DNA from: Corbicula japonica
Taxonomy: Eukaryota > Mollusca > Bivalvia > Venerida > Cyrenidae
Direction of reading: 5' to 3'
NCBI GenBank assembly: GCA_038501625.1
Contig: JAZAYU010000123.1
Location: 868,001-932,000, forward strand
Length of the DNA stretch: 64,000 nt
Both the position numbers and the translations under genes were made by a program. Shown here piece after piece: positions 1 through 64,000 of the stretch (positions are counted from its first letter, which is position 1; every line of letters begins with the position of its first letter). The notes beneath the pieces were generated by a model, which worked only from the letters and a program-made list of their open reading frames with translations, was not told where the DNA came from and made no database searches.

Positions 1-588
1 CTTATGCAGATGATTATGATGCTTACCTCTTTGGTTGCACGACGATGGGAGGGGTGTAAGAGTTAATAAAAGTTTATATGGAAATCTTTTTTTTAAAGAA
101 CATAGAAACTCGATTTGTTTCTTTTATCCGTGTCATCGTGTTTTTGCTGCTTTGACTTCAGGTACACTGTACTCCAGTCTCAGTAAGATGATTGAGTACC
201 CACCCCTGCGGCTTTTTAATGCTATTAGCTTTGTTTGATTTTATAAGTTTGTGTGCTTTTGCATGCAACATTATTCGGCAGATGGGTGGGTTGGAGTTAT
301 TTTAACACGACAACTTTTACTTGTTTTGTAATATGAGAACCTGTTACGGCAAGTGTGAGGTCGGTGCACCCTAGAACCTGGTTTAAACCCCCAAGTGGCA
401 AATTGTTTTGCTAATGACCGTTCCAAGGCGGTATCCCAAGTGTTCTCATTTTCGTAAATTGTTTGTGGCGTCTTATTTGAATTTGACATATTGAAAAATC
501 ATGCTCTCTTGTCCTCTCATCTTTTTCGCTGCGTGGAGAGGCTGTGTGTGTGAGTGTGGCGATTCCAGATATGCATATTTGATTTTTT
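1..588 (+). mobile_element. Naiad Penelope-like element, 3' end (copy 1)
   Basis: The first bases encode the last residues of a Naiad reverse transcriptase (AYLFGCTT then a short Gly/Val tail), ending in TAA at 57-59. The same end is seen in the full copy at 37925-41809. About 530 bp of 3' untranslated sequence follow and match the 3' regions of the copies at 13.05, 37.9 and 45 kb in reverse orientation. The shared terminus, on the strand reading away from the gene, is a segment with ATATGCATAT near 566-588. The rest of the element lies upstream of the window. Family assignment is firm from the coding end and the shared 3' region. Confidence 0.85.
66..114 (+). promoter_or_regulatory. SECIS-like element, Naiad copy 1 (decayed quartet)
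   Basis: This lies 7 bp after the TAA stop. The 5' quartet is ATAA instead of ATGA. It is followed by AGTTTATATGG, an apical AAA, a small hairpin (TCTTT...AAAGA), the return strand ACATAGAAACT and the 3' quartet CGAT. The AGTTT/AAACT and TATG/CATA pairs are kept although the bases differ from the other copies. The ATGA-to-ATAA change would be expected to weaken or abolish SECIS function in this copy. Confidence 0.65.
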
Positions 589-2649
589 TATCTACAAAGA
601 TTCTGATAATATTATTTCTAATCAAGGCTGTCAAACGAACGACGGACATTGCTTCTAATTTCGCGAAAATGCAGTCAGACTCTTGCGATTTCACCGAGTT
701 TTATTGTTCATTAAAGATCCCAAGAGGAGAACGCATAGATAGGTCCGATTTTAAGGAGGGAATCATAGTAAATCGTCTCGCATTTCTTTGATAATTGATA
801 TATGAGATGAAGATGTTGCATATGATGATCTCCTATATTTACTGTAAAAAATGGTCATTTCATATTCACAAAACCCCCTTCGTGCACATGTTCTTTTTCA
901 TGTCATTATTTGTAGATGTAGTTCTCTTTTACATATTATAATTTTGACGACCATAAGAACGTTGACCCACTTCGCACTGTAAAAAACGAAGTGAAAATGT
1001 ATACTTGAAAAAGAAACTTCTCACTGTATCTATCAGCCAAGTTTCATTGAAGCTTCGGCTTCAGAATATATTTTTGCTCGGTATCACATTTTAATTGTGA
1101 CTAATTATGTTCTTATATAAAGATTTCAACAATGGGTTAAAGTCATAAATAAAGTTTAAGGATCACTACATTTCAGACTCTTTCTAAACAACGTGAAATT
1201 GTTCAGTTGTAAAATGTTAACTTTCCGGAGAAAAAGCGATTTGAAAAATCGGCTGGCATTCTCTTCGACATACCAGTAGCTGTATAAGATAATTTGAATC
1301 TTCCATGACAATTTATTAATCCACGGTATTGTAAAGTTTATTCTTGCTGTTGATGGATATGTGTGGCCGTGTTGGTTTCCTTCACTAAGACATTTGTTTG
1401 ACCCCCATGTACTAAAATAAAGCATAGAACACGCGAAAAACCCGATTTCAAAAATCGCTTGTTCTTTTATTGTCCAATGGTGTGTGAAGTGGAGTTGATA
1501 ATCTTTAGTGATTTGTTCGGTGACTTGGATGGGAAGAGAATTTTTTTGTTGAGTAAGCCTTTTACTTCGTTTATACAAAGCGGTTTGGATTCTCGTGGTC
1601 GTCAAAATTATAGAATGAAAAGTACAATGCGTGCACAAATTGAAATCTAATGTGAAAACTATGTTTTTGCACATTCAGTCACCACATTTAAATATTGCTT
1701 GTATTTAGTTTTAATAATTATAAATGGTTTCCTCTCTTGCGTGTGAGTATATAATCAGCTACTCTGAACAGAACATTTTCTTAGCTGGTCAACAGATACA
1801 GCGTGTTCTAAAATATTTTGCTCTATTAAGCTTACCATATTTAAAATATTACATTGTTCTACATGTATGAATAAGAAAATAAAGACGGTATATATGTAAT
1901 TACAACTTATGTTTTAGACATACAGTTATAATTTTTAGAAATTTGACAGTTAAAAGGTGGCGGTTATATGACATATATAGATGATCAGCATGGGCAACAT
2001 CGTCATCTCATATATGCATTATCAAAGAAATGCGATTTATTTATAGTAACCGATTCACTCCCTCAAATCGTATCTTTCCATGTGTTCTCTTCCTGGGATA
2101 GTTAACGACTTGACTAGGTGGATTTGAAACCCAGTGTTAAACATTTCCGATCGACTCCAGTTTACCGACAACACTGGTATGAAATTAACACGCGCGGTGC
2201 GCATTTCTCACGTTTTTTACACCCAGGAAATTACTATCACACACGACAAAAACAAACTAAATATTATTCTCCCTAATCTTAAAAGGATGACAGTTCACGC
2301 GCGATCATAGTAATAACCGGTGTAATAAGGGATACGATCTTGAACAGTGTGGTCGGCGTCGCTTAAAACCGTGTAAGGCCACAATGAAATAATTTTAGTT
2401 CTAAGCCAATCTACACTTTCAATTACACGTATCTATCACAACCATTACAAGTTGGACTATTAGAAGAGTGGAAAAAAGCAAACATATTATTATTGAATCA
2501 TTTCAACTTGGAAGTGAGTCAGGTGTTTGACTGAAAAAGAGGCCCTACCCTACCCCCTTTATGTATTACGTTTTGTTGGTTTGAGGAAAAAAAATCGGAA
2601 GGGGGTGGGGGAGAATGGTCGGGGAGGGTGCGAGGGTATACCCTCAAAT
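589..2649. other. Non-coding stretch, nothing recognised
   Basis: No convincing exon, RNA gene or transposon domain was recognised. A 172-codon open frame on the minus strand (1156-1674) has no domain I recognise and no supporting splice or homology signal. The sequence is AT-rich and resembles intergenic or intronic DNA. Confidence 0.5.
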
Positions 2650-4350
2650 TGAATAAAATGTCACCTGCGTTTCAGAAACATGCATACTCTCAAATGGTTA
2701 CTTGAACAACAATTTGATTACAGTTAATACAAATAAATGAATAAAAAGCAAACAAAGGCTGCGAAGTATCAGATTCCACGTTGTATTAAACTTGTTTGCA
2801 TTACTAATGGTAAAAGGAAAAGGTGTAATAATTTGAAAATAAAATATCAGATCGCCAAACTGTATGCTTGTAACACATTATCACACACATTACAAGGACA
2901 TAATAAACGAAATTATTAATATTAACGGACGCGATGTTCTGGGCATGAATGTTATTTTTAGCCCTTTTAACATAGCATTATGTGCCATTCATAAAATGAG
3001 TACTGTTACTATAATAACTGCCATTACTAATATGTTGTATGTCACCTTGTTGTAAATTAAATTTACTTTTTTATAATTAAAGGATCATTTCTTGATTTTA
3101 AGTTCCATATTTCATCACAACAACACTGGATCTTGGTTTTAATGTCTGCAACATACAATTATTACACTGATTATGTACTGCTAATCAAATGTCAAAACGA
3201 TAAATATTGCTAAAATTATCCAAAAATCTGTTGAAAAAGGGAGCGAAAAACTGTTTTCTAATCAAAACATTACATTTAATTAATAATGAACATGAAAACG
3301 TGTTGTTATATTCCTTTTTTAAAATTCTAAAGATTGCATCAAGTCAACGATTTTCAATAGCGCGCCATTTTTCAAGAAGTGTTCATGCATCTATCATTTT
3401 AAAAGTCACATCTTATAAATTCAATAATAAACATTTCAAATTACAAAGTATCCTGAACATTGGATAAAAGCAAGCTCTGTAAGAAATACAAACATGCTTA
3501 TCGTGTAGACATTGTAGACATTGTAACAAAAGTATCGAAGATAATCCTAATTAGGGTTGACATTTTATATAGTATGCAAAACTGTTGCTTTGATTTGACA
3601 CAGATACTTCATGAAAAATAATTAAAGATGATCTTAGCATTTTGATAGCTTAATAATGTTGCAAAATGAGTCTTTATCGTATTTTCTACCGAAATATCCT
3701 ATATTCTGGAGGACGGATGGCAGAAGATGGCAGAAGATGTCTCGAAAAGCTTTTGTTTACATATTTTGGCCAGTTTATAGATGGGTGGTTTCAATATTCC
3801 AGCCATTATAGATTCGGATATTGTTTAATAATCCCAAGGATTACTTCGTGCTTTTTAAATTTTTCCTTTGGCGTTGTCTTTGATATGCAGGATTTATATT
3901 CTCAGATCCCCTGTCAAATTTCTATTTTGTTTAGTTCTGCCCATTGTTTTCTCGTTTAGGGCAAATCCGTTCTTTTATCTGGGGACCTTACGCCACTGAA
4001 CACGGGATGGTATTTATCTGAAAATACCGAATTGAAGGTTCCATGTTTACCATCGTTTGGGATGGATCAAAATTGTATTGTTTATTTGTATAAATATTGA
4101 GTTGCGCTCAACCCGGGCTAGGCGGCGCGGGCATTAATATGCATTTCCATTACTTCCCATGAACAGGCTCAATGAAATCTAGCCTGCAATATTTTCATAT
4201 TTGTCGTGTTCGGTTGCTTTAAAAGTTCCGTTTTCATATATTTCATTCTTTGGGATCCCGGCTTAATTGAGATAAAACCTTAAAGCTTTTATAGAATTTA
4301 AAACTTACCTCTTCTTAGCCAATATGAACGTTTTGCAATTGCCGAATCCG
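2650..4350. repeat. Segmental duplication, copy A (partner near 53.34-55.12 kb)
   Basis: Blocks here recur in the same order and orientation at about 53338-54120 and 54700-55120. Matching landmarks are CATGCATACTCTCAAAT versus ATGCATACTATCAAAT, AAGGCTGCGAAGTA, ACATTGGATAAAAGCAAG, and the splice-donor side of the 4309-4599 exon. The two copies differ by substitutions and small indels. Copy B has an extra block of about 570 bp, and its exon homology fades after roughly 60 bp. Short open frames inside are not shared and look fortuitous. Confidence 0.75.
3690..4245. repeat. Dispersed repeat, also at 32.2, 35.65-36.5 and 52.9 kb
   Basis: This segment contains GCGTTGTCTTTGATATGCA, CAGATCCCCTGTCAAATT, TTGAGTTGCGCTCAA and GAACAGGCTCAAT. 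It is found in reverse complement at 35650-36050 and 32245-32400, with shorter matches at 36240-36490 and 52930-52990. The recombined order of its parts suggests a family of non-autonomous elements with conserved end modules. No coding capacity was seen. Confidence 0.65.
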
Positions 4351-5919
4351 GTTCATTCATGATTTCATTGTGTATTCGTTTTGGTTCTCTCTCTTCATTT
4401 TCTTTATTTTTGCAGTCCTCAATTTCTGTTTTCTGAACTAATGTTGGTTTGAACGAGAGTTGCAAATGAGGAACGGTCGATAAGTCAGCGTTTGTTGGTG
4501 TTGTCGAACTGTTCAAGCTGCCCTTCAAAGTTGATACAGATTGTCTCTCGCGTACAGGCGATGGTATTTCTTGTAACAATTTATCTTCTAAAGTTTTCAC
4601 TAGAATAAAAAGCAGAGAAAATTATGAAACGATGATAGTAACTGCGTTACACATGCTGTTATGTTAATATGTTTATAATCATTGTTGCATTTACAATAGT
4701 CTTACGAAAATAGCATTATAATTTTAAGGGTTACATGTATCACACTCATGGCTACAACTCGTTTTGTAACAAAACATTTTAAAAAAAAAGATTTTATACC
4801 GATAACAGTTCTGACTTATTTGGAAAATGAGAATTTCTACGGCAGTCACACTGAAAAAATAGTACTAAATATGAATTGTGAATGATACATATAGCCACAA
4901 CCCATCGAACAGCGCCTAGCCACACGACTTCTGGACTAAATGAGAGTCTGAACAACCCCCAAAATCTTTGCGCGGATAACCCTGTCAAACGAGATCATCA
5001 TCATATGACACCGGTTACCGATTTAACTAATGACAGTACAGCCTTTTTGCGCAGAGAGACCTTCTACTGCACAATCTGTTAATTGCATAACATGTTTTTG
5101 GGGATAATGGGAATCGACACAGTATATAAATGCTTACCTAATGCATAAATTGAGTCGTAGATTTTGTCTTGGGTTACAATAATGATAAACTTCACATCCG
5201 CATAGCCCTCACAGCCTCGGACAGCTTCTACAAGACCCTGAAAGTCATTTAACAGACTCCCATCTGTACAAGCTCTTACAAAGCTAACGAATGATGATAT
5301 GCTCCTGCTTTTAAACGTTAACAAAAGGCATTTTCTAACCGCCTTTATCAGGTCCCAACCCTTTGATAAAAAATATCGAACCACTTGAAACACATATTTA
5401 GAGATTGTGAGTAATTTTTTAGATGCATATTTAGGTATTGCTACTGATTTTTTAAACACAGATTTAGATCGTGTCTCAATGTTGGAAACGCCTGAGGTAT
5501 TATTTGGATTTGAAATTGCTCTGTTGAATTCTGTATTTAAATGGTCCAACAGTTCTTCTTGATTTTCTCTAGTCAAGTTCTCCACCTCCAGTTTTACTTC
5601 GACCTCTGCAAGTATAAATGAATAAATCCCATTATACATATACCTATTATAAAACACTGTCACTTAATCAAAAATTAAGTTTAAACTTTACCATGATTAT
5701 AAATATCATATTGACGCAACAAATCCGGTGAACATCAATATGTTTCTACGTTTTGATAATGGGGAGATCTATGTAAGTTAAATTTTATTCTTTGACTTTA
5801 ATTATAATAATCAAAATGTTAAAAACGCAGTTTACCTGGAACATCAACGGGCGTCCCAGGTGGAAGTCTTGCTTCAATACTTTCTAACTTTGCATACAAA
5901 GCATCCATTTTGGCCGATT
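4309..5919 (-). CDS. Three internal exons of an unidentified gene
   Basis: Three minus-strand exons have good splice sites: 5836-5919 (84 bp), 5138-5605 (468 bp) and 4309-4599 (291 bp). Donors read CAG|GTAAAC, TAG|GTAAGC and GAG|GTAAGT. Acceptors read CGTCTAG, CTTGCAG and TTCTAG. All junctions are phase 1, so the reading frame stays open through about 280 residues. The first exon encodes an amphipathic helix (MDALYAKLESIEARL). The second is acidic then basic and ends in a globular segment with LLNDFQGLVEAVRGCEGYADV. The third is Ser/Thr- and Glu/Lys-rich, probably disordered. I do not recognise a named family. Start and end exons are not visible here. The HEPN exon at 30985-31672 also ends in phase 1 and could lie upstream in the same gene, but that needs a 25 kb intron full of transposons. 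Confidence 0.65.
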
Positions 5920-6122
5920 CTAGACGTATAAATACAAATATTTAAACTTAAACGGTCTTACGTTAATCTATAAGCTGAGTAAGTTCATGACTAATGTTAG
6001 CTGTCGTAAAATAGATCAAAATCGAACTATGATTAGAAAGATATATTAATGATAAATATAAACGATGCAGTTCACATTTTCTCACTTACTTGACAAAAAA
6101 TCTCTACTTTTAGCCGTGTAAG

Positions 6123-7816
6123 ATTATAAGTATCATGCATTCATGAGTGCGAGGTGAAGATAGAAAAATCTGTCTAAGAGGGTGAACTGTTTTGTCGGGA
6201 ACGAGGCTCTGCCGAGTACCCGCCAAAACAGTTCACCCGAAGTGACAGATTTTCTATCTTAACCGAATGTCTCATGCAAGATACTTTTTCTTGCATACCT
6301 CTATTGTTCATTATATTTGTGTACATTTATACCGTCTACAGGGGGTCCAACGTATTTGGTTTTTGCGGAAAAGTAAGTGAGGGACATGTTCTGTGCGGAA
6401 CAAAATGGCGGAAAATTTCGTTATTTTGTGCATTTCTGGAGATATTTTGACCTGGTAAGTAGGTTAAATCACTGTTATCGAAATATAAATACGCCTAGCC
6501 GGAGGCCAGATGTGTAAGCTCTACTCGATTTTTCAACCTATGTTTCTAGAGGCCTTAACAAAAAAGTTATTGAATGTATATACTGAAAGATTGTTTGTTT
6601 ACAAAGTAAAAATAGAAAGTTGCATGACCAGAAACTGCGTTTTAAGTCCAAATATACCGTTCTTGGACCTATTTTATCTAAATTATCACCGAGTTTTTGC
6701 ATATATTTCTTCACGATGGCTTTTGCACTTTACATGGGTACTAAATGACCAATTTTTTAAAGTTCAAACATCTTAAATGTTTGTCGTGGAAACAAAAAAG
6801 GTCATTAAGTACTCAAGTAGAGTGCAAAAGCCGTCGTGAAGAAATATATGCAAAAACTCGGTAATAATTTAGCTAAAATAGGTCCAAGAACGGTATATTT
6901 GGACTATAAAAACAGTTTCAAGTCACGCAATTTTCTATTTTCACTTTGTAAAAAAACAATCTTTCAGTTTATACATTCAATAACGTTTTTGTGAAGGCCT
7001 CTAGAAACATAGGTTGAAAAAAGCTTACACATCTGGCCTCCGGGTAGGCGTATTTATATTCCGATAACAGTGATATAAACCTACTTACCAGGTCAAAATA
7101 TCTCCAGAAATGCACAAAATAACGAAATTTTCCGCCAGTTTGTTCCGCACAGAACATGTCCCTCACTTACTTTTCCGCAAAAACCAAATACGTTGGAACC
7201 CTGGTCTAGATGTTTGTTTCAATGCGCTAAAACGTTGACGTTATCATCCCTTATTTTCAAAATGACGTCACTTACCTAAATACATGACTTCAAATACCTG
7301 ATGACGTGACGTCACTCATGAAAGCACGTAACTCATTGTACATGGGGGTGTTGGATCGAAGTTTGAAAACCAGTGAAAACATAGGATGACCGGATCTGGT
7401 ATGCAAGAATTCCTTTTCTTTCAACCGGATTAATATTTCCGCGAGATTTACCGGGGAAAAGAAATCTTATGTTTTCCCCTAGGGGAAAAAAACGTTCGCT
7501 TGTTACATGAGTGACGTTACGTCTTCAAGTATCTGACGTAATATATTCAAGTTAGTGACGTAATTAAGAAAAAAAGAATTAACGTAAACGTGAAACAAAA
7601 TTAAGTTTGTATACATAAACACACTGTTATGAACAGTATAGGGTATGCAGGAAACAGTATCTTGCATGAGACATTCGGTAACGATAGAAAAATCTGTCAC
7701 TTAGGGTGAACTGTTTTGGCGGAAACTCGACGGAGCCTCGTTCCCGCAAAAAACAGTTCCCCCTCGATGACAGATTTTTCCATCTTCACATCACACTCAT
7801 GCAGGATACTTATAAT
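6123..7816. mobile_element. Foldback transposon-like element with nested palindromes
   Basis: The element starts ATTATAAGTATC and ends GATACTTATAAT, with long inverted termini (about 6123-6300 and 7640-7816). Each terminus contains its own hairpin, whose arms read GGTGAACTGTTTTG and its complement around a short loop (6157-6265 and 7683-7790). The interior is dominated by an 860-bp palindrome. An uninterrupted copy of the flanking repeat is at about 9560-9660, where the CTCACTTACT...TAGC side runs straight into TTCATGGCCTTATCC, which supports insertion of the whole unit. No transposase was found. The class is uncertain. Confidence 0.7.
6340..7203. repeat. 860-bp near-perfect palindrome
   Basis: The sequence from CAGGGGGTCCAACGTATTTG to the centre near 6771 is repeated in reverse complement up to CGTTGGAACCCTG. 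Arms are about 430 bp with scattered mismatches and almost no spacer. Open frames inside it (for example 6510-6776) come from the symmetric sequence and show no domain. The motif GGTCCAACGTATTTGG occurs again alone near 7873. Confidence 0.85.
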
Positions 7817-8098
7817 CCTTCATGGCCTTATCCTTAACTCCGCGTATGCGCGCACTTTCGTATTATTCAGAAGGTCCAACGTATTTGGACACAGACAATG
7901 TGAAAGACAGAGAACGTTGACTTGTAATGGCATTATAAACTGAAGAAAGCCAATGGCCGAAAAAATTAGAAAAAAGAGTTTTAATAGACCTGTCAATGTG
8001 GATACATAAAGTAAAATCTAACAGTTTTTACAATACTTTTGCAGTTTAAACAGAAAACTGAAAAAATACAAATATATATAGATATACAAAGTAATAAT

Positions 8099-8101
8099 AC
8101 T

Positions 8102-8179
<78 letters not shown>
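8099..8179. repeat. (AAT)n microsatellite
   Basis: About 25 uninterrupted AAT trinucleotides, with a slightly impure start at 8099-8103. Confidence 0.95.
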
Positions 8180-9395
8180 TAAAAAGCTCTTATACTATGT
8201 TGGTTCTTTCTAGTATCATATGACCCGGGACATCACGAAACCCGGAATCACATTTCAGCGGAATTTCTTCGTTTAGAGTTCCATTGAGAAAATATCGATT
8301 TATACGAAATTATCACAGCGTAGAAAATGTGATTGGGCTGATGTAGTTTAACACTGGCATACAACTTGAGAGCCACATATGATGTATTACTTACACCCAT
8401 TGACCTTTAACAGAATTTACTTCCATACACAAACCGAGGAAACCCTTACAACAGTGCAAACATTGAATGAAAAATTACAGAAATAATAGATGTTTTAAAC
8501 TCAGATACCACTTCATTATTTAAGATATCTTACTAGATCTTAATTTTCTTAAAAATTGTTCACGGCACGTTTATAATTTAATTGAATGTAGTCTTCTTAA
8601 TATATATTTATCAGCTGTGCGTGAGTCTATATAAAACATGGGTCGAAATATTCTAGAGACAAATACCTCAGGAAAGGTTCGTACTCCGTACTTTAGCGCG
8701 GTACAGAGAGCGTCTACCAGTCTAAGCGTCAAGATGGCCAAGGCCAAGGAAACTCCGGTTTTTGCCTAGTTGCTTTTGAAACAACGATTTTGATTCGCTG
8801 CTATTTAATAATCCAATGATATTAAAGGATTGAAAAGGGGTATTCCCACACTGTTTTCCTTCATCCATGAAAGAATCAATAGAGAAAGCAAGAACCACGA
8901 ACTTCCGTTCAAACGGCTTAACTTGGTTTTCTTCGCTGTTTCATAGTAAGCTCCTACCGTATATCCGGCCGCCCGTGGGCGAGCCGGAATAACTAACAGA
9001 TAAATTGTATGTAAAGCCTCACCCCAAAATACTCGCTGATGAAGCAACGATAATTGCCACCTTAACTGCTTTTTAGTCGTGATATTTGATATTCTACATC
9101 TCTGTTTAATTGATGAAATGTGACGAAATCACGGATAACCTTAAAAACGCCGTCATGAACAGATGAACCTGCTGCAGTTTTTCATGCCGTGAAATAACGA
9201 TTTTTTTCCTTTATAAATTTTGGTAAGTTAAAAACAATATATGTGTACATGTGAGGGATGTTAAACTTTGATGTTTAACTTGTGTAATCGTGGCTGATTT
9301 ACAGTTCCTACTAGAAGTTACGCACAAGCAATATTTCTTCAAAATTGTTGCGTTTTATTTATATTTTGAAGAATTTTGTTTGAATCTTGAAGAAA
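8180..9395. other. Non-coding stretch, nothing firm
   Basis: No exon or element could be supported. A TATA-like TATATAAAA at about 8629-8638 lies 94 bp before an ATG (8732) that opens only an 11-codon frame, so no gene is called. Confidence 0.4.
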
Positions 9396-9399
9396 TAAG

Positions 9400-9570
9400 T
9401 GAGAAAAAAAACCAACTATTGGTATTCGGCGAAGATCACGCTATTCCAGCACTCGGGCAATGCTTTCCAAACGGAAAGTTGGCACAGCCTCGTTTCCATC
9501 TGTAAAGCATTATCCTTGTGTCGGGAACTTGATCTTCGCCGAATACCAATGGTAGATTCTCTTTTTCTCA
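9400..9570. repeat. Long hairpin (inverted repeat)
   Basis: ATTGGTATTCGGCGAAGATCA at 9418-9438 is repeated in reverse complement as TGATCTTCGCCGAATACCAA near 9530-9550. Weaker pairing extends outward through GAGAAAAA and CTTTTTCTC. The loop of about 90 bp has no coding signal. The sequence differs from the foldback hairpins at 6.1 and 7.7 kb, but it lies directly beside the repeat that flanks that element. Confidence 0.8.
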
Positions 9571-10238
9571 CTTACTAGACAGAAATATCTCTATTTTTAG
9601 CTGTGTGATATTCCCTTATCGTTCATGGCCTTATCCTTAACTCCGCGTGCGCGCCTACTGTCGTATTATTGCGCAGGATATTGATTGAGAACTTTCATTA
9701 TTGATTTAGACTACGTCATGATGCTCATATCTACGTCATTTGAGGTTTTAGAACTGTAATATTCACTTTTGCTGATTGGGATTTTCAAATTGTTGTTAGC
9801 ATTTCTAATTACATCCATTTAGACATCTAAACAAGTGTTTTTAAAAACATTTACCGCGCGTAACTCGAGCAATTCGGTATTTTAGAAGGGGTCCCTCTGT
9901 CTGTAAAATCAAAGATACTAGAAGCTAAAATCATCTCATTTTCATTCAGATTGTAAAATGTTATGACATAAAGGCTGATTGTTATAAGACAACCATTCCT
10001 AAACGAAAAACAAACAAGCATCAGGTTTCGAATTTATTTCTAACACTTTATAAATTGGCTTTTTTAAAGTACTCCCCAACTTCGGAAATGCAAATTTTTC
10101 CGAGCAGCAAAAATTAAGCAAGTTTTAATCTGTGACTTTTGCGTGTTAATTGCAGTTAAATAATTGTGATATACATACAAATTATCTGCAATGTGTATAG
10201 AATCAAATAAAAAAAATCACAGCACTTCACCGTCTCTT
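9571..10238. other. Non-coding; empty-site repeat, then unrecognised sequence
   Basis: The first 100 bp match the two flanks of the foldback element at 6.1-7.8 kb joined together. The rest is AT-rich and no feature was recognised. Confidence 0.5.
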
Positions 10239-10239
10239 T

Positions 10240-12470
10240 TTATGCCCCCGCCATGAAATGGCGACGGGCATTAAGAGTTGCCCCTGTCCGTCCGTCCGTG
10301 CTTACGCCACGCCATTTATGTGGCTATGAGAACAATGGTAACGGTAAATTCTATTCATTCCGTTCTGTTACGTGGCTATTTTTTCTTTTATGTGGCTAAA
10401 AGAACAATAGAGAGGACAATAGAGTAGCCACATAAATGACGTTCGTAAGAACGTCCGTCCTTCCGTCCGTCCGTCCGTCCGATATTCTCGTGAACGCAAC
10501 TCCTCCTACACTACTGGTGGGAATTTAATGAAACTTGACCACAATGCTTGGCCTGATATGTTGTTGTGCATGAAGGTGGGGTTTCGCTCTTACATGTTCC
10601 GTTCAGAAGTTATGGCCCTTTGATACTTCCATTTACATTAGTTTTAATAGGAGTATATCTCGTGAACGCAACTCCTCCTACACCTCTGCTGGGAATTTGA
10701 TGACACTTTACCACAATGCTTGGCCTGATATGTTGTTGTGCATAAAGGTGGGGTTTTGCTCTTACATGTTCCGTTCAGAAGTTATGGCCCTTTGATACTT
10801 CCATCTACATTAGTTTAAATAGGAATATATCTTGTTTCTTATATTTTGTGTTAAGCAAAATATGCATTTTGCCCATAACTTTAAAACTACTTGAGATACT
10901 GCCTTGAAACTTGAAATATAACATCATAACCAACAAGACCCATAACCCTGCTTCCAATATTTTTCAAATTATCCCCCTTTTTCACTTACATTTTGTGTTA
11001 AGAAAAATATACACTTTGCCCTTAACTTTGTGTGGAATGGAGGGATTTCAAAATAACTTGGCACAAATGTTCACCATAACAAGGCGGTGTGTCGTGACAA
11101 TACCCATGCCTGTAGGTCCAAGGTCAAGGTCACTGTTTCTAAAAATAGAATTTTCTTGCAAAATCTTGTCCGCTCTGTTACTTTGTTATTTCTCATTGGA
11201 TTTTTTAATAACTTGGTATAATTGTTCACCATATCAAGACGGTATGTCACGTACATGCCCAAGCCTTTAGGTGGAAGGTCAAGGTCACTGTTACTAAAAA
11301 TAGAATTTTCTTGTCTGCGCTGTTACTTTGTTATGAATGGAGGGATTTCAAAATAACTTGGCACAAATGTTTACCATGACAGAGCGATGTGTCGCGTACC
11401 ATGCCCATGCCTGTCGGTGAAAGGTCAAGGTCACTGTTACTAAAAATAGAATTCTCTTGTCCGGGCTGTTACTTTGTTATGAATGGAGGGATATCAAAAC
11501 AACTTTGCACAAATGTTCACTATGACAAGGCAGTGTGTCCGCACAATACCCAAGCCTGAAGGTCCAAGGTCAAGGTCACTGTTACTAAAAATAGAATTTT
11601 CTTGTCTGGGCTGTAACTTCATTATAAATGGAGGGATTTCAAAATAACTCGACACAAATGTTCACCATGACAGGGCGGTGTATCGCGTACCATGCCCATG
11701 CCTGTAGGTCAAGGTCACTGTTACTAAAAATAGAATTCTCTTGTCCGGGCTGTAACTTTGTTAGGAATAGATTGATTTCAAAATAACTTGACACAAATGT
11801 TCATCATGACAAGATGGTGTGTCCCGTACCATGCCCATGCCTGTAGGTCAAAGGTCAAGGTCACTGTTACTAAAATAGAATTTTCTTGTCAGGGTTGTAA
11901 TTAAGTAAGGAATAGAGTAATTTCAAAATAACTTGGCAGAAATGTTCACCATGACAAGGTGGTGAGTCGTGTACCATGTCAATGTCTGTAGGTCCAAGGT
12001 CAAGGTCACTGTTACTAAAAATAGAATTTCCTTGTCCAGGCTATAACTGTTTTGAATGGAGGGTTTTCAAAATAACTTGGCACAAATGTTCACCATGAGA
12101 AGGTGGTGTGTTGCGTACATTACCCATGCCTGTAAGTCCAAGGTCAAGGTCACAGTTACTAAAACTTGAATTTACTTGTTCGGGCTATAACTTCTTTATG
12201 AAGGAAGGGATTTCAAAATAACTTGGCACAAATGTTCACTATGACATTGCATTGCATTACCACCAACTTCTTCACAGACATTTCCGTAATGAGAAGACAA
12301 CAGTGCCACAAATACAAATAATTTACTTGATCATCAAGTTTATGCATATTCTTATAATTACTCGAACATCACTGTCTTTGAAATGCTATTGTTCCCATCA
12401 TTGCACTTTAGTATCTGAAAACGATGCATAGCGGGGGCATCCGTGTCCTATGGACACATTTCTAGTTAAT
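10240..12470. repeat. Repeat bounded by GCCCCCGC / GCGGGGGC inverted ends
   Basis: The unit opens with ATGCCCCCGCCATG and closes with GCATAGCGGGGGCAT, a short GC-rich inverted pair in an AT-rich setting. Inside are TCCG-rich microsatellite patches, a tandem pair of about 174 bp (10490-10804, starting near CGTGAACGCAACTCCTCC) and the ~145-bp tandem array described separately. Open frames such as 10911-11270 run across repeat units and look fortuitous. This resembles a widespread mollusc repeat type, but I cannot assign a transposon class. Confidence 0.6.
11019..12255. repeat. Tandem array, about 8.5 units of ~145 bp
   Basis: The landmark TGTTCACCATGACA recurs, with variants, at about 11068, 11225, 11368, 11513, 11660, 11800, 11945, 12088 and 12233. 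Each full unit also carries CCATGCCTGTAGGT, AAGGTCAAGGTCACTGTTAC and TAGAATTTTCTTGT. Units are diverged by substitutions and small indels. Every unit holds an AGGTCA direct repeat with no spacer. Confidence 0.9.
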
Positions 12471-13052
12471 TTCATTGGTCTACAAAATAGTCACCTAAGG
12501 CCCAGACCAAACAGTTAAAAACCACGAAACCAAAGGGCTTGGTTCACGAATGGTCATTTTTGAGTACCCTCTTTTTTGAAAAAAACAAAACAAAAAAAAA
12601 ACACGCCGTACACAAACAATCAGTTATGCTGGTGTTAAATTTAACTTCAAAAATGTAATTATGACAACCGTAACCATGGCAACCAAAGCATTCTTATGGC
12701 AAAATTATCGCGTAAACACATCAAATTACTTTCATAAGACAATACTGTTTAAATATAGAAACAACAATACTGTTTAAATATAGAAACAATAAAATAACAA
12801 ATACAGATTCAACAATCATGTTAATTCCGACAATCATGTTAGTTCCGTTTCCATAGAAACTTCGAGAAAATTAACAAAAAGAACAACTTTCATGCGAAAA
12901 AAATATTAAAACAGTTTTCAATATGAAACAAATATTTCTTATAAAAAATATATGACATTTATTCAAGTAATGGTTCACCTTTGGAATCAAAAGTGCTTCT
13001 ATGGTACTATGGTAACCAAAGAAATATATTTTATTTTGTCTGTTCTTAGTGA
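12471..13052. other. Non-coding stretch, nothing recognised
   Basis: AT-rich sequence with a short local duplication (AACAATACTGTTTAAATATAG twice near 12740-12785). No coding or RNA signal was seen. Confidence 0.5.
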
Positions 13053-13360
13053 AATGGCCTTGGAACGGTCAGTGGCAAAACAAATTACCACTGGGGGTTT
13101 AAACCAGGTTCTAGGGTGCACCAACCTCACAATTGCCCCAACAGGTTCTTCTATCACAAAACAAGTACAAATTGTCTCGGTGAAATAACTCCTACTCACC
13201 CAACAGCTTAACAATGTTGCATGCAAAAGCACACACAAATAATAAACATAAGAAGCAAATAGCATTGCAAAGCAAAGGGTGAGTACTCACTGATCTTACT
13301 GAGACCAGAGCATCTGTAGTCAGATTAGCAAGATCATGATGACAGGGATAAAAGAAACAA

Positions 13361-13409
13361 ATCGAGCTTCTAGGTTCTTTAAAGAAAAGATTACCCCATA
13401 AACCTTCAT
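13361..13409 (-). promoter_or_regulatory. SECIS-like element, Naiad copy 2
   Basis: On the minus strand: ATGA quartet, AGGTTTATGGGG, apical TAA, small hairpin TCTTTTC...AAAGA, return strand ACCTAGAAGCT, then CGAT. Both quartets are intact. It lies just 3' of the stop codon, as in the other copies. Confidence 0.75.
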
Positions 13410-13606
13410 AAACTTTTAAACCCCTGCCACCGTCGTGCAACCAAAGAGGTAAGCATAATGATCTACTGTAGATGGTTTTATCACCAGGCCTGCAGAGCAC
13501 TGCAGAATATCATGTTGAAAACCTTTGATTTTGAATTTACAGATGGTTTTTACGAATAACTGGAAGAAATTAACATTTTCTTTAATTTTCTTAAGTTTAA
13601 AAACTT

Positions 13607-14055
13607 AAAAACTGGCTGTGGAATACCTTGTTGCAAAAGTGATTTTAAACTGCACCTGTATTTTTGAATTAAATCTGAGTAAAGCCGATAAAACTTGAAA
13701 AAGGTTTTCCTTAATTTATGATACCGATAACCTTGATTTAACCTTGATTTAAAAGTTTTTCTGTTATGCTAAGATTACGTTCATTGAAGTCATTATCATC
13801 ATTGCAAGCTCTAGAAAAGCGAACAAGGTTTAAAAACTGGCTGTGGAATACCTTGTTGCAAAAGTGGTTTTAAACTGCACCTGTATTTTTGAATTAAATC
13901 TGAGTAAAGCCGATAAAACTTGAAAAAGGTTTTCCTTAATTTATGATACCGATAACCTTGATTTAACCTTGATTTAAAAGTTTTTCTGTTATGCTAAGAT
14001 TACGTTCATTGAAGTCATTATCATCATTGCAAGCTCTAGAAAAGCGAACAAGCTT
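13607..14055. repeat. 225-bp tandem duplication inside Naiad copy 2
   Basis: The segment beginning AAAACTGGCTGTGGAATACC is present twice, offset by 225 bp, and almost identical. The full copy at 38-39 kb has it once. The duplication therefore arose after this copy inserted or during its integration. Confidence 0.9.
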
Positions 14056-16036
14056 TGAGATATAAACCCCGTAAGATGTTGCATGTGGCACATCGCCGTC
14101 TAAAACCGGAAAATTTCCTATATTAAAATTAAAATCATCTCTTTTATCATTTATTTTGGTAGTGACATATCCGACATGCACAATTAGTACCGATTGGAAT
14201 GCCTTTTACTTGTTTATAAATAGAGGTACCAAATCTTACATAAATATTATCCAATAAGAAGGTGAGCGCCTGGATAAGGTCTTGACAGGTCCATGAAGTG
14301 TAATTATCAAAGAACCATTCTGTAAAGAATGCTTTATGTTCATTACAAGCGTTAAACATGTTAAATGTTTTATTTTTTTCTAGCAAAAGTTGTTTTCAAT
14401 GAGACTGGTTAGTTTGTCTCTTATTAAATTATGAGGGAGAGAAGTAATTAGATTGAGAAATCATAAGTAGACAAACAGAATGCCTGACATTTATTTGATT
14501 TAAATGTCATTTGAATTTTTTATAGACCAAAATAAATATTTGCCAGTGGTTTCAAAAACTTTTTCGCAATACCATATAACATGTTTTTGTACAGCTGTAA
14601 GACAAGATGTTAAAAGCTCGGATAATTTAGTTGTTGTACAAGAACTAGAGTTTGCAATAAATCATGACCGATACATAGTAGAAAATTTATCTTCAACACT
14701 GATTCTAAATTTTGTAATTTGTAGAGTGTGTGCAGTAACAATATCACTTTCAGATGAAGAAGTTAGTGTATTATTTGAAGCCTTATCAGCAGGTATTAAA
14801 ACAAATCTGTTGTGAAAGTCTTGAAAACCTTTTTTCAAATGAGAAAGTAAAAACGAGGCCGAGATGGTAATAAAGCTATGTTTTTATAGAAGGATATACG
14901 AGTGTCAATTATTTTGGATACTTTTACCAGTTTGAAAGAGCATTAGGCTCAGCATGTTCTCGTTTACACCATTTATTGCAAAAAGAGTTTAAAGACTCTG
15001 CTATTTCTGCACGACAGGTTTTAAAGTCGATGTCCGAAGGAATTCTATATTTCGGAACATTTGAAATTAAATTGCAGATTCTAAAGTCTTTGATAACATT
15101 TAGATCCCCTGTAACTATATGACCGGCAGGTTGATAGCACAATTTTGAATTAGAACAGTCTCATGATATAGGTGTATTCTCAACAATCTGAAAATCCGAG
15201 GTAATTTTGTTGTAATTGAAAATTGTGTTTCTAATTGGCTTGTTGTATTTATCACAGACGATATGTGTTTCAGTATTATTGAAATAATTCAACAGTTTAA
15301 TCTTTAAATATACTTGGAGGGTCAATAAAATCTATACCTTTATTTAAAAATGAAATTTTAAGATAATGTCTTTGGTGATCAGATTCCAAGTCAATGTGTG
15401 GTCTGAGCACATGCCGAGTGTAACACATAGTAAGGCTAGCAACTTCATAAAGTGGGTGGGTTTGTATAACAATATCTTCGGCTTCCTTATTCACTTTCTT
15501 TAAACAAGAACTAGAAAAAGAAGAAAAACGTGAAAGCATAGCATGTCTACCAGAACGTTTTAAAATATTTTGAAGGTCATGAATAGAACAATGAACACGT
15601 GATTTTCTTTTGATGTTACCATTAGTCCTTATCCCGCGTGACCTGAATTTCGGTCTTCGTATTTCAAGCAAATCAAACATATCAAAATTAGGATTTTTTA
15701 AAATGTTGCCTTGTTGATAAATATTATCATTTAAACCAAGTGGATAAGGTGATTGTGTTTTTGTATCCAATTATGTTCCGAAATAAGCCTTGCCCTAATC
15801 TTAAATGCTCTTGAAGCACTGTTTTATCAACAGGTGGAATATTGACATGTTTTAGAGTGTGGCCTGATCGTTTGAAATGTTTATGTAAAAATGTATTGAT
15901 TTTATTATTGTTTCTTATTTTAGAACAGTGCTGACTAAAACGTGTTTTCAAAGAGGCGTCCTGTTTGTTCAACATATTGAATCCCGCAATTTAAGGCATT
16001 TCAGGTTAAAACATAAATAATATTATCCGCTTGTCA

Positions 16037-16491
16037 CAGGGGAAGGAATCACGTGGTAAAATGTTTTGGTACCAAGCACTAGAAAATGGCTGTGCCCAGT
16101 GAAACGATATGTATTTTCTATTTGTTTGTCTCGAATAATAAAGAAATAATTTTTCCAACATCGCCTATTTTCCAGCGTCAAATTTTCTCCGCATTTTGAA
16201 ACCTTACATATACCGAACAGTGCTATAGTTTGCCTGGAATGCTTGTCACAAAATTTGAATCGGTGAAAAAGTTGCTACAGAAATTTATGGACCAAGCTCG
16301 AACTGTCCATACTTTTTAAAAACTCGACGTAAATATACGCAGTATAAACTGCGCGTATTCCTGATAGTGTTCCTCAAGCTTGGTTTCCAAGACTATGGAT
16401 GCGTTTAGGAGAACTCATGTTTCATTCAAATTTTGAACCAAGCACTCATGAAATATTTTCAGAACCAAGCACTAACCAAATGATGTTTAAA
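16037..16491. other. Non-coding; contains a dispersed repeat shared with 29.2 kb
   Basis: About 16170-16300 (TTTGAATCGGTGAAAAAGTTGC region) matches 29186-29300. The remainder is unrecognised. Confidence 0.5.
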
Positions 16492-16495
16492 GTAT

Positions 16496-17134
16496 TGTTA
16501 TGTATATGATTTATTGTCAAATCTTTGTCCCTCCCTGATAATGTCATGACCCAGTACTTTAATATTGTGATATGATGTAGAAACTCTAATGAATGTATTG
16601 TGCATGTATTGTGTTTTCCCGTTTAATCTATTTTTAACATAGACTTGTTCAGTACTGATTGAGAATTTTCTGGAACATCTAAAAAAAATAGAACTTGAGT
16701 AATTAAATTACTATACTATTGATGTTTGTAGAAATTGACAGAATTTTCTAAAGAGAGATTTTCAAGAACTTTCCAGAACATTTAATTTTACTATATAAAG
16801 GAAAGCTTGCTAAATCCGTTGTTCACCAGATTGGTTCACTATATTTTTACCAGATTTAAATAGTCAGTGGGGATTACTTCAACTTCTCTGGAAATTATTT
16901 TATTCTTGCTTTTAAAGACTTCAAGTGTGGATTTAATTTTGTGAGAGTGAAATACCAGGATAAGTGAAGACATTATTCTGAACTTTAATTTAACTTCATT
17001 TGGACTTAATTTGACAGGTACTATTTTATATTGTTTGTAAACCTTCATCTTTCATACTGTTGTAAAATAAATTTTGTTAATTGTTTAGTGTGTGTTGCTC
17101 GGTTCTTCTTTCTAGTTACGCCTGGCTCGTTACA
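16496..17134 (+). repeat. 5' LTR of the Gmr1-like element
   Basis: It matches the 3' LTR nearly base for base apart from scattered substitutions. A TATA box (CTATATAAAG) lies at 16791-16800 and a polyadenylation signal AATAAA at 17066-17071, giving a conventional U3-R-U5 arrangement. Confidence 0.85.
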
Positions 17135-17139
17135 GAAAT

Positions 17140-17157
17140 TGGGGGCTCGTCCGGGAT
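17140..17157 (+). promoter_or_regulatory. Primer-binding site, tRNA-Pro type
   Basis: TGGGGGCTCGTCCGGGAT lies five bases after the LTR. It is the sequence I know as the complement of the tRNA-Pro 3' end, used by several vertebrate retroelements. Confidence 0.75.
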
Positions 17158-17270
17158 CGAACTTAAACAGTATTGATACTGATTTTTCCTCAAAGATTTT
17201 ACTTAAAACTCTATAAGCTTATACATTAGATTTTTGTATTTCTTTCACTTGCAACCAGCAACAAACAACC

Positions 17271-19247
17271 ATGTCATTCGAAAGTTAAGATAAGTTTATC
17301 GCAAAGCCTTCCAAGGAGCAGTTTGAATTAGCTAAGAAGACAGATTTGCTCAATCTTGTAAAACATTAATCATTGCCTGGAATCAAATCTTCCATGCGTA
17401 AGCAGGAAAAGAATGTCTTAGTTCAATTTTTTGTTGATGAGGAGATTTTTGATGAGAGTGCTCTTTCGCTGGTAGTTGATATTCGGACAGATTATAATCT
17501 GCGGGAGCTTGAACTTAAATTTCAGCGAGAGAAATTACAATTAGAATTAGAGGAAAGAGAGTGAGAAAGGCAGGAAAAAGAAAGAGAAAGACAGTTTCAG
17601 TTAAGATTAAGGGAATTGGAAATTCGAGAGAGAGCAAATCGGTCTGAACCAAAGTTTAGTTCTTATTTTGATGTTACAAAACACATTAGGCTTGTTCCTC
17701 CATTTCAAGAAAAGGAAGTTGATAAATATTTTCTGCACTTTGAAAAGGTTGCTGAAAATTTGAAATGGCCTAAAGAGCACTGGACCTTACTTTTGCAGAG
17801 TGTCTTAATAGGTAAAGCTCGTGAGATTTACACGCAGCTTAGTGTTGAACAAAGCTCATCTTATGATACTGTTAAAGAACTCCTTCTGAAAGGTTATGAG
17901 TTGATCCCAGAGGCTTACAGGCAAAAATTTAGGAATTGTAAGAAAGAAACTGGCCAGACACATGTAGAGTTTGCTAGAACAAAAGAACAACTGTTTGATA
18001 GATGGTGTTCCTCTAAGAAAATAGACATGACATGAAATCATGATAGACTTAGGCAGCTTATGCTAATTGAAGAGTTCAAAAGTTGCATTCACTCTGATAT
18101 TAAGTCTTTCTTAGATGAAAAACAGATGAAGCTGCTCGTCTGGCCGATGACTATTTCTTAACTCACAAAGTTTCCTTTACGGGTAAAACCAAACCTCCAT
18201 TTTCACATACCCAACCTAAATTTACATCTGGCAATTCATCTGGTATGTCCAGTCAATCAAGCACACCCAAACCAAAGTCACCTAGTGAAACCAAAGGTCA
18301 ACGTCCCTTATCTCAACCCACTTGTAATTATTGCAAGAAAACTGGTCACCTCATTTCCGAATGCTTAACCTTAAAAAGGAAGCAACAACAACGTGATGAG
18401 GCCAAACCAAATGGGCTCACCACTTTAAGGTCAAAACCACAGTCTTGTATTGAAACCAATACAATTGATAAGGTCACAGAACCCAAGTCTGATTCTGTTA
18501 TGGACATTTTTGAACCATTCATGTTGGATGGTTATGTGTCACTTAAAGGTGATACTTGCCCGCCTACCCCTATTAAAATATTAAGAGACACAGGAGCTTC
18601 TCAATCTCTTATTTAAGCAGATACACTGCCCTTTTTCTGAGAAGACTTCTTCTGGAACTAGTGTCCTTATTCAGGGTGTAGAGTGTGGATTTGTTAATGT
18701 CTCTCTTCATAATGTCCATTTGTCCTCAGATTTGGTTACTGGACCTGTGGCTGTTGGTGTTAGATCTTGTTTGCCCTTCAAAGGTGTCCATTTATTGCTA
18801 GGCAATGACTTAGCTGGAGATAAGGTTGTGGTTAACCCACTTGTAACTGACACACCATTTGTAGGTCAAATAACTGACCCTATTGAGCAGGAAATCCCTG
18901 ACCTTTACCCTTCGTGTGCAGTTACTCGAGCTATGGCTAAGAAAGCCATTTTGAAAAACCAAAATTCAGATATTAACTTAACTGATACTTTTATAGGTCA
19001 GTTTTTTGATGATGAGATAAATAAATCTCTTACTCCTAGTGTGCCTGAAACTCAGACAGACTTGTCAGTGTCTGATCATTCATCACCAAGGTCAAAAGAC
19101 CAAGGTCATGACATGCTGTCAAAGTCACAGCTTATCCAGGAACAACAAAATGATCCTGAGATTTCAAACTTGGTTCATAAGGCTTTATCTGAAATGAAAC
19201 TTCACAGGTCCCTGTTTGTTACTATAAAAAGAATGGGATTCTTATGA
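17271..19247 (+). pseudogene. gag and protease region of the Gmr1-like element
   Basis: The ATG at 17271 is followed by a stop after five codons, then by open blocks with gag character. These are a charged coiled segment (17480-17640, Arg/Glu-rich), a SCAN-like capsid region (PFQEKEVDKYFLHFEKVA to LIPEAYRQKFR, about 17690-17935), a CCHC knuckle (CNYCKKTGHLISEC, about 18323-18364) and a retroviral-type aspartic protease start (LRDTGASQSLI, near 18580-18616). The protease continues after a stop with LLLGNDLAGDKVV. At least four stops or shifts break the frame. Confidence 0.8.
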
Positions 19248-19254
19248 GGAAATA

Positions 19255-20392
19255 GCGACCACCTGACGTCCAAGCTGACGACGAGTGGGCTGTTAACCAC
19301 CAAATTGTAATTCCAAAGTCATATCGCCATGTTATACTTGGTCTAGCCCATGAAACTCCTATGTCAGGTCATCTAGGTGTTAACAAGTCATAAGATACTG
19401 AACCATTTTTATTGGCCTGGCCTCAAAGCTGATGTTTCTAGGTATTGCAAATCTTGCCATACATGTCAAATGGTAGGAAAACCTAACCAGACAATTCCAA
19501 AAGCTCACTTACAGCCTATTCCAGCTTTTGACGAACCTTTTAGTAGAATCATTATAGACTGTGTTGGTCCTTTACCTAGAACTAAGTCAGGTTCTGAATA
19601 CCTATTGACAATTATGTGTGCTTCTACACGTTTTCCTGAAGCAATTCCTTTAAGGAACATTAAAACCAAGACAATAGTTAAGGCTCTTGTGAAATTTTTC
19701 ACATTTGTTGGTCTTCCGAAATCAGTCCAGTCTGATCAAGGGTCAAATTTTATGTCTGGTATATTCCAAAAGGTCATGCATGAATTGAATATCAAACAAT
19801 ATAGGTCATCAGCATATCACCCTGAAAGTCAAGGCGCATTAGAGAGGTTTCATCAGACATTGAAAAACATGATAAGGTCATACTGTTTTGACACTGAGAA
19901 AGACTAGGATGAGGGCATCCATTTGTTACTATTCGCAGTGAGAGAATCTGTACAAGAATCTCGTGGTTTCAGCCCTTTTGAGTTAGTATTTGGCCATTCT
20001 GTTCGAGGACCATTAAAACTTCTGAAAGAGAAATTTTTTGTCAGAAGATGAAACATCCTTGAATTTGCTACAGTATGTTTCTGACTTTAGACATAGACTG
20101 TCTATAGCATGTGAGCTTGCTAGGTCAAATCTTAAAACATCTCAGAGCAAGATGAAGGCCAGATATGATGAGAATGCTATTGACAGGAATTTTAAACCTG
20201 GAGATAAGGTTCTTGCTCTTCTGCCTATACCTGGCAGACCTCTACAGGCCAGATACTTTTGGCAATATACTATTGACAAGAAAGTCAGTGATCTTAATCT
20301 CGTATGTCATAAATACTCCTAGAAGACGTAAACAAAAACAAATGTGTCATGTTAACATGCTAAAAGAGTACTTTGACAGGGATAGCTTTATT
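19255..20392 (+). pseudogene. Integrase of the Gmr1-like element, upstream of RT
   Basis: It shows an HHCC zinc region (AHETP, GHLG, CKSCHTC), then the DDE core: D in IIIDCVGPL, D in SDQGSNF and E in PESQGALERF, with the expected spacing. A GPY/F-like C-terminal segment follows (PIPGRPLQARYF, then HVNMLKEYF). A stop after CFDTEKD (about 19905) and shifts near 20040 and 20310 break it. Its position before RT is unusual for Ty3/Gypsy elements and typical of the Gmr1-like group. Confidence 0.85.
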
Positions 20393-23006
20393 TTAAAACC
20401 AGTCTCAGTTATTAACTCTGTCTCACAAGAACAAAATGTACTTGAATCTGATATTCATTGTGACAATTTTGAGAAGTCTGATCCTGGTCCATCTAAACTT
20501 AAGAACTCGGACATTCTGAAGAATCTAGACCAGAAACTTCCTCATTTGGAACCATCACAGCAGGACGAATTAAAACAGTTGATTCATGAGTATGAGCACT
20601 TATTTCCTGATATTCCCACAAGGACTGATAAAATTTACCATGTTGTTATTGTTGAAGACTCCAAACCAGTGAAACAACATCCTTATAGAATGAATCCTTT
20701 GAAACAGAAATATCTCAGAGACGAAATAAAATATTTGTTGGACAATGATTTTATTGAACCTAGTCAAAGCAATTATAGTTCACTGTGCATTTTGGTACCT
20801 AAACCAGATGGAACTTACAGAATGTGTACTGATTATCGTAAAGTGAATTCTGTGACGAAAACAGATTCTTTTCCAATACCGAGGATTGATGACTGTATCG
20901 ACAAAGTTGGCAAAGCAAGATATGTCACGAAATTTGACCTTCTCAAAGGATTTTGGCAAGTTTCACTGACTGACAGGGCTAAGGAAATATCAGCCTTTGT
21001 ATAACTCCTGATGCTCTGTACCAGTACAAAGTGATGCCATTTGGGATGAAAAATTTTCCTGCGACATTTTAACGACTTGTAAACATGGTTATTTCTGGTC
21101 TAGAGGGATGCGATGCGTACATCGATGATGTCATAAATTACTCGGACACATGGAGCGAACATCTTCAAAGAATCAGGGCATTCTTCGATCGACTCAATGA
21201 TGCAAAACTAACAGTAAATCTTGCAAAAACTGAATTGTGTCATGCTACTGTGGTGTTTTAGGACATGTTGTGGGACAGGGTCAAGTTAAGCCTATAGATG
21301 CTAAGGTCAAAGCTATCTCTGATTTTCCTGTGCCTACATGTAAAAGACAGCTGATGCGATTTCTGGGTATGGCTGGTTATTAAAGAAAATTCTGTAATAA
21401 CTTTTTCAGAACCTTTGACAAATTTGCTTAAGAAAAACACAAAGTTCATTTGGGATGACAAATGTCAGAATGCATTTGATTGTCTTAAAGCCATACTTAA
21501 GAGCACGCCGGTTCTCTTGGCACCCGATTTTGACAAAAGTTTCAAGTTGGCTGTAGATGCCAGTGATATTGGTGCAGGTGCTGTACTGATACAAGAGGAC
21601 AACAATGGAGTTGATCATCCAGTTTGTTACTTTTCCAAAAAGTTTAACAAATACCAGAAAAATTACTCTACTATAGAGAAAGAGTATCTTGCTCTCATTC
21701 TTGCTATTCAGCAATTTAAAGTTTATTTAACTTCTTCAATTTCACCCATTGTTGCCCAGCAAGCACAGGTATATCAGGCCAATATAGGCTTGCTGATATC
21801 AGTTTATGTTAATGGTCCGATATATTCCCGATATAAGCATCCAACTGTGTAGGCAATTATATAGTGAAAATATGTTCCGTTCTATATTTTATTGATATTT
21901 GCCATATTTTCCGTCAAATTTTAGCGTCAATTTCTCATACTAATTCTCATTTTAAAAAGTCGGATCTTTCAATATCGGCCCGATTGCGGCGTGATATACG
22001 AACGTATATCCAAAAATCGACAACTCTGCGGGGAGGATGTCAAATACAGAAATGAAGAAGACACGTTGGAAACCGGTAATTTTATGTTCTATATTTATTT
22101 TTAAAATTCGATCTGGTAAAAAATTTAATATTGTGAAATTATTCGGACAAAAATGTTTAACTTTTAATTAGTTTATTCTCTTTATTCACTTCGGGACTAG
22201 CTCCGACGTATGCAACACTAAATTTAAAATCACAATACTTTCAGTGATATACTCGGTAATTGCAAGTAAGCTTTTTTACTAAATCATTTATTGTTGTTCC
22301 TATTTTCAGTCGTTTTTCTTTCCGTTTTATTATGTTACTGTTGCAGTAAATGTGCTGGCACATCAGTTTACAATTGTCACAATTTTTCGCGACTTTGTTC
22401 TATGCAAAATCAAAATATGATTAGATAAAGTTTATTAAACGATTAAAGAGTTTAGATGAGCCGAGTGAAAAGATCACATTTTATCTGAATTTTTGAACCA
22501 TTGTGTAAATTTTTGCAAGAATGACTGTGCAGGGGAAAATGCTCTTTTCTAGAGCCGATAATGAAATTTGATGCCAAGCTGATATAGAAATCTGATGATG
22601 GGTGGATATAAAAATCTGACGATGGGTCGATATAAAAATCTGATGACGGGCCAATATAAAAATCTGATGATGGGCCGATGTCGATTTTATCTAGGAACAA
22701 TATCGGCTTGATGTCGGAAAGTTTGTTGGGCCGATATTACATCAACTTTGCAAGGCCGATTGTGGGCCGATATCTATTTCTGATGATGGGTCGATATCGA
22801 AGACATTGTCGGTACAATGTTAGCTCGATATATAATGCTTGCTGGGTGTCTTCAGTGATCATTACCCTCTCAGTTTTCTCCACAAGCTTAAAAATAAAAA
22901 CCGAAGATTACTGAGGTGGAGTTTGTTACTTCAGGAGTACAGTCTTGACATTAGACACATTAAAGGGAAAGATAATCTTATCCCTGATGTACTGTCTAGA
23001 ATGTAA
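20393..23006 (+). pseudogene. Reverse transcriptase and RNase H of the Gmr1-like element
   Basis: RT motifs: FIEPSQSNYSS, LVPKPDGTYRMCTDYRKVN, KFDLLKGFWQV and the catalytic YIDDV (about 21118-21132). Connection and RNase H follow: LAVDASDIGAGAVLIQED, then CYFSKKF and STIEKEYLAL. RNase H is split by a TIR element at 21755-22846 and resumes as VFSDH. The end, after IPDVLSRM, is the stop at 23004-23006. Stops or shifts occur near 21001, 21070, 21260 and 21380. Confidence 0.8.
21755..22846. mobile_element. Non-autonomous TIR element in the RNase H region
   Basis: The termini are perfect inverted repeats, CCCAGCAAGCA (21755-21765) and TGCTTGCTGGG (22836-22846), flanked by a 2-bp TG duplication. 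Removing it restores the RNase H codons across the join. The interior has short tandem units of about 24-27 bp (GATGATGGGCCGATAT-like, about 22560-22800) and no transposase. Superfamily unknown. Confidence 0.8.
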
Positions 23007-23187
23007 ACAATTATATATGTTTGAAAATGTATGACATGTTGTCAACCTTGATACAATGTTCATATGTAGACTTACATCACGTTATAATGATTATCTATCA
23101 TAACATTTTCCATTTAAAATTGTTATATTGTTCTTGCTGACAAAGAAAGTTTTATGTCATAAACCTTTCTTTTCCTTTAGAGGGAAG

Positions 23188-25215
23188 GGTTATGTATATG
23201 ATTTATTGTCAAATCTTTGTCCCTCCCTGATAATGAAACTTGAAACTTGAAACTTGAAACTTGTTTATTTTCTGAAACGCCTATTTCTACATAAACATAT
23301 TCAATGGCGTTGTACATATAGGCACACATAATTATACACAGTACATATAAGCAACACATAATTATATGTAGTTACTGAAAACAGTAAACAGTAAAAACAT
23401 AAACATAATATGAAACAACATCACAATCATAGTTTAATCAAAATTTCTACCAATATATTGAAGTAAGTGTTATACAGTGCATTCACAACACAGTCAATTT
23501 TAGGATTATCAACACTGATTCAGACTAATTCAGAAAAATCTCTAAATAAATGCGTTTTCAGTTGTTTTTTAAACGTGACCACCGATTCACTTTGTCTTAT
23601 GTTTGACACCGTTGATCATGACATTCTCATCGAAGTGTTAAACAAGCAGTATGGTGTCTGTGGTACAGCGCTGGAATGGGTAGACTCATACCTGAGACCG
23701 CGCAGCTGTTGTGTGAGGGTGGGTGAAACGGTATCAACTCCACGCAATCTGAAATGCAGCGTCCCACAAGGAAGTTGTTTAGGGCCCTGGCTCTATCTCA
23801 CCTATGTGGGAACTATTTTCGATATTGTTCCACCGTCCATTTCTATTTTTGGATTTGCTGACGATCATACAGCCAACTAAACGAAACGAAGAGAATGCAA
23901 TTCAGGAACTTTCAAATTGTGCGCGTGTAATAAATGACTGGATGAATGGTAATAAGCTCAAGATGAATTCATCTAAAACAGAGTATATAATGTTTGGTAG
24001 CCGCCAGCAACTAAGTAAATGTAAAACCAAAGAAATCGACATTTGTGGTGATAAAGTTAAAGTACAAAAGTGTATCAGATACCTAGGTGCCTTTCTCGAC
24101 GAAACACTAAATTTCAAGGAGCATGTAAAACGGAAGTGTAAATCTGCAATGTTCAATTATTTTAAAATCAAGAGAATCCGTAAATTTTTAACCAAAGAAG
24201 CAACTGAGATTTTAGTTCTGTCATTGGTGATTTCTCATTTAGATTATTGCAATGTCATTCTCTATGGTATAAGTCAGGCGGAAATCGGTAAATTGCAACG
24301 TATTCAGAATATGTGTGCCAAATTAGTACTGAACAGAAATATGCAAGATAGTTCCAAGCAGGCTTTGTATGAACTACATTGGTTACCTATTAAGGCAAGA
24401 ATAAATTTTAAAATACTTACCTACATGTATAACTGTTCTGTCGGAAATGCCCCCCAATATTTAATTGAACTTTTGTCTATTAAAGAGTTTAAACGCACCC
24501 TTCGTTCCTCAGATTCATCAGTAGGTTGCTATGCTATTCCATACAATAAGAAGAAGACATTCAGTGACAGGAGTTTTAGTACTGTAGGTCCGAAACTGTG
24601 GAATCAACAACTACCTGATAATGTCATGACCCAGTACTTTAATATTGTGATATGATGTAGAAACTTTAATGAATGTATTGTGCATGTATTGTGTTTTCCC
24701 CTTTGATCTATTTTTAACATAGACTTGTTCAGTACTGATTGAGAATGTTCTGGAACATCTAAAAAAATATAACTTGAGTAAGTATGTTACTATACAATTG
24801 ATGTTTGTAGAAATTGACAGAATTTTCTAAAGAGAGATTTTCAAGAACTTTCCAGAACATTTAATTTTACTATATAAAGGAAAGCTTGCTAAATCCGTTG
24901 TTCACTAGATTGGTTCACTATATTTTTACCAGATTTAAATAGTCAGTGGGGATTACTTCAACTTCTCTGGAAATTATTTTATTCTTGCTTTTAAAGACTT
25001 CAAGTGTGGATTTAATTTTGTGAGAGTGAAACACCAGGATCAGTGAAGACATTATTCTGAACTTTAAAATTTAACTTTATTTGGACTTAATTTGACAGGT
25101 ACTATTTGATATTGTTTGTAAACCTTCATCTTTCATACTGTTGTAAAATAAATTTTGTTAATTGTTTAGTGTTTGTTGCTCGGTTCTTCTTTCTAGTTAC
25201 GCCTGGCTCGTAACA
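23188..25215 (+). repeat. 3' LTR of the Gmr1-like element, split by a LINE
   Basis: Positions 23188-23235 and 24614-25215 together match the 5' LTR. The break carries a 10-bp duplication, CCTGATAATG, at 23226-23235 and 24614-24623. The TATA and AATAAA signals lie in the second part. The first base is G rather than T in this copy. Confidence 0.85.
23236..24613. mobile_element. CR1-like LINE insertion with inverted 5' part
   Basis: The left part (23236 to about 23600) reads on the minus strand as the end of a CR1-like RT (VTFKKQLKTHLFRDF, then stop), a 3' UTR and a terminal (CAAGTTT)n tail. The right part (about 23601-24613) reads on the plus strand as the preceding RT region, from FDTVDHDIL through VPQGSCLGP and FADD to GPKLWNQQLPDN. 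The two parts meet head to head and cover adjacent stretches of one protein, with little or no sequence lost. A 10-bp target duplication flanks the whole, so this is one insertion event. Confidence 0.85.
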
Positions 25216-25219
25216 GTAT

Positions 25220-25785
25220 TCTGATTTGAAAAACATCTTTCAAAACGTAACACTTTCCACAAACATTGCATTCTCCTTTTTAACTTAACGTTTTACGTAT
25301 TGAAAGCATATTTGTTTTTGTTCCTAATGATTTAATAATACTTTTTGAGACATTTATATTAAGGTGCATATAGAGTTTAAGTATCTTTACAGACAAATTG
25401 TTTACTGTACGTTAAAGGAGTTGTTGACGAAAGCGACGACTGTAGTGATATTCTAAACGAAATGTCCAGAGTGCAAGAATTGATGTGACGTTTTACCTAA
25501 ATGCATTTTAACAAGGTCGGGAAAATTCAGTTTTTGATTCATCAACGCGCATACGACTGCCAGGAAGGGTGAAGCTAGCGACGGAATCACCAGATAGAAA
25601 TGCTACGCTTAACGGGTACGCTTGGTGTACGTTGGGAAAAAAACCGACGAAATGATTCAAAAATGTTAACAACGAAAATGATGGGTCTGGAATAAATATT
25701 CTTAAATAAAGAATTTAATAAACTGCAATGGATTTCACCGCAATGTGCACCGTTTACACTCTTCAAACTCTTCAAGAAACCCGGA
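25220..25785. other. Non-coding stretch, nothing recognised
   Basis: This follows the LTR element. No domain, repeat partner or RNA gene was recognised. Confidence 0.45.
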
Positions 25786-25787
25786 AG

Positions 25788-26110
25788 TAAGATTTCCTTG
25801 AATTTCTTGAAAACCGTAACATTATTTTGACGAATTGGCGCTTAACATTGTAGACCAGCATATACTTATTTCAGGTATGAGTTGCTTTGGTATACTGTCC
25901 ATGAATTTCAGAGTTCTCATGCAAACGGATTTTCTTTTGTCTTAGTATGTGCTTGGTAATTAGAACATGAATTAGATTAAATTGAGCTTGCAAACATTAA
26001 CTATGTCCTTAGCTAAATACATTTCTTTGCTAAAGTCAAGGTGGCAATAAGTATTTCCCCCAAAATTCATTTTTGAAATTTCAGCCACTTTTCGCCATTT
26101 GCAATGTTTG
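25788..26110. repeat. Dispersed repeat, partner at 29.3-29.7 kb
   Basis: The segment starting GATTTCCTTGAATTTCTTGA and running to CGCCATTTGCAATGTTTGCG matches 29303-29690 in the same orientation with scattered differences. The second copy carries an extra piece of Naiad 3' end. Confidence 0.8.
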
Positions 26111-26261
26111 CGACCTCTTAATGTTTGCAACCTCAATTTAGTCTTATGCATGTTCTAATTTTCGCCATTTACAATGTTTGTGACCTCTTAATTGCAAGCC
26201 TTGCGCATATCTCAATAACAGTAAGAAAACAGACTAAAAGTACGGATTTTTCCCTTCATTC

Positions 26262-28066
26262 ATAGCTTTTAGCTTGGCATTATTATCTGAACTTGCATTA
26301 TCATCATATCACACCATCAATGAATCACTCAGTTCTTGCCATGTACCAACAGAGTTTAAAAGTGCTGTTATAAGACCTCTTCTGAGGAAACCGGACTTAG
26401 ACACTAATGTACTGAAAAACTACAAACCCGTTTCTAACCTCCCTTTTATATCAAAGGTTTTAGAAAAAAGTTGTAGATAAACGTATCGGTGACCATCTAG
26501 TTGGGAACAGCTTACACGAACCACATCAATCGGCATATAGGAAACTTCATTCTACAGAAACAGCCTTGCTCAAAGTACATAACGATATTCTTCAGTCACT
26601 TGACAACAACTGTGTCACTGTTCTTGTGTTGCTCGATCTGTCAGCAGCTTTCGATACGATAGATCATACCACATTACTGAGCCGTTTAGAAAACCACTAT
26701 GGAATCAAAGATAACGCCCTTTCCTGGATATCAGGGTACCTTCATGGTAGACAACAAACTGTTCGTGTTGAAGGAGAGCTATCCGATCCAGTTACTATGA
26801 ATTTCGGTGTTCCACAGGGATCCGTATTAGGACCGAAATACTTTACGATGTATACCAAGCCAGTAGGTGCTATCTGTGGTAAACATGGTCTAGTGCATCA
26901 TTTTTATGCTGATGATTCACAACTGTACATTTCATTTAAACCCATCGACATTGTGTCCAAATCTGAAGCAATAAACCGCGTAGAGTACTGTCTAACGGAA
27001 ATCATTATGTGGATGAATAGAAACATGCTAAAACTGAATGCTGAGAAAACAGAAGTGATGTTGTTTTCTTCCAAAAATAATCTCAAACATGTCGAAAACA
27101 TGACTATCACGGTTGGTGAGACATCTATTTTATCTTCAAATGACAGCATCAGAAATCTTGGCGCTCACTTCACGCCACAAATTAACATGGAGAAACACGT
27201 CAACACTGTCTGTAGATCTGCCTACCACCAGCTGAGAAACATCGGACGCATACGGAAATACCTTACAACCGATGCTACAAAAACATTAGTTAATTGTCTA
27301 GTAACATCAAAGCTTGACTATTGTAATTCGTTGCTCTTCGGTATACCAAAACTGACAATGAATAAACTACAACGGGTTCAGAACACAGGTGCCAGAATCA
27401 TCACAAAAACTCCTCGTCATGACCATATAACACCAGTGCTCAAGGAACTTCATTGGCTATCAATATGTCAACGGATCGATTACAAGGTCCTACTATACAC
27501 TTACAAGGCTCTCCATGGACAGTGCCCACAGTACATAATTGACTTATTGTGTGTGTACCGACCAGCTAGAGACCTTCGTTCTAGCAGTTATTTAACACTT
27601 GTAGTACCACGTACCAGAACTGTGACTTTCGGAAACCGTAGCTTTAGCCATGCTGCACCAAGGTTATGGAACGCACTGCCAGAGTCAGTTAGAAACGCCC
27701 AGACACTTAACGCTTTCAAAAGACAACTAAAAACACACCTTTTCCGCTCCTACTATGTTGATTAACTGGATATATTAACAATCATAAGACGTTGGGTTGA
27801 TTTTGAACGGAAAGTGATGCTATAATGTGTTATCTACACATCACTTGTTTTTTAACTTTCTACTATGTTTTTCATGCAAACATTTTTTTCCAAGTTTTAT
27901 TTTTTATTTCTTTTATTTATTTTTTTTCTAAATTTTATTTGCCCGTGCTTCATTAATTCCTATTGTATTATATTGCTATATCTTGCTTGTTGTAAAGCAC
28001 TTTTGAACAAATGAAAAGAGTGCTATATAAATCTGGTAAATAAATAAAAATAAATTAATAAATAAA
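26262..28066 (+). mobile_element. CR1-like LINE, 5'-truncated
   Basis: A non-LTR RT fragment. The first frame (to about 26475) has FKSAVIRPLLRKPDLD and NYKPVSNLPFISKVLEK. After a one-base shift, a 399-codon frame (26566-27765) carries LLDLSAAFDTIDH, GVPQGSVLGP and the catalytic YADD (FYADDSQLY), then the characteristic C-terminal block ending FKRQLKTHLFRSYY. The endonuclease is missing. A 3' UTR and an (AAAT)n-like tail follow to about 28066. The frameshift and truncation make it non-autonomous. Confidence 0.85.
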
Positions 28067-28460
28067 TCTCTACTTATCCGGATACAGACTGTTAAAGCAT
28101 TCGCATGATAAAAAAAACATGATCGTTGCATGTAAAGTGTTGCAGCAAAATATTGTCAAATACTACAAATTTTGATTTCAGTTTGATTTTGTCTTACAAT
28201 CAAAAACATCAAACACGATGTGCGGCGGCTCATATTTTCGTTGAGAAGCAGCGCGAGAAAGTATAATTGAATTAAGGTTTCTTTACTTTTAGCCAGCATC
28301 TTTTGATTGGAGCTTAAGTTCTAAAAGTTTTTGTATGACAAAAAAGTGATCGGCATCTTGTAAAGTGCTGAAGTGCAACAGGTGTTTACGGAGGTTGCTC
28401 GCTCAATTAAAATCTAAATGAAATAGAAAATTTCAGTAATAACTATAGTGGCTGATTTAT
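28067..28460. other. Non-coding stretch, nothing recognised
   Basis: AT-rich sequence between the LINE tail and the satellite. No feature was supported. Confidence 0.4.
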
Positions 28461-28465
28461 GCTAT

Positions 28466-29190
28466 TTCGTTTTTTCGTTATTTCGCCGCGAAATAGCGCC
28501 AAGCGAAAGGACGAAATAACAAAAAAAGGCCACGCGAAAAGACGAAATAACGAAAAAACGCCACGCGAAAAGAGAAAATAACGAAAGAACGCCACGCGAA
28601 ATAACGAAAAGTCGCCGTGCAAAAAAACGCCAATTAACTGTACAAAATAGCGTTCTTTCTAGCTTTCCCTGGCGTTTTTTCGTTCTTTCGCTTGGCGTCT
28701 TTTCGTTGTTTCGCTTGGCATCTTTTCGCTCGGCGTTATTTCGTATTTTCGCCTGGCGTGTTTTCGTTGTTTAGCCTTTGCGTCTTTTCGTTATTTTGCC
28801 TGGCGTTTTGTCGTTATTTCGCTTGGCGTCTTTTCGTTATTTTGCTTGACGTTTTTTTTTTCGCTATTTTGTATTTTTGCGTGGCGTTTTTTTTTTGTTA
28901 TTTCGTCTTTTCGTGTGGCGTCTTTTCGTTATTTCGTCTGTTCGCATGGCGTCTTTTCGGTTTTAAGCTTGTCATTTTTTCGTTATTTCGTTTTTTCGTG
29001 TGGCGTCTTTTCGTTATTTCGTCTTTTCGCGTGGCGTTTTTTTCGTTATTTCGTCTTTTCGTTATTTCGTATTTTCGCGCGGCGTTTTTTCGTTATTTCG
29101 CTTGGCGTTTTTGCTTCATTTTGTCTTTTCGCGTGGCGTTTCTTCGTTATTTCGTCTTATCGCGTGGCGTCTTTTCGTCTTTTCCAGCGC
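28466..29190. repeat. Inverted satellite built from CGTTATTTCG / TCTTTTCGC words
   Basis: The left arm (28466-28632) consists of ACGAAATAACGAAAA and CGCCACGCGAAA units. The right arm (about 28671-29185) is made of their reverse complements, in a loose period of about 30 bp (TTTTCGTTATTTCGTCTTTTCGCGTGGCG variants). The long open frames on the plus strand (28692-29270 and overlapping frames), rich in Phe, Arg and Val, are translations of the satellite and not genes. Confidence 0.85.
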
Positions 29191-29302
29191 CCAATTTTCC
29201 CCACATTTTGATACCTTACTTATGCCAAACAGTGCTACAGTTAGCCTGGAATGCTTGTCACAAAATTTGAATCGATGCAAAAGTTGCTACAGAAATTTAG
29301 AT

Positions 29303-29690
29303 TTCCTTGAATTTCTTGAAAACCGTACATTATTTTGACAAATTGGCACTAAACATTGTAGACCAGCATATACTTATTTCAAGTATGAGTTGCTTTGGTA
29401 TATTGTCCATGAATTTGAGAGTTCTCATGCAAACGGTTTTTCCTTTGTTTGAGCATGTGCTTTGTAATTAGAACATGAATTAGACTAAATCGAGCTTGCA
29501 AACATTTACTACACCCTTAGCTAAATACATTTCTTTACTAAAATCTAGGTGGCAATAGGTATTTCCCCCAAAATACATTAAATTTTTTGAAAAAAAGGTG
29601 AAATATGCATATCAGGAATTGCCACATTCAGAAAACAACAAATTTTAGCCACTTTTCCCCATTTGCAATGTTTGCGACCCGTTAATATGA
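29303..29690. repeat. Dispersed repeat with a tiny Naiad 3'-end insertion
   Basis: This is the partner of 25788-26110. At 29598-29645 it carries GTGAAATATGCATATCAGG followed by GCCACATTCAGAA, the terminal bases of the Naiad family. These are absent from the partner copy, so they look like an extremely 5'-truncated insertion. Confidence 0.75.
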
Positions 29691-29726
29691 ATATGGAAGG
29701 CTGCGTTCTGCCAGCAGGCACCCCAT

Positions 29727-30040
29727 TCTATAAATAGCGGTCACGTCATCAAGCTAACATAGACCTCTATCATAAGAACGCATAACAATCCTAATCAGGA
29801 TTTTTGTCTTCATACGCGGAGTTAACAGTCCGCAATGTAGTTCGTCAAATAACCGTAGACAAATGAATAAATATGGTATTTTTTGTTGATTTAGTTTAGA
29901 AACGTATCAGATAACCCGTAATATTGAGTTGTATATCCCTTATTTTAAGTCTAATGTGACTTTTGAACACTGTCTTATATCTGTATGTAAGAGCGGATCT
30001 AGAAGCAATCTATAAATAGCGGTCACGTCATCAAGCTAAC
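29727..30040. repeat. Pair of 32-bp direct repeats, 282 bp apart
   Basis: TCTATAAATAGCGGTCACGT plus 12 further bases occurs exactly at 29727-29758 and 30009-30040. Between them is unrecognised AT-rich sequence. It could mark an old insertion or a small tandem duplication. Confidence 0.75.
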
Positions 30041-30984
30041 TTGTCCCAATCCCAGTGTACTTTGAGCGAAAGTACACAGGTCAATGTGATGATCACGTGA
30101 CCGGTGTGTACACAATGGCAGGCACCCTTACTTTGTCGCTCTTTATTAGTCCGTGTGTTAGAACTGCCGCTCGTGCGAGAAGACGCTGCGTTCCATTTCC
30201 AAATGAGATTTTCCTCAATCAATTTTTGTCGCTGTGCGTTCATTATCTTTGCGGATAAACTGAAAATTTCGTTTATCTAAGATTGACTGGTACATGTAGC
30301 ACTAAAGAAATATCAAAATTCGTGGGTTAATTTAAAGGACCCTGAAGGTGTGATTAACTATGAACAGCGTCCTGTCAATTAAACTTTCCCGCTACTTTTA
30401 AAATGAAATATCAGTCGCCGCGCCACGCTTATGATGTTTTGGTTGCAAGACTAATTTAACTAAAATCGATATTTAAAGTAGGTTTTATCAACGAATATAT
30501 TTGTCAATTGAAAAACCTGTCAATTACAAAAATATCTATATCTAATTTCGCCTTTGTGTTTATTTCTTATACCTTTGGCGGCAATGGAATAAATGATTAA
30601 TTGTTCAACTCGTTACGAAATAAATTATCTTTGTCCATTTGAGTTTAGAAACAATTAAAGAAATATCCATACACTGTGCTCGTAGTTTACTGTCCTTTTA
30701 CTTTACGGGGTAGGTTTTAAACTAAAAAAACATCAACAATTTTGTTTTTGTTTTTAATAAAAAATGTAAGAAGGTACAAAAACTAAACCTATATTCTAGT
30801 ATAAATAATTAGAGCCACTAGCTCGGAGAAGCTGAAGCGCAAGAAAAATTTATAAATGTCAAATATTTAACAAAATAACCTTATTTGAAAGGATCTAACA
30901 ATAACGACAAACTTTGAAAAATATATGTGTAGTTTTTTGAATTCTAATCCATCTTTTATTTGCCGACATAGATAAAATACTTAC
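30041..30984. other. Non-coding; weak exon-like segment near 30.13-30.25 kb
   Basis: On the minus strand a TTTTCAG acceptor-like site is followed by an ATG frame ending at a GTAAGG donor-like site (about 30127-30243). The encoded peptide (MNAQRQKLIEENLIWKW...) has no recognised domain and would not splice in frame to the HEPN exon. Not called as a gene. Confidence 0.3.
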
Positions 30985-31672
30985 GTATATTGCCATTTTG
31001 CAGCATCATCTTGTCATTTCGAAGCATCACTTCATGATTTTGAAGCATATTTCCTTGATTCTGAATCATATGGGCTTGATTTTCAAGCACTTCCGAATAC
31101 TTCCGATCAAGTTCATGATAAAAAACGACGATTTCATCAATTGCGAGCGGTCCTTGTTCATATTTGTTTATCAACAAGTTCATTTCATCTGTAAATGATT
31201 GATCGTTGATATATTGGAGAGTTCTTTGGAATACGTCCTTTATCTGTGTTAAATTGGAATTAAAATCTGTTTCACATAGAGTTGGTGCGTGGCAATGGCT
31301 TAGATCATTTCTCGTCTTCTTTAAAGTTTCAATATCATCTTTGTTTGTCTGCGGTAGGTTGCATACTGTGGCCAAAACAAAGCAAAACAAATATAAATCA
31401 AATTCGTCCAAATTTGTCGTCCCCGTCTGTGGGTAGATTTTTTGTTTGTAGTTTTTCCCTGTCTTAGTCGACAATATTGCACGATGTATAGATTTGTCAC
31501 GAAGAAACTGATCAACAATTTGTTGTTGCTTTCGTCCTGTGGGACCAGACGGACTTAAGTCATTTGCGCGTTTAATAAATAACGTTTTCGTCAATAAGGT
31601 ACCACCTCTGACCAGAAGAAGATAAGTACGTGCGTAATTTGTTGTATCCGTAGTGACACTATTCGTCGCCAT
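30985..31672 (-). CDS. First coding exon of a HEPN (DZIP3-like) protein
   Basis: The ATG at 31672 opens 229 codons ending at a donor, AATATAC|GTAAGT, in phase 1. The exon resembles the HEPN domain of DZIP3-like proteins, which are abundant in bivalves: RGGTLLTKTLF near residue 22, LDEFDLYLFCFVL near 88, CNLP near 104, and R121-N-D-L-S-H126, a good RxxxxH HEPN motif. HEPN domains with this motif are often RNases. A ribonuclease role here is inference. Residues 200-228 form four seven-residue repeats (xMxxNxx) encoded by a 21-bp DNA repeat, probably a short coiled coil. Later exons are not certain. Those at 5836-5919 and below are in the right phase but 25 kb away. Confidence 0.75.
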
Positions 31673-31889
31673 TATTAATGTTCACTTACTGACAATATGA
31701 AATCCACACAGTACGTCCAAATTAACCAGTGTTATTGAGTACAAATTATCACATCTCTTAAAGTTTGATACCGTCAAATTGTACTCCACTATTTCTACCA
31801 ATTGCGCAGTTTTCAAATCGAAACTTTATATTTAAAATAATCCAATGGGTTAATATACAATAATGTAGTAATATCACTCATTTTATTTG

Positions 31890-31917
31890 ACGTTTCGGCC
31901 TATGGCCTTTATCAAAA
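31890..31917 (-). ncRNA. Hammerhead-like core motif (weak)
   Basis: The minus strand reads TTGATAAAGGCCATAGGCCGAAAC. This resembles the hammerhead core CUGAUGA, stem II, GAAAC, with C3 to U and G8 to A, which would keep the 3-8 pair. Stem II (AGGCC/GGCC) is clear. I could not find convincing stems I and III, so activity is doubtful. Similar GTTTCGGCC...ATCA words occur at the ends of many retroelements. Confidence 0.25.
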
Positions 31918-32244
31918 TATTTATGTTAGAAAACTTTCTACATTTTTTCTATCAACTTTACAGAAACATAATGAGGAAGTCGAAATATCGAAACTTTATA
32001 GATATGAAAATGACGTAGTTTTACATATTTGTCCTTTATTTCCATCGGTGCATCGTTTATTGATATCATATCTCAAGTTCAATGTTTAAAGTGCAAGCTA
32101 ATACGCCTGTTTGCATTAATTAATCCTCAATTGTCTATACTCTCTTTGATATTTACTTAAAGCAATTTAAACAATGTCACAACACTTAAAGTTCCCGACA
32201 TGTAAAATTTACCGATAACTTTAAGATATTAAAATAGATAAAAA

Positions 32245-32400
32245 AGGGAACTTTGAAAGCCACCAAACACGACAATTCTGAACATATTGCAGGCTCGGTT
32301 TGATTGAGCCTGTTCATGGGCAGTAATGGAAATGCATACTACTGTCCACGCCGCCTAGCCCCGGATTGAGCGCAACTCAATATTTAAACAATCCAACTGT
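32245..32400. repeat. Dispersed repeat, reverse complement of the 4.08-4.24 kb module
   Basis: It shares GAGCCTGTTCATGGGCAGTA, AATGCATA and GAGCGCAACTCAATATTT with the other copies. No coding capacity was seen. Confidence 0.7.
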
Positions 32401-34033
32401 TTTTTTTTCATACCCAAATGGAAACCATCAAATATTGATTCAATCCTTATATTAACACTCATTAATCTCATTAATACATAAATAACTAGAAGAATTCGTA
32501 ATATTACGGCTTTTTCGAATGGCTGTTGGAACACCTACGTTGACGACTAAGAGAATGACACTTTTTTCGCAGCAACTCGTGGCAAAACGTGCGTGCAAGG
32601 CGACGTCACACGTCAAAACATCGTGCAACGTCCAATAAACTGTGAACGGCTCTACTGTAGCCGCGCCTTTTAAATAATACGTCACACTGTTTACCATCAG
32701 AACTAATGATTCGTTAGATGAATAAGACTTCATCGAAGAGGATGAAGTCGAATTATAAAATACTTTATACATGTATAAGCCGATAGCGTCAACACCTCAC
32801 GAGCCCTCAGATGCTTGTTTTGTACTTAAATGTTAATCATTCCATGTGAAATAATTTTCATATTTAATAATGAAAGGAAAAGTTGATCATCTAAAAATTA
32901 AGTTGGTATTGCCTATTTTCCAATGCGTTCCCACTGATAACCGGTATACCACTTTTTATCTGGCATCTGGCTCATCATAATAAGTCGGTCAACGTTTTGG
33001 TCACATGTCGGTTACATGATGACTGACAATTAAATAAGATCAGCGATAAAATTAAATTGAAATTTTAATGATAAAAGATTGTGTCGCTGAGCAAATTTTT
33101 AACAAAACTGAATCGGGGTCTATCAATTAAAATACAATGATGGGTGAATGAAGTCACCAATTATCACTTTTTCAAGATTGCAGGTAAATTAAAAGTCATA
33201 AAAAATGGAAGAAGTGTTTGCCTTCTAAAAACCCTGATGACTGTAATAAACTGGAGGTAGTTTGAAAGTAAACGACATCGACAACCATATTTTCCTTCAT
33301 ATCATTAAATACCAGAACTCCGTCCTGTGTCCTTACTCTATGAAACAAAGATCTAAACTGCAAAACAAGTCATGTTATTTTTATAACCACAACATTTATA
33401 GACCTATGAAGTTTTATATGTTCTCTCTGGAAAACAGCCCAAGTTTAGATCTGACATATTGATTATAAAACCTTCTTTAAATCGTCTCATTTTTGAATTC
33501 AAACTATATTTGTAAAGATTACTGAACTTTCTTATCAAACAGAGTAATGTGCGGACGGGTACGTGAATCAGCGTCTACATTTGCGGTCACAGATTAGATA
33601 AAGGCCAAATACATGGGCTAAAAGTAAGGTCACATTCCCCTTAATGTAAATATTGTAATTAAGCTGTTGCGCTAGATAGAAATTATAATTCATGTATTTT
33701 ATGCTGTCGTTATACTGATTTTTAATAATAATGTTTTGAAACTGGACTTACTCGGATATAAAAATGGTCCTTTTTACTGTTTTAGTAATAGAATTTACCT
33801 TTTTTTTTATCTTCAGTGAAATATGCAGGAAAGGGCACATCCATCCATCCCACACAGCTAAAAAGAAACTTTACAGGAAATTAGAGCATATTAGTCTGAC
33901 ATATACTCGCGGACAGAAGTCTTGGCCGGTACGGGTTTCCATAATATCTTTTAAACGCGAGAAGTTTTTAACGCACAATCATAAATTTGGTATCGATAGA
34001 AAAGGACATTAAAATGCATTCAATTAAAAACAG
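32401..34033. other. Non-coding stretch, nothing recognised
   Basis: A locally GC-richer patch at 32500-32700 contains CGACGTCACACGTCA and could be regulatory. No exon could be supported. Confidence 0.35.
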
Positions 34034-34125
34034 GTGAAATATGCATATCAGGAATCGCCACTTTCAGAAAAAAACAGCCTCCCCACACAGTCAAGAAGAC
34101 ACATAGTTGTTTGGTGTACAAAACA
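34034..34125 (-). mobile_element. Naiad 3'-end fragment
   Basis: GTGAAATATGCATATCAGGA followed by GCCACTTTCAGAA and CAGCCTCCCCACACAG matches the terminal ~90 bp of the Naiad 3' region. It is a severely 5'-truncated copy. Confidence 0.7.
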
Positions 34126-35645
34126 AGGGCTTGGCAATATCTCAAACAGGCATTTCTGGGCAAATCTAAGCAACATAAATATTGGACAATCAAAACACTT
34201 AATTTGCTTATTTATGTTTGTGTTTTCGCTCAATTTAACATTTTGATTTATTTGTACAGTGTAATTGTACACCTCATAGTATGCTTCATCTAGTTATAAA
34301 TACTTTTTTCAAATTAATATTTAATATGAAAACTTTCACAACCGAATTTCTGGGTTTATGTATCTATATATTTAGAAATCATAATAAAATCAGCTAAGTG
34401 CAAGACTGCCATTTAACAAACATTTAACAATTGCGATAAACATATGATGTATATGAAAATATGTACACACACATAATTGTAGATAATAATAATATAAACA
34501 TTTAGCGTATGTTGTTCATTGTTGTTTTATTGTCTTATGGAAATGCAAAACAATGTATAAATGTAGGAGAATTGAGGAAATAATTAACAACACACCCTAG
34601 CACTAGGGCAACAAAAGCATCAGCAAAACTGTTGTGTACACTATGAGGTTTCAATTAGAGTAAGTAGAAGATAGCAGCAATAAACGAGGTTAAATGAGAG
34701 ATAATTTTAGGAAAGAAGGTTATGTATTGATCTGAAGTACTATAATGATAATTTCAACAACTCTGCCTGATTAATCAACTCTCTTTATTTGTGGAGTTTT
34801 GTAGCTGACTAAATTTAAATGTGTTCGGTCGTTTAAAATAATGTTTTGATAACAAAAGCCGTTTTTCGGTATTGTTCAAAGTGATTACATGTGCATTCCA
34901 GTAAAAACTGCATTTTATCACCAATATATATATATATATAAGTTGTTTTGGCAGTTTGGACATATTCTCTTATGTAATGGGGTGCTTATTTTCCTCCCGG
35001 CTTTAATGGCTTCAATGGGAAATCTATGATTTCTTGTTTTAAATTTTGTTAGTATTCTGCGTTAAAGATTTGTAAGAATTGGTAATTATTGATTTATTTA
35101 AAATTCAGTTTTATCAAATCTATATGTAACACTAGTTGATCATGCAGTAGCTCTTTCCATGTTTGAAAATCATTGCTGGCCTTATATTTTTGTTTGAATG
35201 TGGAACTAAACCCTTTTTATCGATAATAGTTTGGTTTAATCACACATTTTGGAACCCATTACTCTGGATTATGCTTCTTTTATGATTAAAACACCTTGTA
35301 TTCAATAATCATTGGATTTGTAGTAATAGTATAACAGAGTAAACTTTGTTGGATAATTAATATTCTGCCCCAGAGAGATATCATTCTAATTTTGGCTTCT
35401 TCTTGAAAATGTATAATTCATTGTTTTCCATTTATCATTTGGAGAGAGCTGACTTTAAATAGGCCTGATATTATATTAGAAGTATATTTAAAAATCAGTT
35501 GCATTTTTTCTATAATGTTAAGATTGCGAAAGCTCCATAGTTCATTACCGTAAAGTAGAATAGGTTAAATAGTTTTGGAAGTTGCTATATAAATTTTCGA
35601 CTTATGGTAGTTGCTAGAAAAAATTATGCTCCCGACCGGTATTTA
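34126..35645. other. Non-coding stretch, nothing recognised
   Basis: AT-rich, with a short (TA)n run near 34925-34940. No gene or element was supported. Confidence 0.4.
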
Positions 35646-35649
35646 TTTA

Positions 35650-36490
35650 AGAAAAATGAAAAGGGAAATTCGAAAGCCACCGAACACGACAAATATGAAA
35701 ATATTGCTTGCTCGGTTTGATTGAGCCTGTTCACAGGTGAAGCACCAAACGTCGGTATGCATATGGCGGTGAAAATGGAACCTTCAATGCGGTATTTTCA
35801 GATGAATACCATTCGATGTTCAGCGGAGATAAAGGAATGAGTTTCTCTAAACGAGAAAACAGTGGGCGGAATTAAACATAATAGAATTTGACAGGGGATC
35901 AGAGAAAATAAATCATGCATATCACAGACAACGCCAATTGCAAAATTTAAAAAGCAGGAAAATATATCATTGGGGTGATTGAACAATTTCCAAATCTATA
36001 TTGGCTGGAAAATCGAAACCAACCATCAATACAATGGCCGGAATGTTAAAACAAAAGTAATTTTAGAAGTACTATTGACATCGTACATACGAGTAAGTAT
36101 CGTGCTCAATGACCTTCGAAGTAGTTTACTGATAACAGCACTGATTGAATGTACGGTGAGCTTTTTACATCCGCCACACGGAAAAAACAACGCTGTTGTG
36201 ATATTAAAAAAGATGAAGGGAATTTCAGAGGTCACAATGTGACACGACAAATATGAAAATATTGCAGGCTAGGTTCAACTGAGCCTGTACATGGGCAGTA
36301 ATAGAAATGAAGATTACTACCCACCCCGCCGACATAGTAGTTCCGGGATGACCACAACGCAATATTTACACCAATAAACAGTACAATATCGATCCATCAA
36401 ACGATGGTATGCAGATGGCGGTGAACATTTAACCTTCAATGAAGTATTTTCAGATAAATACCATTCCATGTTCAGCGGCGTAAGGTCCCC
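35650..36490. repeat. Dispersed repeat, composite copy
   Basis: The left half (35650-36050) is the reverse complement of 3690-4245. The right half (36240-36490) repeats the GAGCCTGT...GGGCAGTAAT and TTCAGATAAATACCATTC modules. The two halves share end modules, which suggests nested or head-to-tail copies of one family. Confidence 0.65.
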
Positions 36491-37449
36491 TGATAGAAGA
36501 ATAGATTAAAGATATTTAAATTACTATATTCGTTTTGTTTATATTCGCACAGAGTTTCAATTCTTGACTATATTTTTACCAAAAAATATCTTTTAAAAAA
36601 GATAAACGGCGTTGATGAAAAATATTTTTATATTTACAGTTTAGTAATTTTATTTTTCTTGTTATACATGTAGCTGTTGACGAATCATCCCTGCTTTCTT
36701 AGTATGGCCTAGGGATTAAGCGACCGAGTCATATAACCCCCATAAATTCATTGAAATTGTCTGTCCAAAGCCTGTAACTCGAGTAAGATAACAACTATAC
36801 CAAAGGCAATTTGTTATTCTGGACTAGAAATTAACAATCAGTATCAAAGAAACTAGAAAGGAACCAGTAAGAACTAGAAATTTCTGCACTTCTCTGTCGT
36901 TTTACACTGTATTGTTTGCAGGTGTTTACATGTAGCTGACACCCATGAATATTCCATATAAAACCGTATATAAGCCATCAATTGACTTAACAAGTTATTT
37001 ATACCGCAAATATGCTTTTCTCTGATAACATTATCGCTTTTGAAAAAGGAAAATGACCGAATATGTAAGTACCAGTTAAATACTTACGCACAACATAAAA
37101 ATCGTAAAGACAACCGTAAACAACACCCACTAGCAAAAAAATCAAAATCTTGCTGATTTTCCCGCTGCATAATAAGTTTTATTTACAACACTTCATTGGT
37201 CGAAAAACTATGGTCAAGAGTGAGCTGAAACAGCTAACGCCGAAAAAATATTAAGGCAAGTGTGTAGGTCTTCTGCGGTATTGCGTACTCAAACTGTGTC
37301 GCCAGCGTACATAATTACAATTTATTGTATAATATATTTTAAACAAAACATGTTTCAAACGGTTTCTCATTGTTTAACATAAATAAAATAAGGCAACTTT
37401 ATTTTATGTGTGTAACTTGTCAAACTCTTGAACAAGTTTTATGCCATCA
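36491..37449. other. Non-coding stretch, nothing recognised
   Basis: No exon, repeat partner or RNA gene was recognised. Confidence 0.4.
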
Positions 37450-37924
37450 ATGTGAAATCATCAGTTTTCACTGTCTACCAATTTAAACAATGGTCATATT
37501 TTCCGACAGAAAAAAGCTTCAACGTCCTTTTCAAGATTTCTCTTATGCTTACAATAAGGAATTTGTGATTGAACGTTAACAAACACGAGTTTTACCGAAA
37601 CAAAAACATAACGTATATTAATATCCCATTTCCACTAATTTTAAAAGCAATTTGACTAGAAACAAAATTTGGGCTAGCAGCCAGACAAGTCAACAAACGG
37701 TGGACTAAATTCCAAACCCTTTCGAAAGTATATAAAATGACGTTGTGTCACTCAACAGTCGTATCCTGTAGAAAGAGAAAAAACTGGCTTATAAAGGCTT
37801 CTACTGAATTGAATGAATTCGGATTCATAAGGTCAAACTAGTATATAATGTCTTCAATACTACTACATGTAATATTGCTTAAAGATCAAACACGGTAAAG
37901 GAATACTATTTCTCATTATATGAA
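37450..37924. repeat. LRAT-locus duplication, 3' flank of copy 1
   Basis: This matches 50480-51024, including TGGTCATATTTTC, AGCTTCAAC, CCTTTCGAAAGTATATAAAA and TGTGTCACTC. Together with 41810-44000 it shows that the whole LRAT locus was duplicated. Confidence 0.8.
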
Positions 37925-38398
37925 AAAAAAAGCAACATATGCATATCAGGAATCGCCACACTCAAAAAACACAGCCTCCCCACGCAGCGAAAAAGAAGAG
38001 AGGAAGATAGAGAGAGCGCATGTTTTATATATGTATGTCAATTCAAATAGGACGCCACAAACAATTAATAAACAAGAGAACCTTTGGGGATACCGCCTTG
38101 GAACGGTCAGTGGCAAAACAAATTGCCACTGGGGGTTTAAACCAGGTTCTAGGGTGCACCAACCTCACACTTGCCCCAACAGGTTCTCGTATCACAAAAC
38201 AAGTACAAATTGTCTTGGTGAAATAACTCCAACCCACCCATCAGCTCAACAATGTTGCATGCAAAAGCATACAAACATATAAACATAAGAATTTAATAGC
38301 ATTGCAAAGCCAAAGGGCGGGTACTCAATGATCTTTCCGAGACCAGAGCACCTGGAGTAAAATCAGCAAGAACACGATGACAGGGATAAAAGAAACAA

Positions 38399-38447
38399 AT
38401 CGAGCTTTTAGGTTCTTTTAAGAAAAGATTTCCCCATAAACTTTCAT
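38399..38447 (-). promoter_or_regulatory. SECIS-like element, Naiad copy 3
   Basis: On the minus strand, 6 bp after the TAA: ATGA quartet, A, AGTTTATGGGG stem strand, apical AAA, small hairpin TCTTTTC...AAAAGA, return strand CCTAAAAGCT, then CGAT. This is the layout of a form-2 SECIS: 5' AUGA, a helix II of about 10 pairs, AAA in the apical region, helix III and a 3' NGAN quartet. A weak helix I can form from TAAGAG and TTTCTTTTA. Helix II tolerates one A-A mismatch. Confidence 0.8.
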
Positions 38448-38453
38448 AAACTC

Positions 38454-41400
38454 TTACACCCCTGCCACCGTCGTGCAACCAAAGAGGTAAGCATAATGAT
38501 CAACTGTAGATGGGTTAATCACCAGGCCTGCAGAGCGCTGTAAAATATCATGTTGGTAACCTTTCTTTTTAAATTTACAGATGGTTTTTACGAATAACCG
38601 GGAGAAATTAACATCGCCTTTTATCTTCTTAAGTTTATAAATTAAATCTCCATAAAAAACTGGCTGTGAAATTCCTTGTTGCAATAGTGATTTTAAACTG
38701 CAGCTGTATTTATGAATTAGATCTGGATATCGGCGATAAAACTTGCAAAAGGTTTTCCTTAATTTGTGATACCGATAACCTTGTTTTAAAAGTTTTTCTG
38801 TAATGCAAAGATTACGTTCATTGAAATCATTCACATCGTTGCAAGCTCTTGAAAAGCGAACAAGCTGTGAGATATAAACCCCGTAAGAAGTTGCACGAGG
38901 AACATCGCCGTCTAGAAACGGAAAATTTACTATATTAAAATTAAAATCATCTCTTTTATCATAAATTTTAGTAGTGACGTAACCATTTTCGATGGATAGA
39001 TTTAAATCAAGGAAGTTTGCTTGCTTTTCTGAAGTGTTCGCTTTGTTAAGCTGTAGTTCTTTAGGATAAATCTTATTAACCAGTGATGGAAAATGGTTAT
39101 TATCTATATTTAATAAATCATCAAGGTACCTCGAGGTGTTGTTAAAAGCTGTAATAATATCATCTTGATGTTCGGTAGAAAGAGATAACATGAAATCTCT
39201 TTCATAACAGTATAAAAACAGATCAGCAACAAGGGGTGCACAATTAGTACCCATTGGAATGCCTATTACTTGTTTATAAATAGAGGTACCAAATCTCAAA
39301 TAAATATTATCCAATAAAAATGTGAGCGCCTGGATAAGGTCTTGACAGGTCCATGAAGTATAATTATCATAAGAACCATCTGTAAAGAATGCCCTATGTT
39401 CATTACAAGCAATAAATGTTTTATTTTCTCTAGCAAAAGTTTTTTCAATGAGACTGGTTAGCTTGTCTCTTATTAAATTATGAGGGAGAGAAGTATACAA
39501 GGTAGAAAAATCATATGTAGACAAACAGAACGCCTGAAAATTATTTGATTTAAGTTTCTTCAAAACGTCATTTGAATTTTTTATAGACCAAAATAAATTT
39601 TTGCCAGTAGTTTCAAAAACTTTTTCGCAATACCTAATTACATGTTCTTTTATAGCTGTAAGACAAGATGTTAAGAGCACGGATAACTTTGTTGTAGTAC
39701 AAGAACTAGAGTTAGCGATAAATCTTGCTTTGTACGGTGTTTTGTGCATTTTAGGCAACCAATACATAGTAGGTACTTTGTCTTGTTTAGGCTCAACACT
39801 GATTCTAAATTTTGTAATTTGTAGAGTGTGTGCAGTAACAATATCACTCTCAGATGAAGAAGTCAGTGTATAAGCATTAGTGCTATTAAGCTCTTCAGTT
39901 TGAACATTTATATAGTGTATACGTCACACTATAATAACATTATTTGAAGCCTTATCAGCAGGTGTTAAAACAAATTTGTTGTGAAAATCTTGAATACCTT
40001 TTTTCAAATGACGAAAGTTAAAACGAGGTCGAGGTGGTAGTAAAGCTATGTTTCTTTTATAGAAGGATATACGAGTGTCAATTATTTTGAATATTTGTTT
40101 TTTCCAGTTTGAAAGAGCATTAGGCTCAGCATGTTCTCGTTTACACCATTTATTGCAAAAAGAGTTTAAAGACTCTGCAATTTCCGCACGACAGGTATTA
40201 AAGTCGATGTCCGATGGAATTCTGTATTTTGGACCTTTTGAAATTAAATTGCGGATTCTAAAGTCTTTGATAACATTTAGATCCCCTGTAACGATATGAC
40301 CGGCAGGTTGATAGCAAAATTTTGAATTAGAACAGTCTCAAGATAATGGTGTGTTTTCAACAATCTGTAAATCCGAGGTAATTTTGTTGTAATTGAAAAT
40401 TGTGTTTCTAATAGGCTTGTTATATTTATAACAAACGATGGGTGTTTCAGTATTCTTGAAATAATTAGGTATAGCCGATTCAACAGTTTTATCTTTAAAT
40501 ATACTTGGAAGGTCAATAAAATCTATGCCTTTATTTAAAAATGAAATTTTAAGGAAATGTCTTTGGTGATCAGATTCCAAGTCAATATGTGGTCTTAGAA
40601 CATGCCGAGTGTAACACTGAGTAAGGCTTGCAACCTCATAAAGTGGATGAGTTCTAATAACAATATCATCGGCTTCCTTATCCACTTTTTGTAAACTTGA
40701 AATAGAAAGAGAAGCTAAACGCGACAGCATAGCATGTCTTCCAGAATGTTTTAAAATATTTTGAAGGTCATGAATAGAACAATGAACACGTGATTTTCTT
40801 TTGATGTTACCATTAGTCCTTATCCCATGTGACCTCGATTTTCGTTTTCGTATTTGAAGCAATCCAAAAATGTCAAAATCAGGGTTTTTTGAAATGTTGC
40901 CTTCTTGATAAATATTATCATTTAAACCAAGTGGATAAGGAGTTTGTAGTTTTTTTATCCAATTATCTTCTGAAACAAGTCTTGCTCTAATTTTAAATGC
41001 TCTTGAAGCACTGTTATCAAATATAATTTTTTCCACAGGTTGAATACTAACGTGTTTTAAAGTGTGGCCTGATTGTTTAAAATGTTTATATAAATATGTA
41101 TTGATTTTATTATTGTTTCGTATTTTAGAACAGTGCTGACTAAAACGTGTTTTTAAAGGGCGTCCCGTCTGTCCTACATATTGAATGCCACAATTTAAAG
41201 CGTTTCAAGTTAAAACATAAATTATATTATCTGTTTGTCAATCAATATCTGAATTAATATTTACTGAAAAAGTTCTTCCATTAACAGTTGATTTTATAGT
41301 CGAGCTACATTTTAAAAAACTACAGCACCTACACCTCTTTAAATTACACTTGTATATAAAAGGATACGATCTGCGTCTTCCGTCGTTTAGTTTTATAGGC

Positions 41401-41684
41401 GTGGAAATGTTATATTTTTTAAGAATATGAGATTTGATAGGTGACAATTTTATTTTTAAATTATTTTTAAATAAATGGGTACATTGTGCACTTTGCAAAC
41501 CGGTCACATTGACGGAAGTAGCCGAAGATAAATTTATTGGAGATAAACAAATTGACGGTTGCATGTATTTGAAAGTATTTAATTTAGCCGGAATATGGAC
41601 AGAAGACGCAGAAGATAGCCTGGGAGTTAAAATGTTTCCTTTTATTTTAAACGCCATGATTATTTTGTTTGAAAAAAATACCAT
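38454..41684 (-). CDS. Naiad polyprotein: GIY-YIG endonuclease plus RT, with four in-frame TGA (Sec)
   Basis: One frame of 1,076 codons, ATG at 41684 and TAA at 38454, is interrupted only by TGA at 41238-41240, 41205-41207, 40338-40340 and 39924-39926 (codons 149, 160, 449, 587). These replace residues that are Cys in related proteins as I remember them. Codons 149 and 160 precede the GIY-YIG core, 449 is the first position of the CxC linker motif (U-D-C), and 587 lies in ADKASNNVIIV-U. The N-terminus has a Cys cluster (KRCRCCSFLKC). Endonuclease: GIQYVGQT (166-173), R/H, E239 in EDNWI, N255 in PLGLN. RT: STYDFSTLY near 725, GIPMGTNCAP near 810, YLDD 853-856. It would cut DNA and prime reverse transcription. 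Translation needs selenocysteine insertion via the 3' SECIS. Confidence 0.88.
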
Positions 41685-41835
41685 TATATGATTAGCGACC
41701 TTCAGTCATATCGCAAGTTTTTAAGTGACGTCACCATGCAATACATGACGTAAATGTTTGCGCGCTTATGGTTTTTTCTATAAATAGCACGCAGAACAAT
41801 CTAAAATGAATGAAGATAATGTTAATGTTTACAGT

Positions 41836-43072
41836 TCATTGTTTTTCCAATTTTAATTTACACCACCGAGCATAATGACTTGAGTCGTTAGAGAAGAAAA
41901 CAAACTGTTGTTCTCCTAGTCTCGATTTAGCTCTCTCTACCACGGTGTCGGGGTCATACACATGGTAGTCGGGTGATGCGTACTCTAACTTGAAGCAATA
42001 TCCATCAAAATTAATCTTATATTCCTCCGTTTGTATTGTTCTGTGTGAAAACAATCCACAAAAAGCATAGTGGGCAATATGACATTTCACAAACTTGGTC
42101 TGGGTATCTGTGATTTCTAGCACAACGGCTTCGTGCCATAAGTTGTAGTAGCTGTATCTGATGATGTCGCCTATTTGTACATCCTCTGCTGCCTCGATAG
42201 GGATCGCACTAACACTCAACAGCTTCTTATTCATTTCATAACACTGTTCACAAATGATTTCGTTCTCGAACTCCTTTTTGTTTCTTTCCTGTTCATCGCG
42301 GATCCCAAGAAATCCACTTGTAATAAACAACCGAGCTGTCAGTCTGAACTTAGAAACCTGAATACTGAACTTTACGCCAGTAACACAGTAGGTTGCGAAG
42401 TGTTCGCAGTTGTTGTCAAACAAATCATATTTGTACCCGTCATCTGTACCTTCTGCAAACCTCTTCGCCCGTTTAGAGACTTCAGACTTTGGGAAAAACC
42501 GTCGCCTGTATACAACCACCCATATTTTCTGCTTTGAAAAATCGAATGTTTTGTCCGAGCTTGTTATTCTAGCTTTTCGGCCTAAAAACAAACCTATCGT
42601 TACTCCTGAAAAAGTATTCGTCGCTTCAACAATCCTAAATATCTCGTCATTAGACCTTTTTTTCCACTACAATTGCGTGGTGGTCATAAACAGCGCCAGC
42701 AAATACAATATGGTCACCTTCTTCTATTTCATCAGCTGAAAATACGGGAACAGCTTTTACACATTCTATACAGCCGCATATTTGCGAAATATTGCCAGGA
42801 TCAAACGATGAACCACTGTCATTAAGAAGCGATGCGCTTAAATTAGCATCATCAGCCGCCTCTTCATCTTTTTGTTCACATATCGTCTTTTCGTCAGGAA
42901 CTACTTGTAGAGTCGAACCGTCAACGGTAGTTTTACGTTGAAGTGTTTTTCTTATCGAATCGAACGATGGTGCTCGCTGTAGCATATCGGGGTCCAGTAA
43001 AGAACTTCTCTGAAAAGCTGGACTAGATGAAGATATGGATAAATTCGGGGAGGCCTCTGGTTTAGATTGCAT
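41836..43072 (-). pseudogene. LRAT-domain gene, copy 1, frameshifted
   Basis: This encodes the same protein as 51043-52248 but has one extra T in a T7 run near 42655-42662, which splits the frame between residues equivalent to IVV and the following strand. First LRAT domain: GDHIVFAGAVYDHHAIVV, then DNNCEHFATYCVTG with the catalytic Cys. Second: GDIIRYSYYNLWHEAVV, then FFSNDSSHYARWC. The first ATG of the paralogue is ATA here, so translation would start six codons later-equivalent (43072). An acceptor (TTTTTTCCTAG) precedes the exon. A sequencing error in the homopolymer could mimic the shift. Confidence 0.8.
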
Positions 43073-43089
43073 GTTTGCAGTGTTTATCT

Positions 43090-44344
43090 AGGAAAAAAGA
43101 GAAACAAATAAAATTCGTCTTTGTTTAACGAAATATCAAACGCATACATTATCGTTTGAATAATTTCTCTGTAATTTATTTTCAAGGCTATGTGAAAATA
43201 TGTCCCAACAGATTATATTTAGTCGATATTTCGAAACTACAAAAGCAATTTTAGAGTTAAAAACTGATTTTTTACAACAAATCCACATAAATTGCATTAA
43301 AGTTAGTGTATGGACCTTTCAAAGACGAAAAATACTGAGATGAATTGAAAAATGGGTTATCTTCTTCTTGCTTCCAATTATCTTTTAGTATGTTTTGAAA
43401 TGTTTTGTATTGTCTGATGCATCTTTTCAATAACATTATTATTGTAACAAATTAAAGGTGAGGTTCACTTTGTATAGCCCCATAGCGGTAATGTAACAAC
43501 CGAAAAATGAACACCTATGAGCCTCAGAACTTCCCCGTAATCCATTTTTAAAGGTCGGATAAGGATTACAAGGTTTAAACTAATAATCACTCATTTTACA
43601 CATGTACAAATCAAATATTTTGCAAAGTGGTTCTCATTTAACGCTTATCTTTAAAGATCTATATTCCACATGAACTGTCACTGTATGTGGCCGGTTTAGG
43701 TTTGTAAAATAATTAAGTTTAATGAAATGATCTTGGCTAGATATATGGGACAGCTAGACCTAAGCACTGAAGTTTATTATTACAAAGTTCATAAGTATAA
43801 CTCAGTAGCTTTCAAATGTAAAAATATTTAGGTCTGAAATCAGTTGATAATGAAAGTTAAAATTCGAATACAATAAACTAAACTAAAGGAAGACACATAT
43901 TTAGATACATGTATTTATTTGGTAGAAAGTCTAGTAATTATATTAGATAAATAGTACCCAATGTAAATGCAAAAAAATATTAAAAATGGCAGTAAAAAGT
44001 TACATCCAAGAAATGTACCGTTCACCAACTTTCACTTTTGTCAAACTAGGGGTTATGTGAAAGTTTACAATGTCGGTCATAAATAAGAAGTTGGGAGCCC
44101 TTGTGGTTAGACGAGCTCTAGTCAAGGTTACTTAAATATATGGTTAACATGACAGATTCAAGCTTAACATATGTCCTACTAATGCTTAATTCTAAACATT
44201 AATCTGCACTAGAACTTCATAATACATGTATATCCAAGAAATAGCTTACCTTCTGAATAAATCATTTCGAAATTTATACATACACACTTTCCTAGTTTCG
44301 TTTTCAAATCATGAAAACTCGTAAATGACTTAATACTTACTTAC
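43090..44344. other. Probable intron of LRAT copy 1
   Basis: The part at about 43560-43750 matches 52480-52650 upstream of the paralogue. No exon is inside. Confidence 0.5.
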
Positions 44345-44397
44345 CGCAACTTATATTCCGGTATGTAGATCTCAGCGTTGTCTGTTGTCTGCCGTTG
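44345..44397 (-). other. Possible 5' UTR exon of LRAT copy 1
   Basis: On the minus strand, a purine/pyrimidine-balanced segment (CAACAGACAACGCTGAGATC) ends at a strong donor, GCG|GTAAGTAAGT. The LRAT coding exon starts right after an acceptor, so a separate leader exon is expected. The start of this exon is unknown. Confidence 0.35.
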
Positions 44398-44965
44398 TAG
44401 TTTTTTTTTACAAAAAATAAGCCCAATTATTTGAATTTTTTATTATATCTTAACATATTACGTGCAATTCATGTACTAAGTTTAGATCTTACTCCTTGAT
44501 TACAAAACATTGTACAGGCCAATGCAATTTGTGCACTTAAAACTGTATTTCATATCTACAAACTGACATAACAGTCGACTATTTCAACATGATAACCAAC
44601 AATTAAGATGCATCATGAGATTGGATACTTATCGTATGCCATGTATTGTGGAGTCACTAAATTTTTGGTGGATTGTATTTGACCTTTTTTCAAATTCCTG
44701 CACATGCATAAATGAAAAGCCTACATGAATTTAAACTATGCATAAATCATATATTGTTTTAGAATTGAATTTATGCCAGTGCAAAAATAAACATTAGGGA
44801 TATTAACTGATACCGCAGTGGAGAGCAAGTGATTTAGAATATGTTAACAATTGAAAACTCCTAGTACTTTGACACTAACTAAGAAGACTTTGTTGACAAA
44901 TCTGCGTTATCCCAAACAACTCTAGCAAGCTTCAACTTATTCACAGAACACTCTATCTACATTCA
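44398..44965. other. Non-coding stretch, nothing recognised
   Basis: AT-rich. No feature was supported. Confidence 0.4.
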
Positions 44966-44968
44966 GGG

Positions 44969-45600
44969 ATAAAATGTGAAATATGCGTATCAGGAATTGC
45001 CACATTCAGAAGACACAGCATCGCCACACAGCCAAGAAGAAGAGAAGGAGAGAGCATGGTTTATAAAACGACCAGTTTCAAAACAGGCATCACAATCAGA
45101 TAACAAATATGAGAACCCGAGGGGTTACCGTCTTGGAACGGTCAGTGCTCAACAATTTGCCACTGCATGGGGTTTAAAACAATTTTTATGTTTCACCAAG
45201 CTCACATTTGCCTCAACTGGTTCTCTTATGAACAAACAAGTACCAGTTGTCATGGTGACATAATTCCAACCCACCCATCTACTTGACAATGTTGCATACC
45301 AAAGCACACACACATATAACAAATCAAAAGCTAATAGCATTGTAAAGTAAAAGTGCGGGTACTCAATGACTTAACCGAGACCATAGCCCCTGGAATCAAA
45401 TCAGCAAGAACACGATGACAGCGATTAAAGAAACAGATCTAGCTTCAAGTTTCTTTTATAAGATTTCCCCATAAAGCTTCATACACTCTTAAACCCCTGC
45501 TACCGTCGTGCAACTAAAGAGGTTAGCATAACGATCAATTGTTGATGGGTTAATCAAGGGACATGCAGAGCACTGTATAATATCATGTTGGTAACCTTTC
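44969..45600 (-). mobile_element. Naiad, 5'-truncated copy 4
   Basis: This matches the full copy from the 3' terminus (GTGAAATATGCGTATCAGG) through the 3' UTR and SECIS to the last codons of RT, where homology stops at AACCTTTC (45600). It is more diverged than copy 3. Short open frames inside are fortuitous. Confidence 0.85.
45437..45482 (-). promoter_or_regulatory. SECIS-like element, Naiad copy 4
   Basis: On the minus strand: ATGA, AGCTTTATGGGG, apical AAA, small hairpin TCTT...AAGA, return strand AACTTGAAGCT, then AGAT. The AGCTT/AAGCT pairing differs in sequence from copies 1 and 3 but keeps the stem. Confidence 0.7.
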
Positions 45601-46690
45601 CGAGGCCGCTGCTAGTCTAGGCTATTGTCGACTTTGTAGATTGTGTTTATTTACCGCCAGACTACACGGAGCACGATTGAGACGTTGATTTCCATCGTTG
45701 TTTCTCGGTCAAAAGTCGCGACCAGGACCAAATCTCGTCGAACCTGATCAGAGTTTAGTGATATTTTATTGCTAACAGTACCTAATGCTTCAATATTAAA
45801 ACTTTTGAAAGTAATTTGCGTGTGAATATTGTGAAAAATACGCAGATGGGTTGGGCTACTTGTTTTAGGGCCAATATAAAACTCAGCTTTTAACACAGGC
45901 TGCGTTTTTCGTGTATAAAATGCAGCTTTTAATGCAGTCTATATAAACATATTTTTATGTTTATAAAAAAAAGTATTCACTGTTATCTATCGTTATATTT
46001 GTATGATACAGTAAAGTGTTTTTACCAAATACGTAAACATATTTACTTATTATGTTGAGGAAATTTTCTAAATTACCTATAGATTTTCTTTACGTCCGAA
46101 ACACTTGCAAATGAAAACATTAATATCCGATTTTTTAATTGTGTAATATGTTATAAAATTATGTAATACGGGCTTTTCCCGCCTATATACAATGCGAACA
46201 TGTTTAAAAAAACAAAATCAAACAAAATCTGTCAAAAATTCAATAGATTTATGATGTCTTACTCTATAGTCCATCAAGATTTGTGAGATCTGACTCTATG
46301 GGGCGCCATTGTTGTTATTGTTGTTTTTTTCCAGACTGGTTTCTCATTTTCTCAAATTCACCTTCCGATTTAAAACAGAAAACCAATAACCCGTCACAAT
46401 ATAAGGGGAGATCACTGATTAGTCTGAAAAGCGGTAACCACACTTCAAAATATCATGTGATTTGCTAAATGAACACAGTGACAGTCTGAAGCCAAAACTT
46501 CAGTTAGGCTCAAAAACTTATCATTCAAAAACATAGAAAACACAGATAACATTTGTTCATTTGACCATATAACTGACCTTTTTATATTCAAAGATTGTCA
46601 ATAAAATTCATCTTCATTTTACAGGAAGCAGAAAATGTGGAACTGTTTCTACAATAAGTCAACAAAAAATGTAATGAAACTAACCATAAT
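45601..46690. other. Non-coding stretch, nothing firm
   Basis: An 81-codon minus frame at 45651-45896 has no recognised domain. The remainder is AT-rich. Confidence 0.4.
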
Positions 46691-46694
46691 TACA

Positions 46695-47395
46695 CAAGAA
46701 CTATTTCAGTATTTGCGAACTACACACACACGTTAATTTTAATGATCAAGTTAACTATTATCCTATCTTGAAACAAAGAATCAGAGACCAATTTATCCAA
46801 ACTTGGATGGAAGGTATAAATAACTTACCGAATTTAGAAATCTATAGCAGATGCAAGAAAACTTTTAATTTTGAGGATTATCTTTTATTTGTTAAAAAAC
46901 GAAAAATTACGAAGAATATTAACAAAATTTAGATTGAGCTCTCATTCTCTTAATATTGAAACCGGTAGATATCAAAGATTAGAAAGAAACGAAAGATTAT
47001 ACAAATTATGTCCCCAAAATGTTTTAGAATCAGAATACCACTTTCTACTATGTTGTAATAGATATACAGATCTGAGAAGAAAATATCTTGAATTTATTTC
47101 ATGACCTTCTTTAAATAAATTCATTGCAATTTTGACAACTAAAAATAAAAAACGCAGTATTTGTTTTTGTAAATACTTACATGAAGCATTTAAAGTACGG
47201 TTACATACCCTTCAGGATTTATAACTGTTTCTAATGACTTCTGTTGTTTTCTTGTTATATAAAACTGTTGATCTGCTGTTGTATATGTATATGTTATTAC
47301 CTTTATGTATTTTGTGTCAGTGCTGTATTTCTGTTTTGTAACTTGCAGCCAAAGGCAAAGATTTGCCGATTTGCTGAATAAAACTGAAACTGAAT
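46695..47395 (+). pseudogene. 3' end of a LINE reverse transcriptase ORF
   Basis: The translated segment reads LEIYSRCKKTFNFEDYL, then after a shift FRLSSHSLNIETGRYQ, ERLYKLC and SEYHFLLCCNRYTDLR. This is the Cys-containing tail seen downstream of RT in several invertebrate LINEs. A 3' UTR follows and ends near 47395 with an A-rich tail (CTGAATTAAAAAAAAT). It is a 5'-truncated, frameshifted copy with no RT core. Confidence 0.75.
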
Positions 47396-47399
47396 TAAA

Positions 47400-48690
47400 A
47401 AAAATTATAATGAAAAAATGTGATCAACTGAATTAAGTACAAACACTCTAGAATGTGTAAATACATTCCGATCTGCAACAAAATATACATAAACTATTAA
47501 CCTAGAAACACACACTTACAAACGCAACACAATCGTGTAAAACATCTCAAACAAATTAACAAAACAAAACATATTGTAGCCAATCAGGTAATGTTTTTAC
47601 AAATTGGATAAATTTACAGCGAGTTTCAGAACTGTTGATAAAGCTGGCACTCATTACAAATCTTTGCATGTCACTGGAGATTACATATGTTTTTTTCCCA
47701 ACTTTTTTCAAGTTCTGCACTTAACATGTTTTATTTTCCAAAATCTACAATGGGAAATCCTAGGTACAGTGCTTAAATTAATGGACAATACGATTCATTG
47801 TCGATATGCCCCAGAAAACAGCTTAGATTTGCAGACCTTAGACCTGGATGGGCAAAGGTTTACGCCCAGAATGGTGGACAATACTGCCCAGTGTTAAGAC
47901 AATACAACACACCTTTTAAAAAAAGCTAGACTGTTTATCTTTCAGCAAAATGACCTAATGTTCACAAAAAACATCATAAACTACAGTTTGTAATTGCTAC
48001 ATTATAGCATGAACACAGTGGTTTTCCTTTTGCTTTTTCTGATGAATCTGTAAATAAATGTATGTAAAAAAACATTGCTGGTTTAATTTCAATTTTGTTA
48101 CCAATTAAATACAACAGTGTTTTCTTTCAAAAAGATCAAAGATTACGTGATACCCACTGTTCCTTGTTTTAAATGCGCGTGAAATAAGTGTGACAGTAAA
48201 GCCTGAATTGGTTCTATAAATTTGCAATTATCCTCTTTGGTAATACTTCTTGGTAGCTTTTCGAAAAAAAAAAACACAAAAAATATTTGTTTGATGGGCA
48301 ATAAAGTATTCTTTGTTTTGATTTCAGATCTGATACAGTCTCTATGGCCCATAGAGTATGGGTCATGTATTCCTCTCGTTCTGTAGACCTAAACAGCAGA
48401 AAATCCTTGGCTGCATCATCTGGGTCGTATCGTTGATTGGTCAAAATGCCGTAATTACATACAGTGCAACACATGTTAGTTATATTTATTTTGTATATTT
48501 TAGGTATAAAAAACAAGCTTTCCCCGTAATAGGTAGCACCTATAGTTATATTACTTTATACTGACTGTGTGTCCTATCTATCATTCGATATATGTAGTAT
48601 GCGATTTTAGTATATAAAACGCTGCGAAGCATCCATTCTTGCATACAAGATCAGGTCATCCGGTGTTTTCACCCGTGTAGGAAATTTCGA
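47400..48690. other. Non-coding stretch, nothing recognised
   Basis: Frames of up to 100 codons on both strands lack domains. No repeat partner was found in the window. Confidence 0.4.
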
Positions 48691-48699
48691 TCCTAAACC

Positions 48700-49050
48700 C
48701 CCATGAAGAATGAGTCACGTGAGTGACGTCACGTCTTCAAGTAGCTGACGTAATATATTCAAGTTAATGACGTCATTTATAAAAAAGGTTTGCGTTAATG
48801 TCAATATCTCTGCATAAGGAAAATAAATTATTTTGTACACATACACAGAAATGTTATAAATAATAAAAGGTATACAAGCAAAAGTATCTTGCATGAGACA
48901 TTCGGTAAAGATAGAAAATAGAAAAATCTGTCACCTCGGGTAAACTGTTTTGGCGGGAACTCGGCAGAGCCTCGTTCCCGCAAAACAGTTCACTCTGGGT
49001 GACAGATTTTTCCATCTTCACCTTACACTCATGCATGATACTTATATTAT
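48700..49050. mobile_element. Right-end fragment of the foldback element family
   Basis: This matches 7495-7816 in order: GAGTGACGT, CGTCTTCAAGTA, CTTGCATGAGACATTCGGTA, the GTTTTGGCGGGAACTCGGC hairpin and a terminal GATACTTATATTAT. The hairpin here is closest to perfect. The large central palindrome is absent. Confidence 0.8.
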
Positions 49051-50225
49051 AGATATGTAGGGAAAACGCAGCTTTTTTAAACATACAGGAATCGTTAGAA
49101 ACAATAAAATATATAGTGTTTTTTTCTGTCATCAATGTTTTTAAATCAATGTAAATTGTGTTGATAGTAAGGTCCATGTTAAGATATATGTTTTAAAAGT
49201 TTGTCTATTTAAGTAATTGTTGTTAAGTTTCATATAGGGTTTTTTTCTCTTAAGGATTTTCATGACCGTATGCGCTACAAACAAATACCTTATTTGTTTA
49301 ATAATTTCACATACAAATATTATTTAATTAATCTTACTCATTTATGTCGGTAACTTGAAAGATACAATTATGCCTTATAAAAAGCACATCAAAGGAAATA
49401 GATTTATTTTAATTATTACAGAAATTATATTTTGTCTTTGACTTTGTTGCATTATATATTTTCAATGTTATGTTTCAGTCATTCTGCTTGCTAACTTGCT
49501 TACAAACAGTCATTCAGGCTACTTTCCATAATATTTATTTTATTGTTTATTTGTTCTATGTTCGCAAATTTTCGTTTCAAACGGATATATCTAGATTTAT
49601 TATTTAAACAGTTGAGATTTTGTTTCAATTAATGTTCACTTTTCATATAAATATTTATATTTTATTGTGTGTTTGTGTTGGAAATAAGTATTGCTTTAGT
49701 TTTCGGACATAGCCAAGTGAAGTACTTGCACGAGTACATTGACTCTGAAAATGGTGTCACTTTGTGCTATCCAGGATATATAATTACAAAGTGTTCATAT
49801 TATAATAATATTAGAATTATTTATAATTAAAAAAAACACAAAAAAACTGGTTCATGATTAGAAAATTACGAATGTTAATGTATTTATTAATATATGTATC
49901 TCCCGTGATATGAATGTTCATTTTTGTTTTGTTCATAAACTTAATAAAATTTTATAAGCAAGACGATATCCTTCTTGTTGCTTGTCACACTGTTAATGCG
50001 CGTGTCTTGTGACACCTAAATTAATTGACCGTGCTCTTATCATCCAATCAATTATACGAAACCAACAACGCTACAAACTTGTTTATTGGCCCAATGACAC
50101 TAACTTTAATGGAATTAGCTCGCTTATTTATATAATCAGATTTTTTAAGTTTAAACAAGCTTTAAACTTTTAACTCCCATGATATGATGGAAGAAGGCTA
50201 TTTATTTCAATATGCTGAGTAATTT
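49051..50225. other. Non-coding stretch, nothing recognised
   Basis: Very AT-rich. No gene or repeat was supported. Confidence 0.45.
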
Positions 50226-50232
50226 GTTGTTA

Positions 50233-50470
50233 GGCAGATTTCTCAAGAGTTTTTGATAAAAAGGACAAGTTTGACACAGGCCGATAATTCTGAAGTTCTA
50301 GGGGGAGACCTTTCTACTTCAGTAAAGGTTTGATCACAGCATTTTTCCAATCTTTTGGAAACACACCTGATGATAATGATCTACTGATAATTTCTGTCAA
50401 AACTGGTATAAAATAATGAAGATTATCTTTCAGCATTGGTGTCGGAATAACATCTAACTCACATGTTGTT
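50233..50470 (-). pseudogene. CR1-like LINE RT fragment
   Basis: The minus-strand translation gives CELDVIPTPMLKDN, FPKDWKNAVIKPLLK, a stop, then LQNYRPVSNLSFLSKTLEK. This is the N-terminal RT region of a CR1/Jockey-type LINE. No other part of the element is nearby. Confidence 0.8.
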
Positions 50471-51042
50471 GATTGATCATAAAATCATAAGTTTTTACTG
50501 TCTGCCAATTAAATAATGGTCATATTTTCAAACGGGAGAAAAAAAAAAGCTTCAACTTCCTTTCTCAAGATTTCTCTAATGCTTACAGTAAAGGATTTGT
50601 GAAAGTTTACAAACACGGTGGAAATGAAATTATTTCTGACTGACTAAACCCTCCTCGTTTATTTGAAGTCTAGCACGGTGTGAGTTTTACCGTATAAAAC
50701 TCATTACGTATATAAATACCCATTTTCCACTAAAGTAATTACTGGAAAAACAAAAATTGGAAAAAAAGCTAGCAGCCAGACAAGTCCACAAACTGTGGAC
50801 TTAATACTAAAACCTTTCGAAAGTATATAAAATGACGATGTGTCACTCGCCAGTCGTATCCGATAGAAAGAGTAAAAATGGCTTATAAAAGTTTCTAATG
50901 ACTTGTATGAAACGAATTTAATGAATCCGGATTCATAAGGTCAAACTAGTATATTATCTCTTCATTAGTACTACATGTATATTAAACGTCAAACACCGTA
51001 AAGGAATATTATTTCTCATTATATGAAGATTATGTTTACAGT

Positions 51043-52248
51043 TCATTGTTTTTCCAGTTTCAATTTACACCACCGAGCATAATGACTTGAGTCGTTGGAG
51101 AAGAAAACAAACTGTTGCTCTCCTAGTCTCGATTTAGCTCTCTCTACAACAGTGTCGGGGTCATATACATGGTAGTCGGGTGATGCGTACTCTAACTTGC
51201 TGCATTGTCCATCAAACTTAATCTTATATTCCTCCGCTTGTATTATTCTGTGTGAAAGCAATCCACAAAAAGCATAGTGGGCAATACGACATTTCACAAA
51301 CTTGCTCTGGGTGTCTGTTATTTCTAGCACAACTGATTCGTGCCATAAGTTGTAGTAGCTATATCTAATGATATCACCTACTTGTACATCCTTTGCTGCC
51401 TGGATAGGGGTCGCAGTAACACTGAACAGCTTCTTATTCATTTCGTAGCACTGTTCACAAACGATTTTGGTCTCGAACTCCTTTTCGTTTCTTTTCTTTT
51501 CATCGTTGATTCCAACAAATCCACTTGTAATAAACAATCCAGCTGTGAGTCTAAACTTAGTAACCTGAATACTGAACTTTTTGCCAGTAACACAGTATGT
51601 TGCAAAGTGTTCGCAGTTGTTTTCAAACAGATCATATTTGTACTTGAAGTCTGTACATTCTGCTAATGTTCTTGCCCGTTTAGAGACCTCAGACTTTGAA
51701 TACAACCGTCGCCTGTATACAACCACCCATATTTTCTGCTTTGAACGATCGAATAGTTTGTCCGAGCATGTTATTCTAGCTTTTTGACCTACAAACAAAC
51801 CCACCGTAACTCCTGACAAAGTATTCGTCGCTTTAACAATCCTAAATGTCTTGCCATCTGACACTTTTCCCACTATAATTGCGTGGTGGTCATAAACAGC
51901 GCCAGCAAATACAATATGGTCACCTTCTTCTATTTCATCAGCCGAAAATACAGGAACAGCTTTTACAGATTCTATACAGCCGCCTATTTGCGAAATATTG
52001 CCAGGATCAAACGATGGACCACTGTCATTTAGAAGCAACGCGCTTAAATTAGCATCATCAGCCGCCTCTTCATCTTTTTGTTCAAATATCGTCTTTATAC
52101 CAGGAACTGGAGTCCAACCGACAACAGTAGTTCGACGTCTAAGGGTTTCTATTGCTCGTGGACAACTTCTTTGTATAGGAGATTCAGACGACGACATGGT
52201 TAAGTCCGGGGAAGCCTTTGGTTTAGACTGCAAGTTTGCCGTGTTCAT
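51043..52248 (-). CDS. LRAT-domain protein with two LRAT-like domains (intact copy 2)
   Basis: An open single-exon frame of 401 codons. The ATG directly follows an acceptor (TTTTTCCCAG), so a non-coding leader exon lies upstream. Residues ~1-95 are Ser/Glu/Asp-rich. Domain 1 (about 105-225) has GDHIVFAGAVYDHHAIIV and NNCEHFATYCVTG, which supply the His and nucleophilic Cys of the LRAT/HRASLS (NlpC/P60-like) fold. Domain 2 (about 295-400) has GDIIRYSYYNLWHESVVLEI but NDSSHYARWC where NCEHF is expected, so the nucleophile is lost. The family comprises thiol acyltransferases and phospholipases acting on lipids. Activity of domain 1 is inferred from motifs. No N-terminal signal or membrane anchor is evident. 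Confidence 0.85.
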   Translation of the reverse strand: MNTANLQSKPKASPDLTMSSSESPIQRSCPRAIETLRRRTTVVGWTPVPGIKTIFEQKDEEAADDANLSALLLNDSGPSFDPGNISQIGGCIESVKAVPVFSADEIEEGDHIVFAGAVYDHHAIIVGKVSDGKTFRIVKATNTLSGVTVGLFVGQKARITCSDKLFDRSKQKIWVVVYRRRLYSKSEVSKRARTLAECTDFKYKYDLFENNCEHFATYCVTGKKFSIQVTKFRLTAGLFITSGFVGINDEKKRNEKEFETKIVCEQCYEMNKKLFSVTATPIQAAKDVQVGDIIRYSYYNLWHESVVLEITDTQSKFVKCRIAHYAFCGLLSHRIIQAEEYKIKFDGQCSKLEYASPDYHVYDPDTVVERAKSRLGEQQFVFFSNDSSHYARWCKLKLEKQ

Positions 52249-52261
52249 CTGGGAAAAATGA

Positions 52262-53330
52262 TACTAATACAAATAATTTCGTCTTGGGCAAATTTTACTA
52301 TTATAAGGATACATACGTTTTAATTATGTGACAACTACTTACATACGTTTTAATTAAGTGACAACCATTTAATCTCATTTTAACTCTTATGCAACAGATG
52401 CAAAGAAATTAGTATGGACAGTCTCAAAGTTTAAGAGTTCCCCAAAAATCCACTTTAGAGGTCTGATAATCATTACAAAAAGTAAACTAATAATTATTTT
52501 GAACATGTACAAATCAAATACTTTGTAAATTTTGTTTTAGTGGTTCACACTTAACACTTTTCGTTGGAGATCTATTATACACATGAACTGTCACTTAATG
52601 TGACCACAATGGGTCGGTAAAATAATTATGTTTAATGCAAGATATCTGGGAATACTAGCATTGCAAATGAAGTTTGTTACATAAAATCGATGTAACATAG
52701 TACTTCTAAACTGTAAAAATTAAGTTGATAATGACAGTTAAAATATATACAAATCATAATCAAAAGTAAACGTATAAACAAAGTTATTTTTTTATTATTC
52801 TTATTGTCCAATAAAAGTAAACAAGATGAAATTAAATTGAAGTCCTAATAAGAAACATTGCGAGTTGTTGTGCAAACCGTTACCAAAATACATGGAAATT
52901 AGAACAAATTAGGCAGCGAGGGCAGTTACATGTATATGCATTTCCATTACTGCCCATGAACAGGCTCAATCAAACCGAGCTGAATACTTCCATATGAACG
53001 TATCTTATAATAAAACACATTAATTATCTAGAAAAGTGATATAGCGAAATCGATAATTTTGAAAATATTTGTTCATGTTTAATTCATTTGTATCCAAAAA
53101 TTAGAAATACTTGACTTGGTGGAGAGATAGTAAGACATATACCTAAATTTTTATTTGATCGTTCTGAGGAATATTCCATCAAATTTCAAACTGACTTACC
53201 TCATTTCCATTTTGCTGAGAGAGCGTCGGTGGTTTGTCAACTACTAGAACAGATAAAAACAAATTTAAATGAACTGTTACATACCACTTTTGAGAGACTC
53301 AGTACAAAAGTGAAACGCATCAAGGTTGTG
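52262..53330. other. Probable intron or upstream region of LRAT copy 2
   Basis: Parts match 43560-43750. A short dispersed-repeat module (GCATTTCCATTACTGCCCAT) lies at 52930-52990. No exon was recognised. Confidence 0.5.
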
Positions 53331-53337
53331 TTTCTAG

Positions 53338-55120
53338 AGTGAAAAAATGTCGCCTGCCGTTTCAGAAATATGCATACTATCAAATAGAAACTCGAATAAC
53401 AATTTTATTACAGTTAATACAAAAAATGGAAAAAAAAACACACACAAAGGCTGCGAAGTACCAGATTCCAAGTTGTATTAAACTTGTTCGCATTACTAAT
53501 GGTAAAAGGTGTAATAATTTGGAAATAAAATGTCAGATCGCCAAACTGGTATCTTGTAACACATTATCACACACATTACAAGAAAACAATAAACGAAATT
53601 ATTAATAATAAAGGACGCGATATTCTGAGCATGAATGTCATTTTTAGCCTTTTCAACACTTCATCACATAGCTTAATTGCCATTCATAAAATGAGTATTG
53701 TTTCTATAATAACTGCTATTATTAATATGTTTTTATCACCTTGTTGTAAAGGAAATTTACTTTATTATAATTAAAGGATCATTTCTTGTTTTTAAGTTCC
53801 TTATTTCATCACAACAACATTCGAGCTTGGTTTTAATGTCTGCAACATACAGATATTACACTGATAATGTACATGTACAGCTAATCAAATATCAAAACGA
53901 TAAATATTGCTTAAAAGTTAAATTATCAAAAAATCTGTTGAAAGAGGGAGCGAAAAACTGTTTCCTTATCAAAACATTACATTTAATTAATAATAAACAT
54001 GAATACTAGTTGTTATTTTCCTTTTTTAAATTCTAAAGACTGCATCAAGTCAGCGATTTTCAATAGCGCACCATTTTTAAAGAAGTGTTCATCTCTCTTT
54101 TAAAAGTGACAGTACATATTATTTTCTTCATTTATAAAGAAAGATAATTACTTTCGCACCGTCAAATATTAAATCGAAAAGCTCCGGGTGTGATAGAGTG
54201 TTACTAGAATGTACGTTCAAATTATTGGGGTCGACAGTACTTCGGAGCGAATAAACGTTCATTAATATTCAGTTTGTCACGTGATTATTTTCAATAACAA
54301 ACATCATGACGGAACCGAAGCGATATAGCGTAAAGAGGTGAGAAATATCTGTTTGATATCGAAAGGTATGGTATTTCGTAATGCTAATTTTTCCTTGACG
54401 TATTATTTGTTTTTATTCTGGCGGGATGGCGATTATTTCGTACTGCTTATGTTCGACTAAGCATGCGTACGCATATAGTAAATCGGCCTCATTTGCATCT
54501 CTCACGGTGAGGCATCAATTTTCTTACTTAATAACTATATCCGTGTAAAGTAAGTAAACGAACGAGATTTCTTTATCTTATTTTGTGTTTCTGTCTGTGG
54601 CGTATTAAGTTCTGACACTTTATGCAAAAACTTATTTTTCATTGACAGTTTTTACATATTAATTGATGGAAATTCATTATGAATTCAATAATAAACATTA
54701 AAAATAAGAATAAGTATCCTGTACATTGGATAAAAGCAAGCTCTGTAGGACATAGATGCATGCTTACCCCCTAGACATTGTAACAAAGGTACCGATGATT
54801 TTGCCAAATAGGTTGCACTGTATATTTTATATGTATGCAAATCTGTTGCTTTGATTTGAGACAGCTTGGCTATCAACATCATAAAAGATTATCTAGTAAG
54901 CATTATCTTAGCTAAATTATGTTACAAAATGAGCCTCTATCGTATTTTCTTCCAAAATTTCCTACATTCTGGAGGATGGATAGGAGTAGATGTATCGCAA
55001 AGCTCACTCCTTAGGATTCCTGCTAAATTGAGGTAAAACCTGAAAGCTTGTATTGAATTTAAAACTTACCATCTCCTAGCAAATGCGAAATTGTATTCAT
55101 TGTATCATTGTGTATGTCAC
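53338..55120. repeat. Segmental duplication, copy B (partner 2.65-4.35 kb)
   Basis: Same order and orientation as copy A, interrupted by an unrelated block at about 54121-54690. At 55065-55120 it includes a relic of the 4309-4599 exon: an intact donor (minus ATG|GTAAGT) and about 60 bp of diverged exon, with no open frame further. The duplicated gene end is therefore truncated. Confidence 0.75.
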
Positions 55121-55149
55121 GTTATTCTACTGCATAGAAAACGACACTA

Positions 55150-55560
55150 ACACAATGTAAGTGTGTGTTGGCCCAGGAACCCTCGTCGTGGTCGCTCGGA
55201 CGAGCTACTAAGACTGCGCGCTCGCATGCTTAATAGAATTCTGCCGCACTAGATTATATAGAACCCTATCTGTTTACCTAGCTACCGTTAACAACAAGTT
55301 AACGATAATGTCTCTAGGGTTATATAATTATTGTAATAATAAATAGTCTGCAACCACAGCGATAACAGGCCGATACAGTGATTGTACTCGCTGACCCTAT
55401 CCGCAGGCAGTGTCCAGTTCAAGCTTGACAAACTGACCCTCTGATAGGTTCATCGAGTACGATTTGATATCGCTGTAGTTGCTTATTATATTACAATATC
55501 TCCATTGTTTATATAAAAAAATTTGAAAAAAAGTGTGTTACCCACGACGTTAGGCTCCTT
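55150..55560. repeat. Structured repeat with internal inverted segments
   Basis: AGTCTGCAACCACAGCGATA, GTACTCG and ACCCTAT near 55347-55402 recur as ATAGGTT, CGAGTAC and ATCGCTGTAGTTGC near 55442-55483, so the centre can fold. The ends carry GTGTGTTGGCCCAGGAACC and GTTACCCACGACG. Probably a non-autonomous element. Class unknown. Confidence 0.5.
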
Positions 55561-55739
55561 GGCGTTATTTATTTATTTATATATTTAGCGTAATAATGGT
55601 ACGCAAGAGATAAAACATTTTACATAAGAGAAGCAAATGAAACAATAGTAATAAAGCTGAATTTCATACACAATATGCAAAATTTAATATGGAAAAAAAA
55701 GTTTAATGTAGATTTGCGGTTGACGAAATGAAAGTTTAT

Positions 55740-56240
55740 GAGGAGCACCTCCATGTATATATATATTGTTTCCAACGACGAATGCTTGAACAATAAACGC
55801 ACAATATATGTTTCCAACGACGAATGCGACGATTTGAAGTTGGGTCCAAAGAATATAAATGCACAATATTTGTTTCCAACGACGAATGAAACGATTTGAA
55901 GTTGGGTCCGATGAATATAAATGCACACTATATGTTTCCAACGAAGAATGAAACGATTTGAAGTTGGGTCCAATGAATATAAATATAATGATCATTGTGT
56001 CCAACGAAAATTTGAAATTTCTTGAATCCAACGACGAATGATTGAACTCATTTAAATACTCAATATGCGAAAATACACAAAATAAACGCACAATATATGC
56101 TTCCCACGACGAATGCGACGATTTGAAGTTGTGTCCAATGAATATAATAAAAATTATGTCCAACGAAAATTTGATTTTTGACTGTAATCCAACGACGAAT
56201 GTAATACTTTATATAATTGTGTTCAAACGGAATTTGATAT
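55740..56240. repeat. Tandem repeat, ~60-bp units
   Basis: TTTCCAACGACGAATG, then CGATTTGAAGTTG, GTCCAATGAATATAAA and GCACAATATATG recur about seven times with a spacing near 60 bp. The minus-strand frames (for example 55684-56163) are repeat translations and not genes. Confidence 0.85.
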
Positions 56241-57774
56241 TGACTGAAATCCAAGGTGGCCTCTTCTCATCTAGTGGACAATGATTGTGATTTTAGACCA
56301 CAACCAAGCCACTAGGTTGACCACACAATGAATAATATAGTCCACATAATGGAAATATTGAGTCCACACAATGGAATTACGGAAATAACTAAATTTTTTG
56401 TTAGCTCGCTACTTGCGCACGACCATCCGACATTGGTATAGTGATTAGTGATTCGTTTGTTGTTGACGTAAGCAGGGTTTCATGCGCTTGTGAAATGGAG
56501 GTGTGATATGTTCCTTGTCTTGCTAATCAAAATCTCCTCCGCACAATGACAACACTTCGCTGGCATTACTTCCCATTTAATAAATCCCCATTTAGTTATT
56601 AAATTTTTGTGCAATATAATAAATGTTGTGTATGTAATAAAATTTCCCCAGTGAACTTGTGCCGCTTATTTAAAATATGAAACAATGAAAACGTTTAATG
56701 CGTGCAGAAAATATAATAATTGTTTGAAATGCAAAAAATAACCAATGCATTTACATGGAACATGTAAAAGAACATTAAAAAATATTACATTCATTCTTAT
56801 ATTGAAAACAAATCTCAAACAATAAACACTAAACAAAATTGACATGTACGTACGGACGCACAACTTAAAATATGCAAAAGCGATGCAATCGCGGTTCACG
56901 GAAACGTGTGCGTACAAGCACACAAGCATTCTAATTAATGCCCATTTTGACGGCGATATACTCGCGATAACATATAACACCGTATATAAAAACGGAAACA
57001 TGTGCGTACAAGCACACAAAAATTATAATTAAATGTCATTTTGACTGCGATGTACTCGCGACGCAATACATACATATGAAAAAGAACATGTGCCGAGACC
57101 GCACAAATTAATTTTTACATGACAGCTTCAACTGTCAATACCGATAGCGCATTTGCGCTTGCATTAAAAGTAATGACAATCATAGATTTCAGCGATAGAC
57201 TCGCGATAACATTAAAATAAACATGTGCTACGACCGCACAACTTAATTTACGATTCACATGACAATAATTTTCGATTGCCGACATTGTTAGCGCACTCGC
57301 GCCCAATGCCTAAAATCGTACAAATGTACTTCTGTATAAGCCTAAAATGTAGGTAGATACGCGTACATTTAAAACGGCTTCCCGCTGACATACGCAGCAA
57401 CTAAGTCACGAACATGACTTAATTTAAAACAAAAGGCTCACCGACCTCACGATTGTCCCCGCTGATAGACTCAGCAAACAAGTTGCATAATAAAGACTTA
57501 ACACTTAAGTCAATTCATGAAGATATCACCCGATACACTCGGAAAAATAATAATTAACTGAAAATGCATCGCATCTTAATCGCGATTAACACAGTATCTT
57601 ACTGTTTTGTTTTTTTTTGTTCATGTAAACACATACATGTTTAATCACAAACGATACGCTCGGAAAACATAAACAAGATTAAACACAGCGCTAACAACGC
57701 GACACAGTCAAAACACCTAATCTAGTCATAAAATCTTGTAAAATATTAATGATATAACGCGAGTATAGATTAAA
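56241..57774. other. Non-coding, with a loose ~115-bp periodicity at 56.88-57.26 kb
   Basis: ACATGTGC/ACGTGTGC with CGCACAA or AGCACACAA, and GATATACTCGCGATAAC-like words, recur near 56905, 57000, 57090 and 57220. Weaker GATANNCTCGG words are at 57533 and 57651. No coding signal was seen. Confidence 0.5.
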
Positions 57775-57838
57775 CTAAACGATTTTTATTTCTGAATTTT
57801 TATATTTATCTTCGACTTCGAAAATTTGTCTTCTTAAC
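57775..57838 (-). pseudogene. Downstream remnant of the interrupted Gypsy-type frame
   Basis: If the LTR element 57839-63228 and one TTAAC are removed, the minus-strand frame ending in the 3' LTR at 63.2 kb continues here for about 20 codons to TAG (57775-57777). The natural end of the older open frame therefore lies on this side of the insertion. Confidence 0.65.
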
Positions 57839-57971
57839 TAGAGGGTTATATATCTTTATTTGATTTAAGCTGTATGTATGCACAATTATGCATTATTGCT
57901 TTTGTATCTTTTCAGTAGACCGTGTTCATTGTTTTGGATAAATTCCTTCAAATAGACAGCGTTCTTATTTA
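57839..57971 (+). repeat. 5' LTR (133 bp)
   Basis: A TATATAT box lies near 57846. TTTTCAGTAGACC at 57910-57921 contains TCAGT, an initiator match that would place the transcript start at about 57914, so R-U5 would be about 58 nt. No AATAAA is visible. Confidence 0.9.
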
Positions 57972-57984
57972 TGAACACGGTCTA
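57972..57984 (+). promoter_or_regulatory. Self-complementary primer-binding site
   Basis: TGAACACGGTCTA starts at the first base after the LTR and is the exact reverse complement of TAGACCGTGTTCA at 57916-57928, two bases after the predicted transcript start. Pairing extends one base into the LTR (14 pairs). It does not start with TGG, so it does not match a tRNA CCA end. Confidence 0.85.
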
Positions 57985-57995
57985 AGGAAACAGCC

Positions 57996-60900
57996 ATGCC
58001 AGAGGTAGACTGCCCGATTCCTGGCTGCGACTACAGGACGCCGTACCTCGAAGCAGCAATAGTGGCCGCTCTCATTACAGCACACAGCACCACCCACACT
58101 GCACCAACCACTGCCGCAAAGGTTGAAAAAGTTAAGAGACCTACTATCTCCGCCGCGAGCTCAAGTGAGGAATGGTCCTACTTTGAAACTAGGTGGTTAG
58201 ACTATGTGGATGCAACCAAATTAACAGGTCGAGATAGAGTTGTACAGCTTCTCGAATGTTGTGATGAACCACTCAGAAAGGACCTCACACGTTCTGCGGG
58301 AGGAAGCCTCACCAACAAGAGAGAAGAAGATGTATTGGCTGCAATCAAGAAACTTGCTGTTCGTGAAGAAAACACAATGGTAGCTAGAGTAACACTTCAC
58401 AACATGCGCCAAGACCGTGATGAACCAGTGCGTAGTTTTGGCGCTCGTCTACGAGGCCAAGCTGGCGTGTGCAAATTTCTTATAAACTGCCCAAATTGTG
58501 ACTCTGATGTCAACTATACTGACGCAATCCTACGTGATGTATTAACTCGTGGCATTGCAGATCATGAAATACAATTAGATCTTCTAGGTGACAAGAATCA
58601 AGACATGGGCCTTGAGGATGTATTCCGGTTTGTAGAGGCAAAAGAAGCAGGTAAACGGTCTGCCTCTCGTCTACTAGATTCACACGCTGTAGAAGTTGCA
58701 AGCAGTTCCTACAGGAAGTCGAAACAGTCCACACTGAAGGACAAGCAGGACTCATGCTCATACTGTGGAAAAAAAGGTCATGGCAAGAAAGCTTCAGCAC
58801 TCATTCGCAAAAAAGAATGCCCTGCCTATGGTCATAGATGTTGCTACTGTAACAGAGACCACCACATGGAGAGTGTATGCCGCAGTAAAGACAACCCTAA
58901 GCCAGTGCGAAATCCTCATTCATCAGACAATGACTGTGAAGGTGCTGTCTTTAATGCGCTATGTTCAGTTCATTCCAGCGAAGAGAAGTGCGAGACTGGT
59001 TCATATGCATTTGAGACATTATGTACTATAAATGACTCTGGACGATCGTTACAATGCAAGACTATCTGCCTAGAACATCACATATACGATGGCCTAAAGG
59101 ACACATGGGTCAAGCATATTTCAAGGCCGCAGCCATTTATAAATGTCACAATTCAGGCTGTAAGTGAAGATTATACTGCCCTTGGGTTCAACTTACGCCA
59201 AAGCTCTAACCCTGTCATCATACCTGCAATGGCAGACACTGGATGCCAAAGTTGTCTAGCTGGACTCAAAGTGATACATCGCCTTGGACTAAGTCAAACT
59301 GACCTCATTCCAGTAACCATGAAGATGCACACAGCCAACAATGAAGGAATACGGATTCTTGGTGCTGTGGTCCTTCGCTTAACAGGCACAAACAAGGTCG
59401 GACAGAGACTGGAAACAAGACAGATCACTTATGTAACTGACATGTCTGACAAATTATTTCTGAGCAGAGAGGCATGTGTTTCACTAGGCATAATACCTGA
59501 AAACTTCCCTGTTATTGGTACAGCAGTTCAAGGCCTAGGCAAGGACTGTGACAAAATTGATGGCCTTCAGGATGATAATCATTTAATCGCTCCATGTGGA
59601 TGTCACAAGCGCCAATTCCCACCACCGCCACCACAACATCTACCATATCCCGCAACAGACTCCAACAGGGAAATGCTACAGCAGTACCTCCTTGATTATT
59701 ATAAATTCAGCACATTCAACACATGTGAGCACCAACAAATCCCACTTATGGATGGCCCACCTATGAAACTGTTAATAGACCAAAATGCAACTCCAGTTGC
59801 TCATCACAAACCTGTGCCTGTACCACTTAACTGGCAAGAGGCTGTGAAAGCTGGACTTGATCAAGATGTGAGACTGGGTGTTATTGAACCTGTGCCAATA
59901 GGTGAGCCAGTCACATGGTGCCATCGAATGATTGTGTGTCCCAAAAAGGATGGTAAACCCAGACGAACTGTAGACTTTCAATCGCTGAATAAGCATGCCA
60001 AACGCGAAACACATCACACTCAGTCACCATTTCATCAAGCAAGGTCAGTGCCACATGGTACCAAGAAGACTGTCTTCGATGCATGGAATGGATATCACAG
60101 TGTACCCATCTGCGAGGAAGATCGCCACCTTACCACGTTTATCACACCTTGGGGGCGTTACCGCTACAAGACTGCACCACAGGGTTATATTGCTTCAGGT
60201 GATGGCTATACCAGACGTTACGATGAGATTGTTGCTCACATACCAAATCACACCAAATGTGTTGATGACGTTCTGCTTTGGGCTGACACAATGGAAGATA
60301 ACTTCTTTCAAGCAGTTGAATGGTTGGACATTTGTGGTCGTCGTGGAATCACCCTTAACCCAAGTAAATTTGCATTTGGTCAGGACACAGTGGAATTTGC
60401 TGGTTTTGAAATAACACCAAACAGCGTCCGGCCTTGTCAAAAGTATATCCATGCCATTCTGGACTTTCCGACACCAAAGGATATCACTGATGTCCGGTCT
60501 TGGTTTGGCCTTGTGAATCAGGTGTCTTACACATTCAGCATGGCGGAGAGAATGCTGCCATTCAGAGAGCTGCTCAAACCAGGTACCAAATTTCATTGGG
60601 ATGAACAACTACAAACAGTGTTTGATGAATCCAAGTTAAAAATTGCGAAAGAGATTGAGCAGGGTGTTCAGATCTTTGACCCAAAAAGACCGACCTGCCT
60701 AGCAACCGATTGGTCTAAGTCTGGCATTGGTTTTTGGTTGCTTCAGAAACACTGCAAGTGTTCAGACATACACCCACTATGCTGCAAAACTGGATGGAAG
60801 GTAACACTAGTAGGAAGCCGTTTCACGCACGCCGCTGAATCACGATATGCACCCATTGAAGGAGAGGCACTAGCAGTGGCAGATGCATTAGACAAAGCTC

Positions 60901-62885
60901 GCTACTTCGTCTTAGGTTGTCATGACCTCGTAGTCGCAGTTGATCATAAGCCACTGTTGAAGATATTTGGGGATAGATCCTTGCAAGATATATCAAACAC
61001 ACGGTTGAGGAACTTGAAGGAAAAGACTCTGCGTTATCAATTTCGGATGATACATGTGCCTGGTATTCGTCATCGAGCTGCTGACTGTGTTTCCCGCCAT
61101 CCCACTGGTTCCGCAGAGAAATTGTCCCTACCAGATGACATAGCTAGCATAGACTCGCCATTACTTAGCCCGGCACTGCTTGATGGCTTACGACTGCCTC
61201 CTCCATCAACTACTGATACAGAAGACACTGTGGTGATTTCAGCTACAGCTGCACTTGAATCTTTAGATTTGCAATCGGTAACCTGGGAACGAGTCAGAAC
61301 AGCTACATCAAGTGATGACACCATGTCAATCCTCGTTGATCTCGTAGAAAGTGGGCTTCCGGAGTCAAGATGCGACTTTCCTGAATGCATACGTGAATAC
61401 TATCAGTTCCGAGAAGGTCTTCATACCATCGATGGAGTTGTGCTGTACAATGATCGCGTTGTTGTACCTCCCTCCCTTAGAGGACATGTGTTGTCATCAT
61501 TACACGCAGCTCATCAAGGGGTCACTTCAATGGTTGCTAGAGCAGAAGCGTCTGTCTTCTGGCCTGGCATCACTCCAGCTATTATTGATACTAGAGCACA
61601 GTGCAATTATTGCAATCGCATTGCTCCATCAAATCCGTCAGCCCCACCCACTCCATTGACATCACCGGACTATCCGTTTCAATGTGTTTGTGCTGATTAT
61701 TTTCACTACAAGGGTGTGAACTACCTAGTCGTTGTTGACCGTTATTCCAACTGGCCTGTCGTGGAAAAATCATCAAATGGTTCACAGGGACTGATTAGTT
61801 GTCTGCGACGCATATTTGTCACATTTGGTATTCCGGACGAGCTTGCTTCTGATGGTGGGCCTGAATTCACTGCCACAGCAACACGACGTTTTCTCCAAGA
61901 TTGGGGTGTTCACCACAGACTGTCATCAGTGGCATTTCCACACAGTAACTGTCGTGCCGAGATTGGTGTCAAAACAGTCAAGCGCCTAATTGCAGATAAC
62001 ACAGGTCAGAACGGAGACCTTAATACAGACGCTTTTCAAAGGGCAATGCTACAATACCGCAACACACCAGATAGGGACACTAAACTCTCTCCGGCTATGT
62101 GTGTGTTTGGACGTCCTATCCGGGACTTCATACCAATCCCTCCTGGACACTACAAACCTCATGACACATGGAAACAAACAATGCTAGCCAGAGAAGAGGC
62201 TTTGAGAAATCGTCACATGAAGGATGCTGAACGCCTTTCTGAACACACCAAACGGCTACCTTTCCTAGTAGTTGGTGATCATGTTCGTGTCCAGAATCAG
62301 ACAGGGCCATATCCGTTGAAATGGGACAAGACGGGCAAAGTGATAGAGGTTCGCCAATTTGATCAGTATGTTATTAAAATTGATGGCTCCGGCAGGGTGA
62401 CCTTGCGCAACCGTAAATTCCTTCGGAAATACATTCCAGTAAAAAACCATCTGCCAAGCGTAACAATAGACGCAGACCTTGCAGTCTGTAAACCACCTGT
62501 ACCGGCTACTCCAGTTAATCAGGTGGTAATTCCTACAAAAAGTAACCGGATTACTAGTCCTGATGTAATGCTACATACTGAACCAGCTACCCCAGAGGCA
62601 CAAGGGATACAGCCTCAGACGTCGCAGACACCAAGAAAATCTAGTTCATCCCCCAACTCCACTCAGATTCAAATTCCTGAGCGTAAACGTCTGTTTCCAG
62701 ATTCAACTCCTGGATGTACACCAGGCATGCTTACAGAAGCTCCGTTAGTTCCTCCAGTGGCGTCACGACAACCAGAAATAAACCCCACTGCTCCACCTTT
62801 ACGGTCCCCGGAACCAACAAATGAACTTCGACGCACAACTAGGTCTCGAGTTAAACCGGCTTGGCATTCAGATTTTGTGATGTGA
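57996..62885 (+). CDS. Gag-Pol polyprotein of the LTR retrotransposon
   Basis: 1,629 codons in a single frame. N-terminal C2H2-like finger (CPIPGCDY...HSTTH, residues 5-33); gag (about 45-230); Cys/His knuckles ([12 protein letters not shown]..., [14 protein letters not shown], about 251-295); aspartic protease ADTGCQSC (about 413); RT with [27 protein letters not shown] and CVDDVLLW (catalytic about 754-757); RNase [13 protein letters not shown] (about 902) and [12 protein letters not shown]; integrase with H-H-C-C (HAAHQG, CNYCNR), D in CADYF (~1234), D in SDGGPEF (~1286), E in RAEIGVK (~1321); [13 protein letters not shown] module (~1438). No chromodomain and no env. The C-terminus is Pro/Ser/Thr-rich. 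All catalytic residues are present. Confidence 0.93.
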
Positions 62886-63095
62886 TTCACTATATTTACA
62901 GTGCACATGTTCTTGAATTTCATTTCATACCTTTAATGTGTTTGACAGTTTCATTTTGTTTTTCACAAAGATTAATAGAACGTTAAAAGATGACACTACA
63001 TTTAATAGTCACATAAGGCTATATGTCAGTTATACCTCTTCAGTCTTTGTGTCTTTCTATTAGAAAAGGAAAATACCAAAAGACTTGGGGGGAGA

Positions 63096-63228
63096 TAGAG
63101 GGTTATATATCTTTATTTGATTTAAGCTGTATGTATGCACAATTATGCATTATTGCTTTTGTATCTTTTCAGTAGACCGTGTTCATTGTTTTGGATAAAC
63201 TCCTTCAAATAGACAGCGTTCTTATTTA
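63096..63228 (+). repeat. 3' LTR (133 bp)
   Basis: Identical to the 5' LTR except one base (AAACTCC versus AAATTCC). It now supplies the last codons of the minus-strand open frame at 63143-63805, which is an artefact of the insertion. Confidence 0.92.
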
Positions 63229-63956
63229 TTAACATATTAATAAAATCAGTCAAGACATTTGAATCTGGCTTACTGGTGTGATTAGCTGGTTGGACTGTTT
63301 GTTTTGGGAAGGTATTAGAAGTGTTGTTATTTCTGGTGTAATCGTAGGTATTGGAGTCATAATCTTTATCTGTGTTAGATAGTGTATTCAATGTGTGTGT
63401 AATACTTGCAACTGAAGCATGACTTGTATTATCTTGTCGTTGTTTACCAATCGACTGTCTAGACTGCACAGTTTGTGTATTTGATTGGTGCAATGTTACG
63501 CCATCCTTAACAGAATACCTGGTTGATTTGACAGGTGAACGTGAATGACCCCGAGGCAGCTGTTTGTTTTGGTGATTTGATATACACAAATCTTCGGTCG
63601 AACTTATCTGTACCGAATCTAGCGATCCATAGGTTTCATTAATTAACCTGCCGATCGTGCAACCACGCTTCAGCTTGATATATTTGTTTGATGTATTGGT
63701 GATGACCACTGGTATATTCTGAACTTGAAATCTGACAGATTTTGATTGCAAGTGTACATGTTGTGTTTTTTTAAATGAAACCAGTTTCCAGAGAGCAAAT
63801 GTCATAACATTTATTTTTATTTAACGCGGATCTTTCTTTTACCTTACACTGGATTGTATTAATAGAAAAAGGTTTTAAAATAACATTCTTTTTGCATCTT
63901 AAAATTGATGAAATTTCCCTATCATTTTGCATTGGTATTTTTACATTTTTGATCAT
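63229..63956 (-). pseudogene. Older Gypsy-type pol fragment interrupted by the LTR element
   Basis: Two overlapping minus-strand frames (63771-63956 and 63143-63805) read together as the stretch between protease and RT of a Ty3/Gypsy polyprotein: VILKPFSINTIQCKV, then IPVVITNTSNKYIKLKRGCTIGRL. A Thr/Ser/Asn-rich spacer follows. A frameshift lies near 63775-63800. The frame is then cut by the insertion at 63228/57839. The rest of the element would be upstream, beyond the window end. Confidence 0.65.
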
Positions 63957-64000
63957 TAAACAATTTAAATCGTAAAAAATTCTACAGCCATTGCTGTTTA

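Follow-up and report, generated by a model that had tools for sequence, protein, structure and literature searches.

Naiads are Penelope-like elements (PLEs) in which a GIY-YIG endonuclease lies N-terminal to the reverse transcriptase (RT), the linker carries a CxC motif, and the endonuclease contains a CCHH set. Naiads are not known to carry a hammerhead ribozyme. Members with several selenocysteine (Sec) residues were reportedly described from clams and spiders by Craig, Yushenova, Rodriguez and Arkhipova in 2021 (Mol Biol Evol 38:5005); in the literature searched, no paper combines selenocysteine with Penelope-like elements. Sec is costly, and its use is usually limited to redox enzymes. 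Selenoprotein P has 10 Sec residues and two SECIS elements (PMC8266573). The element examined here would resemble selenoprotein P in that UGA decoding would be directed by a 3′ SECIS; unlike selenoprotein P, it encodes a retrotransposon enzyme, and its single SECIS-like element begins at the stop codon.

This element lies in a 64,000-nucleotide stretch of DNA from the bivalve Corbicula japonica, called the window below. Its coding frame contains four TGA codons (149, 160, 449 and 587), which, judged by sequence comparison, are very probably decoded as Sec in a Naiad-type PLE. The assignment to Naiads fits their description as given above. Multi-Sec Naiads having reportedly been described already, the family would be a further member of that class, and its most useful additions are the mixture of Sec and Cys within one genome and the SECIS-like element at the stop codon. 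The features of the element are as follows.

37926..41806, minus strand: retroelement copy of 3881 bp, 5′-truncated in its 5′ UTR (from flank comparison)
38454..41657, minus strand: coding frame from codon 10 to TAA, comprising endonuclease, CxC linker and RT (start from ATG conservation across copies)
41238..41240, minus strand: TGA codon 149, probable Sec; aligned with a Cys of canonical PLE endonucleases
41205..41207, minus strand: TGA at codon 160, probably Sec; stands at the first Cys position of the endonuclease C-C-H-H set
41076..41225, minus strand: GIY-YIG endonuclease core, codons 154-203 (PF01541)
40338..40340, minus strand: TGA at codon 449, probably Sec; occupies position 1 of the CxC motif (here U-D-C), where four other copies read TGT
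39924..39926, minus strand: TGA at codon 587, probably Sec; within NNVIIVU, where the RT part begins, Cys counterpart not found
39111..39605, minus strand: RT, matched codons 694-858 (RVT_1 and BLASTP)
38388..38455, minus strand: SECIS-like element with AUGA core, AAA and CGAU, whose first bases lie within the TAA stop (Rfam SECIS_1, pattern, copies)

The earlier note, made from the letters alone, had claimed a frame with exactly four internal stops, all TGA, without a frameshift and with a terminal TAA. Re-translation of the minus strand from 41684 to 38454 bore this out: there are 1076 codons followed by TAA, the four TGA codons are the only internal stops, and no frameshift occurs. The plus strand of the same stretch is not open and has many stops in the one frame tried. 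The length of 1076 codons stands as a description of the open frame, while the true start is probably not codon 1 but codon 10, the ATG at 41657, because diverged copies miss one to three bases in codons 1-9 yet keep this ATG.

In all, the permuted domain order, the CxC linker, the CCHH set, a PLE-related RT and tandem copies were found, in agreement with the Naiad label that the frame had been given. From the N-terminus, the order is GIY-YIG, linker with U-x-C, and RT; the canonical PLE at locus L032 of the same genome has the reverse order. For PF01541 the cut-off is 22.6 bits; the isolated domain scores 29.0, and the whole protein falls just short with 22.0. A structural model of the endonuclease (five sequences) has a mean pLDDT of 77, and its best solved match in Foldseek is I-TevI at E 0.012, with none below 0.001. 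RVT_1 matches weakly (E 0.034), reaching 14.3 bits where the cut-off is 29.6, and BLASTP links the RT to the canonical PLE RT of L032 at E 1e-11. A sequence search of the PDB gave no matches up to E 1.

Several canonical Penelope-like families, with a C-terminal endonuclease, are present in the same genome (L032-L037). The element is like them (L032-L036) in its homologous RT and in its Cys/His pattern, and its endonuclease is homologous to theirs with 28-39% identity in four loci. It is unlike them in that their RT comes first and their endonuclease second, and in that their codons at positions 149 and 160 specify Cys and are not TGA. The likeness to Naiads, by the same description, extends over the N-terminal GIY-YIG domain, the CxC linker, the C-terminal RT, the tandem pseudo-LTR copies and the multi-Sec protein. 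Hammerhead motifs were found neither in the window (Rfam) nor, up to E 10, in six loci; the 5′ UTR of L029-L031 and of the window copy is incomplete. The copies share 122 nt before the frame and about 528 nt after it. Other copies extend up to about 309 nt farther in the 5′ direction, and two tandem copies in L011 are spaced by 4190 bp; the window copy is therefore truncated in its 5′ UTR. At further loci the 3′ end of another copy lies upstream, which is a tandem or pseudo-LTR arrangement.

The earlier note had also placed the four TGA codons where related proteins have Cys. This is upheld for codons 149, 160 and 449; for codon 587 no Cys counterpart was found, and TGA is present in all nine further copies that can be aligned there. 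Six canonical Penelope-like loci were fetched (L032-L037), five of which entered the Cys alignment and four the C-C-H-H alignment; L032, L034 and L037 are nearly one element, so that about four independent families are represented. At codons 149 and 160, all five loci have an aligned Cys. Two sets emerge from the four-locus alignment, one of Cys at codons 113, 118, 121 and 149 and one of C-C-H-H at codons 160, 165, 201 and 207; U160, C165, H201 and H207 are aligned with C, C, H and H in every locus. By this pattern, the two Cys/His sets of the endonuclease are probable zinc knuckles.

For codon 449, the evidence comes from the family itself. When the genome was searched with codons 425-545, which cover the CxC linker, 150 matches were scored out of 4204 candidates; a single TGA lies within 145 of them and two within one, and four have none. 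In the 146 TGA-carrying matches, the TGA was counted anywhere within codons 425-545. In each of the four stop-free matches codon 449 is TGT (Cys), and the surrounding residues read SCDCANS. The search for Cys-codon homologues that had been proposed succeeded at this codon as it did at 149 and 160, and the U-x-C form of the CxC motif, previously said to be directly readable, is indeed U-D-C at codons 449-451 and C-D-C in the four copies. One of these, L042, has TGA at 149, 160 and 587, which means that copies with three Sec and one Cys would coexist with four-Sec copies; the other three have TGA at 587 and are unreadable at 149 and 160. L042 was counted to about codon 917 and L043 from about codon 205, limits that were judged by gaps and stops; codons 149 (CGG) and 160 (CAA) of L043 lie outside its homologous range and were excluded. 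The 3′ part of L042 (G000:C59) past about codon 917 seems non-homologous to the element.

Conservation of the TGA codons was followed in an alignment of 25 copies, namely the window copy and L009-L031, with L011 contributing two; L008, which is the second L011 copy, and L001-L007, whose loci are counted under other ids, were left out. Across four sites and 25 copies, TGA occupies 99 of 100 cells. Codons 149, 160 and 449 are TGA in 25/25 copies and codon 587 in 24/25, with TAA in L016. TGC or TGT occurs in none of the 25 at these codons, and the selenoprotein claim of the earlier note withstands this tabulation. The other condition set for a refutation, random stops elsewhere at a similar rate, does not refute it either: a set of 22 copies has 11 other stops in nine copies (six TAA, one TAG, four TGA), nearly all of them private, each seen once save a TAA at codon 265 that is common to two copies. 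One TAA in the 22-copy set falls at codon 73. L029-L031 have no stops beyond the four TGA sites; they differ from the window copy by 134-171 bases, and divergence within the aligned copies reaches about 5%. The window copy is to all appearances a recent insertion, because it differs from L009, L010 and L012 by a single base in 3231.

A genome-wide search, in which 43 of 36276 first-look candidates were scored, gave at least four TGA codons in 42 and three in one; exactly four TGA and no other stop were present in 24 of the 43. For the other 19, the positions of extra stops were read solely where the candidate also belongs to the 22-copy alignment. Among ten further copies, codon 587 is TGA in nine, the tenth being unaligned there, and codons 149 and 160 are both TGA in two. 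Over the endonuclease stretch the remaining eight gave a poor alignment or almost none (at best 77 of 117 bases in one, reading AGA and GGC), and these are taken as truncated copies. Outside the genome, tblastn against phages gave no matches to the element, viral contigs gave no pattern matches, and none of 12 pattern matches in prokaryote contigs was confirmed.

Selection on the protein is apparent from dN/dS, which is 0.10-0.17 between the window copy and six diverged copies. Six other pairs gave 0.13, 0.13, 0.18, 0.22, 0.27 and 0.89; the two highest values (2 of 12 pairs) are both between young copies, and each member of the 0.89 pair has extra stops, as expected for decay after insertion. 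For the part past the last TGA, four pairs were tested and gave dN/dS of 0.04-0.10; between the window copy and L031, this part has 24 synonymous differences at 310 sites against nine nonsynonymous ones at 1157 (p 1.8e-10). The part behind all four TGA codons is thus selected as protein. For some shorter segments between TGA codons, single pairs are not significant. A selenoprotein is expected to conserve its in-frame UGA and to show coding constraint both before and after it, and this is what the family displays.

If the TGA codons are decoded as Sec, the hairpin at 38388-38455 is in all likelihood the SECIS. Its strand and its place at the stop codon are as a SECIS requires, and its Rfam SECIS_1 score of 19.4 bits falls short of the gathering score, which is 35. 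Its E value is 0.47 in 531 nt with all 4227 families, or by division about 1e-4 for SECIS_1 alone. Up to E 10 the 3′ UTR contains no second SECIS_1 match, and the whole window has no Rfam match at gathering score. A joint search of six diverged loci yielded no SECIS_1 match at E<=10; at that search size a 19.4-bit match would itself exceed E 10. The helix of the window copy has ten pairs, nine of them standard, and a pattern made of core, AAA and helix occurs at the 3′ end of 25/25 copies. This pattern was loosened to fit after a first version had missed the element, and the control is therefore post hoc: it matched anywhere in 11 of 2000 shuffled 3′ UTRs, and within the first 30 nt in none of another 2000. 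On both strands of the window it has six start positions, two at the ends of family copies and four elsewhere; it also matches one place in L014 unrelated to the element and misses one old fragment. The SECIS-like element at the stop codon had been overlooked in the first reading of the sequence.

Three older relatives within the same 64 kb, likewise overlooked in that reading, represent different stages of SECIS decay.

13419..16036, minus strand: older broken relative with TGA at 149, 160 and 449, the 587 region deleted, and a SECIS-like element after its TAA
44981..45600, minus strand: older 3′ fragment with a degraded SECIS-like element (6/10 helix pairs in the register used)
7..588, plus strand: older 3′ fragment with ATAA for ATGA in the SECIS core (9/10 helix pairs)

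The broken relative has 83-88% nucleotide identity per aligned piece and keeps TGA at its three surviving sites. When ten SECIS-like sequences were compared, eight had 9 or 10 of 10 pairs. The old fragment with the ATAA core has a two-sided change from G-C to T-A and retains 9/10 pairs; another old fragment has 6/10.

Because many copies are 99-100% identical, TGA codons common to young copies alone would be weak proof, and the same near-identity would suit a pseudogenised element whose stops arose in one master copy and were spread by an enzyme supplied in trans. The constraint past the last TGA, with dN/dS of 0.04-0.10 in four pairs, largely refutes such a master copy. It would also have had to acquire four stops that are all TGA and that stand at Cys positions wherever this is testable, and these are kept both in copies diverged by about 5% and in the older relative; we consider the explanation highly improbable. 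Decay of a dead copy was rejected on the ground that selection persists past the last TGA. The sequence reveals a TGA and not the residue inserted, which leaves room for another residue through a reassigned code, tryptophan insertion, RNA editing or plain readthrough. Against this, four copies have Cys (TGT), not Trp, at codon 449, and relatives have Cys at 149 and 160; the frame has six Trp, all with the ordinary codon and invariant in seven representatives, and the frame of the neighbouring gene terminates in TGA. Plain readthrough four times over would yield almost no protein. A residue other than Sec is accordingly very improbable, and a reassigned code or Trp was rejected in view of the Cys in relatives.

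A further variant overlaps with Sec decoding and concerns the hairpin alone: the TGA codons would be Sec, with another element of the roughly 500-nt 3′ UTR acting as the SECIS. The subthreshold Rfam score speaks for it, as do the one mismatch and the G-U pairs of the helix and its degradation in two old fragments. It is nevertheless unlikely, given that core, AAA and helix are retained in all 25 copies, that one old fragment has changed both sides of a pair, and that the rest of the 3′ UTR has no SECIS_1 match at E values up to 10.

With Sec decoding as the preferred reading, a single protein would comprise an N-terminal GIY-YIG endonuclease, a CxC linker and a C-terminal telomerase-like RT. 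Host SBP2, eEFSec and tRNA-Sec would read all four UGA codons as Sec, and one SECIS hairpin, beginning at the TAA stop, would guide all four insertions. Sec 149 and Sec 160 may replace Cys ligands of the two probable zinc knuckles, where zinc binding is predicted, and Sec 449 would take the place of the leading Cys in the CxC motif. With its GIY-YIG domain the full-length enzyme would cut the target, and at the cut it would reverse transcribe its own RNA; recent mobility may have proceeded via target-primed reverse transcription. If this is true, a repeated retrotransposon whose enzyme contains four Sec would compete for the selenium machinery of its host, which could in turn control it. Copies with TGA and copies with TGT, present side by side, would be natural variants of one enzyme, and why Sec is used rather than Cys would become directly testable. 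More doubtful, and offered tentatively, is the wider picture of a selfish element that switches between Sec and Cys in one genome, with its SECIS at the stop codon, Sec as zinc ligands and transposition tied to the selenium status of the host.

The element begins 29 nt past the TGA of a gene frame that ends at 41836, and a paralogous gene at 51043-52263 provides an uninterrupted version of the insertion site. A short TTCAT at both ends of the element is compatible with a small target-site duplication. The two gene regions, 41836-43087 and 51043-52263 (both minus strand), are closely similar, with 89% nucleotide identity over 1124 bases; as a guess, their family is putatively LRAT-like.

GIY-YIG candidates are numerous in the genome: 146 of 150 scored pass E 0.001 (536 in a first look). 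The window also holds other apparent retroelements. An open frame of 1636 aa at 57975-62885 (plus strand) resembles, by eye, an LTR-retrotransposon polyprotein, and the frames at 23783-24655 and 26464-27765 (plus strand) resemble, also by eye, the RT of non-LTR retrotransposons.
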